DNA of 64,000 bases from Draconibacterium mangrovi (GTDB lineage: Bacteria; Bacteroidota; Bacteroidia; Bacteroidales; Prolixibacteraceae). The stretch is taken from NCBI RefSeq assembly GCF_010586825.1, contig NZ_JAAAGB010000011.1:1-64000 (forward strand). The letters are read 5' to 3'. The notes under the pieces were generated by a model. The model saw only the letters and a program-made list of their open reading frames with translations, made no database searches and was not told the DNA's origin. Of the stretch, positions 1 to 64,000 are shown piece after piece. Position 1 is the first letter of the stretch, and every line of letters begins with the position of its first letter. A program made the position numbers and the translations under genes.

Positions 1-59
1 CAAATCAAAGGCTTAACGATTAGAAAAAGATGGAAGAACTATTATAAAAAAGAAATAAA

Positions 60-88
60 TTTACAGTAATAACCTGTAAACTTTTTTT
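60..88 (+). terminator. Rho-independent terminator of a gene entering from the left
   Basis: TTTACAG (60-66) and CTGTAAA (74-80) form a 7-bp stem with a 7-nt loop, followed by C and seven T (82-88). The orientation means a plus-strand transcript enters from outside the window. All three plus frames have a stop within bases 14-69, so the tail of that gene may lie in bases 1-69, but the correct frame cannot be decided here. Confidence 0.6.
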
Positions 89-127
89 AGGACGAGTCAA
101 AGCATGCCCCCGTTTTCGCAAAGCCGT

Positions 128-182
128 CCCCAAGGGGCACAGAATAAAAAGATAGGGGCACACGCTTCGCCCCAAGGGGCAC
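128..182. repeat. Short duplicated GC-rich palindrome in an intergenic stretch
   Basis: CCCCAAGGGGCAC occurs at 128-140 and 170-182, with a partial GGGGCAC at 155-161. Each full copy contains the mini-palindrome CCCC-AA-GGGG. The stretch 89-257 contains nothing else I can support; an open frame reading through it on the minus strand is made of these repeats and is not credible as a gene. Confidence 0.5.
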
Positions 183-257
183 GATCTGAAAAACCAGGGG
201 GAAATTGTAAAATTCCGGAGGACTAAGGCAGATTGCCAAACGCGCAAAATGCCAAAT

Positions 258-641
258 CTACTCCCTTGAGTGCAAAGCAATCCGGTTGCCCTCGGTATCG
301 ATAAGCAAGGCCATAAAACCGTAATCGTCCGAGATTTTTGTTTTGGGCTGCAGCACCTGACCTCCCGCTTCTTCAACGCGCGAAAGTTCGTTGCTCAGGT
401 CGCCCGAGTGCGCGGTAAAATAAATAACCACACCATTGGTTGACGGGGTGTAGTATTCGGGATGGCACACCAGCGATCCGGCCGAACCGTAACTTTCATC
501 GGTCATCGGGAACCACGCCATATCCAGCGGTCCCATTTGGTTACGGTCGAGTTTGATGTTTAATACTGTTTCGTAAAATTTTATGGCCCGGTCCATGTCG
601 GTTACCGGCACTTCAAACCAGCCTACTGCGTTACTTTGCAT
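258..641 (-). CDS. VOC (glyoxalase/bleomycin-resistance fold) family protein
   Basis: A 127-residue protein of the vicinal oxygen chelate fold. The N-terminus reads as a typical VOC start (VGWFEVPVTDMDRAIKFYE), with the family's F-Y-E helix after the first strand. The second half has the expected features: ELSRVEEAGG near residue 90, then a G-F-M-A-L-L-I-D-T-E-G-N-R-I-A-L-H ending in which the D-x-E-G-N-x-I-x-L-H motif is clear. VOC proteins may be metal-dependent isomerases, lyases or dioxygenases, or simply binding proteins. This subfamily (often called VOC family or glyoxalase-like) has no assigned substrate. Length is normal for a single-chain double beta-alpha unit that dimerises. It has no signal peptide, so it is cytoplasmic. 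It stands alone, with no operon partner in sight. Confidence 0.85.
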   Translation of the reverse strand: MQSNAVGWFEVPVTDMDRAIKFYETVLNIKLDRNQMGPLDMAWFPMTDESYGSAGSLVCHPEYYTPSTNGVVIYFTAHSGDLSNELSRVEEAGGQVLQPKTKISDDYGFMALLIDTEGNRIALHSRE

Positions 642-850
642 ATTCGTTCATTTAAAAGGTTGTTGATGTAAAACGCAAATCAGGACATTAAGGTTTAGTT
701 GGTGGTTTATTTATAGCTCTTGGAGTTAATTGAAAAATGATGATCGAAAGAGTAGGGAGGTGTTTTGCGAAAGGACATTAATTAGAAAGTACTTTCTCCG
801 ATAAGGGAATGGGTATTCAACACGAATATTTTCTTTGAACAATAAGGTAA

Positions 851-886
851 TAAAAAGAAAATTCCCTCCAGTTACCTGGAAGGAAT
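851..886 (-). terminator. Terminator of the SusCD operon
   Basis: ATTCCCTCCAG (861-871) and CTGGAAGGAAT (876-886) pair with one mismatch around a TTAC loop. Read on the minus strand the hairpin is followed by TTTCTTTTTA (860-851). It lies about 50 nt beyond the stop of the last gene of the locus. The rest of 642-938 shows nothing else. Confidence 0.7.
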
Positions 887-938
887 CGCCTTATAATTAG
901 AATTTAGTTGGTTTGGGAGCGTTATATGTTATTCTTAT

Positions 939-2588
939 TTATTCTTTCTCGAAACGTATGTTTGCGAAATAATAAACTAAATCAACTGGCGGATTGAAAT
1001 CAACCCAGGGTTCTCCTCCAATGTTGAGTACAATAACCCTGTTATGTCTGTTCATTGCCTCAGATAAATCCAGAGTAATTTCAGTCCATTGGTTAAGTTC
1101 ATTATCCGGAATATAGAAACGAGGTATTTCCCAGTATTCTTGTCCGTAATTACTATTGCCACCAAATGCCCACATGTTATTCATGATTCGTGGCCATAAT
1201 CTTTTGAAAGGTTCATAAGTACCAACAAGATCACTTTCTTTCGGAGTATAAACACTAAATTTTAAGTATTTATATTCTTCAACATTAAACTGGTACTCTT
1301 TAGGCAATGCAAAAATAAACGACGCACTTGTTCTTCTTGGAATGATTTTATAGATATTTTCAAGTCCATCTCCTGCAGGAGCATCTGTTGCCGGATACTC
1401 GTAATCCAACCACCAGTTCCAGTCCTGAACGATACCATCTAAGTGGAACTGGTTATCAAGTAATACCGATTGAGGTGTTTCAACCAATTCAACCACGCCA
1501 CTTTCAACATAAGGAGCAAGCAAATCATCCAATCCCATTGAATGTGGATAATAGTACACTTTGTCAAGAATACCTGCTTCCAAAAGGTCTTTTAATGCTT
1601 GTTGGTCGCCCGAAGATATGTTTCCGGCTTTTCTTATACATGGAGAATAATCGCCTCCACCAACAACGTCCTGAATTGTGTTCCTGTCGTATGCCAGTTC
1701 AGGTAATTTAAATAAATCGCTACCCGTGAGATCCAGTACTTTCAAATTCGGAAAGTAAAAAATATCCTGAAGCGAATTCGCATGAACCGGATATACCAAT
1801 TCCTCAATGTCAGAAACTCCATCAGCAGTAAAAACTGTTACACCATTTGCTTGTAAAATATATCTCTCTGCCGGAGAAAATTCTGACGAGCTCGTTGGCA
1901 TATTGATGCTTAGTACATCATTGAAAATAACGGTATCCAGAATAGGAGTGCGGTTAACAATTGGAACTATTTTGTATTCCATGTCAATGTTAACAGGTTC
2001 TCCTGCTTCAAGATTTCCAACAAAAAATCTTGAATCTTCACCTCTTTCTCCACTTTGTGTTTCGCCGTTCTTATCAGAGTAGCTAAATTTTAAACCGTAG
2101 TAGTTCATTAGCACTGATGATATTCCGTTTGGCCAGTCTACAACTGCAGCCGAAGGTGAGGCCATTACTCTTGGCGGGCTAACTGCAACGCGAGCTAAAT
2201 CGGTGTTGGTATATGGAATCAATGCAATTTCCTGTGGAACAGATTCGTTTCCGTATTCATCAACCGTAGTTATATGGAAACGATAAAGCTTAGATTGAGC
2301 AAGCCCCGTAATATTTACCCACGACACCAAAGAGTCAATAATGATTTCCTGATCGTCGTATGTAATTTTAGTTTTTACAGCTTTTCCCAGTTTTATCTCG
2401 CTGCTTGGAATTCGTCCAGCACTCATCAGGTCAATCTCAACCCTTTCATATCCGATATAACCAATAACGGTATCGTATTTGGCAGGATAAACAACTTCAC
2501 CTTCATACATTTCCTGCTTTTCGTACATGTCTTCGCATGACCAAATAAAAGCAGCTAAGATTATTAGTGATAATATTATATTTCTCAT
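939..2588 (-). CDS. DUF4998-type surface lipoprotein of the SusCD locus
   Basis: A 549-residue predicted lipoprotein. The signal peptide is MRNIILSLIILAAFIWSC with the lipid-attachment cysteine at residue 18. Residues about 30-220 resemble DUF4998, seen next to SusD genes in many Bacteroidota loci: a Y-P-A-K-x-D-x-V start, then strands ending in a G-L-A-Q-S-K-L-Y-R-F-x-I-x-T-x-D-E-Y-G-N motif. The C-terminal 200 residues look like a beta-sandwich carbohydrate-binding module, but I cannot name a family. It is the last gene of the operon, 34 nt after the DUF5000-type gene and before a terminator. The likely role is glycan binding at the cell surface beside SusD. The function is inferred from location, not from catalytic residues. 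Confidence 0.7.
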   Translation of the reverse strand: MRNIILSLIILAAFIWSCEDMYEKQEMYEGEVVYPAKYDTVIGYIGYERVEIDLMSAGRIPSSEIKLGKAVKTKITYDDQEIIIDSLVSWVNITGLAQSKLYRFHITTVDEYGNESVPQEIALIPYTNTDLARVAVSPPRVMASPSAAVVDWPNGISSVLMNYYGLKFSYSDKNGETQSGERGEDSRFFVGNLEAGEPVNIDMEYKIVPIVNRTPILDTVIFNDVLSINMPTSSSEFSPAERYILQANGVTVFTADGVSDIEELVYPVHANSLQDIFYFPNLKVLDLTGSDLFKLPELAYDRNTIQDVVGGGDYSPCIRKAGNISSGDQQALKDLLEAGILDKVYYYPHSMGLDDLLAPYVESGVVELVETPQSVLLDNQFHLDGIVQDWNWWLDYEYPATDAPAGDGLENIYKIIPRRTSASFIFALPKEYQFNVEEYKYLKFSVYTPKESDLVGTYEPFKRLWPRIMNNMWAFGGNSNYGQEYWEIPRFYIPDNELNQWTEITLDLSEAMNRHNRVIVLNIGGEPWVDFNPPVDLVYYFANIRFEKE

Positions 2589-2622
2589 ATGTTCAGATAT
2601 TTTTATTCATTGTTAGATAAAA

Positions 2623-3897
2623 CTAACTGCCACTTTTTTTACCGTAGTATGTAATTTCAGACAGACAGTTTCCATTATCAAGCGTATAGTTTCCTCCAAA
2701 TCCTTTTACCGCCCTGTATCGCACCCAACGTGTAGGTTTTGTATACTGAGGATCATCAGGGAACATGTAGGCCATATCGCCCTCTTTTCCTTGTTTCACG
2801 ATTTCGAGTTCACTCAATCCAACAGGTACTTCGATTTTATGTTGGGTAACAAGTTCCCATTCCTGGGTTGTATCGTCGAAGATGTAAATTTCGTAGATAC
2901 CTACGTTTTCACCTCTGTAGTACTGCCCCTGACAAAAATCGCCACAGAAGTCCATGTGTCTTTGATGTGTCACAATGCGACTTAACTCATAGTGGTCACC
3001 CAGATCTATAATAATATTCCATGGCATATTACCATCTGCACTGTTACCTGTGCGGCCTCTTCCTCCGGTGTGTATGTAGTTAAGGTTGGTACCTTCATCG
3101 ATTACTCCATCAACGGCGAGTACTAATCTACCTTCTGAGTTACTTCCAAATCCTTGCGGTATGCCTCCGATTGAATCGTTTGTGAGAGGCAGAAACCAAT
3201 TGGATTTATCAATTTGGGTGTCTTCCAGAAGTGTGACTTCTCCCATGTCAACCGGATCTGAAATGTTACCGTAAATATCAGAAACACGGATTTCTACATT
3301 CACAGGCTCGTCCTGCCCGAGGTTAAGATCTTCAACATAACGACGGTCGGTTTCCAGATTTGAGGAGAATACAGAAGTGAATTGTTTTTGTTCACCATTC
3401 TGGGTATAACTAAAATCAACGTAAACATTTATACTTTGTTCCAGCTCGTTTTCCCAATCGATAAAGAAAGCACCAAACGCCGGTTTCAGATTAAGTGATT
3501 TTGTAACACGGGCAATAGCCGATTCCAATGGTTTTACAGTAACAATAACCGGTTCTGATCTATTTCCTGCCCTGTCTAAAGCATATAACTCAACGTCGTA
3601 GTCGATCGTATCTCCAAATCCGTATATGTCAAGTGAGTCAACAAAATACGATGCTGCAAAAGAGAAAGACTGTCCATCTTTGTTGGTATACCTGGCTTCA
3701 ACACTCAAAAGGTCTTCATCTTCAGGAACAGTATAGTGAAACCTGGCTCCACCGTAGAGGGGAGTATACGAAACCTGAGTAGGCTGGGCCGGAGGAGTAT
3801 TATCGTCACTTGTTGCTAAACGCATTGTCTCCTCTTCGCAGGAGAACAATAGGATTACGAATGCAGCAAGTATTAAAAAATTAATTTTGATTTTCAT
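2623..3897 (-). CDS. DUF5000/discoidin-like surface lipoprotein of the SusCD locus
   Basis: The open frame extends to 3990, but the start is placed at 3897 because MKIKINFLILAAFVILLFSC there is a clean lipoprotein signal (Cys at 20); the extra 31 residues are not signal-like. That gives 424 residues. The layout matches the DUF4959-DUF5126-DUF5000 lipoproteins encoded beside SusD: two fibronectin-like segments (about 35-220), then a discoidin-like module (about 260-424) with P-W-N-I-I-I-D-L-G near its start and W-V-R-Y-R-A-V near its end, typical of F5/8-type-C folds. Role: probably glycan recognition on the outer surface. It lies between SusD and the DUF4998-type gene in one operon. Confidence 0.75.
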   Translation of the reverse strand: MKIKINFLILAAFVILLFSCEEETMRLATSDDNTPPAQPTQVSYTPLYGGARFHYTVPEDEDLLSVEARYTNKDGQSFSFAASYFVDSLDIYGFGDTIDYDVELYALDRAGNRSEPVIVTVKPLESAIARVTKSLNLKPAFGAFFIDWENELEQSINVYVDFSYTQNGEQKQFTSVFSSNLETDRRYVEDLNLGQDEPVNVEIRVSDIYGNISDPVDMGEVTLLEDTQIDKSNWFLPLTNDSIGGIPQGFGSNSEGRLVLAVDGVIDEGTNLNYIHTGGRGRTGNSADGNMPWNIIIDLGDHYELSRIVTHQRHMDFCGDFCQGQYYRGENVGIYEIYIFDDTTQEWELVTQHKIEVPVGLSELEIVKQGKEGDMAYMFPDDPQYTKPTRWVRYRAVKGFGGNYTLDNGNCLSEITYYGKKSGS

Positions 3898-4026
3898 AAT
3901 ATCGCATATTTTATCTTCGAAGAACTTAATGATTTTAGTTACTTGTACACAAGTGGTTTTGTCGATGTATGTATAGAAGTGTTTTATCATCTATTCTCTT
4001 CGATCATTAATTAAAATGAATTTTTA

Positions 4027-5991
4027 TTACCATCCAGGATTTTGAACGAGTTTAGAATTGGTATTCATTTCATTCAAATCAATAGGCCATAAACAATCGG
4101 TAATTGTAAATCTTCTCGACTGTTTAACTTCAAGATTAAAGAAGTTGGCTCCTGTAGTTCCTCTGTAATCCCAACCCCAAATCGGATTTGAGAATTCCAT
4201 AACAGCTCTTTTTGTACGTAACATATCCCAGAAACGGCTTCCTTCAAAGGCCAATTCGTTTCCACGTTCTGCGAGAATTATGTCTCTCATACCTTCCTTA
4301 GTTGTATGCTTGTTAACTGATTTTACGATACTTGCATCAGACCACACTGTTTCAACATTCGGAACACCAGCTCTTTCGCGTACTAAATTTATGGCGTCGT
4401 AAACTTCCTGTGTCGGAGCGTCATAATACTCATTTAGGGCTTCTGCTTTCATCAGGTACAAGTCCGCCAAACGGATAATAGGGTAAGGGTATTTAACTGT
4501 TCTTGCCCAGTGTCCCGATTTGGATTCAGGATGAACAAATTTCTTGATACCAATACCGGTTTCAAAGTAGTCGGTAGTATGTTGCGATGAGTTAAAACCG
4601 CCATCACTACCTGCATACATTTTTGTGTTGATACGAACACCGTGAGTACGCCAGTAACCTCCGGTAACTGCCAGGTTGGCGTAGAAGCGAGGTTCACGAT
4701 TCAGGTACAGATTTATAGTTTCGGCACCTGGTTGCATAATGCCTTTCATCTCAGTATATTCCGGATCATCAGCACCGGGAGTTGTCGTGATTTCCCACTT
4801 TTTGTCTAGTTCAAAAGTAAGGTCTTCTTCAATTGGTACACCATTTTTTGTGTAATACCTTTCTGCCATGCGGTAGGTTGCAGCCAACCATTGCCATGAA
4901 TACTGAGGAGTATTGGTTATACCACCACCGTAACCGTCAGGCAGTCTCATGTTTGTTGCGTGTCCAATCTCGCCCTGTTCATATATATCAAGGTTTGAAT
5001 ACCCCCAGATTAATTCGTCATTCCAAGGATCGGTAATGGCCATTCTAAGGTCGTATATTCTCTGTACGTTCTCATCATTTTCAGCATAATCTTCACGATC
5101 GAAAACATAAGGCTGCGTATCATAATGATATAACTGAATACCGTTGGCTTCGCATGTTTCGATAGCATCTTCAATCGCATCAATAGCGTCTTTCCATTTT
5201 TCTTTATCGTAAACCAGAGGGAAGAATGGTTGGCCATCCTTGTCCATGAAGTCACCAAAATATTCCATGTTCCCATTGTAAAATGGGCTAGCCCTGAATA
5301 ACATAACCCTTGCTTTCATTGATTTGGCAACAACCTGGTCAATCTGACCGGCCAGGGTTGAAGGAACTTTTTCAACTAAATCAGGAATAGCTTCGTCCAT
5401 GAGCGTGATAACGTAGTCAAAGCAGTCTTCAACTTTCGAACGTTCCTGGAATAATTCTTCTTTAGAAGCATCCGGCGAGATCAGTTCGTCAGCAATAACG
5501 ATGGGACCATACTTACGTACCAACAGGAAGCTGTAATAGGCTTTCAGGAATTTTACCTGGGCTTTCCAGTCCGCTTTCTCCTCTTCGGTCATATCCGGGA
5601 CATTATCAATATTACTAAGAAAAACGTTTGCCTGACGGATTCCTGCATATAGTCTTTTGCCGCCATTTGTACCCGACCAGTTTCCTAACAACGGGTTGTT
5701 GGCAGTTTGTAAACCGCGTGTTATTCTTATTCCTCTTAAATCCCCTGTGTTGTCGTTATAATCCAGTCGTCCGATATACTCATCACCGGCCAGCCACATG
5801 GTTTCGTGTGTTTTTTCTATCCTTGGCATATAGTTATAAACTTTTGCCAGTGCATCCCATGCCTCTTCTTTCTTTTTAAATAAATCTTCCAGTGTAATGG
5901 TATTATCAGGAACAACATCCAGATATCCAGTACACGAAGGTATTATGGAAAGAATGTATATGATTGCGAATATTTTTTTCAAAATTTTCAT
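4027..5991 (-). CDS. SusD/RagB-family nutrient-binding outer-membrane lipoprotein
   Basis: A 654-residue SusD-like protein. It has a lipoprotein signal ending in S-I-I-P-S-C (Cys 20), then the family's early helix (Y-L-D-V-V-P-D-N-T-I-T-L-E-D-L-F). TPR-like helices include F-L-K-A-Y-Y-S-F-L-L-V-R-K-Y-G-P-I-V, the standard SusD 'R-A-Y-Y-Y-x-x-L-x-x-x-Y-G-x-V-P' block. The C-terminal SusD domain includes Y-P-Y-P-I-I-R-L-A-D-L-Y-L-M-K-A-E-A-L-N-E and R-E-R-A-G-V-P. Family role: it forms the lid on the SusC barrel and captures oligosaccharides. At 654 residues it is longer than the average of about 550. It starts 18 nt after SusC ends, so the two are co-transcribed. Confidence 0.95.
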   Translation of the reverse strand: MKILKKIFAIIYILSIIPSCTGYLDVVPDNTITLEDLFKKKEEAWDALAKVYNYMPRIEKTHETMWLAGDEYIGRLDYNDNTGDLRGIRITRGLQTANNPLLGNWSGTNGGKRLYAGIRQANVFLSNIDNVPDMTEEEKADWKAQVKFLKAYYSFLLVRKYGPIVIADELISPDASKEELFQERSKVEDCFDYVITLMDEAIPDLVEKVPSTLAGQIDQVVAKSMKARVMLFRASPFYNGNMEYFGDFMDKDGQPFFPLVYDKEKWKDAIDAIEDAIETCEANGIQLYHYDTQPYVFDREDYAENDENVQRIYDLRMAITDPWNDELIWGYSNLDIYEQGEIGHATNMRLPDGYGGGITNTPQYSWQWLAATYRMAERYYTKNGVPIEEDLTFELDKKWEITTTPGADDPEYTEMKGIMQPGAETINLYLNREPRFYANLAVTGGYWRTHGVRINTKMYAGSDGGFNSSQHTTDYFETGIGIKKFVHPESKSGHWARTVKYPYPIIRLADLYLMKAEALNEYYDAPTQEVYDAINLVRERAGVPNVETVWSDASIVKSVNKHTTKEGMRDIILAERGNELAFEGSRFWDMLRTKRAVMEFSNPIWGWDYRGTTGANFFNLEVKQSRRFTITDCLWPIDLNEMNTNSKLVQNPGW

Positions 5992-6009
5992 ATCAAATAT
6001 TTTTAAAAA

Positions 6010-9000
6010 TTAAAATGCTAATTGAACACCAATGTTAAACCTTCGGTTCGGCGGATATCCTAATCCGGCACGTCCCATTTCAGGATCCCATAACTTAAAT
6101 GGACTGACAACAAACAGGTTTACTCCACTACAATAAATTCTTGCATTTTCGAGTCCTATTTTTTCAAAACCCTTAGTTTTGATGTTGTAGCCCATTTCTA
6201 CTGTTTTTAAACGTAGAAAAGCACCGTTTCTTAACCACCATGTTGATGTTTGCGTGTTGTTTGCAAGCGGATCAACAGATAAACGCGGCCAGAAAGCGTG
6301 TACATCAGGATTTGTTTCAGACCAATGGTCTTCAGCAATTAATGAAAGGGCATTTCTTCTTGATGCAAATGGAGCTATACCATGCCGATTGTTCACATTA
6401 TCGCTGGCATCGCTGGCATCAATAAAAAATGAAACTCTGGCATTACCCTGGAAGAAGAAGGACAAATCGAAATTTTTGAATCCTCCTGATGCTCCGAAAC
6501 CATATTGAATCTCAGGAACTGTTGGAAGGCCTAGAGGAACACGGTCGTTCGAGTTTACGATACCATCACCGTTAACATCTTTGTATTTGATATCACCGGC
6601 TTGATAAGTTCCAAAGTCTTGTTTTGGAGAATTGGCGATTTCTGCTTCGTCAACAAATAGTCTTTCGGCAATTAATCCCCACCATTGATTAGTGGAATGG
6701 CCTTTTTGTTTTAGGTATTCATCGGCATATTCTTTTTCGTCCAGCTCAACATATTTGTTTGTTGCGAATGTAATGTTGGCACGGCCGGTTAGCCACCAGT
6801 CTTTGGGTGAAATGTACTGGTAATCCGCAGATGCTTCATATCCCCATGACTCTACTTTACCAACGTTACCACTAATTGCTGCTTCTAAGCCGGCAGAGGC
6901 GGGGAAGTTTTGTCTTTGGAGATAGATTTGGTCGCGAACGTCCTTAAACAGGTCTCCCTGGATTTTTAGTGCATCATCAAGGAAGGTCATTTCAAGTCCA
7001 AGGTTCATCTTTGTTGATACCTCCCAGGTTATGTCCGGGTTGGCATAACGGTTAATATTGTATCCACCGTATTCATTCATAAAAGTTGTTCCCCAACGGT
7101 ATCCATTACCGCCTTTTGAAATGTCAGAGAGATAGAAAAAACGATCCTGACGTCCTGCAATAGCATCGTTACCAACCTTACCCCAGGTAGCTTTAAGTTT
7201 TAGAGAATTAACAATATCTTTCATTGGAGTCCAGAAGTTTTCGTTGGAGATCAACCAACCACCACCAAAAGAGGGGAAGAAACCATATCTTTTTGATCCG
7301 CTAAATTTTTCTGAACCATTGTAACCGTAAGCAAATTCAAAGAAATACCGCGTGTCATAGTCATAGGTTAAACGTCCTGAATTACCCATGTTTCTTTCCG
7401 GTAATGTTTCGTAGATTGAAGTACTGTTACCAGCTGTTAGTAGGTATTCTTCGAACATACCCACGGTCATTACGCCAATGCTGTGGTTTCCAAATTCTCT
7501 ATCCCAGTTCAAGCGTGCTTCATAATAATAATGGGCACTTGCATCTCTACCCGGATCAACATCACCCAGATATACCTGGCCACCTTCCGGATTCAGCTCA
7601 AATAATTTATATTCTCCGGTAATTTGGTTGTAGCTTTCCAGGTCATAAAAGAATGGACTGTAAGTTCTTCGGCTTGAATAATAGCTCCAGGTGTTTACCG
7701 ATGCTTTGGCCTGAAGTTTTAATCCTTCAGTAATAAAATCAAGCTCTTGCGATAGAGTTGCCATTGCAGTGATTGAACTCTCGTTTCTGTCTTCATAACC
7801 TCTAACCATTTCAGCATATGGGTTTTGTTTTAGGCCACCATTTACAAAAGTATTTCCAAAAAGTATATGGTCAGAGAGCAGGTGCGCTTCGTCTGGTTCG
7901 TAAACTGCCGGAAAGTCAACCGGGTTGGAGTTCATTACCATTCTGAATATGTCGCCTGCTGATGAATTTGGTCCGTTGTATCTTTCAAATCTTCCTTGTA
8001 ATCTTGTGTCAAGTCTTGTAGTAGGCGTAATTTTTATAATAACGTTGTTACGCAACTGCACGCGATTAATATCAATATTATTGTTGAAATTGTTTTTAGA
8101 ATCAACTTTTAACAGACCGGTTTCGTTTTCAATTGATCCTGCAACATAATAGGTCGCCACTTTTCCACCACCAGATACATTAAAATTCGCTTTTTTGTTA
8201 ATTGTCGATTTTTCAAAAAGCTCATCGTACCAGTCGATGTTCGGATAGATCATTGGATCAACGCCATCAGCAGTCGATTGTATTTTTTGCTCGCTGTAAT
8301 AGGTACCCAGTAATGGATTGCGCGAAATACGGGCCTCGTTATATAGTTTCATGTATTCTACTCCATCCAGCAGCTCATTCATTTGTGTAGGCGTTGCAAG
8401 ATGTGATTCAAGACGCACATTGATCTTAGCCGGACCTTCACGACCCGATTTTGTTTCAACGATGATAATACCGTTTGCACCCCTTGCTCCGTATAATACG
8501 GTTGCTGACGCATCTTTCAAAATTGAGAAACTTTCGATATTGTCAGGTTCCAATCTCGCAAGGTCATCTGATGAGGCTTCAAATCCATCGATAAGGATCA
8601 AAGGATTTGTTTTGTACCCGAATGTGGTTACCCCACGAACGAAGAACTGCGCATTATCGGCTCCCGGTTCTCCCGAGGTTTGGTACGAAATAATCCCTGG
8701 GATTTTACCGGCCAAAGCAGTTGTTAAGTTCGATGAAGGCTGTTTTAGTTCAGCCGGGCGAACTGTTTCAATTGAAGAGATTACACTTTCTTTTTTCTGC
8801 TTACCAAAAGCCACTACCTGTACTTCTTCCAGTTCGGTTTCGTCATCGTAAAGCGTAATGTTTACAACATTCTGATCTTTGATAACTACTTGCTCCGGTT
8901 TTTTTCCAACAAAAGAAAATTGCAGGGTATCGCTAACCGAAACACGGATGTTATATTCTCCGTTTACGTTGGTTACGGTACCTCTGGATGTTCCCAGAAC

Positions 9001-9462
9001 CATAATTGAAACACCGGGAATTGGAAATCCATCCACTTCAGTAACAACTCCGCTAACTACTTTTTGTTGGTCTTGCTGGGCTGGAACAACAGCTTTGGCA
9101 GGTTTTGCTTTTCGCAGAATAATCTGGTTGTCTTCTATTTCGGCAGTAACAAAAGCTTGTTTGCATAACTCTTCCAGTACATAGTTAATACTTTTGTTTT
9201 CAGCCTGAATAGAGATCTTCTGTCCTTCTTGAAAAACCTCGTCCTGATATAAAACGTAATATTCTGTTTGGCTCTCAATTTGCGTGATTAATTCTTTAAC
9301 AGTAGCATTTCTAAGGTTGAGATTAAGTTTTGCCTGGGCGGCAGAACTTACCCAGCCGGTACTACACAGCAAAATGGAAAGCAAAAGCGTTAGCTTTAAT
9401 TTTTTAAAATTAAAAACATAATCTTTTCGATCGAAAAGATGTCTCTTTCGTGATTTTCTCAT
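6010..9462 (-). CDS. SusC-type TonB-dependent transporter with N-terminal STN signalling domain
   Basis: A 1150-residue outer-membrane transporter. After the signal peptide (hydrophobic core about 22-40, A-A-Q-A cleavage) comes an STN domain (about 45-96, L-N-L-R-N-A-T-V-K-E-L-I). Next is a carboxypeptidase-regulatory-like domain (about 135-215, V-S-G-V-V-T-E-V-D-G-F-P-I-P-G-V-S). The plug follows, with L-L-I-D-G-F-E and S-F-S-I-L-K-D-A-S-A-T-V-L-Y-G-A-R-G-A-N-G, the SusC signature. The remainder is barrel, ending in G-V-Q-L-A-F. STN-bearing SusC proteins signal through FecR to an ECF sigma factor, and both genes lie directly upstream. The start at 9462 gives a basic N-terminus; no Shine-Dalgarno is visible. 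A 20-bp perfect palindrome covers codons 8-14. Confidence 0.96.
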   Translation of the reverse strand: MRKSRKRHLFDRKDYVFNFKKLKLTLLLSILLCSTGWVSSAAQAKLNLNLRNATVKELITQIESQTEYYVLYQDEVFQEGQKISIQAENKSINYVLEELCKQAFVTAEIEDNQIILRKAKPAKAVVPAQQDQQKVVSGVVTEVDGFPIPGVSIMVLGTSRGTVTNVNGEYNIRVSVSDTLQFSFVGKKPEQVVIKDQNVVNITLYDDETELEEVQVVAFGKQKKESVISSIETVRPAELKQPSSNLTTALAGKIPGIISYQTSGEPGADNAQFFVRGVTTFGYKTNPLILIDGFEASSDDLARLEPDNIESFSILKDASATVLYGARGANGIIIVETKSGREGPAKINVRLESHLATPTQMNELLDGVEYMKLYNEARISRNPLLGTYYSEQKIQSTADGVDPMIYPNIDWYDELFEKSTINKKANFNVSGGGKVATYYVAGSIENETGLLKVDSKNNFNNNIDINRVQLRNNVIIKITPTTRLDTRLQGRFERYNGPNSSAGDIFRMVMNSNPVDFPAVYEPDEAHLLSDHILFGNTFVNGGLKQNPYAEMVRGYEDRNESSITAMATLSQELDFITEGLKLQAKASVNTWSYYSSRRTYSPFFYDLESYNQITGEYKLFELNPEGGQVYLGDVDPGRDASAHYYYEARLNWDREFGNHSIGVMTVGMFEEYLLTAGNSTSIYETLPERNMGNSGRLTYDYDTRYFFEFAYGYNGSEKFSGSKRYGFFPSFGGGWLISNENFWTPMKDIVNSLKLKATWGKVGNDAIAGRQDRFFYLSDISKGGNGYRWGTTFMNEYGGYNINRYANPDITWEVSTKMNLGLEMTFLDDALKIQGDLFKDVRDQIYLQRQNFPASAGLEAAISGNVGKVESWGYEASADYQYISPKDWWLTGRANITFATNKYVELDEKEYADEYLKQKGHSTNQWWGLIAERLFVDEAEIANSPKQDFGTYQAGDIKYKDVNGDGIVNSNDRVPLGLPTVPEIQYGFGASGGFKNFDLSFFFQGNARVSFFIDASDASDNVNNRHGIAPFASRRNALSLIAEDHWSETNPDVHAFWPRLSVDPLANNTQTSTWWLRNGAFLRLKTVEMGYNIKTKGFEKIGLENARIYCSGVNLFVVSPFKLWDPEMGRAGLGYPPNRRFNIGVQLAF
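9421..9440. repeat. Perfect 20-bp palindrome inside the start of the SusC gene
   Basis: The half-site ATCTTTTCGA is followed immediately by its exact reverse complement, within codons 8-14 of the transporter gene. It could be an operator or an mRNA hairpin that limits translation. Coding pressure alone does not require it. Confidence 0.7.
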
Positions 9463-9537
9463 AAATTTGATGGTTTATTAAATTAAGATTAATACTCTTA
9501 AAGCCTTAGAGTATTTGCACATACTCTTTGGCTTTTT

Positions 9538-10722
9538 CTATTTTATGGCATATTCTGTTTCATTTATTTTTACAATCTCTACTGATGCTGTTTTAGCTAT
9601 TACATTCAACACACTTTCTTTATCCTCTTTCAATTCAAGTTTTCCGCTAATTCGCAGTAAGCCCAGATTCGGGTCGGCGTAACTGATTTTAATGTTATAA
9701 TACCTTTCCACTTTTCTGAAAATCCGGTTTAAATCCTGAGTCTCAAAAAGTAAAAAACCTTTTTGCCAAGAAATATAATTGTTGACGTTTACTTCGGAAA
9801 TTGAGGTTTCTTTAGAGTTAATATCAAAAGCAGCTCTTTGATTTGGGGAGAGAATGTACTCTTTTGACGAAAATTGGAAGCCATGCTTTATCATTTTTAC
9901 TTTTCCTTCAACAAGAATTGTTTCCACAATATTATCTCCGGGGTAAGCCGACAGATCGAATTTTGTGCCCAGAACCTCAATATTTATTTCTTTTGTTTGC
10001 ACAATAAATGGCATATCCGGGTTGTGAGTAACATCAAAATATCCTTCTCCGAGAAGTGATACAACCCGGCTTGAACCTTCGAACTTTGAAGGATAAATAA
10101 GACTCGACCCTGCATTTAAATGTGCAACGGTACCATCAGATAATTTTATAGAAGCACTTTTGCCATAGGGAACAAACAATTGGTTTAAATCATTTTCAAT
10201 TACTGCTTTCCCTGACTGAACTGTATCTCTCTTATTGATAACAATTTGTCCCTGGTTATTATAAACAATCTCTGATTCTTTGTCAGGTATTTGAACATTT
10301 TTTCCATCAGAAAGCGTGAGTGTGGAATAAGGGTAATTATTATCGTTCTTCCCAAAGTATTCAAACTCATTGAAACGAGGCGATTTGATATACTGGTTAA
10401 CGCCTATTCCCAGTACAAAAAAGATTAGTCCGATGGCCGCATACTTCGAAATGGTAAGCACTAACGTCCGTCTTTTTGTTTTTACTCTTGATTTTACAAT
10501 TGCCTGCTGAATTGCAGAATAGATGTCTTGTGCGGTTTTTTCGGTGTCGGTAACCGGTTTTGATTTAAGAGATAAAATAAAGGTCCGGGCGAGTTGTATT
10601 TGTTCCTTTTCAGATTCATTGCTTTCAATATAAGCAATCCAGAATCTGTCGAGCTTTTTTGAAGGTTTGTTGACCCATTTTACAAATTTTGGATCTTCTA
10701 AAAATTTTAATATTTCATTCAT
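9538..10722 (-). CDS. FecR-family anti-sigma factor with DUF4974 C-terminal domain
   Basis: A 394-residue inner-membrane regulator. A cytoplasmic N-terminal region (1-85) would bind the sigma factor. One transmembrane helix lies at about 87-110 (I-S-K-Y-A-A-I-G-L-I-F-F-V-L-G-I-G-V). The periplasmic FecR domain (about 175-290) holds the usual V-P-Y-G-K-S-A-S-I-K-L-S-D-G-T-V-A-H-L-N-A-G-S-S-L motif and G-E-G-Y-F-D-V. The C-terminal DUF4974 domain (about 320-394) includes L-N-R-I-F-R-K-V-E-R-Y-Y-N-I-K-I. Family mechanism: the STN domain of SusC contacts FecR when substrate is transported, freeing the sigma factor. The gene sits 50 nt after sigma and 75 nt before SusC, so one regulatory unit is likely. 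Confidence 0.95.
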   Translation of the reverse strand: MNEILKFLEDPKFVKWVNKPSKKLDRFWIAYIESNESEKEQIQLARTFILSLKSKPVTDTEKTAQDIYSAIQQAIVKSRVKTKRRTLVLTISKYAAIGLIFFVLGIGVNQYIKSPRFNEFEYFGKNDNNYPYSTLTLSDGKNVQIPDKESEIVYNNQGQIVINKRDTVQSGKAVIENDLNQLFVPYGKSASIKLSDGTVAHLNAGSSLIYPSKFEGSSRVVSLLGEGYFDVTHNPDMPFIVQTKEINIEVLGTKFDLSAYPGDNIVETILVEGKVKMIKHGFQFSSKEYILSPNQRAAFDINSKETSISEVNVNNYISWQKGFLLFETQDLNRIFRKVERYYNIKISYADPNLGLLRISGKLELKEDKESVLNVIAKTASVEIVKINETEYAIK

Positions 10723-10772
10723 AAGAATCGGATATACACCAATAGGTTCCCCTGATTCTTAAAACATGGACA

Positions 10773-11393
10773 TCAAATTGAATTTATTTTTCGAAAAAAG
10801 ACAAAAAAGATAGTTTTAAACTCTTTTTTATCAATATAGCTTCTTAGTGAAAGCATCGCTCTGTAAAATAATTTACGTGCAGATTCAACGGAGATGCGCA
10901 TGATTGAGGCGATTTCTTCATAGCTCATTTCTTCCTCAAATTTGAGGTATATAATCTCCTTTTGTTTTGATGGTAGCTTTGCTGTAGCTTGTTGAAGAAG
11001 ATTTTTTATTTCCTCCGAAATCTCCTCTTGTTCGAGTTTCTCCTGGTAGCTATATTCTATATGAAAATCAAGTTCAACATTTTCTGTACTTGTGTCTAAT
11101 GTCTCTATCCTGGAATTACGTTGAAGTCTCTTATATATTCTGTTTCGAAGAGCAATGAATAGATATGCTTTGAGGTTTTTTATTTCCGTTTTTTGCTTTT
11201 TGGGTTTTAAGAAAAGATCAATGAATATTTCCTGAATACTATCACGAACAGTATGCTGATCCGGACATAGTTTTGAGCCATAAGCAATTAACTGATATAT
11301 ATAGATATTGTAAATGGCAGTAAAACTGTCACTATTGCCCGTCTGAAAGGATTGCCATAAATTGTTTATATCCTTATCACTACTCCGTTTCAT
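10773..11393 (-). CDS. ECF RNA polymerase sigma factor (Bacteroidota SusC-linked type)
   Basis: A 206-residue ECF sigma factor. Region 2 (about 20-90) includes D-S-I-Q-E-I-F-I-D-L-F and N-L-K-A-Y-L-F-I-A-L-R-N-R-I-Y-K. Region 4 (about 135-185) has the helix-turn-helix L-P-S-K-Q-K-E-I-I-Y-L-K-F-E-E-E-M-S-Y-E-E-I-A-S-I-M. There is no membrane segment. It directly precedes FecR and the STN-bearing SusC, so it most likely drives the transporter operon. The C-terminal tail F-F-V-F-F-R-K-I-N-S-I is hydrophobic and slightly longer than usual. Confidence 0.95.
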   Translation of the reverse strand: MKRSSDKDINNLWQSFQTGNSDSFTAIYNIYIYQLIAYGSKLCPDQHTVRDSIQEIFIDLFLKPKKQKTEIKNLKAYLFIALRNRIYKRLQRNSRIETLDTSTENVELDFHIEYSYQEKLEQEEISEEIKNLLQQATAKLPSKQKEIIYLKFEEEMSYEEIASIMRISVESARKLFYRAMLSLRSYIDKKEFKTIFFVFFRKINSI

Positions 11394-11789
11394 AAAATTA
11401 TAGTTGACAGGTGACGTAAAGATGAAATTTTTTTAATAAATACCAATCTTTACTATGTTTTTTTATAAGAAAATACTCCTGTAATTAGCCTTCTCGTACC
11501 ATAGTGTTGCAATCTGTTAGGTTTTGCAGAAGTCTTATTGCTGTTAGACAGCCCAATGCCAGCAGTTTACCGTAAAAAAAAAAAGTTTAACAGGTGTTTA
11601 CTTTTTGTTTGTTTTCAAGTTCGAATTTATTCTAAGTTTATTCAGGTTAATAGGTTTTTAAGAAGCTTTGATCTGTCGCTGCTTGTTCTGTGTATATCGC
11701 AAGAAATAATGCCGGATATGGCTAGCGGTTAAAGGGACACGATATTGAATAAACAGGCCTTTTATGCAAACGATACATATTATAATAGA
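11394..11789. other. Intergenic stretch upstream of the sigma gene, no gene seen
   Basis: About 400 bases of AT-rich DNA between the 3' end of the first GH92 and the start of the sigma gene. It must hold the sigma promoter. The best minus-strand candidate I see is a TTG followed 19 nt later by CATCTTTA, a poor match to TAnnTTTG. There is an 11-A run at 11574-11584. Open frames here lack coding character. Confidence 0.4.
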
Positions 11790-11825
11790 TTTTCCCGGAG
11801 TAGTAATAGACTACATCCGGGAAAA
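11790..11825. terminator. Strong hairpin behind the GH92 gene
   Basis: TTTTCCCGGA-GTAG (11790-11803) pairs with CTAC (11811-11814), a bulged A, and TCCGGGAAAA (11816-11825), giving a 14-bp stem and 7-nt loop. It begins ten bases past the GH92 stop codon. The A/T ends of the stem give a short U-run in either direction, but there is no long T-tract. Confidence 0.6.
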
Positions 11826-11835
11826 TATTGGTGTT

Positions 11836-14136
11836 TTATTTTTCGTCAAAAGTCATGGAGTAGGGGAAACTGCTTGTTTCCGTTCCACGCGATTTGTTGG
11901 GATGGCTGGCCATGTCAAAAACAATTTCTCCGCCATTTTGAATAGTGGCGTGTTTCAGGAAGTTTTTGTTGTACGATTCGCCGTTCAGCACCACATCGTT
12001 TACATAAACGTTTTCCTTTGAGTTGTTCGTTGCATCGATTACAAACTCATTACCGTTTTCAAGTGTAAGTGTAATTTTGTTGAACAGCGGCGATCCCAGC
12101 ACGTACTCGTCGGTTCCAGGACAAACAGGATAGAATCCCATTGAACTGAAAACATACCATGCCGAAGTCTGGCCATTGTCTTCGTCGCCACAATAACCAT
12201 CAGCCTGGTAAGAGTACAATTTGGTTAGTACTTCGCGAACATGCGCCTGTGTTTTCCAGGGCTGATCGGAATAATTGTATAGGTAAATCATGTGCTGAAT
12301 TGGCTGGTTGCCGTGTGCGTAGTTACCCATTCCGGCAATCTGCATTTCACGAATTTCGTGAATAGTACCGCCATAATATGAATCGTCGAAAATAGGTGGA
12401 ACAACAAATACCGAGTCGAGCATTGCCACAAATTCATCGTTTCCGCCCATCAGTTGTTTCAGGCCTTCAATATCCTGAAAAACGCTCCAGGTATAGTGCC
12501 AGCTGTTTCCTTCGGTAAAAGCATCGCCCCATTTGTACGGGCTGAATGGCGACTGGAAAGTACCATCTTCATTTTTACCGCGCATAAGTTTGCTTTCGGC
12601 ATCGTAAACATTGTGGAAATTGCGGGCACGTTGTTTAAACAGGTCAATCTCTTCCTGTGGTTTTCCCAGTTCCTGCGCCAGTTTCCAAATGCAGTAATCG
12701 GCATAAGCATATTCCAGCGTACGGGCAGTATTTTCGTTAATGCCAACGTTGTAGGGCACATAACCCAGCTCGTTGTAATAATCTGCTCCATAACGGCCAA
12801 CAGAATGAATCTGCTCCATATAACCGTTGGTGTTTTTTATCATGGCTTCGTACAAAGTTTCAATGTCGTAACCACGGATTCCTTTTAGGTACGAATCGGC
12901 AATCAATGATGCCGAGTTAGAGCCGATCATACATCCACGGTGACCCGGACTTGCCCATTCCGGCAGCCAGCCACTTTCTTTGTAAGTATTAACAAGGCCT
13001 TCCATGATCTGGCTGTTCAGATCAGGATACATGAGCGTAAAAAACGGGAATACGGCTCGGAACGTGTCCCAGAAACCATTGTCGGTAAACATATATCCGG
13101 GCAATACTTCGCCGTTGTACGGACTGTAGTGTACGATATTATTGTCGGCATCAAATTCGTAAAATTTACGCGGGAAAAGCAATGTGCGGTACAGACACGA
13201 GTAGAATGTTTTTTGTTCGGCTTCGCTGCCACCTTCTACTTTAATCCGGCCCAGTTCTTTCTCCCATATTTGCTCGCCTTCGGCTTTAATCGCCTCAAAC
13301 GATTTGTCGCCAATCTCCCTGCTCAGGTTCAATTCAGCTTGTTCGGCACTGATAAACGATGAAGCCAGTTTTACATTCACTTCTTCACCTTTTTTTGTTT
13401 TGAATCCAACAATACCGCCAACATGGAAACTTTTGGCTTCGGCTGTTTCCTGCAAATCATCGTCTTTCCAGGTTTTTACCACCTCAAAATCTTTATCGAA
13501 AACGGCTACAAAGAAGTTCTTGAAATTGGCAGGTACACCGCCGTGATTGTTCTGGCAGTAACCAACAATTTTGCGTTCTTCAGGAATGATCTTCACCATT
13601 GATCCGCCATCGAAAGCATCCAAAAGAATGTACGATTCGTCATTTTCCGGAAATGTAAAACGGAACGACACTGCGCGGTCGGTTGGCGTGAACTCGGTAG
13701 TAACATCGTAATCGGCCAGGTACACTTTGTAGTAGTGCGGTTGGGCGACTTCGGCTTTGTGCGAAAACCATGATGCACGTTCAGCGCCTTTAAATTTCAA
13801 TTCTCCGGTAACCGGCATCAACGAAAATGCAGCGTAATCATTAATCCACGGGCTTGGCTGATGGGTCTGTTTAAACCCCTGAATTTTATATGAATCGTAG
13901 GTGTAGCCCCAGCCGTCGCCCATTTTGCTGGTTTGCGGTGTCCAGAAATTCATTCCCCACGGACGGGCAATGGCAGGGTAGGTGTTTCCGTTAGAAAGTT
14001 TAAATTCCGAATCGGTACCCATTAACGGGTTTACCAGATCCACCAGATTTACTGGCGTGGTCGTTGATTGTATGCTGACTTTTGAAGTGCAGCTAAATAG
14101 AATTGCGCCTAGGCAAAACAATAAAAAATACTTCAT
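11836..14136 (-). CDS. GH92 alpha-mannosidase lipoprotein (first paralogue, likely not alpha-1,2-specific)
   Basis: A 766-residue lipoprotein (signal to F-S-C, Cys 16) of glycoside hydrolase family 92, Ca-dependent inverting exo-alpha-mannosidases. Visible: N-P-L-M-G-T-D near residue 36; the acid Glu in T-E-G-N-S-W-H-Y-T-W (E542); and the water-activating pair in G-D-E-D-N-G-Q-T-S-A-W (D651, D653). The spacing E542-D651-D653 is the same as the published E533-D642-D644 of BT3990. The +1-subsite loop reads A-H-G-N-Q-P-I-Q-H instead of the H-G-N-E-P-x-H-H associated with alpha-1,2 enzymes, so a different linkage is likely (inference). It lies 72 nt after the second GH92. A TAnnTTTG box on the minus strand (14187-14180) may give it its own promoter. 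Confidence 0.93.
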   Translation of the reverse strand: MKYFLLFCLGAILFSCTSKVSIQSTTTPVNLVDLVNPLMGTDSEFKLSNGNTYPAIARPWGMNFWTPQTSKMGDGWGYTYDSYKIQGFKQTHQPSPWINDYAAFSLMPVTGELKFKGAERASWFSHKAEVAQPHYYKVYLADYDVTTEFTPTDRAVSFRFTFPENDESYILLDAFDGGSMVKIIPEERKIVGYCQNNHGGVPANFKNFFVAVFDKDFEVVKTWKDDDLQETAEAKSFHVGGIVGFKTKKGEEVNVKLASSFISAEQAELNLSREIGDKSFEAIKAEGEQIWEKELGRIKVEGGSEAEQKTFYSCLYRTLLFPRKFYEFDADNNIVHYSPYNGEVLPGYMFTDNGFWDTFRAVFPFFTLMYPDLNSQIMEGLVNTYKESGWLPEWASPGHRGCMIGSNSASLIADSYLKGIRGYDIETLYEAMIKNTNGYMEQIHSVGRYGADYYNELGYVPYNVGINENTARTLEYAYADYCIWKLAQELGKPQEEIDLFKQRARNFHNVYDAESKLMRGKNEDGTFQSPFSPYKWGDAFTEGNSWHYTWSVFQDIEGLKQLMGGNDEFVAMLDSVFVVPPIFDDSYYGGTIHEIREMQIAGMGNYAHGNQPIQHMIYLYNYSDQPWKTQAHVREVLTKLYSYQADGYCGDEDNGQTSAWYVFSSMGFYPVCPGTDEYVLGSPLFNKITLTLENGNEFVIDATNNSKENVYVNDVVLNGESYNKNFLKHATIQNGGEIVFDMASHPNKSRGTETSSFPYSMTFDEK

Positions 14137-14208
14137 GGTAGTGAGTTTATTAAGTTGTTGTATAGGTATAAATAAGGCGCAAAAATATAATTATTTTGTT
14201 CAAACCTG

Positions 14209-16431
14209 CTATTCATAGCCTGATTTTGGACGGCTGTCTGCAGCTTGACCAAATTCTTTATTAGGTTCTGCAGCCATAGTAAATTCCAACACTCCACCAT
14301 TAACAACATCTGTGTGTGTGATATAGCTTTTTGTATAAGGCTCGCCATTCAGTGTAACCGAATCGATATAAATATTTGTCTTATTCAGGTTTTTAGCTTT
14401 TACCTCAAATGTTTTCTCGCCCGGTAATTCAATAGTAGCCGATTCAAACAGCGGACTGCCCAAAACATAAACACCATTGGCCGGATTAACCGGGTAGAAG
14501 CCCATCGACGATAATACATACCACGCCGACATTTGTCCGCAGTCTTCGTTTCCGCAAAGTCCGTCGGGTTGGTCGGTATACATTTCATTCATAATGAAAT
14601 TAACTTTTTCGGCCGTTTTCCATTGCTGACCTGCAAACGCGTACATATAAGGGATGTGGTGCCCCGGTTCGTTTCCGTGTGCGTACATGCCAATCAAACC
14701 TGAAATGTCGTTTGATGCGCCTTCGTTTAAGGTTTCTTCGGTAGTAAAAAGCTCATCCAGTTTTTCTGTAAAAGCAGTTTCGCTTTCGAAAAGATTAATC
14801 AATCCGTTAATATCGTGCGGAACCAGCCAGGTGTATTGCCAGGCATTTCCTTCGCAAAAATCGTCGGCACGATGCTCCGAATGTACCGGGTTAAAAGGAG
14901 TACGCCAGCTGTCATCGGCAATTCTACCTCGCATAAAACCGGTTTCCTTATTGAAATATTTTTCGTAATATTTTGCTCGTTTTGAGAATAATTCAAAGTC
15001 TTCTGTTTTTCCCAGTTTCTTTGCCATAGCAGCCACACACCAGTCGTCGATAGCATATTCCAGTGCCATTGCAACCGATTCAACTGTTGAATCAGCCGGA
15101 ATGTAACCTTTCTCTTTTATAAAGTTCAGGCCGCGCTCATCCATCAGCATGGTTGCTTTTACGGCTTTAAAAGCTTTTTCTGCATCAAAACCAGTGTATC
15201 CTTTCAGTAAAGCATCGGCAATTACCGGAATGGCGTGGTTGCCCACCATTGTATTGGTTTCGTTGCCGTGCAGGTGCCACACCGGAAGTTTGCCCTGCTG
15301 ATCGTAAATTGCAAGCATTGTACTTACCATATCGTCAACACGATCCTGATGTACCAGTGTAAACAGCGGATGTGCTGCGCGGTAGGTATCCCACAACGAA
15401 AAAGTGGTGTAGGTATCGAAACCCGGATCGGTATAGTTTTTACCATCGGCTCCGCGGTAATCGCCGTTAACATCATCGAACAACGATGGTGCTATCATAG
15501 TGTGATACAAAGCGGTGTAAAAGGTAGTTTTAGTTGATGGATCAGTATTTCCAATTTTTATTTTTCCCAGTTCGGTATTCCAATTGGTGCGGGCTTGTGC
15601 TTTTGTGGCTTCAAAATCCCACTGGGCCAATTCGGCGTTTAGGTTGTTTTTTGCGCCATCGGTGCTAACCGGAGAAATTGCAGTTTTTACGAGCAATTCA
15701 CCGTTACCATCAAATTCAATTTCAACGGTGTTAATTCCTTTGTCGTTTTGTCGCAGTATTTCCAGAGTTTTAATGGGTTTCGAAAATTCGGTATGGAAAT
15801 AAATTTTTTGGTCTGCTGCCCATCCTTTTGAATAGCGAAATCCGCTAATTCTATTGTCGCCTTCCTTTTGAAGATCGGCTTTGGTAAGTGCATCCCAGCC
15901 TGTTCCGTAAGCCAGGTCGATAATTAATTTCGAATTGCCCGAAGCGTTAAAGATGTATCGGTGAAAACCTACACGTTCGGTGGCAGTTAGTTCAGCCTGA
16001 ACATTGTATTTATTGATATTAATGGAGTAATATCCGGGGCTAACCTGTTCGTCGTCGTGGGAGTAAAGGGCACTCCATGGGTACGCATCGTTTGATGCCT
16101 GCTCGTAATTGAAATCATCTGAAACGGGCATAAAAAGCAAATCACCAAGATCGCCAATACCTGTTCCACTCAAGTGGGTATGCGCAAATCCGATCAGTAC
16201 AGAATCGGAATAATGATAGCCCGAGCACCAGTCCCAGGTTTCCTGTGCATTGTTTGGCCCAAGCTGAACGGCACCAAAAGGAATGTTGGCTCCTACAAAA
16301 ACATGTCCGTGATAATCGCTGCCGATATACGGATCTACATAAGCTGAAAAATCTTCAGGTTTTGGTGCCTGCGAGCACGATAATAAGATGAACGCAAAAA
16401 ATGCGTTTACAATTAAAAGAAATCGGTTCAT
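14209..16431 (-). CDS. GH92 alpha-mannosidase lipoprotein (second paralogue, alpha-1,2-like)
   Basis: A 740-residue lipoprotein (signal to L-L-S-C, Cys 19). GH92 motifs: Y-V-D-P-Y-I-G-S near residue 30; W-D-W-C-S-G-Y-H-Y and G-F-A-H-T-H-L-S-G-T-G-I-G-D in the N-terminal domain; the acid Glu in C-E-G-N-A-W-Q-Y-T-W (E527); and G-N-E-D-C-G-Q-M-S-A-W (N628-E629-D630). The loop A-H-G-N-E-P-G-H-H-I-P-Y matches the His-Glu pair that in BT3990 contacts the +1 mannose of alpha-1,2 linkages, so alpha-1,2-mannosidase is the best guess. Where the first paralogue has D-E-D this one has N-E-D. It is the first gene of the minus-strand run; a TAnnTTTG box on the minus strand (16499-16492) precedes it. Confidence 0.93.
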   Translation of the reverse strand: MNRFLLIVNAFFAFILLSCSQAPKPEDFSAYVDPYIGSDYHGHVFVGANIPFGAVQLGPNNAQETWDWCSGYHYSDSVLIGFAHTHLSGTGIGDLGDLLFMPVSDDFNYEQASNDAYPWSALYSHDDEQVSPGYYSININKYNVQAELTATERVGFHRYIFNASGNSKLIIDLAYGTGWDALTKADLQKEGDNRISGFRYSKGWAADQKIYFHTEFSKPIKTLEILRQNDKGINTVEIEFDGNGELLVKTAISPVSTDGAKNNLNAELAQWDFEATKAQARTNWNTELGKIKIGNTDPSTKTTFYTALYHTMIAPSLFDDVNGDYRGADGKNYTDPGFDTYTTFSLWDTYRAAHPLFTLVHQDRVDDMVSTMLAIYDQQGKLPVWHLHGNETNTMVGNHAIPVIADALLKGYTGFDAEKAFKAVKATMLMDERGLNFIKEKGYIPADSTVESVAMALEYAIDDWCVAAMAKKLGKTEDFELFSKRAKYYEKYFNKETGFMRGRIADDSWRTPFNPVHSEHRADDFCEGNAWQYTWLVPHDINGLINLFESETAFTEKLDELFTTEETLNEGASNDISGLIGMYAHGNEPGHHIPYMYAFAGQQWKTAEKVNFIMNEMYTDQPDGLCGNEDCGQMSAWYVLSSMGFYPVNPANGVYVLGSPLFESATIELPGEKTFEVKAKNLNKTNIYIDSVTLNGEPYTKSYITHTDVVNGGVLEFTMAAEPNKEFGQAADSRPKSGYE

Positions 16432-16778
16432 TTTGTTGAATTAGGTATGCAATATTAAAAACAAAAAAAGATCAGGACATTCCCGATGCTGCAAAATTAA
16501 TCAAATTTTGAAACGTGGGGGTGAATCTTGTCATGTAGCGAAATGGTTCGAAAGTAAAATTCTTAATGTTCAGGAAAACGATCGGGTTTCACCTCGTTCT
16601 TCATTTCATCAACTTTTCAGAAATTTCAGCAAGAAGGTTTCAGGTATTACCGATGTTTATGTTTAACAACATTTTTCATAAACTTCAAGAAAATAGACCG
16701 ATTTTATGAAATGTTTCTTTTTTTCGTAAACTTTGTTAGCATAATTAGTCTAATCTTAAAAACCAAAACTTTAAACTT
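16432..16778. promoter_or_regulatory. Divergent promoter region, GH92 / DUF3857 genes
   Basis: About 350 bases between divergent genes. For the GH92 side the minus strand holds TAATTTTG (16499-16492), an exact TAnnTTTG -7 box. For the plus side TAAACTTTG (16727-16735) is one base longer than consensus and lies 43 nt before the start codon. No convincing -33 TTTG was found for either. No small gene is visible. Confidence 0.35.
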
Positions 16779-18818
16779 ATGAAGTCTTTACTATTGTTAC
16801 CCTTGTTTCTTCTAATCATTTTATCTGCCAATTGTAACGAGAATAAAATCAAGTTTGGAAAGATCGATAAAGAGGATCTGGAAATGACTCTTTATGAAAA
16901 AGACACTACGGCGGTTGCTGTAGTGTTGTATGAGTATGGCGAGAGTGAAATAGAGTACAACCAAGCTGTTGGCTGGAGACTGGTATTTTCGGTACACCGG
17001 CGAATTAAAATTTTAAAAAAGGAGGGTGTTGAATATGCTGATTTCCAAATCGGACTTAGTAAAGATGGTATGCACGAGGAGGAGGTAAATGGATTAAAGG
17101 CAATAACTTTTAATCTGGAAGATGGAAAAATTGAAAAGACTGAGTTGAGTAATAAAGATGTTCATCTGGATGATGTAAATAAATATTACAAACAGGAAAC
17201 TTTTTCCATGCCAAACGTAAAGGTTGGTTCGGTTATCGATTTAAAATACTCCATTGATTGTAAGGCCTTTGTTCGAAATATGCGGCCATGGATGTTTCAA
17301 CACAGTATTCCTACAGTTTATAGCGAGTACATGGTGAAAGTTCCTGAATATTTCAGATACAGAAAGTTTACATTAGGTTTCGAAAAGTATGCAATATTTG
17401 AAGAAGATTCGTATCCTGTATCTCAGGTGATAACCTATAAAACAAGTTCCGCAGCAGATTTACAGACTCCCGGGCTCATGAATAACACGCAGTATGACCA
17501 AAGTACACTGGCTTTTTCCAATAACAGATACCATTGGATTGCAGAGGATATGCCTGCTTTCGAAAAAGAAGCCTATATTTCAACAGTAGATAATTATATC
17601 CAGCAGGTTCAATTTGAATTACAATCTGTTCAGTTTCCGGGTGAAAAGCTTTTTACTTATTCCGAGTCGTGGGAGTCGATCAATAAAAACTTAAAAGAAG
17701 ATGAAGATTTCGGTAGGATTGTATTTGGAAATGCAAACTTTCTGGAAGATGAAACCAATAAACTACTATCGGGAATAACAGACGATGTGGAGAAAGTTGC
17801 TATTCTTTATAACCACGTACGCTCTAACTATAAATTTACAGGCAGAAATTCGATCTATTCAAAAGGACTTCGTAAAACTGTTTCAGATAAGAATGGAAAT
17901 GTTGCCGATATTAATTTCCTTTTGTCTGCCTATTTAAGAAACGCCGGATTCTCAGTAAAACCAATGGTGCTAAGTACACGGTCTAATGGAATGTTCTTAT
18001 ATCCAACGGTAACTTCATTTAACTATGTGGTTTTGGTTGCCGAGATAAATGGTAAACCGTTACTATTAGATGCAGCTGACAAAGATTGCACAATAAATGA
18101 GTTGCCTTACCAGTGTCTTAATGGTAATGGTTTAATTGTTGGCGGTGCAGAACCGGAGTGGGTAAATCTTTACAAGCTGGGAAATGCCAATTCTCAATTT
18201 GTGTCAACTATTCAAATATCAGAGGATGGTAAGTTGTCGGGTTCGGTATCTATCGCAAGATTGGGGTACGCAGCTCAGGCATTCAGAACTGAAGTTGGAG
18301 AGTTTGCGAATGTGGAAAAGTATATTGAAGATTTTGCTGACAGCAATCTTGACTGGGATATTGAAGAGCACGAGGTTGATGGGGTGAACGAACTCAGAAA
18401 TCGCATAACCGAGAAATTGGAAGTTAGTCTTACTAATAAGAGCATATCTGCAGGTGACATGATTTATATTACTCCTTTAATTGCCAATGCAACCGACGAA
18501 AATCCTTTTAAGCTGGCAGAACGAAAATATCCGGTTGATTTTGGATTTAACTTTAAGGAAAGTGAAATGGTAATATTCAATTTACCCGAAGGTTATGTGG
18601 TTGAAGAGATACCTGAAACATTTAATGCAATATTGCCCGGATCGAAAGCATCTTATTTGTTTTCAGTTCAGAAAATCAATGATAAGCAGTTACAGGTCAT
18701 TTCCAACTTCGCGATAAATCAGCCGGTATTTCAGGCCGAGGATTATGCGGCGTTAAAAGAGTTATTTAATCATATTATCGAAAAACAGAGTCAGCAGATT
18801 GTTCTGAGGAAGATTTAA
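16779..18818 (+). CDS. DUF3857 protein with degenerate (probably non-catalytic) transglutaminase domain
   Basis: A 679-residue exported protein: signal peptide 1-17 with a possible lipobox cysteine at 19, DUF3857 N-terminal beta domain (about 40-265), transglutaminase-like core (about 325-440), and a C-terminal beta domain. The core has lost catalytic residues. The segment G-N-V-A-D (373-377) has Val 375 where the family has the nucleophilic Cys of G-x-C-x-D, and S-F-N-Y-V-V (413-418) has Tyr 416 where the catalytic His is expected. The Asp equivalent (D431, L-L-D-A-A-D) remains. It lies 84 nt before a paralogue that keeps Cys and His, so a scaffold or regulatory role beside an active enzyme is plausible (inference). 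No substrate is known for DUF3857 proteins. Confidence 0.85.
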   Translation: MKSLLLLPLFLLIILSANCNENKIKFGKIDKEDLEMTLYEKDTTAVAVVLYEYGESEIEYNQAVGWRLVFSVHRRIKILKKEGVEYADFQIGLSKDGMHEEEVNGLKAITFNLEDGKIEKTELSNKDVHLDDVNKYYKQETFSMPNVKVGSVIDLKYSIDCKAFVRNMRPWMFQHSIPTVYSEYMVKVPEYFRYRKFTLGFEKYAIFEEDSYPVSQVITYKTSSAADLQTPGLMNNTQYDQSTLAFSNNRYHWIAEDMPAFEKEAYISTVDNYIQQVQFELQSVQFPGEKLFTYSESWESINKNLKEDEDFGRIVFGNANFLEDETNKLLSGITDDVEKVAILYNHVRSNYKFTGRNSIYSKGLRKTVSDKNGNVADINFLLSAYLRNAGFSVKPMVLSTRSNGMFLYPTVTSFNYVVLVAEINGKPLLLDAADKDCTINELPYQCLNGNGLIVGGAEPEWVNLYKLGNANSQFVSTIQISEDGKLSGSVSIARLGYAAQAFRTEVGEFANVEKYIEDFADSNLDWDIEEHEVDGVNELRNRITEKLEVSLTNKSISAGDMIYITPLIANATDENPFKLAERKYPVDFGFNFKESEMVIFNLPEGYVVEEIPETFNAILPGSKASYLFSVQKINDKQLQVISNFAINQPVFQAEDYAALKELFNHIIEKQSQQIVLRKI

Positions 18819-18902
18819 TGAAAGCCGTTGGCGTTAAATGCTGAATTTAAATTAACGCTTGTCCGGGGCTTCAATTTGTTCTGTTAAATAATTCGAAAAC
18901 TA

Positions 18903-20810
18903 ATGAGCTTAAAGCACTACTTTTTAATACTGATTATTGTATGTTCGAGTCTTTCACTTGATGCAAAAGAATCTTTCTATCCGGTTTCAGATATAAATCC
19001 GATTTTGTTGCTGAATTCAAACGCCGTAGTTCGCGAGAGCAAAATCTTACTTGAAATATACTCCACAAAGAAAGTGAGTTATAAAGTTAAGGAGGTTATA
19101 ACTGTGTTAAACGAAAACGGAGAAAGCGAAGGGGTGCTCTATATTCCATATGACTCAAATAGAACTGTGAATATTAAAGAGGCAATTGTTTATGATAAAA
19201 ATGGATCGTTTGTAAAGAAGTTTAAAAACACTGAAATCTACGATCAGCGTTATTTCGATGGATTTTCTTTGTATAGCGATGCACGTTTCAAACGAATAAC
19301 TCCAAATTTCAGTTCTTATCCTTACACCGTGATGTACGAGTATACGATAGATCTTAACGGGGTTGTAGACTATTACGATTGGACACCCGTTGATGGCTAT
19401 TATAAATCAATCGAACAGGCCAGCTATTCGATAAGTTTGCACGATGATATGCAGGTTCGCATTCGGGAAAATAATATTGAATCGATAGAAAAAAATGGAG
19501 GGGTAGATGATGATGTTCAGTATTCGTGGCAACTAAAGAATCAACTTGCCATTGAAAGAGAATCTTATGCAATTCCGATTTATGAGCATGTTCCAGCTAT
19601 TAGTATTGCACCAACAGAATTCTCCTATTTTGGAACGGATGGTGATTTATCGACCTGGGAAAGTTACGGCCAGTGGATATGGGAATTGATAGAAGATAAA
19701 ACAACATTGCCTGAAGAACGAATACTTTTTCTGAAAGAGCTTGTAAAAGGAGAAGATAATACCTTGGATAAAGTGAAAGCGATTTATAAATACCTGCAGG
19801 AAGAAACGCGTTATGTAAGTGTTCAGTTGGGCATAGGCGGTTTTGAACCCCTTTCAGCTGAAAAAGTTGATGAGGTGAAGTATGGTGATTGTAAAGCCCT
19901 GGTAAATTATATGCGTGCAATGTTGGAGGCGGTTGGAATAAATTCTTATTATACCCTTGTTAATGCCGGCCGTACGGCAGAGAAAATTGTACCTGACTTT
20001 CCGTCGCAGGATTTCAATCATGTTATATTGTGCGTTCCGCTTGAATCGGATACGGTATTTCTTGAATGTACCAGCCAGTTTTCTCCCTTCGGCTTTTTAG
20101 GAAGTTTTACTGCTGATCGTATGGTGCTGCTGGTCGATAAAGATAACAGTCGTTTAATCCACACCCCAAAATTCAATCAAAACGACAACCTGTGGAAATC
20201 GTCCGTTTCGATTGTATTAGATGCACAGGGAAATGCTGTTGTAAATGATACCGTTGTCTATAGCGGTTTACAATATGAGTTTATTGAAGATCAGTTAAGA
20301 AAAACAACCGAAGAACAGATTGAAGATGAATTAAAAGAAGGAGACATTACCGGAGCCGTGTACAAAAATATCGTATATCGTTCCAATCAATCTGAAGTTC
20401 CTTCAGCCACACGTATCAGGGAAATAGATGTTGCCAGATTCGCTGCCAAAATGGGTGATCGTTTTTTTATGCCTGTTAATATCATAAATCAGTCATCATC
20501 TACTCCAAGGCGGGAGAAGAACAGAACATATCCTTTTCGTATGAACCTGTCATATCGCGATATCGACAAGGTTGAGATTCAGCTACCCGAAGGATACGAA
20601 ATAGAATATCTTCCGGGAGGAACCACTATCACATCTGACTTTGGTAGTTATCAGTATTCTTTAGAAGCTAATGGACGTACGCTCTCCTACATTCGAATGA
20701 ATGAGATCAATGCCGGTACTTTTCAGCCCGAAAAATATGCTGCTTTTGTAGAATATATGAAGAATATATACGATGCCGACAATCAGAAAATCATTCTGAA
20801 AAAACTATAG
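18903..20810 (+). CDS. DUF3857/transglutaminase-like protein, catalytic Cys and His present
   Basis: A 635-residue exported protein: signal peptide 1-20 (L-D-A cleavage), DUF3857 domain (about 40-260), transglutaminase-like core (about 285-400), C-terminal beta domain (about 520-635). Core residues are Cys 330 in K-Y-G-D-C-K-A-L, His 373 in D-F-N-H-V-I-L, and Glu 388 in F-L-E-C-T-S-Q where Asp is usual. This could therefore be a papain-like peptidase or amide-processing enzyme in the periplasm. Paired with the degenerate paralogue upstream and probably co-transcribed. Its stop codon lies inside the CTATAG that also holds the stop of the convergent E1 gene, a 6-bp overlap. Confidence 0.88.
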   Translation: MSLKHYFLILIIVCSSLSLDAKESFYPVSDINPILLLNSNAVVRESKILLEIYSTKKVSYKVKEVITVLNENGESEGVLYIPYDSNRTVNIKEAIVYDKNGSFVKKFKNTEIYDQRYFDGFSLYSDARFKRITPNFSSYPYTVMYEYTIDLNGVVDYYDWTPVDGYYKSIEQASYSISLHDDMQVRIRENNIESIEKNGGVDDDVQYSWQLKNQLAIERESYAIPIYEHVPAISIAPTEFSYFGTDGDLSTWESYGQWIWELIEDKTTLPEERILFLKELVKGEDNTLDKVKAIYKYLQEETRYVSVQLGIGGFEPLSAEKVDEVKYGDCKALVNYMRAMLEAVGINSYYTLVNAGRTAEKIVPDFPSQDFNHVILCVPLESDTVFLECTSQFSPFGFLGSFTADRMVLLVDKDNSRLIHTPKFNQNDNLWKSSVSIVLDAQGNAVVNDTVVYSGLQYEFIEDQLRKTTEEQIEDELKEGDITGAVYKNIVYRSNQSEVPSATRIREIDVARFAAKMGDRFFMPVNIINQSSSTPRREKNRTYPFRMNLSYRDIDKVEIQLPEGYEIEYLPGGTTITSDFGSYQYSLEANGRTLSYIRMNEINAGTFQPEKYAAFVEYMKNIYDADNQKIILKKL

Positions 20811-23216
20811 CTCCGGAAAACGATCAGGTTCCACTTCGTGCATCATTTCGTAAACATTTTTGAAAAGCAACTCTACGTTTGGTTTTGAGAAATATTCGCC
20901 ATCGATACCATAGGCCGGACGGTGTTCCTGTGCCGAAAGTGTTCGTGGTGCGGTGTCTAAATAATCGAATGCTTTTTGTTCTTCGATAACTTTTTGCATC
21001 ATATATGCCGTTCCTCCTCCGGGCACATCTTCGTCCATAAAAATTACTTTTCCTGTTTTTTTGATGGATTCCAGAATGACATGATTAACATCAAAAGGCA
21101 TCAGAGTTTGCACATCGATTACTTCGATTGAGATACCTTTAAAATCCTGCAACAGTTTGGCTGCTTTCACTGCATGATGTACGTTCCATGCGTAAGTTAC
21201 AACGGTTACATCCGTTCCCTCCTGCATAATTTCAGGTACACCAAGCGGGATTTTGTATTCGCCATGGTTGGCCGGAAGTTTTTCCTTAACGTTATAACCT
21301 TTTAGCGGCTCAATAACCAGCGCCGGGTCGTTACCTTCCAATAACGTATTGTAAAAACCTGCAGCTTGTGTCAGGTTGCGGGGAACACAGAGGTACATGC
21401 CACGCATCGATCCCAAAAGCATTTGCATAGGCGATCCGGCATGCCAGATTCCCTGTAACTGATGACCACGGGTACGCACAATCAGCGGTGCAGCCTGGCG
21501 GCCTTTGGTGCGGTATTGCAAAGTAGCCAAGTCGTCGCTTAACTGCGACTGTGCATAAATCAGGTAGTCGAGGTATTGAATTTCGGCAATCGGGCGGAAA
21601 CCACGCATCGCCAAACCAATTCCTTGTCCAATGATGGTAGCCTCACGAATACCGGCATCGTCAACACGAACTTTGCCGTATTTCTCCTGCATGCCTTTCA
21701 TCCCCTGGTTTACATCGCCCAGTTTTCCGGTGTCTTCGCCAAAAGTTACCAGGTTCGGGTATTTGCTAAACAGGGCATCAAAGTTTTTATTTACAACCAC
21801 CGAGCCGTTTACATCGGCAGAGTTCTCATCGTATTCTACTTCAACTGCTTTTACATTCAACGCAGCGTCGGGTCCGGTGCGGTATAATTCTCCATTATAA
21901 AAACCGGCCGTGCGTTCTTCAAAACGACTGATCCATTCTTTCAAAATGTCGCGTTCATCTTCCAGCTCCGGCATGGTATGAAGTTCGAGTTTTAGTCTTT
22001 TTGCAAAACTAAGGTGCGATCTTCGGGTTGGGAAAATCTTATCGGTTACTTTTTCAAACCGTCGTAAACTTTGCAATTCACTGCGTTTATCTATTCTTTT
22101 CAGAATTTTGATCAACTCAGTTCGCTCATTCTGGTATCCTTCGGTATAATTGTTCCATGCTTTTTTGCGGGCTTCTTTAGCTCGTTTTTGTGCCGATTTT
22201 TCAATCTCATCCAACATATCTTCATCGGCAATTCCTGATTCGAGCATCCATTTGCGCATTTGGTTAACGCCGTCGTACTCTTTTTCCCACTCCAGGCGTT
22301 CTTTTGTTTTGTATCGTTCGTGCGAACCCGATGTAGAGTGCCCCTGTGGCTGTGTAACTTCGTTGATGTGGAAAACCACCGGCGACTGATTTTTCCGGCA
22401 ATTGTCAATTCCTTCTTTGAATGTTTTTACCAGATCAGGGTAGCTCCAGCCTTTACATTTATAAATGTCGACACCGTTGCTGCCTTTTTCTTTGGCAAAA
22501 CCTTTCAGTGCTTCCGAAATACTTGATTTTGTTGTTTGCAGCTCAATCGGCACGCTAATTCCAAAACCATCGTCATAAACTGCAATGGCAAGCGGAACCT
22601 GCAGCACTCCGGCTGCATTTATCGTTTCAAAGAAAATTCCTTCGCTTGTACTGGCATCGCCAATACTGCCAAACGCCACTTCGTTTCCGGTAACATTGTT
22701 GTTCAGTTGCTTTTTCAATTCGGGTTGTTGCCGAACCATTTTACTGGCTTGTGCCAAACCCAGCAAACGTGGCATCTGACCTCCTGTTGATGAAATATCG
22801 GAAGCAGAATTGAACTGATCAGCAAGATCTTTTATTTCTCCCGAATCGCTTATGTTTCTTGTGCTAAAATGATTATTGAAATTTCGTCCTCCGGTAGAGG
22901 GATTAATTTCGTCGTCGGTATCGCCGTAAATCATGGCAAAAAACTCCTCCGGTTCCAACAATTCCAGCGCCAGCATAAAGGTCTGGTCGCGGTAATACCC
23001 AGAGCGCCAATCGCCTTTTTTGAAATTCTTGGCGTAAGCAATCTGGGCAATTTCTTTTCCATCGCCAAAAATACCAAAGTGCGCACGTCCGTTATGTACC
23101 TCACGGCGCCCCATTATACTTAATTCGCGACTTAATCGCGCAATGTAGTAATCCTGAAGTGCTTCTTTTGCAGATATTTGGTTCTTTGTTGCCGGTTTTT
23201 CCTTTTCTAAATACAT
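20805..23216 (-). CDS. 2-oxoacid dehydrogenase E1, fused alpha and beta subunits
   Basis: An 803-residue cytoplasmic thiamine-diphosphate enzyme. Residues about 20-390 are the E1 alpha part, with the diphosphate/Mg motif G-D-A-S-T-S-E-G-I-F-F-E-T-I-N-A-A-G and the H-S-T-S-G-S-H-E-R-Y-K-T phosphorylation-loop-like segment. Residues about 470-803 are E1 beta, with F-G-E-D-T-G-K-L-G-D-V-N-Q-G, R-V-D-D-A-G-I-R-E-A and the C-terminal transketolase domain. Fused alpha/beta E1 proteins of this length are common in Bacteroidota and may act on pyruvate or branched-chain 2-oxoacids; the sequence does not decide which. It needs E2 and E3 partners, and neither gene is in the window. Monocistronic by position, convergent with the transglutaminase-like gene. 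Confidence 0.92.
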   Translation of the reverse strand: MYLEKEKPATKNQISAKEALQDYYIARLSRELSIMGRREVHNGRAHFGIFGDGKEIAQIAYAKNFKKGDWRSGYYRDQTFMLALELLEPEEFFAMIYGDTDDEINPSTGGRNFNNHFSTRNISDSGEIKDLADQFNSASDISSTGGQMPRLLGLAQASKMVRQQPELKKQLNNNVTGNEVAFGSIGDASTSEGIFFETINAAGVLQVPLAIAVYDDGFGISVPIELQTTKSSISEALKGFAKEKGSNGVDIYKCKGWSYPDLVKTFKEGIDNCRKNQSPVVFHINEVTQPQGHSTSGSHERYKTKERLEWEKEYDGVNQMRKWMLESGIADEDMLDEIEKSAQKRAKEARKKAWNNYTEGYQNERTELIKILKRIDKRSELQSLRRFEKVTDKIFPTRRSHLSFAKRLKLELHTMPELEDERDILKEWISRFEERTAGFYNGELYRTGPDAALNVKAVEVEYDENSADVNGSVVVNKNFDALFSKYPNLVTFGEDTGKLGDVNQGMKGMQEKYGKVRVDDAGIREATIIGQGIGLAMRGFRPIAEIQYLDYLIYAQSQLSDDLATLQYRTKGRQAAPLIVRTRGHQLQGIWHAGSPMQMLLGSMRGMYLCVPRNLTQAAGFYNTLLEGNDPALVIEPLKGYNVKEKLPANHGEYKIPLGVPEIMQEGTDVTVVTYAWNVHHAVKAAKLLQDFKGISIEVIDVQTLMPFDVNHVILESIKKTGKVIFMDEDVPGGGTAYMMQKVIEEQKAFDYLDTAPRTLSAQEHRPAYGIDGEYFSKPNVELLFKNVYEMMHEVEPDRFPEL

Positions 23217-27473
<4,257 letters not shown>

Positions 27474-27532
27474 TTGAATAATACGACTTAGGAAAAGTAG
27501 TCCTTTTCAAAAAGTCTTATAAAATATGTAGT

Positions 27533-27583
27533 GGATCCGATCCAAATAGTTATTAACTAAACCGGATCGGATCCTTATTTTTT
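27533..27583 (+). terminator. Nested perfect-palindrome terminator of the GH2 gene
   Basis: The outer stem GGATCCGATCC (27533-27543) pairs perfectly with GGATCGGATCC (27564-27574). Inside it TAGTTA (27547-27552) pairs with TAACTA (27554-27559). TTATTTTTT follows at 27575-27583. It begins 60 nt after the GH2 stop and ends 12 nt before the RNase H start. Confidence 0.85.
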
Positions 27584-27595
27584 GTAGCTTAGATA

Positions 27596-28090
27596 ATGGA
27601 TAAGCTGTATTTATTTACGGATGGAAGTGTACATGTTCAATCAAAAATTGGATATGGCGCCTGCCTGCTCCTTGCTGAAAAGGACCTGGCGGCTGATCGC
27701 TTAGAACAGCTTGTTCGAACCAAACGTTTTGAGAATACCTCATCTGCCAAACTCGAATTACAAACTTTACTTTGGGCTTTATCAGAATTGCCACAGGATG
27801 GTCAGCAAATATTTATTTATACCGATTCGCAGAATATTACGCAGCTCGTGGAACGCCGCCGCCGATTGGAAGATAAAGATTTTTGTACAAAAAGCGGGAA
27901 ACCGCTGCAAAATGCCGACCTGTATAAACAGTTTTACAAAGTGGTTGATGCTTTAAACTGCGAGATGGTTAAAGTTCAGGGACACCAGCCAGCGCGTTTA
28001 AAAAATGAAATTGAGTGCATCTTTACAATCGTCGACAAAGCTTCCAGAAAGGCCTTGCGAAGTGAAACTAGCCTGCATAAATCTTCGTGA
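27596..28090 (+). CDS. RNase H-fold protein (type 1 ribonuclease HI-like)
   Basis: A 164-residue cytoplasmic protein with the four acidic RNase H residues: D9 in L-F-T-D-G-S, E54 in K-L-E-L-Q-T, D77 in I-Y-T-D-S-Q-N and D147 in F-T-I-V-D-K-A-S-R. The flap histidine equivalent is probably H130 in K-V-Q-G-H-Q. It is a non-canonical family member: the central basic protrusion of E. coli RNase HI is replaced by a short R-R-R-R-L-E-D-K-D segment (about 89-96). Likely role is removal of RNA from RNA/DNA hybrids or ribonucleotide processing. It starts directly after a terminator and appears monocistronic. Confidence 0.85.
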   Translation: MDKLYLFTDGSVHVQSKIGYGACLLLAEKDLAADRLEQLVRTKRFENTSSAKLELQTLLWALSELPQDGQQIFIYTDSQNITQLVERRRRLEDKDFCTKSGKPLQNADLYKQFYKVVDALNCEMVKVQGHQPARLKNEIECIFTIVDKASRKALRSETSLHKSS

Positions 28091-28134
28091 TCCTAATTAA
28101 CATTGTCATTACGATTTAAGTGGAATAAGTTTTT

Positions 28135-28142
28135 TAACTTTG
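28135..28142 (+). promoter_or_regulatory. -7 promoter box of the methyltransferase gene
   Basis: TAACTTTG is an exact TAnnTTTG box, 129 nt before the start codon. No TTTG lies at the expected 19-21 nt upstream, so the assignment rests on one element only. Confidence 0.4.
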
Positions 28143-28270
28143 CCGTACTTCATTTATTGAGAGAACATATCGAAAGCGCTTCATTCGGAGCTGAATAGTG
28201 CACAGGCAAAACTTCTGCTTGTGGCATTTTTTATTATTCAAATCATTCCAACATTTTAAATTGTAAGAAA

Positions 28271-29116
28271 ATGAAACTCAATAAATTATTAGCTTATACC
28301 CAAAAACCAAACCTCTACGAACCGGGAACCGCAGTTATGTGGACCGATGAACACATCTCGAAACAACTTTTGCAAGTACATCTGAACGAAAATGTTGATT
28401 TGGCAAGTCGCAAACCGGAAACCATCAAAAATACGGTGGACTGGATTTTGGAAAAGTCAGGTGGAGAAAAACTGAATATTCTTGATTTGGGTTGTGGCCC
28501 CGGTTTATATTCAACAATGCTGGCAGAAAAAGGCCATAAAGTTACCGGAGTCGACTTCTCTAAAAATTCAATCGTTTACGCAAAAAGTAAGGTGAAAGAG
28601 GACAGACTTGAAATTATTTACCTGCAAGCAAATTACCTGGAACTGGAACTCCCTGATCAAAGCTTCGATCTGGTTCTGCTGATTTATACCGATTTGGGTG
28701 TTTTGCTGCCCGAAGACAGAACGAAGTTGCTTGGTTTTATTCATGGAGTTTTAAAACCGGGAGGCACCTTTATTTTCGATGTATTAAACGATAAGGACCT
28801 GCCTAAAAAAGTAGTACCAAAAAACTGGGAAGTAGCAGATGCGGGTTTTTGGAAACCGGAGCCTTATCTTGCGCTTTCTGAGTCGTTTTTATATGAGGAG
28901 GAGAAGGTAATATTATATCAGCATCAGGTAGTAAATGAGAATGAAAAAGTTGATGTTTACCGGTTCTGGACACACTTTTTTGGACATTCGAACCTGACAA
29001 AACTTTTGGCTGAAAACGAATGGGAGAACGTTGAATTTTACGAAGATGTTTTGCCGAAGGGGGATCTGTTTAGCGGAGAGCATGTAACTTTTACGGTTGC
29101 CCGCAAAAAGAAATAG
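28271..29116 (+). CDS. Class I SAM-dependent methyltransferase, unknown substrate
   Basis: A 281-residue cytoplasmic methyltransferase. SAM-binding motif I is I-L-D-L-G-C-G-P-G-L-Y-S (about 73-84). The acidic end of strand 2 is V-T-G-V-D-F-S (about 95-101). Motif II/III is F-D-L-V-L-L-I-Y-T-D-L-G (about 135-146), and post-motif III is L-K-P-G-G-T-F-I-F-D-V (about 163-173). The C-terminal lobe contains an acidic, aromatic-rich region (W-K-P-E-P-Y-L-A-L-S-E-S-F-L-Y-E-E-E) typical of small-molecule methyltransferases, but no substrate can be given. It is flanked by a bidirectional terminator and convergent with GH20; no operon partner suggests a pathway. Confidence 0.88.
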   Translation: MKLNKLLAYTQKPNLYEPGTAVMWTDEHISKQLLQVHLNENVDLASRKPETIKNTVDWILEKSGGEKLNILDLGCGPGLYSTMLAEKGHKVTGVDFSKNSIVYAKSKVKEDRLEIIYLQANYLELELPDQSFDLVLLIYTDLGVLLPEDRTKLLGFIHGVLKPGGTFIFDVLNDKDLPKKVVPKNWEVADAGFWKPEPYLALSESFLYEEEKVILYQHQVVNENEKVDVYRFWTHFFGHSNLTKLLAENEWENVEFYEDVLPKGDLFSGEHVTFTVARKKK

Positions 29117-29123
29117 AAAGAGA

Positions 29124-29152
29124 AACGGGCACGAACTAAAATCGTGCCCGTT
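29124..29152. terminator. Bidirectional terminator between methyltransferase and GH20 genes
   Basis: AACGGGCACGA (29124-29134) and TCGTGCCCGTT (29142-29152) are perfect 11-bp complements with a 7-nt loop. It lies 7 nt past each of the two convergent stop codons. Confidence 0.85.
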
Positions 29153-29159
29153 GAATATT

Positions 29160-31466
29160 TTACTCTACAATAATTTCATCAACAAATAGCCAGGCCGGAT
29201 CGCCGGCACCTGCATGACCTTTTGGACATTCGCCGAGGTTTTTAACCGTTACGCGCAAATAGCGACCTGAAGCCTTTTTGTTTACCACAAGTTCTTGAAT
29301 CTGACGCTCACCATCAGAAATGCTCACTTTGTTTTTTATAGAGCCGATCTTTTTAAAGGTCTTTCCATCTATAGAACCTTCAACAATCATTTGCGATGGA
29401 TAAAAAATCCATGCGCCAATATTCTGCAGAACTCCAACTTTAACGGCATTAAATTCTGTTTCTTCTCCCAAATCAACAGTGCCCACAAAGTCATTGCCAA
29501 CAAATCCTTTCCAATTTCCATCAGCGTGGTTCCTTGTCCCTTTTATACCGTTCACCAACGCATATTCTCCGGTTGATTCATAGCTTTTGCTGTTCGGAAA
29601 CTTCTGGTCCACTTTACAGGCAATAGCTTTGTGGATAAAAAAGTCGGTGGCCAGCGGCTCAGTTTTTAATTCACCATCCTGAATTACTACGGCTTTAACC
29701 GTTCCCGATTTACTAATTGAAAACGGTTGGGTGTATTTTTTTGAATTGGCCGTCGGTTTTGATCCGTCGGTTGTGTAATAAATAGTTGGATCATAAGCTT
29801 CGGTACTTAATTCAATTTTTATCGATTTGTTTGCCGGATCCAGTTCCGGTTTTGCCGAAACCTGAAATGCACTGGTTGCATAGTTGATTCCCAGTTTGTC
29901 GAATCGTTTGTACTGGCTTTCCATTCTTTTCGAGAAATCACCCCAGTCTTTCGCATCTTTTGGCGACCATAACACTTCAGACAGTGCACTCATTCGTGGC
30001 ATAATCATGTATTCAACATGGCGGCCGTTGGGCATGTATTCTGTCCAGATATTGGCCTGCGCTCCGATAATATGTTTGGCTTCTTCGGTGCTTAATTCTG
30101 AAGGAACAGGTTCGTAATTATATACTTTTTTCAAGGTGATATTTCCGCCAAAAGCTTTTGGTTCCAGCGAAGGATCGCCCTGGTAATAATCGAAGTAACA
30201 GTGCGAGGTTGGCGACATTACCACGTCGTGACCGGCTTTTGCAGCTCTAATACCCGGATCGGAACCACGCCACGACATAATGGTTGCTGTCGGATCAAGT
30301 CCGCCTTCCAGAATTTCGTCCCAGCCAATCAACTGACGGCCGTTTTTATTCAGAAACTTCTCAATTCGTTTGATAAAATAAGCTTGTAATTCATGCTCGT
30401 CTTTTAATCCTTCGTCAGTCATGCGCTTCTGACAGAGCTCACATTTTTCCCATTCTGTTTTTGTGGCTTCGTCGCCTCCAATATGAATGTAAGTTGAAGG
30501 AAAAAGGCCCATAACTTCTGTCAATACATCTTCCAGAAAGTTAAATGTTTCTTCTTTTCCGGCACAGAAAATATGCGTGATCGGCCATACTCCGCCCGGA
30601 GGAACCGGTTGGTATTCGCCGGTGCACGAAAACTCGGGATAAGCAGCCAATGCCGACATAACGTGTGCGGGCATCTCAATTTCAGGAATTACCGTAACAT
30701 GTTTTTTTCGCGCGTATTCAACAATGGCTATTACCTCTTCCTGCGAGTAAAAGCCGCCATATTTTGGTTCGTTTTCTTTCACCGGTTCTTTTCTCGAGTT
30801 CCAGTCCAAATCCTCACGGTCGGCACGCCATGCGCCAACTTCAGTAAGTTTTGGGTACTTTTTTATTTCAATACGCCAACCCTGGTCATCCACTAAATGC
30901 CAGTGGAAAACATTCATTTTGTGCAGCGCGATGTAGTCGATGTATTTGTAAATAAACTCAACGGGCATAAAGTGCCGCGATACATCAAGATGCAAACCAC
31001 GCCAGCCAAAACGAGGATAATCGGTAATATCCATGCAGGGCAGGGTAGTGCCATCGTTTGCCGTTAACAGTTGCCAAATGCTATGCATGCCATAAAATAG
31101 ACCTGCTGTTGTATTGGCATTTAAAAATACGCGGTCGTTTTGAATAGAAAGTGTATAACCTTCGTTGCCGATTCTTGTGTCGAGTGGATTGTTGAGCTGG
31201 ATAAGAATATTGCCTTCTTTTGGAGCTGTTGTTGCAACAAACTCAGGAGTGTTACCTGTCGCGCTTTTTAGCAGTTCTTTTGCCAGATCGGAGAATTCTT
31301 TTTCAGTTTCATTAGAGGCGTTAAAAAGAACTTTTGTGTTGTCGGTAATTTTAAAAACGCCCTCTTTTTTTACCACCGAAACCGGCTTTGGTACGATGTC
31401 GGCAGATTGGGCAAAAATCCCCAAACTGATTGTCATGACGACGAATAAAATGATAGCCTTCTGCAT
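29160..31466 (-). CDS. GH20 beta-N-acetylhexosaminidase with C-terminal binding domains, secreted
   Basis: A 768-residue exported enzyme (signal 1-20, G-I-F-A-Q). Order: GH20b-like N-terminal domain (about 25-145), GH20 TIM barrel (about 150-500), chitobiase C-terminal-like beta segment (about 535-605, Y-Y-T-T-D-G-S-K-P), and discoidin-like module (about 630-768). The catalytic pair is D332-E333 in H-I-G-G-D-E-A. Other barrel landmarks are G-W-R-G-L-H-L-D-V-S-R-H and H-W-H-L-V-D-D-Q-G-W-R. Substrate-assisted catalysis releases terminal GlcNAc or GalNAc. It begins 27 nt after the GH2 stop, so the two are co-transcribed and fit stepwise trimming of galactose then N-acetylhexosamine. Confidence 0.95.
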   Translation of the reverse strand: MQKAIILFVVMTISLGIFAQSADIVPKPVSVVKKEGVFKITDNTKVLFNASNETEKEFSDLAKELLKSATGNTPEFVATTAPKEGNILIQLNNPLDTRIGNEGYTLSIQNDRVFLNANTTAGLFYGMHSIWQLLTANDGTTLPCMDITDYPRFGWRGLHLDVSRHFMPVEFIYKYIDYIALHKMNVFHWHLVDDQGWRIEIKKYPKLTEVGAWRADREDLDWNSRKEPVKENEPKYGGFYSQEEVIAIVEYARKKHVTVIPEIEMPAHVMSALAAYPEFSCTGEYQPVPPGGVWPITHIFCAGKEETFNFLEDVLTEVMGLFPSTYIHIGGDEATKTEWEKCELCQKRMTDEGLKDEHELQAYFIKRIEKFLNKNGRQLIGWDEILEGGLDPTATIMSWRGSDPGIRAAKAGHDVVMSPTSHCYFDYYQGDPSLEPKAFGGNITLKKVYNYEPVPSELSTEEAKHIIGAQANIWTEYMPNGRHVEYMIMPRMSALSEVLWSPKDAKDWGDFSKRMESQYKRFDKLGINYATSAFQVSAKPELDPANKSIKIELSTEAYDPTIYYTTDGSKPTANSKKYTQPFSISKSGTVKAVVIQDGELKTEPLATDFFIHKAIACKVDQKFPNSKSYESTGEYALVNGIKGTRNHADGNWKGFVGNDFVGTVDLGEETEFNAVKVGVLQNIGAWIFYPSQMIVEGSIDGKTFKKIGSIKNKVSISDGERQIQELVVNKKASGRYLRVTVKNLGECPKGHAGAGDPAWLFVDEIIVE

Positions 31467-31493
31467 TGTTCGTTAAATTACTGATGTTGCTAA

Positions 31494-34679
<3,186 letters not shown>

Positions 34680-34712
34680 TTAAAAGTATTATTGATTTAA
34701 GTTAATAAATTA

Positions 34713-34720
34713 CAAAGATA
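34713..34720 (-). promoter_or_regulatory. -7 box of the GH2-GH20 operon
   Basis: On the minus strand the bases read TATCTTTG, an exact TAnnTTTG box, 48 nt before the GH2 start codon. A -33 element is not clear. Confidence 0.45.
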
Positions 34721-34903
34721 CACTTTTTTGAGCGTATATATCGGGTTCGGTTTTCAGAAAATATACAACTGTTAAGAATGTGTGTGTTGTTTTAGAAATA
34801 TCTGAACGTTGATGATAAAAGTTAATAAGTATTAAGTAGTTAAAAAACAGTGTTGTAGGTGTGACGTTGCTTAGCGTGGAATGATTTTAAAGAACAGTAA
34901 ATA

Positions 34904-34935
34904 TTTGTTAGATTTAAAATATAATTCTACTTTCG
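34904..34935 (+). promoter_or_regulatory. Promoter of the hexuronate gene cluster (uxaE)
   Basis: TTTG at 34904-34907 is separated by 20 nt from TACTTTCG at 34928-34935, a one-mismatch TAnnTTTG. Spacing and content fit the Bacteroidota housekeeping promoter. Transcription would start near 34941, about 45 nt before uxaE. Confidence 0.55.
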
Positions 34936-34960
34936 TGCACGTACACGGAAATCGATTTTT
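34934..34960. promoter_or_regulatory. Possible operator region before uxaE
   Basis: Two motifs overlap the presumed start site. CGTGCACGTACACG (34934-34947) is a palindrome with one mismatched pair. GGAAATCGATTTTT (34947-34960) shares the AAnCGnTT core of LacI-family operators but lacks the outer TG and CA. It resembles, weakly, the perfect site before the kinase gene at 37740. Confidence 0.35.
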
Positions 34961-34986
34961 GAAAAAATAAATACTAGACTTGTATC

Positions 34987-36234
34987 ATGCAATTTGGAAA
35001 ATATAGTTTTGGAGTGGGCGACCGCTTCAACCACGAAGGACAGGCGCAACTCCGTGCCTTAATTAAAGCGAATAAAAAAGGTATTGAAGTAACTCCGGTT
35101 TGGAATAAATCAAATCGCGAACACGATATTGTGCATTCCGAGCCATCGGGCACACGAATTGAAGCCGATGAGGCAGTAAAAGCACTGGCCTGGGAAAATT
35201 CCTATTTTGTTGATGCCGATCATATCAATCTTGGAAACGTTGACCGTTTTATCGAGCCAAGTAACTTTTTTACCCTCGACGTGGCTATGTATATTGGTAC
35301 CGAGGCATCGGTTGAAGATGTGGCTGCTTTTAAAGAAACCTGCAAGTTGCTGGGAGATGAGGTAACTATACCGGGGATAGAGGAACCGATTGTAATTACC
35401 AGAGAATTGCTGGAAGAGGTGGCCTCGAAATATCTGGCTGCCGTTAAAGAAGCAGGAAAAATTTACCGACACATTGAGGCGGTGAAAGGAAAAGGCAGCT
35501 TTGTTACCGAAGTATCAATGGACGAAGTTGAGGCTCCGCAAACTCCGGTTGACATGTTTTTCATATTAAAAATGATTGCCAACGAAAATATTCCGGCGCA
35601 AACCATTGCTCCTAAATTTACTGGCCGTTTTAATAAAGGTGTTGATTATGTGGGTGATGCCGAACAGTTTGCCAAAGAGTTTGAGCAGGATGTACTGGTA
35701 ATTGATTATGCGGTAAAAGAGTTTGGATTACCGGCTGATCTGAAACTCAGCGTTCACTCGGGATCTGATAAATTCACGATTTACCCGATAATGGCCGGTA
35801 TCATTAAAAAGTTCGATAAGGGAATTCACGTAAAAACTGCAGGAACAACCTGGCTGGAAGAAGTGATCGGATTAGCTATTTCGGGCGATGAAGGTTTGGC
35901 TGCAGCGAAAGAAATTTACACCAAAGCGCTGGATCGGAAAGAAGAACTTTGTGCTCCTTATGCCGATGTTATTGATATTGATGACTCAAAACTTCCATCA
36001 GCGGAAGAGGTTGCCGGCTGGACGGGCGAAAAATTCGGAAATACCTTGCGTCATATTCCCGGACATGCGGATTATAATGCAAACTTCCGTCAGTTAATTC
36101 ATGTAGGCTATAAAGTTGCTGCCGAAATGGGAGAGCGCTACACAGGATTGCTGGAGAAATATGCTGATGTGGTTGGTGCTTGTGTAGAGGAAAATATCTT
36201 CGACCGACATTTAAAACGATTATTCGACTTATAA
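34987..36234 (+). CDS. uxaE: Tagaturonate epimerase, UxaE family
   Basis: A 415-residue cytoplasmic enzyme that I recognise as the UxaE (tagaturonate/fructuronate epimerase) family by overall pattern: the start F-G-K-Y-S-F-G-V-G-D-R-F, H-E-G-Q-A-Q-L-R-A, V-W-N-K-S-N-R-E-H, F-V-D-A-D-H-I-N, L-S-V-H-S-G-S-D-K-F and H-I-P-G-H-A-D-Y. Family reaction: D-tagaturonate to D-fructuronate by C4 epimerisation, described in Thermotoga. It lets galacturonate join the glucuronate branch without tagaturonate reductase. The histidines in H-S-G-S-D and H-A-D are candidate metal ligands (inference). First gene of the cluster, 47 nt before uxaC. Confidence 0.85.
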   Translation: MQFGKYSFGVGDRFNHEGQAQLRALIKANKKGIEVTPVWNKSNREHDIVHSEPSGTRIEADEAVKALAWENSYFVDADHINLGNVDRFIEPSNFFTLDVAMYIGTEASVEDVAAFKETCKLLGDEVTIPGIEEPIVITRELLEEVASKYLAAVKEAGKIYRHIEAVKGKGSFVTEVSMDEVEAPQTPVDMFFILKMIANENIPAQTIAPKFTGRFNKGVDYVGDAEQFAKEFEQDVLVIDYAVKEFGLPADLKLSVHSGSDKFTIYPIMAGIIKKFDKGIHVKTAGTTWLEEVIGLAISGDEGLAAAKEIYTKALDRKEELCAPYADVIDIDDSKLPSAEEVAGWTGEKFGNTLRHIPGHADYNANFRQLIHVGYKVAAEMGERYTGLLEKYADVVGACVEENIFDRHLKRLFDL

Positions 36235-36237
36235 AAT

Positions 36238-36275
36238 AACTCCGGACTTCGGTTTTCCGACTTCCGACTTTTTTA
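36238..36275. repeat. Degenerate 7-bp repeats in the uxaE-uxaC spacer
   Basis: About five 7-mers related to ACTTCCG occur in a row (ACTCCGG, ACTTCGG, TTTTCCG, ACTTCCG, ACTTTTT). TCGG-TTTT-CCGA can form a small hairpin in the middle. Similar 7-bp tandem repeats are, from memory, common between genes in this group of bacteria. Confidence 0.5.
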
Positions 36276-36281
36276 TTCATT

Positions 36282-37682
36282 ATGAAAGCTTTTATGGACA
36301 AAGATTTCCTTTTGCAAACCGATGTTGCAAAGGAATTATATCACAATCATGCGGCCAAAATGCCGATTTTTGATTACCACTGTCATATCAATCCGCAGGA
36401 AATTGCTGAGGATAAAGAGTATGAAAACATCACGCAGCTTTGGTTGTATGGCGACCATTACAAATGGCGCGGAATGCGTACCAACGGTGTTGCCGAGAAA
36501 TACTGTACAGGAAATGCCAGCGATTGGGAAAAGTTTGAAAAGTGGGCCGAAACGGTGCCGCACACTTTGCGCAATCCGCTTTTTCACTGGACACATCTGG
36601 AACTAAAAAAATTCTTTGGAATCGATAAAGTTTTGAGTCCGGCAACTGCAAAAGAGATTTGGGAAGAATGTAATGCCAAATTGCAAACTCCTGAATATTC
36701 ATGCCGCGGAATTATAAAAATGGCCAATGTGCATACCATTTGCACTACCGACGATCCGGTGGATTCGTTGGAGTATCACAGAGCCATTAAAGCTGATGGT
36801 TTTGAAACTGCTGTACTTCCGGCCTGGCGCCCTGATAAGGCGATGGCCGTGGAGAATGCAACTACTTACAATGCGTATTTAAGTGAGCTGGAAGAGGCTG
36901 CCAATATTAATATTAACAGCTTTAGCGGTTTGATGGAAGCACTGGACGATCGTCACGAGTTTTTCCATTTAAATGGTTGTCGTTTAAGCGATCATGGTGT
37001 TGAAACAATTCTGGCTGAAGATTACACCGAAGCCGAAATTGAAAAGATCTTCATTAAAGTTCGTAAAGGTGGTGCGCTTACAAAAGAAGAAGTGGTGAAA
37101 TTCAAGTCTTGCATGTTGTACGAATTCGGAATTATGGACCATTCGCGCGGATGGACGCAACAGTTTCATATTGGCGCTTTACGCAACAATAATACGCGTT
37201 TGTTCAAAAAACTTGGAGCAGATGTAGGTTTTGATTCGATTGGTGATTTTGATATTGCACGACCGCTGTCAAAATTGCTGGATCGACTGGATATGGAGAA
37301 TAAATTATCAAAAACGATATTATACAACCTGAATCCTCGCGACAATGAGCTGATTGCCACAATGATCGGTAACTTCCAGGACGGTTCTGTTCCCGGAAAA
37401 ATGCAATTTGGTTCGGGCTGGTGGTTCCTCGATCAGAAAGACGGCATGGAAAAACAAATGCAGGCCTTATCAAATCTTGGTTTGTTGAGCCGTTTTGTGG
37501 GAATGCTAACCGATTCACGCAGTTATTTGTCGTATACCCGTCACGAATATTTCCGTCGTACCTTGTGTAATTTACTGGGTAACGATGTTGAAAATGGCGA
37601 GATTCCATACGATATGGAACTGTTGGGAAGCATGGTTGAAAATATCTGTTTCAATAATGCAAAAGCTTATTTTAATTTTTAG
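36282..37682 (+). CDS. uxaC: Uronate isomerase (glucuronate/galacturonate isomerase)
   Basis: A 466-residue cytoplasmic enzyme of the amidohydrolase superfamily, converting D-glucuronate to D-fructuronate and D-galacturonate to D-tagaturonate. Typical features: start M-K-A-F-M-D-K-D-F-L-L-Q-T, metal-binding H33-x-H35 in D-Y-H-C-H-I-N-P, I-C-T-T-D-D-P-V-D-S, F-E-T-A-V-L-P-A-W-R-P-D-K, and a C-terminal M-L-T-D-S-R-S-Y-L-S-Y-T-R-H-E-Y-F-R-R. The length is standard. The start at 36282 is preferred over the Met four codons later because relatives begin M-K-x-F-M-D-x-x-F. It works with UxaE, so both uronic acids reach fructuronate. Confidence 0.97.
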   Translation: MKAFMDKDFLLQTDVAKELYHNHAAKMPIFDYHCHINPQEIAEDKEYENITQLWLYGDHYKWRGMRTNGVAEKYCTGNASDWEKFEKWAETVPHTLRNPLFHWTHLELKKFFGIDKVLSPATAKEIWEECNAKLQTPEYSCRGIIKMANVHTICTTDDPVDSLEYHRAIKADGFETAVLPAWRPDKAMAVENATTYNAYLSELEEAANININSFSGLMEALDDRHEFFHLNGCRLSDHGVETILAEDYTEAEIEKIFIKVRKGGALTKEEVVKFKSCMLYEFGIMDHSRGWTQQFHIGALRNNNTRLFKKLGADVGFDSIGDFDIARPLSKLLDRLDMENKLSKTILYNLNPRDNELIATMIGNFQDGSVPGKMQFGSGWWFLDQKDGMEKQMQALSNLGLLSRFVGMLTDSRSYLSYTRHEYFRRTLCNLLGNDVENGEIPYDMELLGSMVENICFNNAKAYFNF

Positions 37683-37733
37683 TAAAAACACTTTGATTTT
37701 AAGGCGATCATTCAAAATATTTTAATAGAAATG

Positions 37734-37753
37734 TATCTTTGCAATCGATTGCA
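37734..37753 (+). promoter_or_regulatory. kdgK promoter -7 box overlapping a perfect LacI-family operator
   Basis: TATCTTTG (37734-37741) is an exact TAnnTTTG box. It overlaps by two bases a perfect 14-bp palindrome, TGCAATCGATTGCA (37740-37753), which fits the LacI-family consensus TGnAAnCGnTTnCA at every position. A repressor bound there would cover the transcription start, 19 nt before the kinase start codon. A -33 box is not obvious. No LacI gene is present in the window. Confidence 0.7.
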
Positions 37754-37772
37754 TTAAAGAATAGACTAAATC

Positions 37773-38873
37773 ATGGCAAAATTGGAAATTAAATCAAAAT
37801 CCGAATGTACATACGACTGTATTTCTCTTGGTGAAGTAATGTTAAGACTCGATCCTGGAGAAGGCAGAATAAGAACAACGCGTCAGTTTCGTGCCTGGGA
37901 AGGCGGTGGCGAATATAACGTTTCACGCGGTCTGAGAAGGTGTTTCGGAAAGAAAACAGCAATTATAACTGCATTGGCCGACAACGAAGTTGGTGCCTTA
38001 ATTGAAGATTTTATGCTTCAGGGCGGTTTGGATACTCAATTTGTAAAATGGGTTGACTACGATGGTTGTGGTCGCACCGTTCGTAATGGATTAAACTTTA
38101 CAGAAAGAGGCTTTGGCATTCGTGGTGCAAAAGGTGTTTCCGACCGTGGAAATACAGCTGCATCGCAATTAAAACCGGGCGATATCGACTGGGAATATAT
38201 CTTTGGAACATTGGGCGTTCGCTGGATGCACACCGGTGGTATTTTCGCCGCACTTTCGGAAACGGCAGCAGAAACAGTTATCGAGGCGGTAAAAATTGCC
38301 AAAAAATACGGTACCATTGTTTCATACGATTTGAATTACCGTCCGTCGCTTTGGAAAGCCATTGGTGGAGAAGCAAAAGCGCAGGAAGTAAACCGCGAAA
38401 TTGCCAAGTACGTAGATGTAATGATCGGTAACGAAGAAGATTTCACAGCTTGTTTGGGACTTGAAGTGGAAGGTAACGAAGAGAACTTGAAAGAGCTGGA
38501 TTTAACCGGATATAAAAACATGATAAAATCTGCTGTATCCGAGTTTCCTAACTTCAAGGTTATAGCCACAACATTGCGTACCGTTAAAACGGCAACCGTA
38601 AATTCATGGGGTGCTATCTGTTATGCTGATGGTGTAATTCATGAAGCTCAGCATCGCGAAGATCTTGAAATAATGGATCGTGTAGGTGGTGGAGATAGTT
38701 TTGCATCCGGTTTAATTTATGGTTTCCTTGAGTTTAACGATGGTGCAAAAGCTGTTGAATATGGTGCAGCGCACGGTGCATTGGCAATGACCACTCCGGG
38801 CGACACAACCATGGCAACACTGTCGGAAGTAGAAAAAATAATCGGAGGCGGAAGCGCTCGTGTTGATCGATAA
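37773..38873 (+). CDS. kdgK: 2-keto-3-deoxygluconate kinase (PfkB family)
   Basis: A 366-residue cytoplasmic sugar kinase. PfkB features: W-E-G-G-G-E-Y-N-V-S-R-G-L near residue 42 (substrate-binding G-G motif) and D-R-V-G-G-G-D-S-F-A-S-G-L (302-314) with the catalytic base D308. The usual G-A-G-D anion hole reads G-G-G-D here. The family is known for phosphorylating 2-dehydro-3-deoxygluconate to KDPG, and the neighbouring aldolase and isomerases support that substrate strongly. It opens a second transcription unit within the cluster, preceded by its own -7 box and operator. Confidence 0.9.
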   Translation: MAKLEIKSKSECTYDCISLGEVMLRLDPGEGRIRTTRQFRAWEGGGEYNVSRGLRRCFGKKTAIITALADNEVGALIEDFMLQGGLDTQFVKWVDYDGCGRTVRNGLNFTERGFGIRGAKGVSDRGNTAASQLKPGDIDWEYIFGTLGVRWMHTGGIFAALSETAAETVIEAVKIAKKYGTIVSYDLNYRPSLWKAIGGEAKAQEVNREIAKYVDVMIGNEEDFTACLGLEVEGNEENLKELDLTGYKNMIKSAVSEFPNFKVIATTLRTVKTATVNSWGAICYADGVIHEAQHREDLEIMDRVGGGDSFASGLIYGFLEFNDGAKAVEYGAAHGALAMTTPGDTTMATLSEVEKIIGGGSARVDR

Positions 38874-38966
38874 AAAACAGTAAACAGTCTCAGTTTTCAG
38901 TCAGTAAGAATAGTTAGTTCATGATGGAACTGATAACTGCGACTGTGAACTAAAAACTTATAAAAG
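38874..38966. repeat. Mirrored 7-bp repeats between kdgK and eda
   Basis: The left part carries CAGT-centred 7-mers (AACAGTA, AACAGTC, TCAGTTT, TCAGTCA; about 38876-38904). The right part carries the complementary ACTG-centred 7-mers (GAACTGA, TAACTGC, GACTGTG, AACTAAA; about 38927-38955). AGTTC-ATGATG-GAACT closes the hairpin in the middle. The element would fold in mRNA between the two coding regions. Confidence 0.5.
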
Positions 38967-39638
38967 ATGGCAAGATTTTCAAGAATAGAAGTAGCATTAA
39001 AAATGAAAGAAACCGGAATGGTGCCGGTGTTCTATCATCAGGATGTTGAGGTTTGTAAAGCAGTGGTAAAAGCCTGCTACGATGGTGGTGTACGTTTATT
39101 CGAATTCACCAACCGTGGCGATTTTGCGACACTTGTTTTTGCTGAATTAAATAAATGGGCCATTAAAGAATGCCCGGAAATGATAATGGGAGTTGGCTCA
39201 ATCGTTGATGAGGCCACAGCTGCCATGTACATAGCTTTAGGAACCAACTTTGTAGTTGCTCCGCTAATTGATGAAGGAACTGCAAAAGTTTGTAACAAAC
39301 GCAAAATTGCCTGGAGTCCGGGTTGTGGTTCGGTTACTGAAATTGGCCGTGCACACGAATTAGGTGCCGAGGTGGTTAAAATATTCCCCGGATCGCAGGT
39401 GGGAGGACCAAGCTTTGTAAAAGCCGTAAAAGGACCGATGCCTTATGCCAGCATAATGCCAACCGGTGGTGTTTCTCCGGATAAAGAGAACCTGAAACAA
39501 TGGTTCGATGCCGGTGTAACTTGTGTGGGTATGGGATCGCAGTTGTTCCCAAAAGAAGTTTTGGCCGAAAAAAATTATGCCTATATTACCGAAAAATGTA
39601 CAGAGGCACTGAAAATTATCAGTGACCTGACAACATAA
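38967..39638 (+). CDS. eda: KDPG/KHG aldolase
   Basis: A 223-residue class I aldolase that cleaves 2-keto-3-deoxy-6-phosphogluconate to pyruvate and glyceraldehyde 3-phosphate. Schiff-base lysine K138 lies in E-V-V-K-I-F-P-G-S; the acid residue is E46 in L-F-E-F-T-N-R-G; the phosphate-binding G-G-V-S-P-D lies near 172. Also seen are G-V-G-S-I-V-D-E-A-T and S-P-G-C-G-S-V-T-E. The length is slightly above the usual 210. It ends the pathway begun by UxaC. The TRAP genes follow after 43 nt. Confidence 0.96.
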   Translation: MARFSRIEVALKMKETGMVPVFYHQDVEVCKAVVKACYDGGVRLFEFTNRGDFATLVFAELNKWAIKECPEMIMGVGSIVDEATAAMYIALGTNFVVAPLIDEGTAKVCNKRKIAWSPGCGSVTEIGRAHELGAEVVKIFPGSQVGGPSFVKAVKGPMPYASIMPTGGVSPDKENLKQWFDAGVTCVGMGSQLFPKEVLAEKNYAYITEKCTEALKIISDLTT

Positions 39639-39681
39639 AACAGCCGCCCTAAATGGCGAAACACTAAATCAATTTTATCTA

Positions 39682-40665
39682 ATGAGAACTAAAATCTTTA
39701 AAGCTTTTTCGTTGGTTTTTGTGGTAGTATTTCTTTTGGGATGCACCGAAACCAAACAACATAAAGTCTTAAAACTGGCTCATGGTCTCGATCCAACTCA
39801 CCCGGTACATAAGGGAATGGAGTTTATGGCAGAACGTTTGGCTGAAAAATCAGGAGGAAAATTAACCATCGATATTTATCCCAGCGGACAGTTGGGCTCC
39901 GAGCAACAATGCGTTGAATTGTTGCAGATTGGAAGCCTGGCAATTACCAAAGTTTCTGCTGCGGTAATGGAAAGTTTTACTCCAAAATTCAAAGCGCTGG
40001 GTTTGCCTTATGTTTTTCGCTCGAAAGAACATTCCTTTAAGGTATTTGATGGGGAAATCGGCAAAGAGTTGTTGCTGGGAACGGAGGAATACTGGATTCG
40101 AGGTTTGTGTTTTTATGATGCCGGTTTCCGTAGTTTTTACACCATCGATAAACCCATAAATACACCTGACGATTTAAAAGGTATGAAGATCAGGGTGATG
40201 AAAAGTCAGACTGCCATGGAAATGGTACGTACTTTAGGTGGTTCTCCAACTCCAATTTCGTGGGGCGAATTGTACACTGCACTTCAAAGTGGAGTGGTTG
40301 ACGGCGCCGAAAACAACGAGCCAAGTTTATATACTTCGCACCATTACGAGGTGTGTAAACAGTACTCATTAGATGAACACACCTGTGTGCCCGATGTGCT
40401 GATCATCAGTACAAAAGTGTGGAATACACTAAGCGATCAGGAACAAAAATGGTTACAGGAAGCTGCCGACGAATCGGTTCCGGTAGAGCGGAAATACTGG
40501 GCCGAATCGGTAGAAGAATCGTTGCAGATCGTTCAGGAGAATGGTGTTCAGATCAATTATCCTGACAAAGAATTATTTGCAGATAAAGTTTCCGATCTAC
40601 TTGATAAATACCGTCAGGACGAAGTTTTGGGAGACATATTACGTCGCATCGAAGCCGTTAAATAG
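39682..40665 (+). CDS. dctP: TRAP transporter substrate-binding protein, DctP family
   Basis: A 327-residue lipoprotein (L-L-G-C, Cys 21), probably anchored facing the periplasm. DctP landmarks: L-A-H-G-L-D-P-T-H-P-V-H-K-G near 33-46, I-Y-P-S-G-Q-L-G-S-E-Q near 65-75, L-P-Y-V-F-R near 108, the carboxylate-binding arginine R171 in G-M-K-I-R-V-M, and G-V-V-D-G-A-E-N-N near 210. The family binds organic acids through that arginine. Next to uronate catabolism the likely ligands are galacturonate or glucuronate (inference from context). First of three transporter genes, 20 nt before DctQ. Confidence 0.94.
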   Translation: MRTKIFKAFSLVFVVVFLLGCTETKQHKVLKLAHGLDPTHPVHKGMEFMAERLAEKSGGKLTIDIYPSGQLGSEQQCVELLQIGSLAITKVSAAVMESFTPKFKALGLPYVFRSKEHSFKVFDGEIGKELLLGTEEYWIRGLCFYDAGFRSFYTIDKPINTPDDLKGMKIRVMKSQTAMEMVRTLGGSPTPISWGELYTALQSGVVDGAENNEPSLYTSHHYEVCKQYSLDEHTCVPDVLIISTKVWNTLSDQEQKWLQEAADESVPVERKYWAESVEESLQIVQENGVQINYPDKELFADKVSDLLDKYRQDEVLGDILRRIEAVK

Positions 40666-40685
40666 AAACCGATAAGAAAAAGATA

Positions 40686-41156
40686 ATGACTATCAGAGAA
40701 AAAATAGATAAAGTAATCGAGATCTTGTTGATTTCGATTATGAGCATATTGGTACTCGATGTGCTCTGGCAGGTTTTTAGCCGCTACGTTTTGTCCGCAC
40801 CTAGTTCGTTTACCGACGAGCTGGCCGGATTTCTTCTAATTTGGGTAGGTATGTTGGGGGCCGCTTATGTGGCCGGAAAAAATGAACACCTGGCCATCGA
40901 TCTGATGTTGCAAAAAATGAAAGGTGCCAAAAAACGCCGTTTGCAGATTATTATTAATTCGCTGGTTGGCCTTTTTGCCTTGTTTGTTATGGTTGTTGGC
41001 GGATCGTGGCTGGTTTATACGCGTTTTTACCTCCAGGTAAAATCAGCAGCACTGGCGCTGCCTCTGGGGTATGTTTACCTCATTGTCCCACTTAGCGGAC
41101 TGCTTATTATTTATTATGCTATTGATAATTCACTGAACCAAAATATTGAAGAGTAA
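40686..41156 (+). CDS. dctQ: TRAP transporter small membrane subunit, DctQ family
   Basis: A 156-residue inner-membrane protein with four predicted helices (about 10-30, 45-65, 88-110, 128-148). Family landmarks are V-L-W-Q-V-F-S-R-Y-V in helix 1 and T-D-E-L-A-G-F-L-L-I-W-V-G-M-L-G-A-A-Y in helix 2. It pairs with DctM. Its stop overlaps the DctM start in TAATG, so the two are translationally coupled. Confidence 0.94.
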   Translation: MTIREKIDKVIEILLISIMSILVLDVLWQVFSRYVLSAPSSFTDELAGFLLIWVGMLGAAYVAGKNEHLAIDLMLQKMKGAKKRRLQIIINSLVGLFALFVMVVGGSWLVYTRFYLQVKSAALALPLGYVYLIVPLSGLLIIYYAIDNSLNQNIEE

Positions 41157-42619
41157 TGGAATTTTTAGGAGTAATTGTACTTGTAGTAAGCTTTATAATT
41201 TTACTTGTAATTGGAGTTCCTATTGCTATCAGTATCGGAATTTCAGGGATTTTAACCATGCTGGTAACCATTATGCCACTGCCTGCAGCAACAACATTTG
41301 CGCAGCGGATGGCAACGGGGCTGGATAGTTTTGCACTGTTGGCGATTCCGTTTTTTATACTGGCGGGGAATATAATGAACAAGGGTGGGATAGCTATCCG
41401 GCTTATTAATTTTGCCCGGGTTTTGGTTGGTCGCTGGCCTGCCGGACTGGCTTTTGTTAATGTTTTTGCGAATATGCTTTTCGGTGCCATTTCAGGCTCG
41501 GCTGCTGCTTCGGCTTCGGCGATCGGTAGTATTATGATGCCTGAAATGAACAAAGAAGGTTACGACAAAAACTTTAGTGCGGCGGTAAACATTACTTCGG
41601 CAACAACGGGATTGTCTATTCCGCCAAGTAATATCCTCATTGTATATTCGCTCGCCAGTGGTGGTGTTTCCATTACTGCGCTTTTCCTTGCCGGCTATGC
41701 CCCGGGTATTTTAACAGGACTGGCAATTATGGCAGTGGCTTTGGGAATGTTTTCGTACAAACATTTTGGATTTAGCGGAATGGTTCGCAACCTCGGTAAA
41801 TTTTTTGCCGTTATTGCATCCCTTGCTTTGGTAATTGTTGGATTGATAAAAGTAAACAGTGCATTTTCGACAGGAGTAGCCACTGCCATTTATGGCGGAA
41901 TCGGCGCTTTGTTTCTGGGAGGAATTGGCTATTACGGCAGCAGGCATAAAAAAGGTGCATTAAATGCTTTAAAAACTCTCTGGCACGCTCTCCCGAGTTT
42001 GATGATGCTGGTGATCGTTATCGGTGGTATTGTGGCCGGTTTCTTTACAGCAACCGAAGCTTCGGCAGTGGCTGTTTTATACGCGCTGATACTGGCATTT
42101 ATTTACCGCGAAATGAGCTGGAAGGACCTTCCTGATGTAATTCTGCGCTCGGTAAAAACAACAGCGTTTGTGCTTTTGCTTGTGGCCACCTGTATCGGTT
42201 TGTCGTGGATTATGGCTTACGAGAATATTCCACAGAATGTGAGTGAAGCTTTATTGGCATTGAGCGATAATAAATTTGTAATTCTGCTGATCATCAATTT
42301 GATTCTGCTGTTTGTGGGCGTATTTATGGACATGACTCCGGCAGTACTGATCTTTACTCCGATATTCTTACCTATCGTTACCAATTTAGGATTGGAACCG
42401 GTTCACTTCGGAATTATTATGGTACTGAATCTGAGTGTAGGTTTGGGAACGCCTCCTGTTGGATCGCTGTTATTCATAGGCTGCAGTGTAAGCCAGGTAA
42501 AAATCGAAACGGTGATAAAACCACTTATCCCGATGTTTATAGCAATGATCGTTTGTTTGTTGCTGGTAACGTATATTCCTGAAATCTCGATGTGGCTGCC
42601 TCAAAGCCTGGGATTTTAG
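41156..42619 (+). CDS. dctM: TRAP transporter large permease, DctM family, with extra membrane insert
   Basis: A 487-residue polytopic membrane protein, the sodium-coupled transport subunit. Landmarks: P-F-F-I-L-A-G-N-I-M-N near 60-70, F-G-A-I-S-G-S-A-A-A-S-A-S-A-I-G-S near 109-125, S-I-P-P-S-N-I-L-I-V-Y-S near 156, and G-L-G-T-P-P-V-G near 428. DctM proteins normally have about 425 residues. Here roughly 55 extra residues (about 205-265) add two probable helices between the F-G-F-S-G and A-L-P-S-L-M-M-L segments. Other Bacteroidota DctM proteins may share this; I cannot check. Last gene of the cluster. Confidence 0.95.
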   Translation: MEFLGVIVLVVSFIILLVIGVPIAISIGISGILTMLVTIMPLPAATTFAQRMATGLDSFALLAIPFFILAGNIMNKGGIAIRLINFARVLVGRWPAGLAFVNVFANMLFGAISGSAAASASAIGSIMMPEMNKEGYDKNFSAAVNITSATTGLSIPPSNILIVYSLASGGVSITALFLAGYAPGILTGLAIMAVALGMFSYKHFGFSGMVRNLGKFFAVIASLALVIVGLIKVNSAFSTGVATAIYGGIGALFLGGIGYYGSRHKKGALNALKTLWHALPSLMMLVIVIGGIVAGFFTATEASAVAVLYALILAFIYREMSWKDLPDVILRSVKTTAFVLLLVATCIGLSWIMAYENIPQNVSEALLALSDNKFVILLIINLILLFVGVFMDMTPAVLIFTPIFLPIVTNLGLEPVHFGIIMVLNLSVGLGTPPVGSLLFIGCSVSQVKIETVIKPLIPMFIAMIVCLLLVTYIPEISMWLPQSLGF

Positions 42620-42628
42620 CGACTTAAA

Positions 42629-42674
42629 ATTTGTGTTTTATATTGGCTCTGAGGAGTTGATATAAAACACAAAT
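42629..42674. repeat. AT-rich 15-bp perfect inverted repeat after DctM
   Basis: ATTTGTGTTTTATAT (42629-42643) and its exact complement (42660-42674) flank a 16-nt loop. It starts 10 nt after the DctM stop. It lacks a T-tract, so it may be an mRNA-stabilising end or a weak terminator. Confidence 0.6.
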
Positions 42675-42701
42675 CTCCATACTTTCTCTATTTTCGCTCC
42701 C

Positions 42702-43160
42702 ATGAAGTTATTCGTTTTTGATTTGGATTTTACCCTGTGGGATTCCGGTGGAACCTGGTGTGATGCCACAAATCCGCCTTATTACTGGAGCGACGGCGCC
42801 TTACTTGATCAATCAAACAGTGAAATTGTATTGTATCCCGATGTGATTCCGGTATTAGAGGAACTCAAAAGGAATAACCGGAAAATTGCTGCGGCGTCAA
42901 GAACTTTTGAGCCATCCTGGGCACAAGACCTGCTCCACTTGTTTGATATCGATAAATATTTCGATCTAAAAGAAATTTATCCAGGCAGTAAAATTCAACA
43001 CTTCTCAAAAATCAAAAAGTATTTTGGAATTGATTATTCCGACATGGTTTTCTTCGACGATGAAGACCGTAATATTCTCGAAGTAGGGAAACTGGATGTT
43101 GAAACAGTTTTTGTTAACGACGGACTTCGGAAAGGGCAGGTATTTCAGTATTTGAAATAG
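42702..43160 (+). CDS. Magnesium-dependent phosphatase-1 (MDP-1) type HAD hydrolase
   Basis: A 152-residue HAD phosphatase. Motif I is F-D-L-D-F-T-L-W-D (nucleophile D7, acid D9), motif II A-A-S-R-T-F-E (S66), and the acidic motif III F-F-D-D-E-D-R-N (D119, D120). W-D-x-G-G-T-W-C after motif I and L-E-V-G-K-L-D-V-E-T-V-F-V-N-D-G-L are typical of MDP-1 proteins. These are small, capless enzymes reported to act on protein phosphotyrosine or on sugar phosphates in glycation repair. The physiological substrate here is unknown. It appears monocistronic, 82 nt after DctM. Confidence 0.88.
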   Translation: MKLFVFDLDFTLWDSGGTWCDATNPPYYWSDGALLDQSNSEIVLYPDVIPVLEELKRNNRKIAAASRTFEPSWAQDLLHLFDIDKYFDLKEIYPGSKIQHFSKIKKYFGIDYSDMVFFDDEDRNILEVGKLDVETVFVNDGLRKGQVFQYLK

Positions 43161-43247
43161 ACTTGTAGGTATTCGAATAGCTTGCGATCAGCATTTTAAA
43201 CCGTTAAATATCAGTTTAATCTTGTGTGCTTTTCAGTAAATAATATC

Positions 43248-43277
43248 GTGCTGGTTCATCTACAGCAGGTATATTTG
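43248..43277 (+). promoter_or_regulatory. Promoter of small-RNA unit 1
   Basis: GTGCT (43248-43252), 17 nt, then TATATTTG (43270-43277), an exact TAnnTTTG box. The same two elements with the same 17-nt spacing precede unit 2. Confidence 0.55.
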
Positions 43278-43281
43278 TTGC

Positions 43282-43374
43282 ATACAAACCCTGTAGATAG
43301 TTTAGTTAAAGGTTTTAGAAACCCGTTATATTGTGATAAAATAAATATCCCGGATTGGACGCCCGGGATTTTTT
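43282..43374 (+). ncRNA. Putative small RNA, unit 1 of a tandem pair
   Basis: About 93 nt predicted from promoter to terminator, with no credible coding frame. The 5' end is ATACAAACCCTG, a middle hairpin is GGTTT-TAG-AAACC (43311-43323), and the 3' end is a rho-independent terminator: ATCCCGG (43347-43353), loop ending GGACG, CCGGGAT (43363-43369), then T to 43374. Unit 2 repeats the 5' end, the promoter and the terminator almost exactly while the middle differs, so the conserved parts seem to matter. The RNA family is not recognised. Confidence 0.5.
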
Positions 43375-43540
43375 ATGCCGAATAAATAAGCCCAGTGTCG
43401 ATCCAATATGCAAAAGGTTTTGAAAATACCTTCAAAAATTATCTCTGCAGTAACTCTCTTCATAACTACGAACTTCTGCGTCAGCATTTCGGCAGTAGTA
43501 ATTTCAGCATTTTGGCTAGTTGAATTCAGTAGCTCACGTA

Positions 43541-43570
43541 GTGCTTTAAATTGTAACATAATTACTTTTG
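43541..43570 (+). promoter_or_regulatory. Promoter of small-RNA unit 2
   Basis: GTGCT (43541-43545), 17 nt, then TACTTTTG (43563-43570), an exact TAnnTTTG box, 4 nt before ATACAAACCC as in unit 1. Confidence 0.55.
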
Positions 43571-43574
43571 AATT

Positions 43575-43678
43575 ATACAAACCCCGCTAGAAATAGAGGA
43601 GGAGAATTTAAAAATTCATTTAGTTGTTTAAAAAGACTGGATTGAAAAATCCCGGAGTGGACGCCGGGATTTTTTTTT
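43575..43678 (+). ncRNA. Putative small RNA, unit 2 of a tandem pair
   Basis: About 104 nt. The 5' end ATACAAACCCCGCTAGA matches unit 1 (ATACAAACCCTG-TAGA). A middle hairpin GAATTT-AA-AAATTC (43613-43618 with 43621-43626 approximately) replaces the GC-containing one of unit 1. The terminator is AAAAATCCCGG (43645-43655), loop AGTGGACG, CCGGGATTTTT and a T-run to 43678. The loop GGACGC is shared with unit 1 and also with the unrelated-stem terminator at 43828. The rest of the 43161-43862 spacer shows no supported gene. Confidence 0.5.
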
Positions 43679-43827
43679 AGTTCAAGTATGCCAATTGTTT
43701 TCAGCGTGAGTATTAAGCAAAACAATGAAATTACAATGGTAAATACCGATAGCATAGCAATAAGAATTTGGGAATTAATGCACTGGATTTGAACTGGTGG
43801 CTATTCGGTAAAATTAAATTCTGTAAA

Positions 43828-43859
43828 GAAAGAGTGCTCACGGACGCGAGCACTCTTTC
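43828..43859. terminator. Terminator of the T9SS-secreted protein gene
   Basis: GAAAGAGTGCTC (43828-43839) and GAGCACTCTTTC (43848-43859) are perfect 12-bp complements with loop ACGGACGC. It lies 3 nt after the minus-strand stop codon. T-tracts are weak on both sides. Confidence 0.75.
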
Positions 43860-43862
43860 ATA

Positions 43863-46800
43863 TTATTGTTTTATAAACTTCTTTATTTTATTGAATCCTT
43901 CACCACTTATTCTAATATAGTAACTTCCTGATGATAAGTTGCTAATGTTTATTTCCTGCAGATTTGATACAAGTGGTTCTTTCTTTACAACAGCTCCATA
44001 TGCATTAAAAACGGTAATTGTGCTTTCCGATTGTATATTATGGCTGATCGTTATAATATCATGCGCCGGATTAGGATAAATAATCAGTTCGGTATCTTCA
44101 TTTTCTGCGGCTTTTACTTCTGTGTAGGCACTTTTATTCGAAATAATGGTTACCGAATAGTCTTCTACTTCACCGCGGTCAAAGATTTCGCAACTTGAAG
44201 AATAGGCATTAGCCTTCATTGCAACACGCATTCGGGTGGTGCCAGGTAAGGCATCTGCAGGGACGGAAATATTCGCAGAAACAACAGATTTTGAGTTCGG
44301 AACAGCGAGAACTTCTTCGCCTGCATCGTCAAAATCCTTATCCTGGTTGAAGTCAATCCAAACCTTCCAGAATTCGCGCTCGCTTTTACCGGAGAAGCCT
44401 GGTGAAAGTTGAATTGGTTGGGCAGCACCGGTGGCCAGGTTTGTGTTGATTGATGTAAAATCTGAATAGGCCGATCCTTCAGAAGCATTGGAAATATCGC
44501 CCAAATTTACACCGGCAATCCATTCTTTCTGTATGGAAAGACTTTCCGAGTCGCAATAATTATCGGTAATAGAATCGTTAACCGTGATGTAATTAAACAG
44601 GATGAGTGAATCGGTACCAACGTCATTTGTAACCCAGAGAATTACATCAAAAATTCCCTCCGTATTGTAAATTACAGCAGGGTTTTGTTCGGTACTAACA
44701 CCCGAGTCAGCACCTGGAAAACTCCACTCCCACGAGTCAGGATTGTTTAAGGATTCATCGTAAAATTGTACTGCTTCGCCAGCGTTTATCACAGTTTTAT
44801 CTGAACTAAATGCTGCTACCGGAGGTTGGGGAACAGCCGCGCCAATTACTACGGTATAGTCTTCCACCTCGCCATTGCCGATGTTTCCACACGGAAGCGG
44901 AGAACCATCGCTGCTTATTGCTACGCGCATGCGGGTTTCAAGATTGTTTACGTTAGGTATTGTTATTGAACCCGTAACTATCGATCGTTTTTTATTCGCG
45001 GAGAAAAGTAATTCATTATCAGAGAATGTTCCGTCGGTGTTTAGGTCAATCCATACGGACCAGTATTCAAATGTTGCTTTGCCTGAGAGTCCGGGAGTTA
45101 AAGTAATGGTATAACTTTCGGCAGAGGTTAATTTGAATATAAAAGCAGTAAAATCTTCATATCCTGCAGCCCCTGAGCTGTTGGTCTGGCCTCCGATATT
45201 CACTTCTGCAATCCATTCGTTACTTGCATTTGCTGTAGCAGTGCAGTATTCAACAGGTTTTGGTAACACATTGAATGAAGTTGAGGTTTGTGCAGTGTTT
45301 CCGCATGAATCGGTTAGAGCCCAAAGATAGGTAACCGGGTAGCCTGCCTCATTAATGGTGAATGGCAGAACTGTGGTTGAAAGTTCTGGAGTGCCGCAAT
45401 TATCATCATATTCCAGGCTTTCGAACAATGGAAATTCATCATCAAAATTAATGTCATTTATCGTCTGGGGCAGGCTCAGAAAAAAAGGTGGGGTTGTATC
45501 ATTTACTATTATTTGCTGTTGCCATAAACTCGTATTTGCGCAAGCATCACCTATTTCATAAAAACGATTGATGATAGTAGGGCAGTTCCCTGTAATTGTT
45601 TCGCCAACAAAACGGAAAGATGAGTAGTCTATTTCGCAGTTATCATCAGCAGTTCCTCCTGCCTCAGCAAATTCTTCAAATGAGTTGTAGTTGGCCGGAA
45701 TGTCCCCGGTACATTCGATAAATATGTTTGACGAACCGGTTATTACGGGAGGCAATGTGTCGTTAATCATAAATAGTTGAGTAGCATAGGTCGTATTGCC
45801 ACAAGTGTCTTGTATTTCGTAGGTTCTGGAAACAGTTTTTGGACAACTGCCGTCAGTGGATTCAGACAATAGACTAAATGAATGTTTCATTAAAATACCA
45901 TTATCGGATGCTGTACCTCCGGCCTGCTCAAAGGCTTCAAATGACAGGAAAGCCTCTGGTAATTCATCAGCACACGATAATACGGTGTCGTTAGGTAGTT
46001 GCAATACGGGGGCTTCTTTATCTTCAATAATTATTTGTTGTTCTTTACTATAAAAAACTCCGGCATCGTCGATTATTGTAAATACCCGGTTTATACTTAT
46101 GGGGCATAAATATGGATACGAATAATAATCATTATACTCTATCTGGATGTATGAATAAGCTTCAAGGTAACACGTATCGATGAAAGAACCTCCGGCAGCC
46201 TGAAACTGCTCGCTTGTTATTACTTTGGGCTGTAATGAAAGTGGCAGTGTAGTTAATGCTTCAAGATTTGCAAAGTCTCCGTCGGAAGGACTAAGATGAA
46301 TATCTTCCGGAATAGTAAAAAATGGTTCTTTTAAATAATAGTCGAAATATTCGAGATTGTTTCCACAGTTATATTCAGCAAAGTAGGCTGTTTCTACCAT
46401 AAATTTATCCCAGAATTCATCGTAGAAGGAATACATTGAACTCGTAAAACTAGTTTCATTCACCGGGCATTCTGAAATGATTTTGCCACCAAACATCTCA
46501 AATTCCTGGTAGTCCCAAACCGGAATTACCTGTTCGTTATTACAAACGTTGATGAACGTGTTGTATGGTGGGATGATTTTTGCTGACAAAACCACAGGAT
46601 TGGGATCGTTGAAAACTATCTGTTGCTCCATGGTGTAGAAAAGCCCGCTAAACTCGTCAAAAATGGAGAAGATTCTTATAAAACTCTCTGGTAGTCCGTT
46701 TTCATTTAAAACAGCATTCCAGTCTTGATATTCGATGGTGCTGTTTATTGGCTCCATTCCGCAAACGTCGTTAAAAAAACCTCCGGCTGCTATAAATTCT

Positions 46801-47246
46801 TCAGGGGTAATTTGATTGTAGTCGGAGAAGGGCAAACCGGTGATCGAATCAATTTCTTCTATTTGCTGAATTTGATGATTGGTGATTACATCGTCGGGAA
46901 TGTAGGTGGTTGGCCGGTACATATAAAAATCAGTGGCGGTTAATGTATTCGAACATGAGTCCATGATCGTATAAACCGTTTCGATAACTAATTTCTTAAA
47001 AAATTCATCGTAGTAGGTGTTGAAATAGTTGTTCAAACTACTTTCAACAATGCCACAATCGGAATAGGCGGAACCTCCGTTGGCTATGAATTCATTATAG
47101 TCAAAGGTGGGAAGCATCATTAGCATTCCGCACGGATCAGTAGTCCAGGTTTGGGGAGCTTTCATTTCAAGAGAATTTTCCTGAGAAATTGCATTGGTTG
47201 TTACTATTGCAAGTAACACAACGGTTAACAGAAGTTTGGTTTTCAT
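43863..47246 (-). CDS. Large T9SS-secreted repeat protein with PKD and two GEVED domains
   Basis: A 1127-residue exported protein (signal 1-20). Six degenerate repeats of about 87-99 residues each carry an F-x-x-x-G-G-x-x-x-D/E-x-C core (near 48, 146, 244, 343, 434, 521) and end in D-x-C-G-N-like strands. They look like the Ig/HYR-type modules of Bacteroidota adhesins. Then follow GEVED domain 1 (about 667-802, G-E-V-E-D-Y-T), PKD domain (about 810-890, W-E-W-S-F-P-G-A), GEVED domain 2 (about 898-1035, G-E-V-E-D-Y-S), and a type A sorting domain (about 1056-1127, I-Y-P-N-P-A-H-D and G-S-Y-Y-I-R-I) that directs type IX secretion. Surface adhesion or matrix role is inferred. No catalytic motif seen. 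Monocistronic. Confidence 0.85.
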   Translation of the reverse strand: MKTKLLLTVVLLAIVTTNAISQENSLEMKAPQTWTTDPCGMLMMLPTFDYNEFIANGGSAYSDCGIVESSLNNYFNTYYDEFFKKLVIETVYTIMDSCSNTLTATDFYMYRPTTYIPDDVITNHQIQQIEEIDSITGLPFSDYNQITPEEFIAAGGFFNDVCGMEPINSTIEYQDWNAVLNENGLPESFIRIFSIFDEFSGLFYTMEQQIVFNDPNPVVLSAKIIPPYNTFINVCNNEQVIPVWDYQEFEMFGGKIISECPVNETSFTSSMYSFYDEFWDKFMVETAYFAEYNCGNNLEYFDYYLKEPFFTIPEDIHLSPSDGDFANLEALTTLPLSLQPKVITSEQFQAAGGSFIDTCYLEAYSYIQIEYNDYYSYPYLCPISINRVFTIIDDAGVFYSKEQQIIIEDKEAPVLQLPNDTVLSCADELPEAFLSFEAFEQAGGTASDNGILMKHSFSLLSESTDGSCPKTVSRTYEIQDTCGNTTYATQLFMINDTLPPVITGSSNIFIECTGDIPANYNSFEEFAEAGGTADDNCEIDYSSFRFVGETITGNCPTIINRFYEIGDACANTSLWQQQIIVNDTTPPFFLSLPQTINDINFDDEFPLFESLEYDDNCGTPELSTTVLPFTINEAGYPVTYLWALTDSCGNTAQTSTSFNVLPKPVEYCTATANASNEWIAEVNIGGQTNSSGAAGYEDFTAFIFKLTSAESYTITLTPGLSGKATFEYWSVWIDLNTDGTFSDNELLFSANKKRSIVTGSITIPNVNNLETRMRVAISSDGSPLPCGNIGNGEVEDYTVVIGAAVPQPPVAAFSSDKTVINAGEAVQFYDESLNNPDSWEWSFPGADSGVSTEQNPAVIYNTEGIFDVILWVTNDVGTDSLILFNYITVNDSITDNYCDSESLSIQKEWIAGVNLGDISNASEGSAYSDFTSINTNLATGAAQPIQLSPGFSGKSEREFWKVWIDFNQDKDFDDAGEEVLAVPNSKSVVSANISVPADALPGTTRMRVAMKANAYSSSCEIFDRGEVEDYSVTIISNKSAYTEVKAAENEDTELIIYPNPAHDIITISHNIQSESTITVFNAYGAVVKKEPLVSNLQEINISNLSSGSYYIRISGEGFNKIKKFIKQ

Positions 47247-47344
47247 AACGTAAGTTTTTATTCTTTTTGTTTTGGTAATTTGAGATAAAAAAGATATTGA
47301 TAATTAGAAAATAACAAAAAGAAATGACGTCCCAATTTGAGAAA

Positions 47345-47376
47345 TAAAAAAGGGGCTTTTTGTGATACAAGCCCCT
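47345..47376 (-). terminator. Rho-independent terminator of the M14 peptidase operon
   Basis: AGGGGCTT (47351-47358) pairs with AAGCCCCT (47369-47376). Read on the minus strand the stem is followed by a run of T (47351-47345). It lies 25 nt after the stop of the last gene. Confidence 0.85.
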
Positions 47377-47400
47377 GTAATATAGTATTTAAAGTGTTTT

Positions 47401-49125
47401 TTATAAAGATACCGAAGTACTTGTAATACCTGCTTTTTGCGAGATGTATTCCAGTGTTACTTCTCCTTTGCCTTGAACAATAAATTCATATTCTGTCGAA
47501 CTGTGTCCCGGAATGGCAAAGAACTGAACCTCAGGTTTATGTTCTTTATAGCTAACCTGATCGAGACGGTAATCGTTAATTTTGCCACCGGCAATAACTT
47601 TGGCACCCGAAACTTTCAGGTGGTCGATGGTATACAGTTTATCTTTCACCGCCTGGGCTGTCATGGTCGACAAACCGTTTTTGTTTGTCAAGCGAACCCG
47701 AATTCGTTTCAGGTTATTGTCCAGCTCTTTTACCTCAAATACTTCCAATTCGACCTTTGGTGTTTCGTTGGCTGCCAGCAATACAACCGAGGCATTGCGA
47801 TGAACCAAATCGGGCAACATAAACGGATGTGGTAAACGCGAGCTCATTTTCACCCAGCCACCAATTTCAATTTCGCCATAAACAGGGTGATTAAACGGTT
47901 TCCAGTCTTTATACAATTCGCCCTGCACTACGTTGTCGTTAAACTTTAGTTGTTCACGGTTACGTTCGGTGCGGTCATTTTCGGAAGCGGTTGCAGGTTT
48001 ATCACTTTTCTCTTTGTAAGTTTCATGCTCGCGCACGAACAATTCGCCAACAAAAGTATACGAGCCGTGTACAAAGAACATTTGGCCATCTGAGTCACCA
48101 AAAGTTGGGTAAAGTTCAACCGAGGTCATATAAACATATCCGGGAGTTATTTTAATGGCTTCTTTACCGATAACATCGTAGGCGGCAATATCCGAAGCCG
48201 GAAGAACTGTTGTATTATCAGCCGGAACACGCAACCACATCCCGCCTGAGTTATGGAATGAAAAGTTTACGATGATATTGGGGTGTTTGGCTGCAAATTC
48301 GTCAACCGCTTTTATGCCAACCCCCGAAAACGGAAAGTTACCTGCTCCCTGCTGTACGTACTGAGGCTGCCAGTGGTAGCCCCAGTTACGGTTCGGATCG
48401 AGATAACCTTCGGCATCTTCATTAAATTTGCCGTCGCCATCGTTGTCAATTCCTTCCGAGCCTAAAATGGTGTATTCTCCTTTTTCGCCGGGTTTTACAC
48501 GAACCATAATACGTGGATCTTCCGGATCCGGTTTATAATCACCGTTCGGATCTTTTATGCGCATCTGGCAAATGCTGCCGTCTCCATCCAGGTCATCAGG
48601 GGCGTCTTCATCAAATAAACCGTCGCCATCATCATCTTTCGGAATACGGATACTTCGGCTTGAACTTGGCGTATGAGCATCCTTAAAAAAGTGGTTACGG
48701 CCATCAACATTTACCACCGGAATAATGTAGTGCACGTTGCTGTCGACCGCTTTTGTAACCTGCTCGTTTTTGCCATATTTGGTAAGGAGCATATTGGCAT
48801 AATACAGGCACACTTCACCGGCCTGAATCTCATTCCCGTGAATGTTTCCATCAACCCAAACACCCGGTTTATCATGTTCGGCACCTGTTTTTTTGTTGTT
48901 GATGGTAAGAGCGTATATTTTTAATCCTTCTTCACTTTCTCCAACCGATTCAAGTTTCGTCAGCTCAGGATAAGCCTCATGAAGTACTTCAAGTGCTTCT
49001 ACCACATCATTGTAATCGTAGTAACGGTCGAAACGCAGCGGTACTTCAATTTTTGGTTCGTCGGCGGCAAAAACCGCAACTGCCAACGAGAATAGTGCTA
49101 CTAATGAAAATATTTTGCGTATCAT
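47401..49125 (-). CDS. M14-family zinc carboxypeptidase, catalytic residues intact
   Basis: A 574-residue secreted metallopeptidase (signal 1-20, V-F-A-A). Zinc ligands H96 and E99 lie in V-D-G-N-I-H-G-N-E, and H291 in N-F-S-F-H-N-S-G-G. Catalytic Glu is probably E361 in G-S-Y-T-F-V-G-E-L-F. R143 near D-G-R-N-H-F is a substrate-binding candidate. An Asp-rich stretch (164-190, D-D-D-G-D-G-L-F-D-E-D) resembles calcium-binding thrombospondin-type loops and interrupts the domain. The C-terminal 150 residues form a beta domain. It starts 2 nt after the upstream paralogue, with a GGAGGT Shine-Dalgarno (49136-49131) inside that gene's last codons and 5 nt before the ATG. Confidence 0.93.
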   Translation of the reverse strand: MIRKIFSLVALFSLAVAVFAADEPKIEVPLRFDRYYDYNDVVEALEVLHEAYPELTKLESVGESEEGLKIYALTINNKKTGAEHDKPGVWVDGNIHGNEIQAGEVCLYYANMLLTKYGKNEQVTKAVDSNVHYIIPVVNVDGRNHFFKDAHTPSSSRSIRIPKDDDGDGLFDEDAPDDLDGDGSICQMRIKDPNGDYKPDPEDPRIMVRVKPGEKGEYTILGSEGIDNDGDGKFNEDAEGYLDPNRNWGYHWQPQYVQQGAGNFPFSGVGIKAVDEFAAKHPNIIVNFSFHNSGGMWLRVPADNTTVLPASDIAAYDVIGKEAIKITPGYVYMTSVELYPTFGDSDGQMFFVHGSYTFVGELFVREHETYKEKSDKPATASENDRTERNREQLKFNDNVVQGELYKDWKPFNHPVYGEIEIGGWVKMSSRLPHPFMLPDLVHRNASVVLLAANETPKVELEVFEVKELDNNLKRIRVRLTNKNGLSTMTAQAVKDKLYTIDHLKVSGAKVIAGGKINDYRLDQVSYKEHKPEVQFFAIPGHSSTEYEFIVQGKGEVTLEYISQKAGITSTSVSL

Positions 49126-49127
49126 GA

Positions 49128-50978
49128 TTAACCTCCAATTTTAATTTGTTCAACTACATCGGTAAAGACTGTCGACTCAATTCCGGCAGTAATACTTTTG
49201 TTTTTGCTTGCTTTCAGCAACCAGGTGTATTTTTTAACCTGGTTGGCACCAATTGCTCCAAGGGGTGTGCGAAGTTTGCCTTCCAGTAGTTCCATATCGC
49301 CATCAAGCGTAAGCACTACAGGAGCAGGCTGACCATTTCGCTGTCCCATCGAAATAGGGTAGGGAAGTGCGCCATTGTTGGCTACATACAATTCCAGTTT
49401 ATAGATACCTCCACCCATATCCGTCACTTTTTTGTCGGCAATGGCAAACTCCGGAAGTTCGGTAGACAACTTGAGCAACCAGGGCAATTGTGTTGCCAGT
49501 AACGACTCAATTTTATCTGCTTTCGGCGTTGTTTCCAGGTAAGGTGCATAACCCCCCACTTCTACTTCATCAAAATCGGGATGATCAACTTTTGTCCACG
49601 CAACAAATCCTGCTCCGTCCAGTTCAGCATCAGAATAAGCCAGCAACGCTTTGTCCTTTTCACTCAACTCATCTTTTTTCTCCGACTTTTCTTCTTTCTT
49701 TTTCTTGTCATCCGAGGCGTCTTTTTCATCCTCTTTTTCCGCTTCTTCTTTTACTTTCGGAACCGAGAATAGTTGCATACTAAACGATGGCACCCCGAGG
49801 TGGTAATAGGCCCACAATTCAAACGAACCATCTTTTGCCGGAGTCGGATCCAACGTTTCGGTACTGAAATCTTTTGATTTCAGGTATTTTTTATAGTCTT
49901 CGGCATATTTTTTATAAAAAACCAGGTCGTCTTCCAGCGGATTTAATGCCGGCCCCAAACTCAGGTAGCTGGCCACCAACGACGGAGTAACATCCGTACC
50001 CGGAGATACAACTGCTTTAAACAACTCGATTGCTTCGTCCATGGTGTAGGTTTTGTTGGCATCGGCGTTTAGCATGGTGGCATAACGGCGCGGAATTTTT
50101 ATTTTGTCGAGGCTGGCATCACCTTTACGGCCTCCTTTTGGCGGAACCATGCAAAAGTTTGATGTACCCAAGGTATACACCATCGAAATCTCGGGGCGGT
50201 CGAAAATAAAACGCAGTATTCCATATACTTCAGGAGTTTGTCCGGCGTATAAACCGGCCTCCTTATTTTCGTATGGGAAAAGGTGTGGAAAGGCAATTCC
50301 CACGTTAATTCCGCCAACGCCGTCTTCATTGTATTTTCCGTCTTTGTCGGTGTCAATTCCTTCTGTCAGCAATTTGTATTCGCCTCGTTCGCCTTCTTTT
50401 TTATCGGCTACTTTCATCAGGCGTGGATCTTCTTTCGAAACGATATAGCTGCCTTCAATGCTTTTAATGCGCATTTGAGTGATCAGCCCGTCGCCGTTCA
50501 AATCGTCCGGACCATCTTCATCGGTGGCCTCGTCTCCATCGTTGTTTATTTTAAAAAGGTTGGTGGCCTGCCCTGTTTTTAAAGCCGAAAAATAAACCGC
50601 AGCAGCATCAGGATTGGGTTGTGGCATAATGTACCATTTTACATCTTTGGTATAAGCCGTTGAATCCATTAATAGTTTCGACAGGTACAACGCGCCTTCA
50701 GTTGCCAATGGTACATTTCCCTCGAAATTGGCACCCACAAAAATTGCCGGAACATCGCTGAGGTTTGCACCAATTTCCAGCACGGTAATTGGTTCGCCAC
50801 CCGGGCTTTCGGCAATGGTGTGCAGTTTGGCATTTCCCGAAGAAAATTCTTTTAACAATTGCTGAACTTCCGGGTTGGTATGGTATTTCCCAAATCCGAT
50901 GTCAGACTGCGCTTTTAGGCCGGAACTCATAACTATAAGCATCCCGGAAAAGCACAAATGAAGCAGTTTTTTGACCAT
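49128..50978 (-). CDS. M14-like protein lacking all zinc and catalytic residues (pseudopeptidase)
   Basis: A 616-residue exported protein (signal 1-23) aligned along its length with the downstream peptidase. Key positions have changed: E86 for the first zinc His and V89 for Glu (G-A-N-F-E-G-N-V), G271 for the third ligand His (Y-T-L-G-T-S), and Q402 for the catalytic Glu (S-F-S-M-Q-L-F). The Asp-rich calcium-like insert is kept (N-N-D-G-D-E-A-T-D-E-D, about 145-170). A Lys/Glu-rich linker (about 408-445) is inserted before the C-terminal beta domain. The fold is kept and activity almost certainly lost. It could be a substrate-binding partner or inhibitor of its neighbour. Translation is coupled: TAA-TC-ATG joins the two frames. 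Confidence 0.88.
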   Translation of the reverse strand: MVKKLLHLCFSGMLIVMSSGLKAQSDIGFGKYHTNPEVQQLLKEFSSGNAKLHTIAESPGGEPITVLEIGANLSDVPAIFVGANFEGNVPLATEGALYLSKLLMDSTAYTKDVKWYIMPQPNPDAAAVYFSALKTGQATNLFKINNDGDEATDEDGPDDLNGDGLITQMRIKSIEGSYIVSKEDPRLMKVADKKEGERGEYKLLTEGIDTDKDGKYNEDGVGGINVGIAFPHLFPYENKEAGLYAGQTPEVYGILRFIFDRPEISMVYTLGTSNFCMVPPKGGRKGDASLDKIKIPRRYATMLNADANKTYTMDEAIELFKAVVSPGTDVTPSLVASYLSLGPALNPLEDDLVFYKKYAEDYKKYLKSKDFSTETLDPTPAKDGSFELWAYYHLGVPSFSMQLFSVPKVKEEAEKEDEKDASDDKKKKEEKSEKKDELSEKDKALLAYSDAELDGAGFVAWTKVDHPDFDEVEVGGYAPYLETTPKADKIESLLATQLPWLLKLSTELPEFAIADKKVTDMGGGIYKLELYVANNGALPYPISMGQRNGQPAPVVLTLDGDMELLEGKLRTPLGAIGANQVKKYTWLLKASKNKSITAGIESTVFTDVVEQIKIGG

Positions 50979-51119
50979 AATAAATGTGTTTTTCTATAAA
51001 TGAATTTTAAAATTTTGATTCGTCGATTAGGCGCTGGTGCAACTAATGATGAAAGAAATATGTTCGAATTATTGTGTGAAAATTACATTTTTTTCTTAAA
51101 ATAGTAGAATTTGCTGACA

Positions 51120-51127
51120 TAAATTTG
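51120..51127 (+). promoter_or_regulatory. Possible -7 box of the GH78 gene
   Basis: TAAATTTG matches TAnnTTTG exactly and gives a leader of about 160 nt. There is no TTTG at the proper upstream distance. Confidence 0.3.
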
Positions 51128-51293
51128 ATTTTGTTTTTGTATTCGATGACGATTTTACTTTTTCTTTTATTCTGAAATGTATTTGATAGTGCCAAAAAGT
51201 ATAAATTTAGTGTCAGTTTATGTATTGTTATTGCTGCTAAAGAGCTTTAATTTTAAATTCTTAAATTTTACTAAACCAAATAAATCAAACAAA

Positions 51294-54020
51294 ATGAAGC
51301 ATTCAAAAGCTTTACTTAACTCATTCCTTTTAATTGTATTTCTAAGTGTATTTTCATCAGTACTTTATGCAAAAACAGGTGTAACAAAACTCGTTTGCGA
51401 GTATCACGAAAATCCTGTGGGCATTGATGTTGAACAACCCAGGTTAAGCTGGCAACTTTATTCCGATCAACAGAATGTAGTTCAAACGGCTTACGAAATC
51501 CGAACGGCAGGTTCGGTGAAAGATCTGTCATCAAAAAGCAAACAGTTGTGGAATTCGGGGAAGATAGAATCCGATCAGTCGGTAAATGTTGTTTATGGAG
51601 GGCCGCAACCCGAATCGATGCAGCGCGTGTATTGGCAAGTGCGGGTGTGGGATAATACAGGCAAAGCAAGTGCCTGGAGCGAACCGGCCTATTGGGAAAT
51701 GGGAATTCTGGAGCCGGAGTTGTGGAAGGCGTCGTGGATTGCTTTGCCCAACGAACCGGAGTCAGAGGATTCAAAACCTGCGCAATATTTCCGGAATGAA
51801 TTTTCCACGTCAAAAACGGTAAAATCGGCGCGGGCGTATGTAACGTCTCATGGCCTGTATCAGCTGTTTTTAAATGGCGATAAAGTTGGCGACCAGCTGT
51901 TTACACCGGGTTGGACCAGCTACAATAAACGTTTGCAATACCAGACTTACGATGTAACCAAAATGTTACAAAAAGAGAATGCCGTTGGTGTGGTTTTGGG
52001 CGATGGATGGTACCGCGGAAATATTGGTTGGAGTAGTGCCGATGGTTATTACGGAAGTAAACTGGCGCTGTTATTTCAACTAAAAATCAATTATACCGAC
52101 GGAAGCAGCGAGTGGCTCGTTAGCGATAAAAACTGGAAAGCAAACAATGGCCCGATTCTTAAATCGGATATCTACAATGGCGAGACTTATGATGCGCGTT
52201 TGGAATTAAAAGGTTGGGCCAACACCGGTTTTAATGCAGCCGACTGGAAAAGTGTTGAAGAAGTTGATCAACCGAAAGACCTTTTAATCGCTCCTCAAGG
52301 CGTGCCTGTAAAAGCTGTGGAAGAGTTAAACCCAATTGAATTTATTACCACTCCAAAGGGCGAGAAAGTGTACGACATGGGCCAGAATATGGTAGGTTGG
52401 GTACGTATAAAAATGAAAGGAAAAGCGGGGCAAAAAGTGCAACTTAAATTTGCAGAAGTGCTCGATAAAGAAGGTAACTTTTATACGGCCAATTTACGTT
52501 CGGCCGAATGTACCGATACCTATATTTTCGGGAAAGACGGCGAAGCTGTTTACGAACCAAAATTCACGTTTCACGGATTTCGTTATTTGCAGTTGATTGG
52601 CTTCGATGAAATCCCGGCAAAAGAAGACATTACCGGCGTGGTTATATATTCGGATATGGAACCGACAGGTACATTTGCCTGCAACGACGAAATGATAAAT
52701 CAGCTGCAGCACAATATTCAGTGGGGACAGAAAGGTAACTTCCTTGATGTACCAACGGATTGTCCGCAACGTGACGAGCGCTTGGGCTGGACAGGCGATG
52801 CGCAGGTGTTTAGTATGACTGCCGGCTACAATTTTAACGTGGCTGCTTTCTATACCAAGTGGATGAAAGATGTGGAAGCCGATCAGTTGGACAACGGCGT
52901 TATTCCGCATGTTATTCCTGACGTGTTGAACGGACAAGGTGGTGCTACCGGCTGGGCCGATGTGGTGGCTGTTATTCCGTGGTCGGTGTATAAGATTTAT
53001 GGCGACACCCGCATTCTGGAAGAAAGTTACCCGGCAATAACCAAATGGGTAGGCTATATGAACGAACGGGCAGGCGACGATTACCTGTGGACAGGCGATA
53101 ATCATTTCGGCGACTGGCTGGCATTTGCCACAACAAGTTCGGATTACCCGGGTGCTACCACCGAAAAAGACCTGCTGGCAACGGCTTATTTTTATTACAC
53201 GACTACCCTGACTGCCAAAATCGCACAGATTATTGGCAAAGCACAAGACGCTGAAAAGTACAAACAGCTGGCGGCAAACATAAAGGAAGCGTTTAACGAC
53301 GAATTTGTAACACCTAACGGAAGACTGGTTTCGCACACTCAAACGGCGTATGTTATTGCGCTTTCATTTGGCATATTGCCCGACAGTATGGTTGACGGTG
53401 CTGCCGATTACCTGGCAAAAGATGTGGAGAAATTCAAACACCTTACCACCGGCTTTTTGGGAACTCCGATTTTGTGCCCAACACTTTCGGCAATTGGTCG
53501 CGACGATTTAGCCTTTATGCTGCTAAACCGCAAAAACTACCCATCGTGGTTGTATCCGGTAACTCAAGGCGCCACAACAATATGGGAGCGTTGGGACGGA
53601 CAGAAACCCGACGGATCGTTTCAGGATGTGGGAATGAACAGCTTTAACCATTATGCTTACGGCGCCATTGGCGAGTGGCTGTACAATCATGTGGCCGGTA
53701 TAAAAGTGGATGAAAATAATCCGGGTTACAAGAAATTCTTCCTGGCACCAAATCCCGGCGGTGGTTTAAGCAATGTTGATGCAACGTTTAGCTCGGTGTA
53801 TGGCCCCATCAAATCGGACTGGAAGGTGAGCGACGGACAGATGACCTACCAGGTTGAGGTTCCTGCTAACACTTCTGCCGAAGTGGTGCTGCCAAAAGCT
53901 AAAGTAGCCGAAATAAACATGGACGACAACTTAAAATCAAGTGCCAAACAAACCGGAGCAGATGTAACTGTTTCGGTAGGGTCGGGGACTTATACCTTTA
54001 CTTATCCGATGGCGGAATAG
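51294..54020 (+). CDS. GH78 alpha-L-rhamnosidase, secreted
   Basis: The open frame begins at 51177, but the start at 51294 gives a clean signal peptide (M-K-H-S-K-A-L-L-N-S-F-L-L-I-V-F to Y-A-K); the upstream 39 residues are not signal-like. That gives 908 residues. Order: N-terminal immunoglobulin-like domain (V-T-K-L-V-C-E-Y-H-E-N-P-V-G-I-D, Q-P-R-L-S-W, about 28-140), rhamnosidase N domain (about 150-330), beta domain (about 340-450), the six-hairpin barrel (about 455-810), and a C-terminal beta domain. The catalytic motif D-C-P-Q-R-D-E-R-L-G-W-T-G-D lies at 489-502. An inverting enzyme that removes terminal rhamnose from pectin side chains, ulvan-like or glycoside substrates. It fits with the uronate pathway, since rhamnose and uronates co-occur in such polymers. 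Confidence 0.94.
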   Translation: MKHSKALLNSFLLIVFLSVFSSVLYAKTGVTKLVCEYHENPVGIDVEQPRLSWQLYSDQQNVVQTAYEIRTAGSVKDLSSKSKQLWNSGKIESDQSVNVVYGGPQPESMQRVYWQVRVWDNTGKASAWSEPAYWEMGILEPELWKASWIALPNEPESEDSKPAQYFRNEFSTSKTVKSARAYVTSHGLYQLFLNGDKVGDQLFTPGWTSYNKRLQYQTYDVTKMLQKENAVGVVLGDGWYRGNIGWSSADGYYGSKLALLFQLKINYTDGSSEWLVSDKNWKANNGPILKSDIYNGETYDARLELKGWANTGFNAADWKSVEEVDQPKDLLIAPQGVPVKAVEELNPIEFITTPKGEKVYDMGQNMVGWVRIKMKGKAGQKVQLKFAEVLDKEGNFYTANLRSAECTDTYIFGKDGEAVYEPKFTFHGFRYLQLIGFDEIPAKEDITGVVIYSDMEPTGTFACNDEMINQLQHNIQWGQKGNFLDVPTDCPQRDERLGWTGDAQVFSMTAGYNFNVAAFYTKWMKDVEADQLDNGVIPHVIPDVLNGQGGATGWADVVAVIPWSVYKIYGDTRILEESYPAITKWVGYMNERAGDDYLWTGDNHFGDWLAFATTSSDYPGATTEKDLLATAYFYYTTTLTAKIAQIIGKAQDAEKYKQLAANIKEAFNDEFVTPNGRLVSHTQTAYVIALSFGILPDSMVDGAADYLAKDVEKFKHLTTGFLGTPILCPTLSAIGRDDLAFMLLNRKNYPSWLYPVTQGATTIWERWDGQKPDGSFQDVGMNSFNHYAYGAIGEWLYNHVAGIKVDENNPGYKKFFLAPNPGGGLSNVDATFSSVYGPIKSDWKVSDGQMTYQVEVPANTSAEVVLPKAKVAEINMDDNLKSSAKQTGADVTVSVGSGTYTFTYPMAE

Positions 54021-54036
54021 GAATAAGTTGATTTTA

Positions 54037-54169
54037 TTTGCACCGTGGCTTTAGCCCGGTGATCAGAATTAAGGACATATAAAAAAGGCTTTAGCCATTA
54101 ATCTTACCGATTAAACGCTAAAGCCTTTTATATTATCACAAATATCACCGCCCTGAAGGACGGTGCAAA
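54037..54169. repeat. Nested palindromic REP-like element
   Basis: TTTGCACCGT (54037-54046) and ACGGTGCAAA (54160-54169) are exact complements, and inside them CGGTGAT (54057-54063) matches ATCACCG (54144-54150). Each arm can also fold on itself: CACCG-tGGC-TTTA-GCCc-GGTG on the left, CACCG-CCCTGAAGGA-CGGTG on the right. Between the arms sits the 13-bp terminator stem. The arrangement of two REP hairpins around a central hairpin resembles a BIME. No REP-associated transposase is in the window. Confidence 0.65.
54083..54129. terminator. Bidirectional terminator between GH78 and pirin genes
   Basis: AAAAGGCTTTAGC (54083-54095) and GCTAAAGCCTTTT (54117-54129) are perfect 13-bp complements. Inside, TTAATC pairs with GATTAA. 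The A/T ends supply a U-run for either strand. It serves both convergent genes. Confidence 0.8.
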
Positions 54170-54203
54170 ACAGTATTCTTAATTGTTACTTTTTTTGCTG
54201 TTA

Positions 54204-55223
54204 TTATTTTTGTTCTTCTGTTCCGTCAGCATAATGGGCAAAGCGACCTTTCGATCGTTCAAATACCTGTTCTTTCATTGGCCAGGGCCATCCACCGAAC
54301 TGTGTTTTCTGGTACTCATGTATCGTTTCTCGTATTTCCTGTTCGGTATTCATCACAAACGGGCCATATTGTGCTACCGGTTCCTGAATTGGTTTTCCCT
54401 GTAGTAATAGCAGAAATGCATCTTTACCGCCATTCACAATCGTCTTTTCTGCTTTTGGATTTAATGTAATTCTGTTATTCACCGCTATGCTTTCGCCTTC
54501 TATTGTGATCGCATCTCCTTGGTAAAAATAGAGGTTTATATTCACCTCTTCTGCTTTATCCGGGAGCGTGTAAGTTGCTCCTGCTTCCATTTTTATCGTG
54601 AAAATGGCAACTTCATTTTCGGGATCAGCTGCCCACGAATTAGGATTAGGGTTTGGAGCTTTAGCCCCATTCAATGTACCCGCAATAATATTGATTTCCG
54701 TTACTTTCCCGTTTTCATTTTTTGATTGAATAACAGGAATCGTTTCTTTCCAAAGCATTTTGTAATGCGGTTCAACCAACTTACTTTTTCGGGGCAGGTT
54801 GAGCCATATTTGAAAAAGTTCGAGCGGATTGTCTTTGTCTGCATTAACAAGTGGAAACATCTCAGAATGTTGAACACCATTTCCTGCAGTTAGCCATTGT
54901 GCATCTCCCTCCTTATAGCGTCCGGCACCACCGAAGGAATCACAATGGTCAACTACCCCTTCCTTTACAACGGTAACCGTTTCAAAACCCCTGTGCGGAT
55001 GGTAAGGAAAGCCCGGCACCACTTTTCCATGATACATGCTGAAGCCGTCTTTACCCGTAAAATCCTGACCAATATTTCTACCCTTTAACTGATCGGCATC
55101 AAGGCCCATTTTTTCATTTCCCGCGGGGAATTTATCGCGATGATAGGCACAAAACAAAAATGGATCTTGTGCTTTCCACGGAGCTCCCAAAGGTTCAACA
55201 CGAAGTATTGAATTGTTATTCAT
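54204..55223 (-). CDS. Pirin family protein
   Basis: The open frame extends to 55316, but M-N-N-N-S-I-L-R-V-E-P-L-G at 55223 is the natural start, giving 339 residues. A bicupin protein: N-terminal metal ligands H75 and H77 in Y-H-P-H-R-G-F-E-T, and H119 and E121 in V-Q-H-S-E-M-F. The pattern and spacing match the H-x-H and H-x-E iron ligands of pirin. C-terminal cupin about 190-300. Bacterial pirins include quercetinase-like enzymes and regulators of pyruvate metabolism; the role here is unknown. It is somewhat longer than the usual 230-300 residues. Convergent with GH78, no operon partner. Confidence 0.9.
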   Translation of the reverse strand: MNNNSILRVEPLGAPWKAQDPFLFCAYHRDKFPAGNEKMGLDADQLKGRNIGQDFTGKDGFSMYHGKVVPGFPYHPHRGFETVTVVKEGVVDHCDSFGGAGRYKEGDAQWLTAGNGVQHSEMFPLVNADKDNPLELFQIWLNLPRKSKLVEPHYKMLWKETIPVIQSKNENGKVTEINIIAGTLNGAKAPNPNPNSWAADPENEVAIFTIKMEAGATYTLPDKAEEVNINLYFYQGDAITIEGESIAVNNRITLNPKAEKTIVNGGKDAFLLLLQGKPIQEPVAQYGPFVMNTEQEIRETIHEYQKTQFGGWPWPMKEQVFERSKGRFAHYADGTEEQK

Positions 55224-55617
55224 AGTTATGATTTTATTGTTTATGCAAATCAGAGTTTGATCTGGAATATGGACACCTAACGAATGAACAAGGATTTTCC
55301 CGCTTTCTTCCTTCATTATCGAGGTGAAAAAGGGAGAAAATCAGCATTTCACTGTACTATTTTCAAACCTTGATTTGCATTGTTTCTTTTAAATTGCTGT
55401 GGCCCGTTGTTTGAGCCGGCTCAGTACCTAACACAAAAAGCGGGAGAAAATGTTCGGGTTAAGCCTGAAAATAGTGGCGTTTTAACACTATTTAAAAGAG
55501 TTGACTACGAGGGCGTGATTTTATAATATATCGGCTGATAAAGCAATTTGCCTTTTTATCAAATCTAAACTATCTTGTGCTTAACAAAAAGATATTGATT
55601 CACCCAAATCGAAAAAA
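55224..55617. other. Divergent intergenic region, pirin / unrecognised gene
   Basis: About 390 bases, AT-rich. The first part continues the pirin reading frame upstream of its chosen start. No gene, strong hairpin or exact TAnnTTTG box was found. Confidence 0.35.
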
Positions 55618-56328
55618 ATGCCAACAATCAAACAAACAACCCAACCTGACGAAATAAAATCGTCGCGCCCCAACCAACCTGTTGCTTCGTTTTTGCAGGA
55701 GGCCGAAAACCTTTATGTATGGTGTATTGATGATATACCTGAGTTGGTAAAGGCCGGAGTTGATGTGGAACTGATTAACACATTGCCGGAAAATATTAAA
55801 GCCTGTCGTGATGCCCAAACGCTATGGAAAAAGAAACTACAAACTCCGGGCGAAGCACAGGTGCAATGGAAATTACAGCAGCCGGAGGCCAGTAAATTAG
55901 AGGCCGAATTGATACGTGCCTTGCGTTTTGCCTTTCGGAATAATCCCGATTTATTAGTCCGGCTAAAATATATTACAAAAGGTAACAGCTATGCAAATCT
56001 TATTCAGGACCTGAATGATTTGGCGCTACTGGGGCAGAAACACAGTCAATTGCTTACGGCTTTTGGATTTGATATGGACTTGCTCAATACGGCAACGGCA
56101 AAATCGAAAGAGTTGGCCGGTTTGTGGGCACAGACTAAAAACGAAAATGCCCGTTTAAATGAAACGGCAGTTGCGCGTAATAAGGCGTTCTGGACCTTGC
56201 ATCAACAAGTATCGGAAATCCGCGCGGCCGGCCAGTATGTCTTCCGCCACCGAAAAGACCGCTATGTGGGTTATGTTAGCCAATTCTGGAAGCAAAAGGA
56301 TCAACGCAAAAGCAATTCTGCTGGCTAA
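55618..56328 (+). CDS. Unrecognised helical protein next to the 21-bp array
   Basis: A 236-residue soluble protein without signal peptide or membrane segment. I do not recognise the family and see no catalytic motif. The sequence is predicted mostly alpha-helical, with segments such as V-A-S-F-L-Q-E-A-E-N-L-Y-V-W-C (23-37), K-L-E-A-E-L-I-R-A-L-R-F-A-F-R-N-N-P-D-L (92-111), and a tail rich in Arg/Lys (R-A-A-G-Q-Y-V-F-R-H-R-K-D-R-Y-V-G-Y near 203-220). That tail could bind nucleic acid. The array of TGCGAGG sites begins 28 nt after its stop codon, so the two may form one unit. The coding frame looks real (protein-like composition, no internal oddities). Confidence 0.7.
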   Translation: MPTIKQTTQPDEIKSSRPNQPVASFLQEAENLYVWCIDDIPELVKAGVDVELINTLPENIKACRDAQTLWKKKLQTPGEAQVQWKLQQPEASKLEAELIRALRFAFRNNPDLLVRLKYITKGNSYANLIQDLNDLALLGQKHSQLLTAFGFDMDLLNTATAKSKELAGLWAQTKNENARLNETAVARNKAFWTLHQQVSEIRAAGQYVFRHRKDRYVGYVSQFWKQKDQRKSNSAG

Positions 56329-56355
56329 ACCCAGTCATTGTATTAAATATTATAA

Positions 56356-56582
56356 TGCGAGGTACTCGTAATAGAGTGCGAGGGATATTTATATGCATGC
56401 GAGGGATAAATAATAAGGTGCGAGGAATAAATAAACAGATGCGAGGGACAAAAAAAGGGATGCGAGGTTACCTCGCACGTGTATATAATTACCTCGTAGG
56501 TAAATATTAGTCCCTCGCACCTAAATAAAACTACCTCGCATTATTATATTAGTCCCTCGCGTGATGTTATTAGTCCCTCGCA
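56356..56582. repeat. Mirror-symmetric array of twelve TGCGAGG sites at 21-bp period
   Basis: TGCGAGG starts at 56356, 56377, 56398, 56419, 56440 and 56461. Its complement CCTCGCA starts at 56471, 56492 (CCTCGTA), 56513, 56534, 56555 (CCTCGCG) and 56576. All intervals are exactly 21 bp, and the whole is symmetric about base 56469. The sites are separated by about 13-14 variable bases, mostly A/T; several copies extend to GGGACTAATA. One frame on the plus strand (56355-56510) reads as a 51-residue peptide with heptads of M/V-R-G. After the array, to 56720, lies a GC-rich tail with a small hairpin (CGCGAA/TTCGCG, 56642-56657). It is not a CRISPR: the repeats are 7-8 bp and the spacers are too short. 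Confidence 0.95.
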
Positions 56583-56720
56583 GAGCAAAATTGTCTGCAG
56601 GGACGGGTGAAAATGCAAAAAACAGAAGTAACATTATACCACGCGAAGGGATTCGCGCGATAGCGGTGATTCGGGCGGTAGCGGAGGCCCGGGAGACTTC
56701 AATGGGGGACGTTTTATTTC

Positions 56721-57590
56721 CTACTGGCCGTTTACAAGGTGTAGTTGGTTGGTAACTTCCTGGTAAAAGGTTTTTACTTTCTGTTTGTAATCTCCTTCTC
56801 CCAGTGTTTCGATAGGAACGTATCCGCGATATGACGATGCTTTAATGATATGCATAATCCGCTCAAGGTCGGTTTTTACCGGTTCGCCGTTAACATACAC
56901 CATTTCTTTTAACTGCCAGTTTACGGCGTAGGGTATGCTTGCTTCAATCTGTTGGTAGGGGTCGCCCAAACGATAACTTCCCACATCAAGAACCAGCCCA
57001 AACCATTCGGAATGAATCTCTTCAAATAGTTGTAGAACATGATCTGATGTTTTAATAAACTGCCAATGGTTTTGGATGGCAACGATTACTCCATGCTCGG
57101 CACCAAACTCAACGCACTCGCGGATGGCAGCAATCATCGAATTAAAAATCTCCTGGTTTTCGAACTGCCCCGGATTTGACTGTCCGGCGAAAATGCGCAG
57201 AACCGGTGCGCCCAGTTTTTCGGCAGCAATTATCCAGTTTTTCACCAGTTGAATGTTTTCTTCCAGTGCCTTCGGGTCGCCACTGGTAAAATCGTTACGA
57301 ACTCCGGTACCACTTATCTCCAGACCCAGTTCATGGGCTTTTCGTTTAACGCTGTAAAGCACCTCGTTGGAGGGAACGGCAGGGTAGCCGGGGAAATAGT
57401 AGGCGGTTAAATCCACCGCATCGAATCCGGTTTCAGCACAAAATTCCAGCAGCTCGTCAAGGTTCATTTGCCCTTCCGAAAGAAGGTGATTAAAGGAGTA
57501 GGCATTTAAACTGGTTTTTAATTTTGGCGACTGGGCAAAAAGTAAGGAGGATAAACCAAGGCAGAAAATGACAAGTGCTAGATGTTTCAT
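56721..57590 (-). CDS. Sugar phosphate isomerase/epimerase-like TIM-barrel protein, secreted
   Basis: The open frame extends to 57641, but M-K-H-L-A-L-V-I-F at 57590 starts a clear signal peptide (to L-L-F-A-Q), giving 289 residues. Xylose isomerase-like TIM barrel: E-F-C-A-E-T-G-F-D-A-V-D-L-T (near 50), G-L-E-I-S-G-T-G-V-R-N-D-F (near 86), I-V-A-I-Q-N-H-W (near 172), L-V-L-D-V-G-S-Y (near 200), and Y-V-P-I-E-T-L-G-E-G (near 250) with possible metal ligands N/H, D and E. Exported members of this family are common in Bacteroidota and usually have no known substrate. Convergent with the unrecognised gene across the 21-bp array. Confidence 0.85.
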   Translation of the reverse strand: MKHLALVIFCLGLSSLLFAQSPKLKTSLNAYSFNHLLSEGQMNLDELLEFCAETGFDAVDLTAYYFPGYPAVPSNEVLYSVKRKAHELGLEISGTGVRNDFTSGDPKALEENIQLVKNWIIAAEKLGAPVLRIFAGQSNPGQFENQEIFNSMIAAIRECVEFGAEHGVIVAIQNHWQFIKTSDHVLQLFEEIHSEWFGLVLDVGSYRLGDPYQQIEASIPYAVNWQLKEMVYVNGEPVKTDLERIMHIIKASSYRGYVPIETLGEGDYKQKVKTFYQEVTNQLHLVNGQ

Positions 57591-57723
57591 AATTGTAGGT
57601 TTTAGGCCACGATAAGATAGAAATATTTTACCGGATCGCAATTCGGAATGGAATAGCGTTCTTTACCTTCACAAACAAGAAACGACAGCACCCTGCACAA
57701 ATTCCGCAACAAAAATAAAACGT

Positions 57724-58917
57724 TTAGGAACCGTAGTTTGCCAATTTATTGTTATACGATTCAATTACTTTGAACACCTGATGATCAGCGGCAAATACTT
57801 TTTCGTAAGCTTCTTTTGCCAAGCGGAAATTCAATTTGGCGTTCTTAAAATCTTTTTTGTCATGTTGAACTAAAGCGGTATAGAATTTTAAATTTCCGCT
57901 TACTGTATAATCGGCAGAATAGTCGCTGGTTTGATCTGAAAAGAACTGAAGCAACTCGTCGGGTTTATTATTACTCCAGTAAAATGTCATCAGGTCTTGA
58001 TAAATTATTGGAGCTTCCGGAGCTATTAAGAACAACTGCTTTGTGCGCTCCCTGTAAGCTTCCGTATTCAGTGCCATTTCCAACTCAAGCAATGCTTTTA
58101 CAGTGGAATAATTACCGGGTTGAATGGCATCAGATTTTTTGTAATATTCCATGGCATTTACCGTATCCTCAAGCTCCAGGTACATTACGGCAATCATTCT
58201 GGCCACATTCGACTTATTTTCAGCATCGTTATACAGATCCAATGCTTTTTTTGCACTTTCGATGCCTTTTTCAGTTTGATCGGTGTATAAATAGGCATAG
58301 GCAAGATTGTAATTACTGTAAGGGTCTTTGCTGTTTAGTTCGATCGATTTTTTAAAAAATGGAATAGATGCTTCGTAATCGAGGTTGATAAGACAGGCAT
58401 AACCAATACCATAAGCCGACCAGGAGTCGAACACTCCTTTTTTATAGGCAGTCAGGTAATAGCTTTTAAATTTGTCAACCAAAACCGAATCCGGCAATAA
58501 CCAGTTATCATCGTATTTTAAATGAATCTCATGATAGAAATTCCCTAATTCTTTTTGCAACTCATAATTGTCCGGGTATTTCTCAATCAGGTCGGGCAAT
58601 ACCGTATTTGGCGAAAATTTGTAGTTGGAAAAATTACCTTCACTTTCACGAACAGCTGCTAGTTCCTCGTTCGGGTTTAAGTCTTTTAATGCAAAAATCT
58701 GGTGCATTTTAGTCGTAACATAGTAGTTTAACACCAGATTGGTTTTTGCAATTGCAATTTCCGGTTTTTCATTATTCGGATCGGCATTGTCCAGCAGCTT
58801 ATATGCCGATTCGTATTTTTTTAATTCAATAAGTTTATTCGCTTCATTTATTACTTCTTTTTGGGCAAAGGAAATGGTGACGCAAAAAATCAGAATTAGT
58901 GTAAGTTTTAGTTTCAT
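57724..58917 (-). CDS. Exported tetratricopeptide-repeat protein
   Basis: A 397-residue protein with signal peptide 1-18 (T-I-S-F-A-Q). TPR-like helices occur throughout; the clearest pair is D-Y-E-A-S-I-P-F-F-K-K-S-I-E-L-N-S-K-D-P-Y-S-N-Y-N-L-A-Y-A-Y-L-Y-T-D-Q-T-E-K-G-I-E-S-A-K-K-A-L (about 175-225), followed by L-E-D-T-V-N-A-M-E-Y-Y-K-K-S-D-A-I-Q-P-G. Such proteins are periplasmic scaffolds; no partner is evident. A 134-nt gap separates it from the isomerase-like gene, so co-transcription is uncertain. The function is unknown. Confidence 0.75.
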   Translation of the reverse strand: MKLKLTLILIFCVTISFAQKEVINEANKLIELKKYESAYKLLDNADPNNEKPEIAIAKTNLVLNYYVTTKMHQIFALKDLNPNEELAAVRESEGNFSNYKFSPNTVLPDLIEKYPDNYELQKELGNFYHEIHLKYDDNWLLPDSVLVDKFKSYYLTAYKKGVFDSWSAYGIGYACLINLDYEASIPFFKKSIELNSKDPYSNYNLAYAYLYTDQTEKGIESAKKALDLYNDAENKSNVARMIAVMYLELEDTVNAMEYYKKSDAIQPGNYSTVKALLELEMALNTEAYRERTKQLFLIAPEAPIIYQDLMTFYWSNNKPDELLQFFSDQTSDYSADYTVSGNLKFYTALVQHDKKDFKNAKLNFRLAKEAYEKVFAADHQVFKVIESYNNKLANYGS

Positions 58918-58918
58918 T

Positions 58919-59164
58919 TTTTGTTGTTTATGTTGCCTAACGGCAGTCTGGATAAAAATACATTTCCGGGGCGATATTATTAAACTTTATAAATCGTTTT
59001 GGGCAGCGGTTTTAGAACCAATTGTTTTCATTGTACTTCTCAGTATTTGGTTTCTTTGGCTTAAAAATAGTTTAAAAGATCAAAACTTGATCAAAAATCA
59101 GAAAATAATCAAAATGCTCCACGTTGCAATTGATTGTTGGGAAATGAGAAGCTCAATGGAATGA
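58919..59164 (+). other. Open frame with a membrane-helix-like segment but no start codon
   Basis: Between the TPR gene and the LtaS-type gene (58918-59250) one plus-strand frame is open to 59164. It encodes a likely transmembrane segment (V-L-E-P-I-V-F-I-V-L-L-S-I-W-F-L-W-L-K-N) followed by a Lys/Gln/Asn-rich tail. No ATG, GTG or TTG fits, and upstream it runs antisense into the TPR gene. It may be a remnant of a small membrane protein or chance. The rest of the gap shows nothing. Confidence 0.2.
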
Positions 59165-59250
59165 AGGAATGGCTACAATTATCCGAATCCCGGGTATCGT
59201 TTTTGCAACACCAAAATTGTTTTATGTTCGCTTAAGCAGTGTCGTTATGC

Positions 59251-61272
59251 TTATTGCCCGCGGTAAGTATATACTTTCAGCGAATCGGGAATAAGTTTAT
59301 TGTTTTTGCAGGCATAATCATTCTTTAACAGGAAATTATTGAGTTCAGCTTCCAGTTCTTTTTCCTGATCGGGCTCATTAACGGTCTCGATGTCCATGTT
59401 CTCGTAAATCTGGTAAATTTCTTTGTTGGCCAACATTCGCTCGCCGTCGATATAATCAAGGATTTCGTTTTTGTTTCGCATCAGGGGATAGGAATTCGCA
59501 ACCCTGAATTCTTCTTCGTCGTCGAGGCCATGCCCGATCCATGCTGCTGCCTTGGGTCGCGAAATGATACTATCGGCATCCAGCAGGGCAAGTAACGAAG
59601 GTGTAATGTCGAAATGCGTAACAAGGGATGAGAATTTAGCCGGTTTATTAATCATAGGCGAATAAATTACCAGCGGCACATGAAACCTGTCGAGCTGCGT
59701 ACTTATCGGGATTTCCGGCATACGGTGGTCGCCCGTAATTACAAAAATGGTGTTGTTAAACGAAGGTAGCTTCCTAAATTCACTAAAGAAATACCTGAGG
59801 GCATCATCAAAATACAGCACCGTAGAAAACTGTTTTTCATAATGACGGTTAAAAGCTTCTGTTTTTTCCGGAAGTTTCAATTCTTCCATTCGCTCGTTAA
59901 ATTTCGAGAGGTAATATTCCTGGTTTTCAACTACAAAAGGACTGTGCATCGCCAGCGTAAGAATAACATCCATTCGCGCACTTGCAGTGTCGGCTTTCAT
60001 TTGATCGATATAACGTCTGAAAATTTCTTTGTCGCCAAATCCCCAGGAAAAACCGCTGGAAGAGGCCGGCATTTTTTCATAACCCGCGCCAAAACCGGTA
60101 TTGTCAATAATTTTATCGATCCCCTGCCGTTTCAGGAAAACATCCATGTTGTCGAAATGCGCTTCACCACCGTAGGTAAACGAACTTGTATAATCGGCCT
60201 GGGTTTTCAAAATACTCATCAGGCTTAAATGATCGGGCATATCTTCGCCGAGCTCGTTAAAACCGCGGTCGCCAAAAGGAAGCGAAGCCAGGGTTGACGG
60301 AAGCACCGCAAAGGTTCGGCCCGAGGTGCTTAAACTGTTTTCCCAATACAAACTTTTATCCATCAGCGAATCCAAAAAGGGCGTAAAACTGCCCAGGTAA
60401 GCATCTTCGCCACTGTATGCCCGGCCAAGACTTTCAACAATAATAAAAACAATGTTCGGCTTGGTTTCCAGTGGTTCAAAGTATTTACCCAAAACATCGG
60501 GTGTTGTTTCTTGGTGGAGGAAAGGGTAGTCTTCGTCGAGGTAAGTAAAAGAACCATCAACAGAGGCCACATTTGTTTTAAAAGTGTAGGTTTGTTTGTC
60601 CATCTGCTCGTTGAAGACATAACGCTTTAGTACACTTTCGCTAAAAAAGTTGAGTTTGTTGGTGGCTGCATAAAGCGAAAATTCGTTTTCAAAATCAGAA
60701 GGTTGTGGTTTTAAAAATCCGAGCGGAGCCAATGACAAAAACATGGCTGCCGAAATAATAAAGAGCATCCACGGTTTTAGTTTGTAGTAAACATGTTTTA
60801 TAAAAACCCGCACCATGTAAACCAAAAAGAGGGTCATAAAAATAAATGGCCACACATTCATCTCGCCCGAACTTTGCACGGTTTGGGTGATTTCATCGAT
60901 GGAATAGGCAAACAAATCGGCGCCCAGCGGAACACCTGCGGCAGAGAAGTACTTCAGCAGCAGCATATCGCCCAACACCAATAATACCGAAGCGGAAATA
61001 AAAAAAACACGTGCCGCCCTTTGGCTGAACAAACCCAGCAGTAAAAAAGGAATCATGAGTACGGCTGAAACCCTAAGGTAGAGGATGATGTCGTATTTTA
61101 TTCCGAAAAGCAGCGTACTAAAACTCCCCGGTGGATAGTTGTGGTAATTGGAGAGGATTACCATCTCGTGTAAACGCACGAGCAAAAACATCACGGCCAG
61201 AATAAAACTCAGGCTGATAAAACGCCTTAATGTGCGTACAAGCAAGCCAAATATATCGGTAATTTTCCCCAT
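59251..61272 (-). CDS. LtaS-type alkaline-phosphatase-superfamily membrane enzyme
   Basis: A 673-residue membrane protein with five predicted helices in the first 190 residues and a large extracytoplasmic sulfatase-fold domain (about 270-600). The catalytic residues of lipoteichoic acid synthase are all in place: E280 in I-I-V-E-S-L-G, the nucleophile T320 in S-G-R-T-F, and D515-H516 in T-G-D-H-R. Gram-negative members transfer phosphoglycerol or phosphoethanolamine groups to surface glycans, and some act as phosphatases. Third gene of a tight operon after GT2 and YaiO-type genes, so it may decorate the polysaccharide those make (inference). 11 nt separate it from the upstream gene. Confidence 0.9.
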   Translation of the reverse strand: MGKITDIFGLLVRTLRRFISLSFILAVMFLLVRLHEMVILSNYHNYPPGSFSTLLFGIKYDIILYLRVSAVLMIPFLLLGLFSQRAARVFFISASVLLVLGDMLLLKYFSAAGVPLGADLFAYSIDEITQTVQSSGEMNVWPFIFMTLFLVYMVRVFIKHVYYKLKPWMLFIISAAMFLSLAPLGFLKPQPSDFENEFSLYAATNKLNFFSESVLKRYVFNEQMDKQTYTFKTNVASVDGSFTYLDEDYPFLHQETTPDVLGKYFEPLETKPNIVFIIVESLGRAYSGEDAYLGSFTPFLDSLMDKSLYWENSLSTSGRTFAVLPSTLASLPFGDRGFNELGEDMPDHLSLMSILKTQADYTSSFTYGGEAHFDNMDVFLKRQGIDKIIDNTGFGAGYEKMPASSSGFSWGFGDKEIFRRYIDQMKADTASARMDVILTLAMHSPFVVENQEYYLSKFNERMEELKLPEKTEAFNRHYEKQFSTVLYFDDALRYFFSEFRKLPSFNNTIFVITGDHRMPEIPISTQLDRFHVPLVIYSPMINKPAKFSSLVTHFDITPSLLALLDADSIISRPKAAAWIGHGLDDEEEFRVANSYPLMRNKNEILDYIDGERMLANKEIYQIYENMDIETVNEPDQEKELEAELNNFLLKNDYACKNNKLIPDSLKVYTYRGQ

Positions 61273-61283
61273 TTAAATCTCTA

Positions 61284-62522
61284 TTAGAACAACCTCGAAA
61301 AACCTATATCGAACGAATAGTAGCCCGAATAATTTCCGGGTTCCAGTTGTTCGCTGCCAATATTAAATCCGGCACTTACAATCCATAATTTTTTAATTAA
61401 GCGGTTGTATTCCGCCCTTACCGCCCTGGTTTTTAAGGTCAGGTTCTGTTCTGTATCTATTGGTTTCCTGTTATCGTCGGGCGAAACACCATAACTTAGT
61501 TTAAGTCCCAAATAATTTTCAGAATCGGCGAAATAGCGACGTACCGATAAAGCCCCGGAAACCGAAGTTCCGTCAGAATCAGGCGTAACGTACGATCGCA
61601 GCGAAATCCAGTAATTCCCCACATATTTTCCAAGAGTAGCGGTATAAATGTCAACTCCCGAAGAACTAAAATCGAGGTAGCGCATTCCCAGCGAACCTTC
61701 CCAGGCATTTGGAAAGTTGTGGTACAACTCAAAACCAAAACGGTTTCCCGGGAAAAGCGCATCCGACGAGTACCCGTAATTTACGTAGGCATAATTGTCT
61801 TCGCCAATTTTCGGGTAAGCATCTATTTCAAACTGCAGCCCGTTTGAATCGAAACGATTGGCGTAATTCAAACGTGCAATAACAGATCCCAGTTTGGTTT
61901 TTCGCCCGTACGACAGGGCCAGAAAATGCCAGGGATCGCGGTTAAATTCGCTGTTAAAGTTATCGAAAGTGTACACCAGCCTGATTCTGTTTTTCATCAG
62001 GTCGAGCCGGTATTCTTTTAACTTGAGCAGAAAATCGGGTTCTCCCGGGTTTTTATGCAGGTAGGTTTCCAGCACATCAACTGCTTCCTCGTATTGCTTA
62101 TCGCTGTATAGTATCCGGGCTTTTTTCAATGCAAACTTCGACGATTCGGGCTCCTGCTTTAAGGCTGCGTTGCAATATTCAATAGCTTTTGCATTGTCAT
62201 CCGCCCAAAACTCAACATCCGAAAGCGCATCGTAGGCTTCCATATTTTCGGGGCGCTGTATTAAAACCTCCTGTAATACCACTCTTGCCGAATCGTACAT
62301 TCCATCCCAGGCATAGGTACGTCCCATCAATAAGGCCACATCCGAATTAAAACCTTCGGTAAGAATCTGACGGCAAATGCTACGGGCTTTTTCCCGTTCA
62401 CCGTTAAAGGCAAAGTTCCGGGCCTCATCAAAGGTTTGTGCCTGCAGAATACCCGCTGTTCCCGTGGCCAGCAAAATAAAAAGTACACTTACTATTTGGA
62501 AATACAATCGATTCTTCCTCAC
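61284..62522 (-). CDS. YaiO-family outer-membrane beta-barrel with TPR domain
   Basis: A 412-residue exported protein (signal 1-29, I-L-Q-A-Q). TPR repeats fill about 30-170 (A-Y-D-G-M-Y-D-S-A-R-V-V-L-Q-E-V-L, S-D-V-E-F-W-A-D-D-N-A-K-A-I-E-Y-C). The rest (about 175-412) is strand-rich with alternating aromatic residues and ends in D-I-G-F-S-R-L-F, the terminal Phe expected of an outer-membrane barrel. This matches the YaiO family. The combination of periplasmic TPR and barrel resembles alginate/cellulose/PNAG export proteins, and the GT2 synthase gene lies 6 nt upstream. Confidence 0.9.
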   Translation of the reverse strand: MRKNRLYFQIVSVLFILLATGTAGILQAQTFDEARNFAFNGEREKARSICRQILTEGFNSDVALLMGRTYAWDGMYDSARVVLQEVLIQRPENMEAYDALSDVEFWADDNAKAIEYCNAALKQEPESSKFALKKARILYSDKQYEEAVDVLETYLHKNPGEPDFLLKLKEYRLDLMKNRIRLVYTFDNFNSEFNRDPWHFLALSYGRKTKLGSVIARLNYANRFDSNGLQFEIDAYPKIGEDNYAYVNYGYSSDALFPGNRFGFELYHNFPNAWEGSLGMRYLDFSSSGVDIYTATLGKYVGNYWISLRSYVTPDSDGTSVSGALSVRRYFADSENYLGLKLSYGVSPDDNRKPIDTEQNLTLKTRAVRAEYNRLIKKLWIVSAGFNIGSEQLEPGNYSGYYSFDIGFSRLF

Positions 62523-62528
62523 TGTATT

Positions 62529-63953
62529 TTATTTTTTTTGTTTCGAAATGTCAAAGCCGGCACGTGTCATTTTTCCCCACGATTTTTTCTTTTTTATGAA
62601 ATAATCGTAGTTCCCCCGCAGTCCCCAATACACAATTAAAGGATGGTAGATGAACGGTTCGAGCCAGGTTGTCATCAGCAACTTTATTATCATTCGTTTT
62701 TTCTTGTAGCGGTTGTATGAAAGATGGTCGAAAAGGATGGCATAGGTCGAAATCATAATTGCAAAAAAGTAAATAAAACCAAACATCACATAAAAAAACG
62801 ACCAGTCGGCCAGCCCAAGCAAGGCTATGGTAATGAAATAAGATATGCCTAAAAATTCAACAATCGGGGCCAGCCATTCGAAAAACACCCAATAGGGGTG
62901 CGATACCATACCCATAAAACCAAACTTCGGATTCATAAAAATATCGCGGTGCAGCATTATGGTATCAATGGTGCCGCGTGTCCACCTGTTTCGCTGTGAT
63001 CCGAGTACTTTCAGTGTTGAAGGAGCTTCGGTCCAGCACAAGGGATCGGATATATAAACTACCTTGTATTTTATCCCCTGGTTGGCCATGTATTTACGCA
63101 TGCGTACCACCAACTCCATATCTTCGCCAACGGTTTTCGTGTAGTAGCCTCCGCAGTTTATAACCACCTCCTTGTCGAAAAGACCCAGTGCCCCTGATAT
63201 CAGCAACAGACCATCGAGGCGGCTCCAGGCCAGCCTTCCCATCAGAAACGAACGGCTGTATTCGATGACCTGGAAACGGGGAATAAGTTTGTCGGGAACA
63301 TTTACTTCCACCAACTGCCCGTTTTCGATTACACACGAATTGGCAATCTGAATTACACCACCTGCCGCAATTACCTTTTTATCGCTGGCTTCGAGGAAGG
63401 GTTTTATCAGCTTTTTCAGGGCATGCGGATCGATAATCGAATCCACATCAATTGAAATAAAATAATCACCTTTGGCAATGTTTATACCTGCATTTAGCGC
63501 ATCGGCTTTTCCGCCGTTGCGTTTATCAACCACGGTGAGGTTTGAGTAGGCCTTTGCACGCGATTTATACACACCAAGAATCTCCTGGCACTGAATCTGA
63601 TAATCAATCGCAAAAGGTACTTTCTCGAGATCAAACGCGGCAATTGTTTTCTCCAGCGAATCGTCTTTGCTGCCATCGTTAATAACAATTATCTCGAAAT
63701 TCTGGTAATACAGCCCAAGCAGTGCTTTTATGTTGTCGACAATGGTAAGCGATTCGTTGTATGCCGGTGCCAACAGCGAAATTTTCGGAGCAAAAGGAGA
63801 TGACAGAAGCGCATCGAAGTTGGTGGTTCTGGCTTCGCGAACATTTCGTATCAATTCCCTAGCCGAAACAATAGCAAGCCAAAAATAAAAACTGAAAATA
63901 CCGATGGTATAAATCAGAAATAACGATTCTATTATAGTTCTTACAATTCCCAT
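62529..63953 (-). CDS. Processive family-2 glycosyltransferase (BcsA/PgaC-like)
   Basis: A 474-residue inner-membrane synthase. N-terminal helix about 8-28; GT-A domain with I-N-D-G-S (D93), D-V-D-S (169-172) and G-E-D (276-278); and the processive-enzyme signature Q-R-N-R-W (320-324). C-terminal helices about 345-435. This set of D, D-x-D, (E)D and Q-x-x-R-W is diagnostic for cellulose, hyaluronan and poly-GlcNAc synthases. The sugar is not determined. No PilZ domain is present. It starts 3 nt after the end of an upstream gene and is followed by export-barrel and LtaS-type genes. Confidence 0.92.
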   Translation of the reverse strand: MGIVRTIIESLFLIYTIGIFSFYFWLAIVSARELIRNVREARTTNFDALLSSPFAPKISLLAPAYNESLTIVDNIKALLGLYYQNFEIIVINDGSKDDSLEKTIAAFDLEKVPFAIDYQIQCQEILGVYKSRAKAYSNLTVVDKRNGGKADALNAGINIAKGDYFISIDVDSIIDPHALKKLIKPFLEASDKKVIAAGGVIQIANSCVIENGQLVEVNVPDKLIPRFQVIEYSRSFLMGRLAWSRLDGLLLISGALGLFDKEVVINCGGYYTKTVGEDMELVVRMRKYMANQGIKYKVVYISDPLCWTEAPSTLKVLGSQRNRWTRGTIDTIMLHRDIFMNPKFGFMGMVSHPYWVFFEWLAPIVEFLGISYFITIALLGLADWSFFYVMFGFIYFFAIMISTYAILFDHLSYNRYKKKRMIIKLLMTTWLEPFIYHPLIVYWGLRGNYDYFIKKKKSWGKMTRAGFDISKQKK

Positions 63954-63956
63954 AAA

Positions 63957-64000
63957 TTAATTCCGCGGATCCTTTACATGAGCCAATAATAGTTCAAGCT
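63957..64000 (-). CDS. C-terminal end of an upstream gene in the GT2 operon (partial)
   Basis: On the minus strand, L-E-L-L-L-A-H-V-K-D-P-R-N then TAA (63959-63957) forms an open end, 3 nt before the GT2 ATG. Only 13 residues lie inside the window, so no family can be named. The tight spacing suggests it is part of the same operon. Confidence 0.4.
   Translation of the reverse strand, partial: LELLLAHVKDPRN

Follow-up and report, generated by a model that had tools for sequence, protein, structure and literature searches.

A phased DNA array beside an uncharacterised gene, with site cores that change together with the C-terminal tail of the encoded protein

Twelve short sites, repeated every 21 bp and mirrored about a single base, lie just 3' of a gene for a 236-residue protein in the window (the whole 64-kb stretch of Draconibacterium mangrovi DNA analysed here), and comparison of related loci suggests that this array is probably a set of phased DNA binding sites, read by the C-terminal tail of the upstream protein such that the bound copies would assemble on one face of the helix. 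Sequence comparison across loci demonstrates the constant phasing of such arrays, their linkage to the family of the window protein (the window family) and to a second family, DUF6261, and the covariation of the protein tail with the site core. The adjacent gene and the covariation both go beyond what an earlier reading of the same DNA, made from the letters alone (the sequence-only reading), had noticed. Coordinates are collected in Table 1.

Table 1. Positions in the window of the array, the adjacent gene and their surroundings.
Feature	Position	Strand	Basis
Mirror-symmetric 21-bp array, twelve cores	56356..56582	.	seen directly in sequence
Forward half; cores start at 56356, 56377, 56398, 56419, 56440, 56461	56356..56467	+	
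Reverse half; cores start at 56471, 56492 (TACGAGG), 56513, 56534, 56555 (CGCGAGG), 56576	56471..56582	-	
Central palindrome TGCGAGGTTACCTCGCA, the two innermost cores; an adjoining T run gives a terminator-like score on the minus strand	56461..56477		
236-aa gene, proposed array reader	55618..56328	+	homologs in 22/61 genomes searched
Codons for the basic tail at the C-terminus (residues 220-236), the proposed recognition segment	56275..56325	+	segment identity contrast
Codon of Asp228 (W+4), proposed to set the base after GCGAG	56299..56301	+	residue-base association
Convergent neighbour, xylose-isomerase-like TIM barrel (PF01261), not thought part of the system	56721..57641	-	

All steps of the array are exactly 21 bp and its mirror centre is base 56469, such that the core positions bear out the six forward and six reverse sites of the sequence-only reading. 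Its count of twelve TGCGAGG sites stands if one mismatch is allowed and fails in the strict sense, since only 10 of the 12 cores are exact and two reverse cores (56555 and 56492) carry one change each. The exact heptamer, which is non-palindromic, occurs 12 times in the window, ten of them inside the array, as against a mean of 3.9 and a maximum of 10 in 100 shuffles. Close orthologs keep the array in 8/8 cases, with its start 27 nt past the stop codon in four loci and 28 nt past it in the other four, and keep GCGAG at 83 of 92 sites, in line with the conserved cores and freer linkers described earlier. The linkers vary, with a TAATA-like AT pattern common to four of the eight ortholog arrays, those of the Asp type (see below), in which the linker consensus is also partly different between forward and reverse halves. 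The further proposal that 21 bp is a fixed helical spacing, placing a cooperative binder on one DNA face, gains support as a likely reading from the retention of the array in all eight orthologs. No Rfam family matched the 64-kb window at the gathering threshold. Elsewhere in the window (54082-54130), a hairpin-like AAAGGCTTTAGCC repeat lies between a 947-aa gene and the next minus-strand gene and by eye resembles a terminator or a dispersed repeat.

The array starts 27 nt past the stop codon of the 236-aa gene, homologs of which were found only within the same genus, with at most nine matches per genome, in a search set made up of the window's own genome, 36 of the genus and 24 of the order. 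Two paralogs in the own genome (41% and 43% identity) likewise have downstream arrays, one with the core CCTGTT/AACAGG (L009) and the other with GGAAAG in one direction (L010). In Pfam the 236-aa protein matched no family above cut-off, the one weak hit being Lipocalin_8 at E 0.13, and it scored 35.3 bits against the NCBIfam 'PQLLE family' (NF052641), below the curated cut-off of 80; profile comparison points to remote kinship between the window family and the PQLLE-like group (probability 75%, E 2.5e-5). No DNA-binding domain rose over cut-off in the window protein or the relatives scanned, the best being HTH_MCM7 in L161 at 19.5 of 26.5 bits, and no toxin family matched the proteins scanned. 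PADLOC anti-phage profiles gave no hit for the window protein and two DUF6261 proteins, and weak matches for L157 (E 0.006) and L166 (E 0.008) to models named RecX family and Cas7d. A search of viral contigs found no relatives, a plasmid search with one DUF6261 protein found no match, and PHROGs and PDB sequence searches returned weak matches only. A search of open-access papers found none on the 'PQLLE family', and DUF6261 surfaced there only in work on daptomycin resistance.

Gene-plus-array pairs proved widespread. Loci around family genes were scored for self-match in windows of 105 bp, with all shifts between 12 and 60 tried, and an array anywhere in the locus was called present when the best shift among 20-22 or 40-43 reached at least 0.50 and lay above all others (19, 23, 39 and 44 set aside). 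This test was passed by 50/58 window-family, 69/80 DUF6261 and 22/26 PQLLE-like loci versus 12/200 control tiles of 3.6 kb (Fisher p = 3e-33, 9e-41 and 3e-18, respectively), an enrichment at family genes of about 14-fold; homologous gene-linked loci with random spacing or no array, which the sequence-only reading had said would speak against it, are thus not the pattern found. The tiles came from 40 arbitrarily placed 20-kb stretches, 20 from the own genome and 20 spread over 16 other genomes that carry family genes, and exclude the order-level DUF6261 genomes. Two profiles run against 296 genomes of the phylum gave the PQLLE-like loci, 26 being left after removal of duplicate and window-family genes, and DUF6261 was picked for a similar appearance, not via a database match. 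Homology between the window family and DUF6261 (PF19775) is not supported (hhalign probability 0.5%), and the feature that the two have in common is the linked array. In 52/57 window-family loci an array (chain score of at least 3) is found no more than 330 nt downstream of the gene, as against 1/57 on the 5' side, and DUF6261 arrays end upstream of the start codon, or no more than 40 nt from it, in 56 of the 57 measured. In one Dysgonamonadaceae locus (L046:81-421 and 6482-6772), two 21-bp arrays each lie near a gene that starts MK(Q/K)ILLTM and has a signal-peptide-like start, so that 21-bp arrays might also accompany further gene families.

The periods called were mostly 21, 41 and 42, with 22 allowed and never called, and 21 was also the commonest strong period in the control tiles (6/32); among DUF6261 arrays the top period was 40-43 in 60/68 loci. 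Across arrays, sites are spaced 20-21 bp apart, or 40-43 bp where the unit has two different halves. Orientation is free, such that the CCTG group is mirrored like the window with 20/21 steps, several loci run in one direction only and some DUF6261 units alternate inverted cores. Constant phase together with free orientation agrees better with proteins on a single face of B-DNA than with an RNA fold.

The array might instead act as RNA, transcribed with or near the gene as a long GC-clamped hairpin that the basic tail binds, serving autoregulation or RNA stability, a possibility that we regard as unlikely. Arginine-rich peptides bind RNA hairpins, the tails are basic, the array abuts the gene, and the long RNA hairpin of the sequence-only reading is indeed possible as a predicted fold (-111 kcal/mol, z -8.6). 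As an essential feature the hairpin is not supported by comparison, since homologous arrays occur in single or alternating orientation and mirrored pairing in the eight orthologs is no better than unmirrored (cores 0.884 vs 0.894, linkers 0.423 vs 0.429). Mirrored partners in these orthologs do show a slight excess of G-U over A-C, with 17 against 10 among cores and 41 against 33 among linkers, whereas inverted pairs of DUF6261 arrays, counted in the 47 of 68 loci whose self-match was 0.58 or higher and whose stem was 5 or longer, have about equal numbers of the two (126 G-U vs 135 A-C mismatches). An RNA role also sits poorly with the 14-pair terminator-like hairpin and T run between gene and array in locus L315 of group III, another paralog group (other members by eye), with the three of 20 unlinked arrays whose flanking genes are divergent as judged by a rough ORF rule, and with a period of 21 or 20.5, never 22.

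The reading as DNA sites recognised by the protein tail draws on the joint change of tail and core. Nine segments of the window-family proteins were compared across the 38 of 57 loci with a strict 7-mer chain, which revealed that in the tail (the segment after a conserved Gly-Tyr) identity is 0.80 between proteins with the same core versus 0.41 between those with different cores (22 and 77 pairs, counts that ignore phylogeny), whereas the other eight segments differ by 0.08 or less. The contrast is unchanged without the tail-less proteins (22 and 75 pairs). Protein bodies can be 92-96% identical and yet tails and cores differ (L313/L315, L141/L155 and L008/L129, for example), and by such comparison most sites of an array have changed between closely related proteins.

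The residue at one tail position, four past a conserved Trp (W+4, picked after the data had been seen), goes with the base at the core edge. In CCTG arrays, where some of the 14 loci are near relatives, W+4 Asn occurs with T in 7/7 loci (L009, L136, L141, L142, L145, L151, L306) and W+4 His with C in 7/7 (L137, L139, L152, L153, L155, L305, L329). The Asn-type loci have T at 9/9 to 13/13 in-register sites, three loci having one exception each, and the worst of the His-type loci fits at 9/12 sites; W+4 Lys goes with mixed bases (4 loci) and W+4 Ser with T at 3/4 sites. Among GCGAG arrays, Asp is found with a following G at 45/47 sites (4 orthologs) and Asn with C or T at 45/45 (the other 4). 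Read on the opposite strand, the pairings become Asn-A or Asn-purine, His-G and Asp-C, which resemble commonly cited residue-base contact preferences. A tree built from protein bodies only, covering 18 loci (L307 and L330 left out), has 6 changes of the base and 7 of the residue.

Linkers bear on how the switches came about. Forward-half linkers of Asn-type and His-type CCTG arrays agree at 0.76 in register versus 0.33-0.58 out of register, and the cores therefore changed while the array stayed; reverse-half linkers agree best one unit out of register (0.70 at +1, 0.50 at 0). In-place core switching was rejected for group III, where linkers are non-homologous between core types, and whole-array replacement is therefore likelier there. 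Most of the group III loci (L146, L147, L309, L311, L313, L314, L315, L318) keep a TGCGGA-like core in the last two or three units and carry the new core in the units nearer the gene, making a gradient along the array. Joint replacement of a neighbouring array together with the tail could account for part of the covariation. A single clade of 11 of the 57 family proteins (L149, L319-L328) is tail-less, with two residues after Gly-Tyr, and 7 of these 11 still have downstream chains (score of at least 4.5); the reader in tail-less proteins must work differently, and confidence in the DNA-site reading as a whole is slightly lower because of them. For DUF6261, site specificity in the N-terminus was entertained and left as suggestive only, the first 12 residues having identities of 0.87 vs 0.54 between proteins with similar and different arrays and the middle segment showing a contrast too (0.85 vs 0.67; 14 and 16 of 41 pairs).

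Not all arrays adjoin a family gene. A search for phased GCGAG triples at 21-bp spacing, of the kind that the sequence-only reading had put forward, found them in 11/37 genus genomes, at 1-3 places per genome, and the reversed control pattern in 0/37; unlinked GCGAG arrays are present in 7/8 genomes with a close ortholog versus 3/29 without (p = 9e-5, kinship ignored). Reading 400 kb of the own genome revealed four arrays away from family genes. The own genome's second array lies between a DUF4924 gene and a DCC1-like gene, and a third between genes that by eye look ParE-like and MutS-like. Unlinked arrays do not cleanly coevolve with the resident tail, and that idea was dropped, as the edge base fails to track tail type: the DUF4924-DCC array of Asp-type genomes has G at 3/12, 1/12, 1/12 and 0/8 sites, and another unlinked array is G-rich in Asp-type G006 (11/12), G030 (9/10) and G024 (6/8), has only 2/9 in G000, and has G at 6/6 sites in Asn-type G012. 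CCTGT/CCTGC arrays occur in at least two genomes without a match to the window protein, G004 and G005, the former with several mirrored CCTGT arrays (e.g. L432-L438). No family gene was found around 20 unlinked arrays in regions of 6.6-8 kb. Such orphan arrays are the main result against a simple one-reader model; either other readers exist, or the sites of lost paralogs are still constrained. In two Bacillaceae loci, L030:1619-2062 (Oceanobacillus) and L056:120-893 (Virgibacillus), long 21-bp tandem arrays with GCGAGG-like units were seen, and no family gene was detected in the surrounding loci.

The scatter of unlinked arrays would also suit mobile or selfish repeats, MITE-like or REP-like, whose spread was helped by the linked protein and for which regulation or structure would be secondary; we judge this improbable. 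In its favour, the DUF4924-DCC interval exists with and without the array, which across 30 genomes is present in 7 (six intact, one shorter), decayed or shrunken in 2 and absent in 21, where 23 of the loci were read fully and the other 7 were checked for GCGAG clusters only, none being found. Mobility accords less well with the small number of places per genome, and some unlinked arrays are found at one shared site across several species, where the cores are preserved and the linkers differ. In four genomes (L441, L445, L448, L450) an unlinked CCTGC array is flanked by the same pair of genes, one of 613 aa and one of 740-748 aa. No transposase, including Y1 (HuH), matched the window protein or the relatives scanned.

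Phased repeats that adjoin the gene of a probable cognate protein are also what an iteron-type replication or incompatibility locus, of plasmid origin or a relic, would look like, and we hold this to be very unlikely here. No replication-initiator family was matched in Pfam by the window protein, nor did one appear among the weak matches of 11 relatives. The nearest DnaA-box-like site is 6.98 kb off, with 4 TTATNCACA sites in 64 kb vs 3.1 expected, two of the orthologs (G006, G012) sit on contigs of more than 5 Mb, and there are several paralogs per genome.

It is more doubtful still that the array is a bidirectional or minus-strand terminator between two convergent genes. A simple scan did find 5 terminator-like sites in 55400-56800 vs 1.8 expected, with terminator-like stems at the stop codon of the 236-aa gene and at the array centre (minus strand, 8 pairs, 56478-56460), where a T run follows the central palindrome, and a side role of the array in termination is possible. 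A terminator, however, needs neither twelve exactly stepped sites nor covariation with a protein tail, and convergent termination as a general role, suspected from early loci, was rejected on gene orientation, the rough longest-ORF rule placing 14 of the 20 unlinked arrays between tandem, 3 between divergent and only 3 between convergent genes. Ordinary minisatellites or short coding repeats, with an incidental period and gene link, are scarcely credible: period-21 and period-42 arrays do occur away from family genes (the 12/200 tiles), and 21 bp is seven codons, with an open frame of 51 codons over the forward half (56355-56510, plus strand) encoding a seven-residue repeat that starts Arg-Gly, such that stops alone were insufficient to exclude coding, but the enrichment at genes, the conserved cores with variable linkers and the covariation with one protein segment all stand against this, and the 20/21-bp steps of the CCTG group break any frame.

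Taking the array as protein-read DNA sites, the upstream protein would bind each core via its short basic C-terminal tail, with Asp228 at W+4 contacting the base at the core edge, and the two-turn spacing would put many protein copies on one DNA face with neighbours touching. The array would in this way load a patch of protein beside the gene, and as for the outcome, one guess is a nucleoprotein body, iteron-like or centromere-like, by which DNA would be bridged or marked; we infer direct binding, side-by-side assembly and the cellular outcome from the comparisons above. The different site sequences of paralogs presumably avoid cross-talk, and arrays distant from family genes may be additional sites or else relics. 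More tentatively, and as an idea we would not yet favour, genomes may contain several mutually orthogonal DNA-address systems, each made up of a small protein and an array of its own sites at two-turn spacing. In the window family, the part of the gene nearest the array would encode the reading segment, so that reader and sites could pass on or be exchanged together as a cassette. Proteins loaded on both their own and distant arrays would bridge or mark particular places on the chromosome, and recognition would obey a simple residue-to-base rule, open to prediction from sequence and to reprogramming.

The window/PQLLE-like group and Pfam DUF6261, both uncharacterised, gain a common testable feature in the DNA array beside the gene, and the natural joint switches of site and tail are a ready-made variant set for studies of protein-DNA recognition. 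If binding and bridging hold true, the system would be a novel type of chromosomal organiser, or of selfish address system, in these bacteria, possibly usable as a source of orthogonal DNA-binding parts.

Several known systems share parts of this organisation. The BrickBuilt MITE of Porphyromonas gingivalis, with intergenic tandem 23-nt units without spacers and with a leader and a tail (PMC4596501), resembles the window array as an intergenic tandem repeat of similar unit length in a member of the Bacteroidota; the window array, in contrast, has period 21 and variable linkers, and the BrickBuilt abstract names no cognate protein. TAACTGA direct repeats form intergenic heptamer arrays, found also in five Bacteroidetes and, in the main species, usually located right before start codons (PMC4679880). 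Unlike the present arrays, they have one fixed heptamer, and their abstract names no linked protein family. In type III toxin-antitoxin loci a modest-sized gene is immediately preceded by tandem repeats, much as in DUF6261 loci; they differ in that no toxin match was found here, window-family arrays lie downstream and DUF6261 arrays have no RNA-pairing signature. REP, BIME and REPIN elements with their RAYT (TnpA-REP) likewise combine a protein gene, cognate repeats and copies elsewhere, and BIMEs alternate in orientation (PMC2817692, PMC8266576, PMC3116915), a likeness in organisation only, since here there is no Y1 transposase match, cores are non-palindromic, arrays per genome are few and the 21-bp phase is strict.

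The closest working analogue would be the iterons of plasmids and chromids, for which a bridging model exists. In P1 incA and F incC, the iterons lie 3' of the rep gene. Our system departs from these in having no initiator match, no DnaA-box cluster and chromosome-size contigs for two orthologs, as well as paralogs with different cores, mirrored arrays and cores that switch with the C-terminal tail. Iterons are short repeats near the gene of their binder, with regulatory and replicative sets of sites and with bridging ('handcuffing') as a means of control (PMC6090056), and the window array is alike in lying in helical phase beside the gene of its putative binder.
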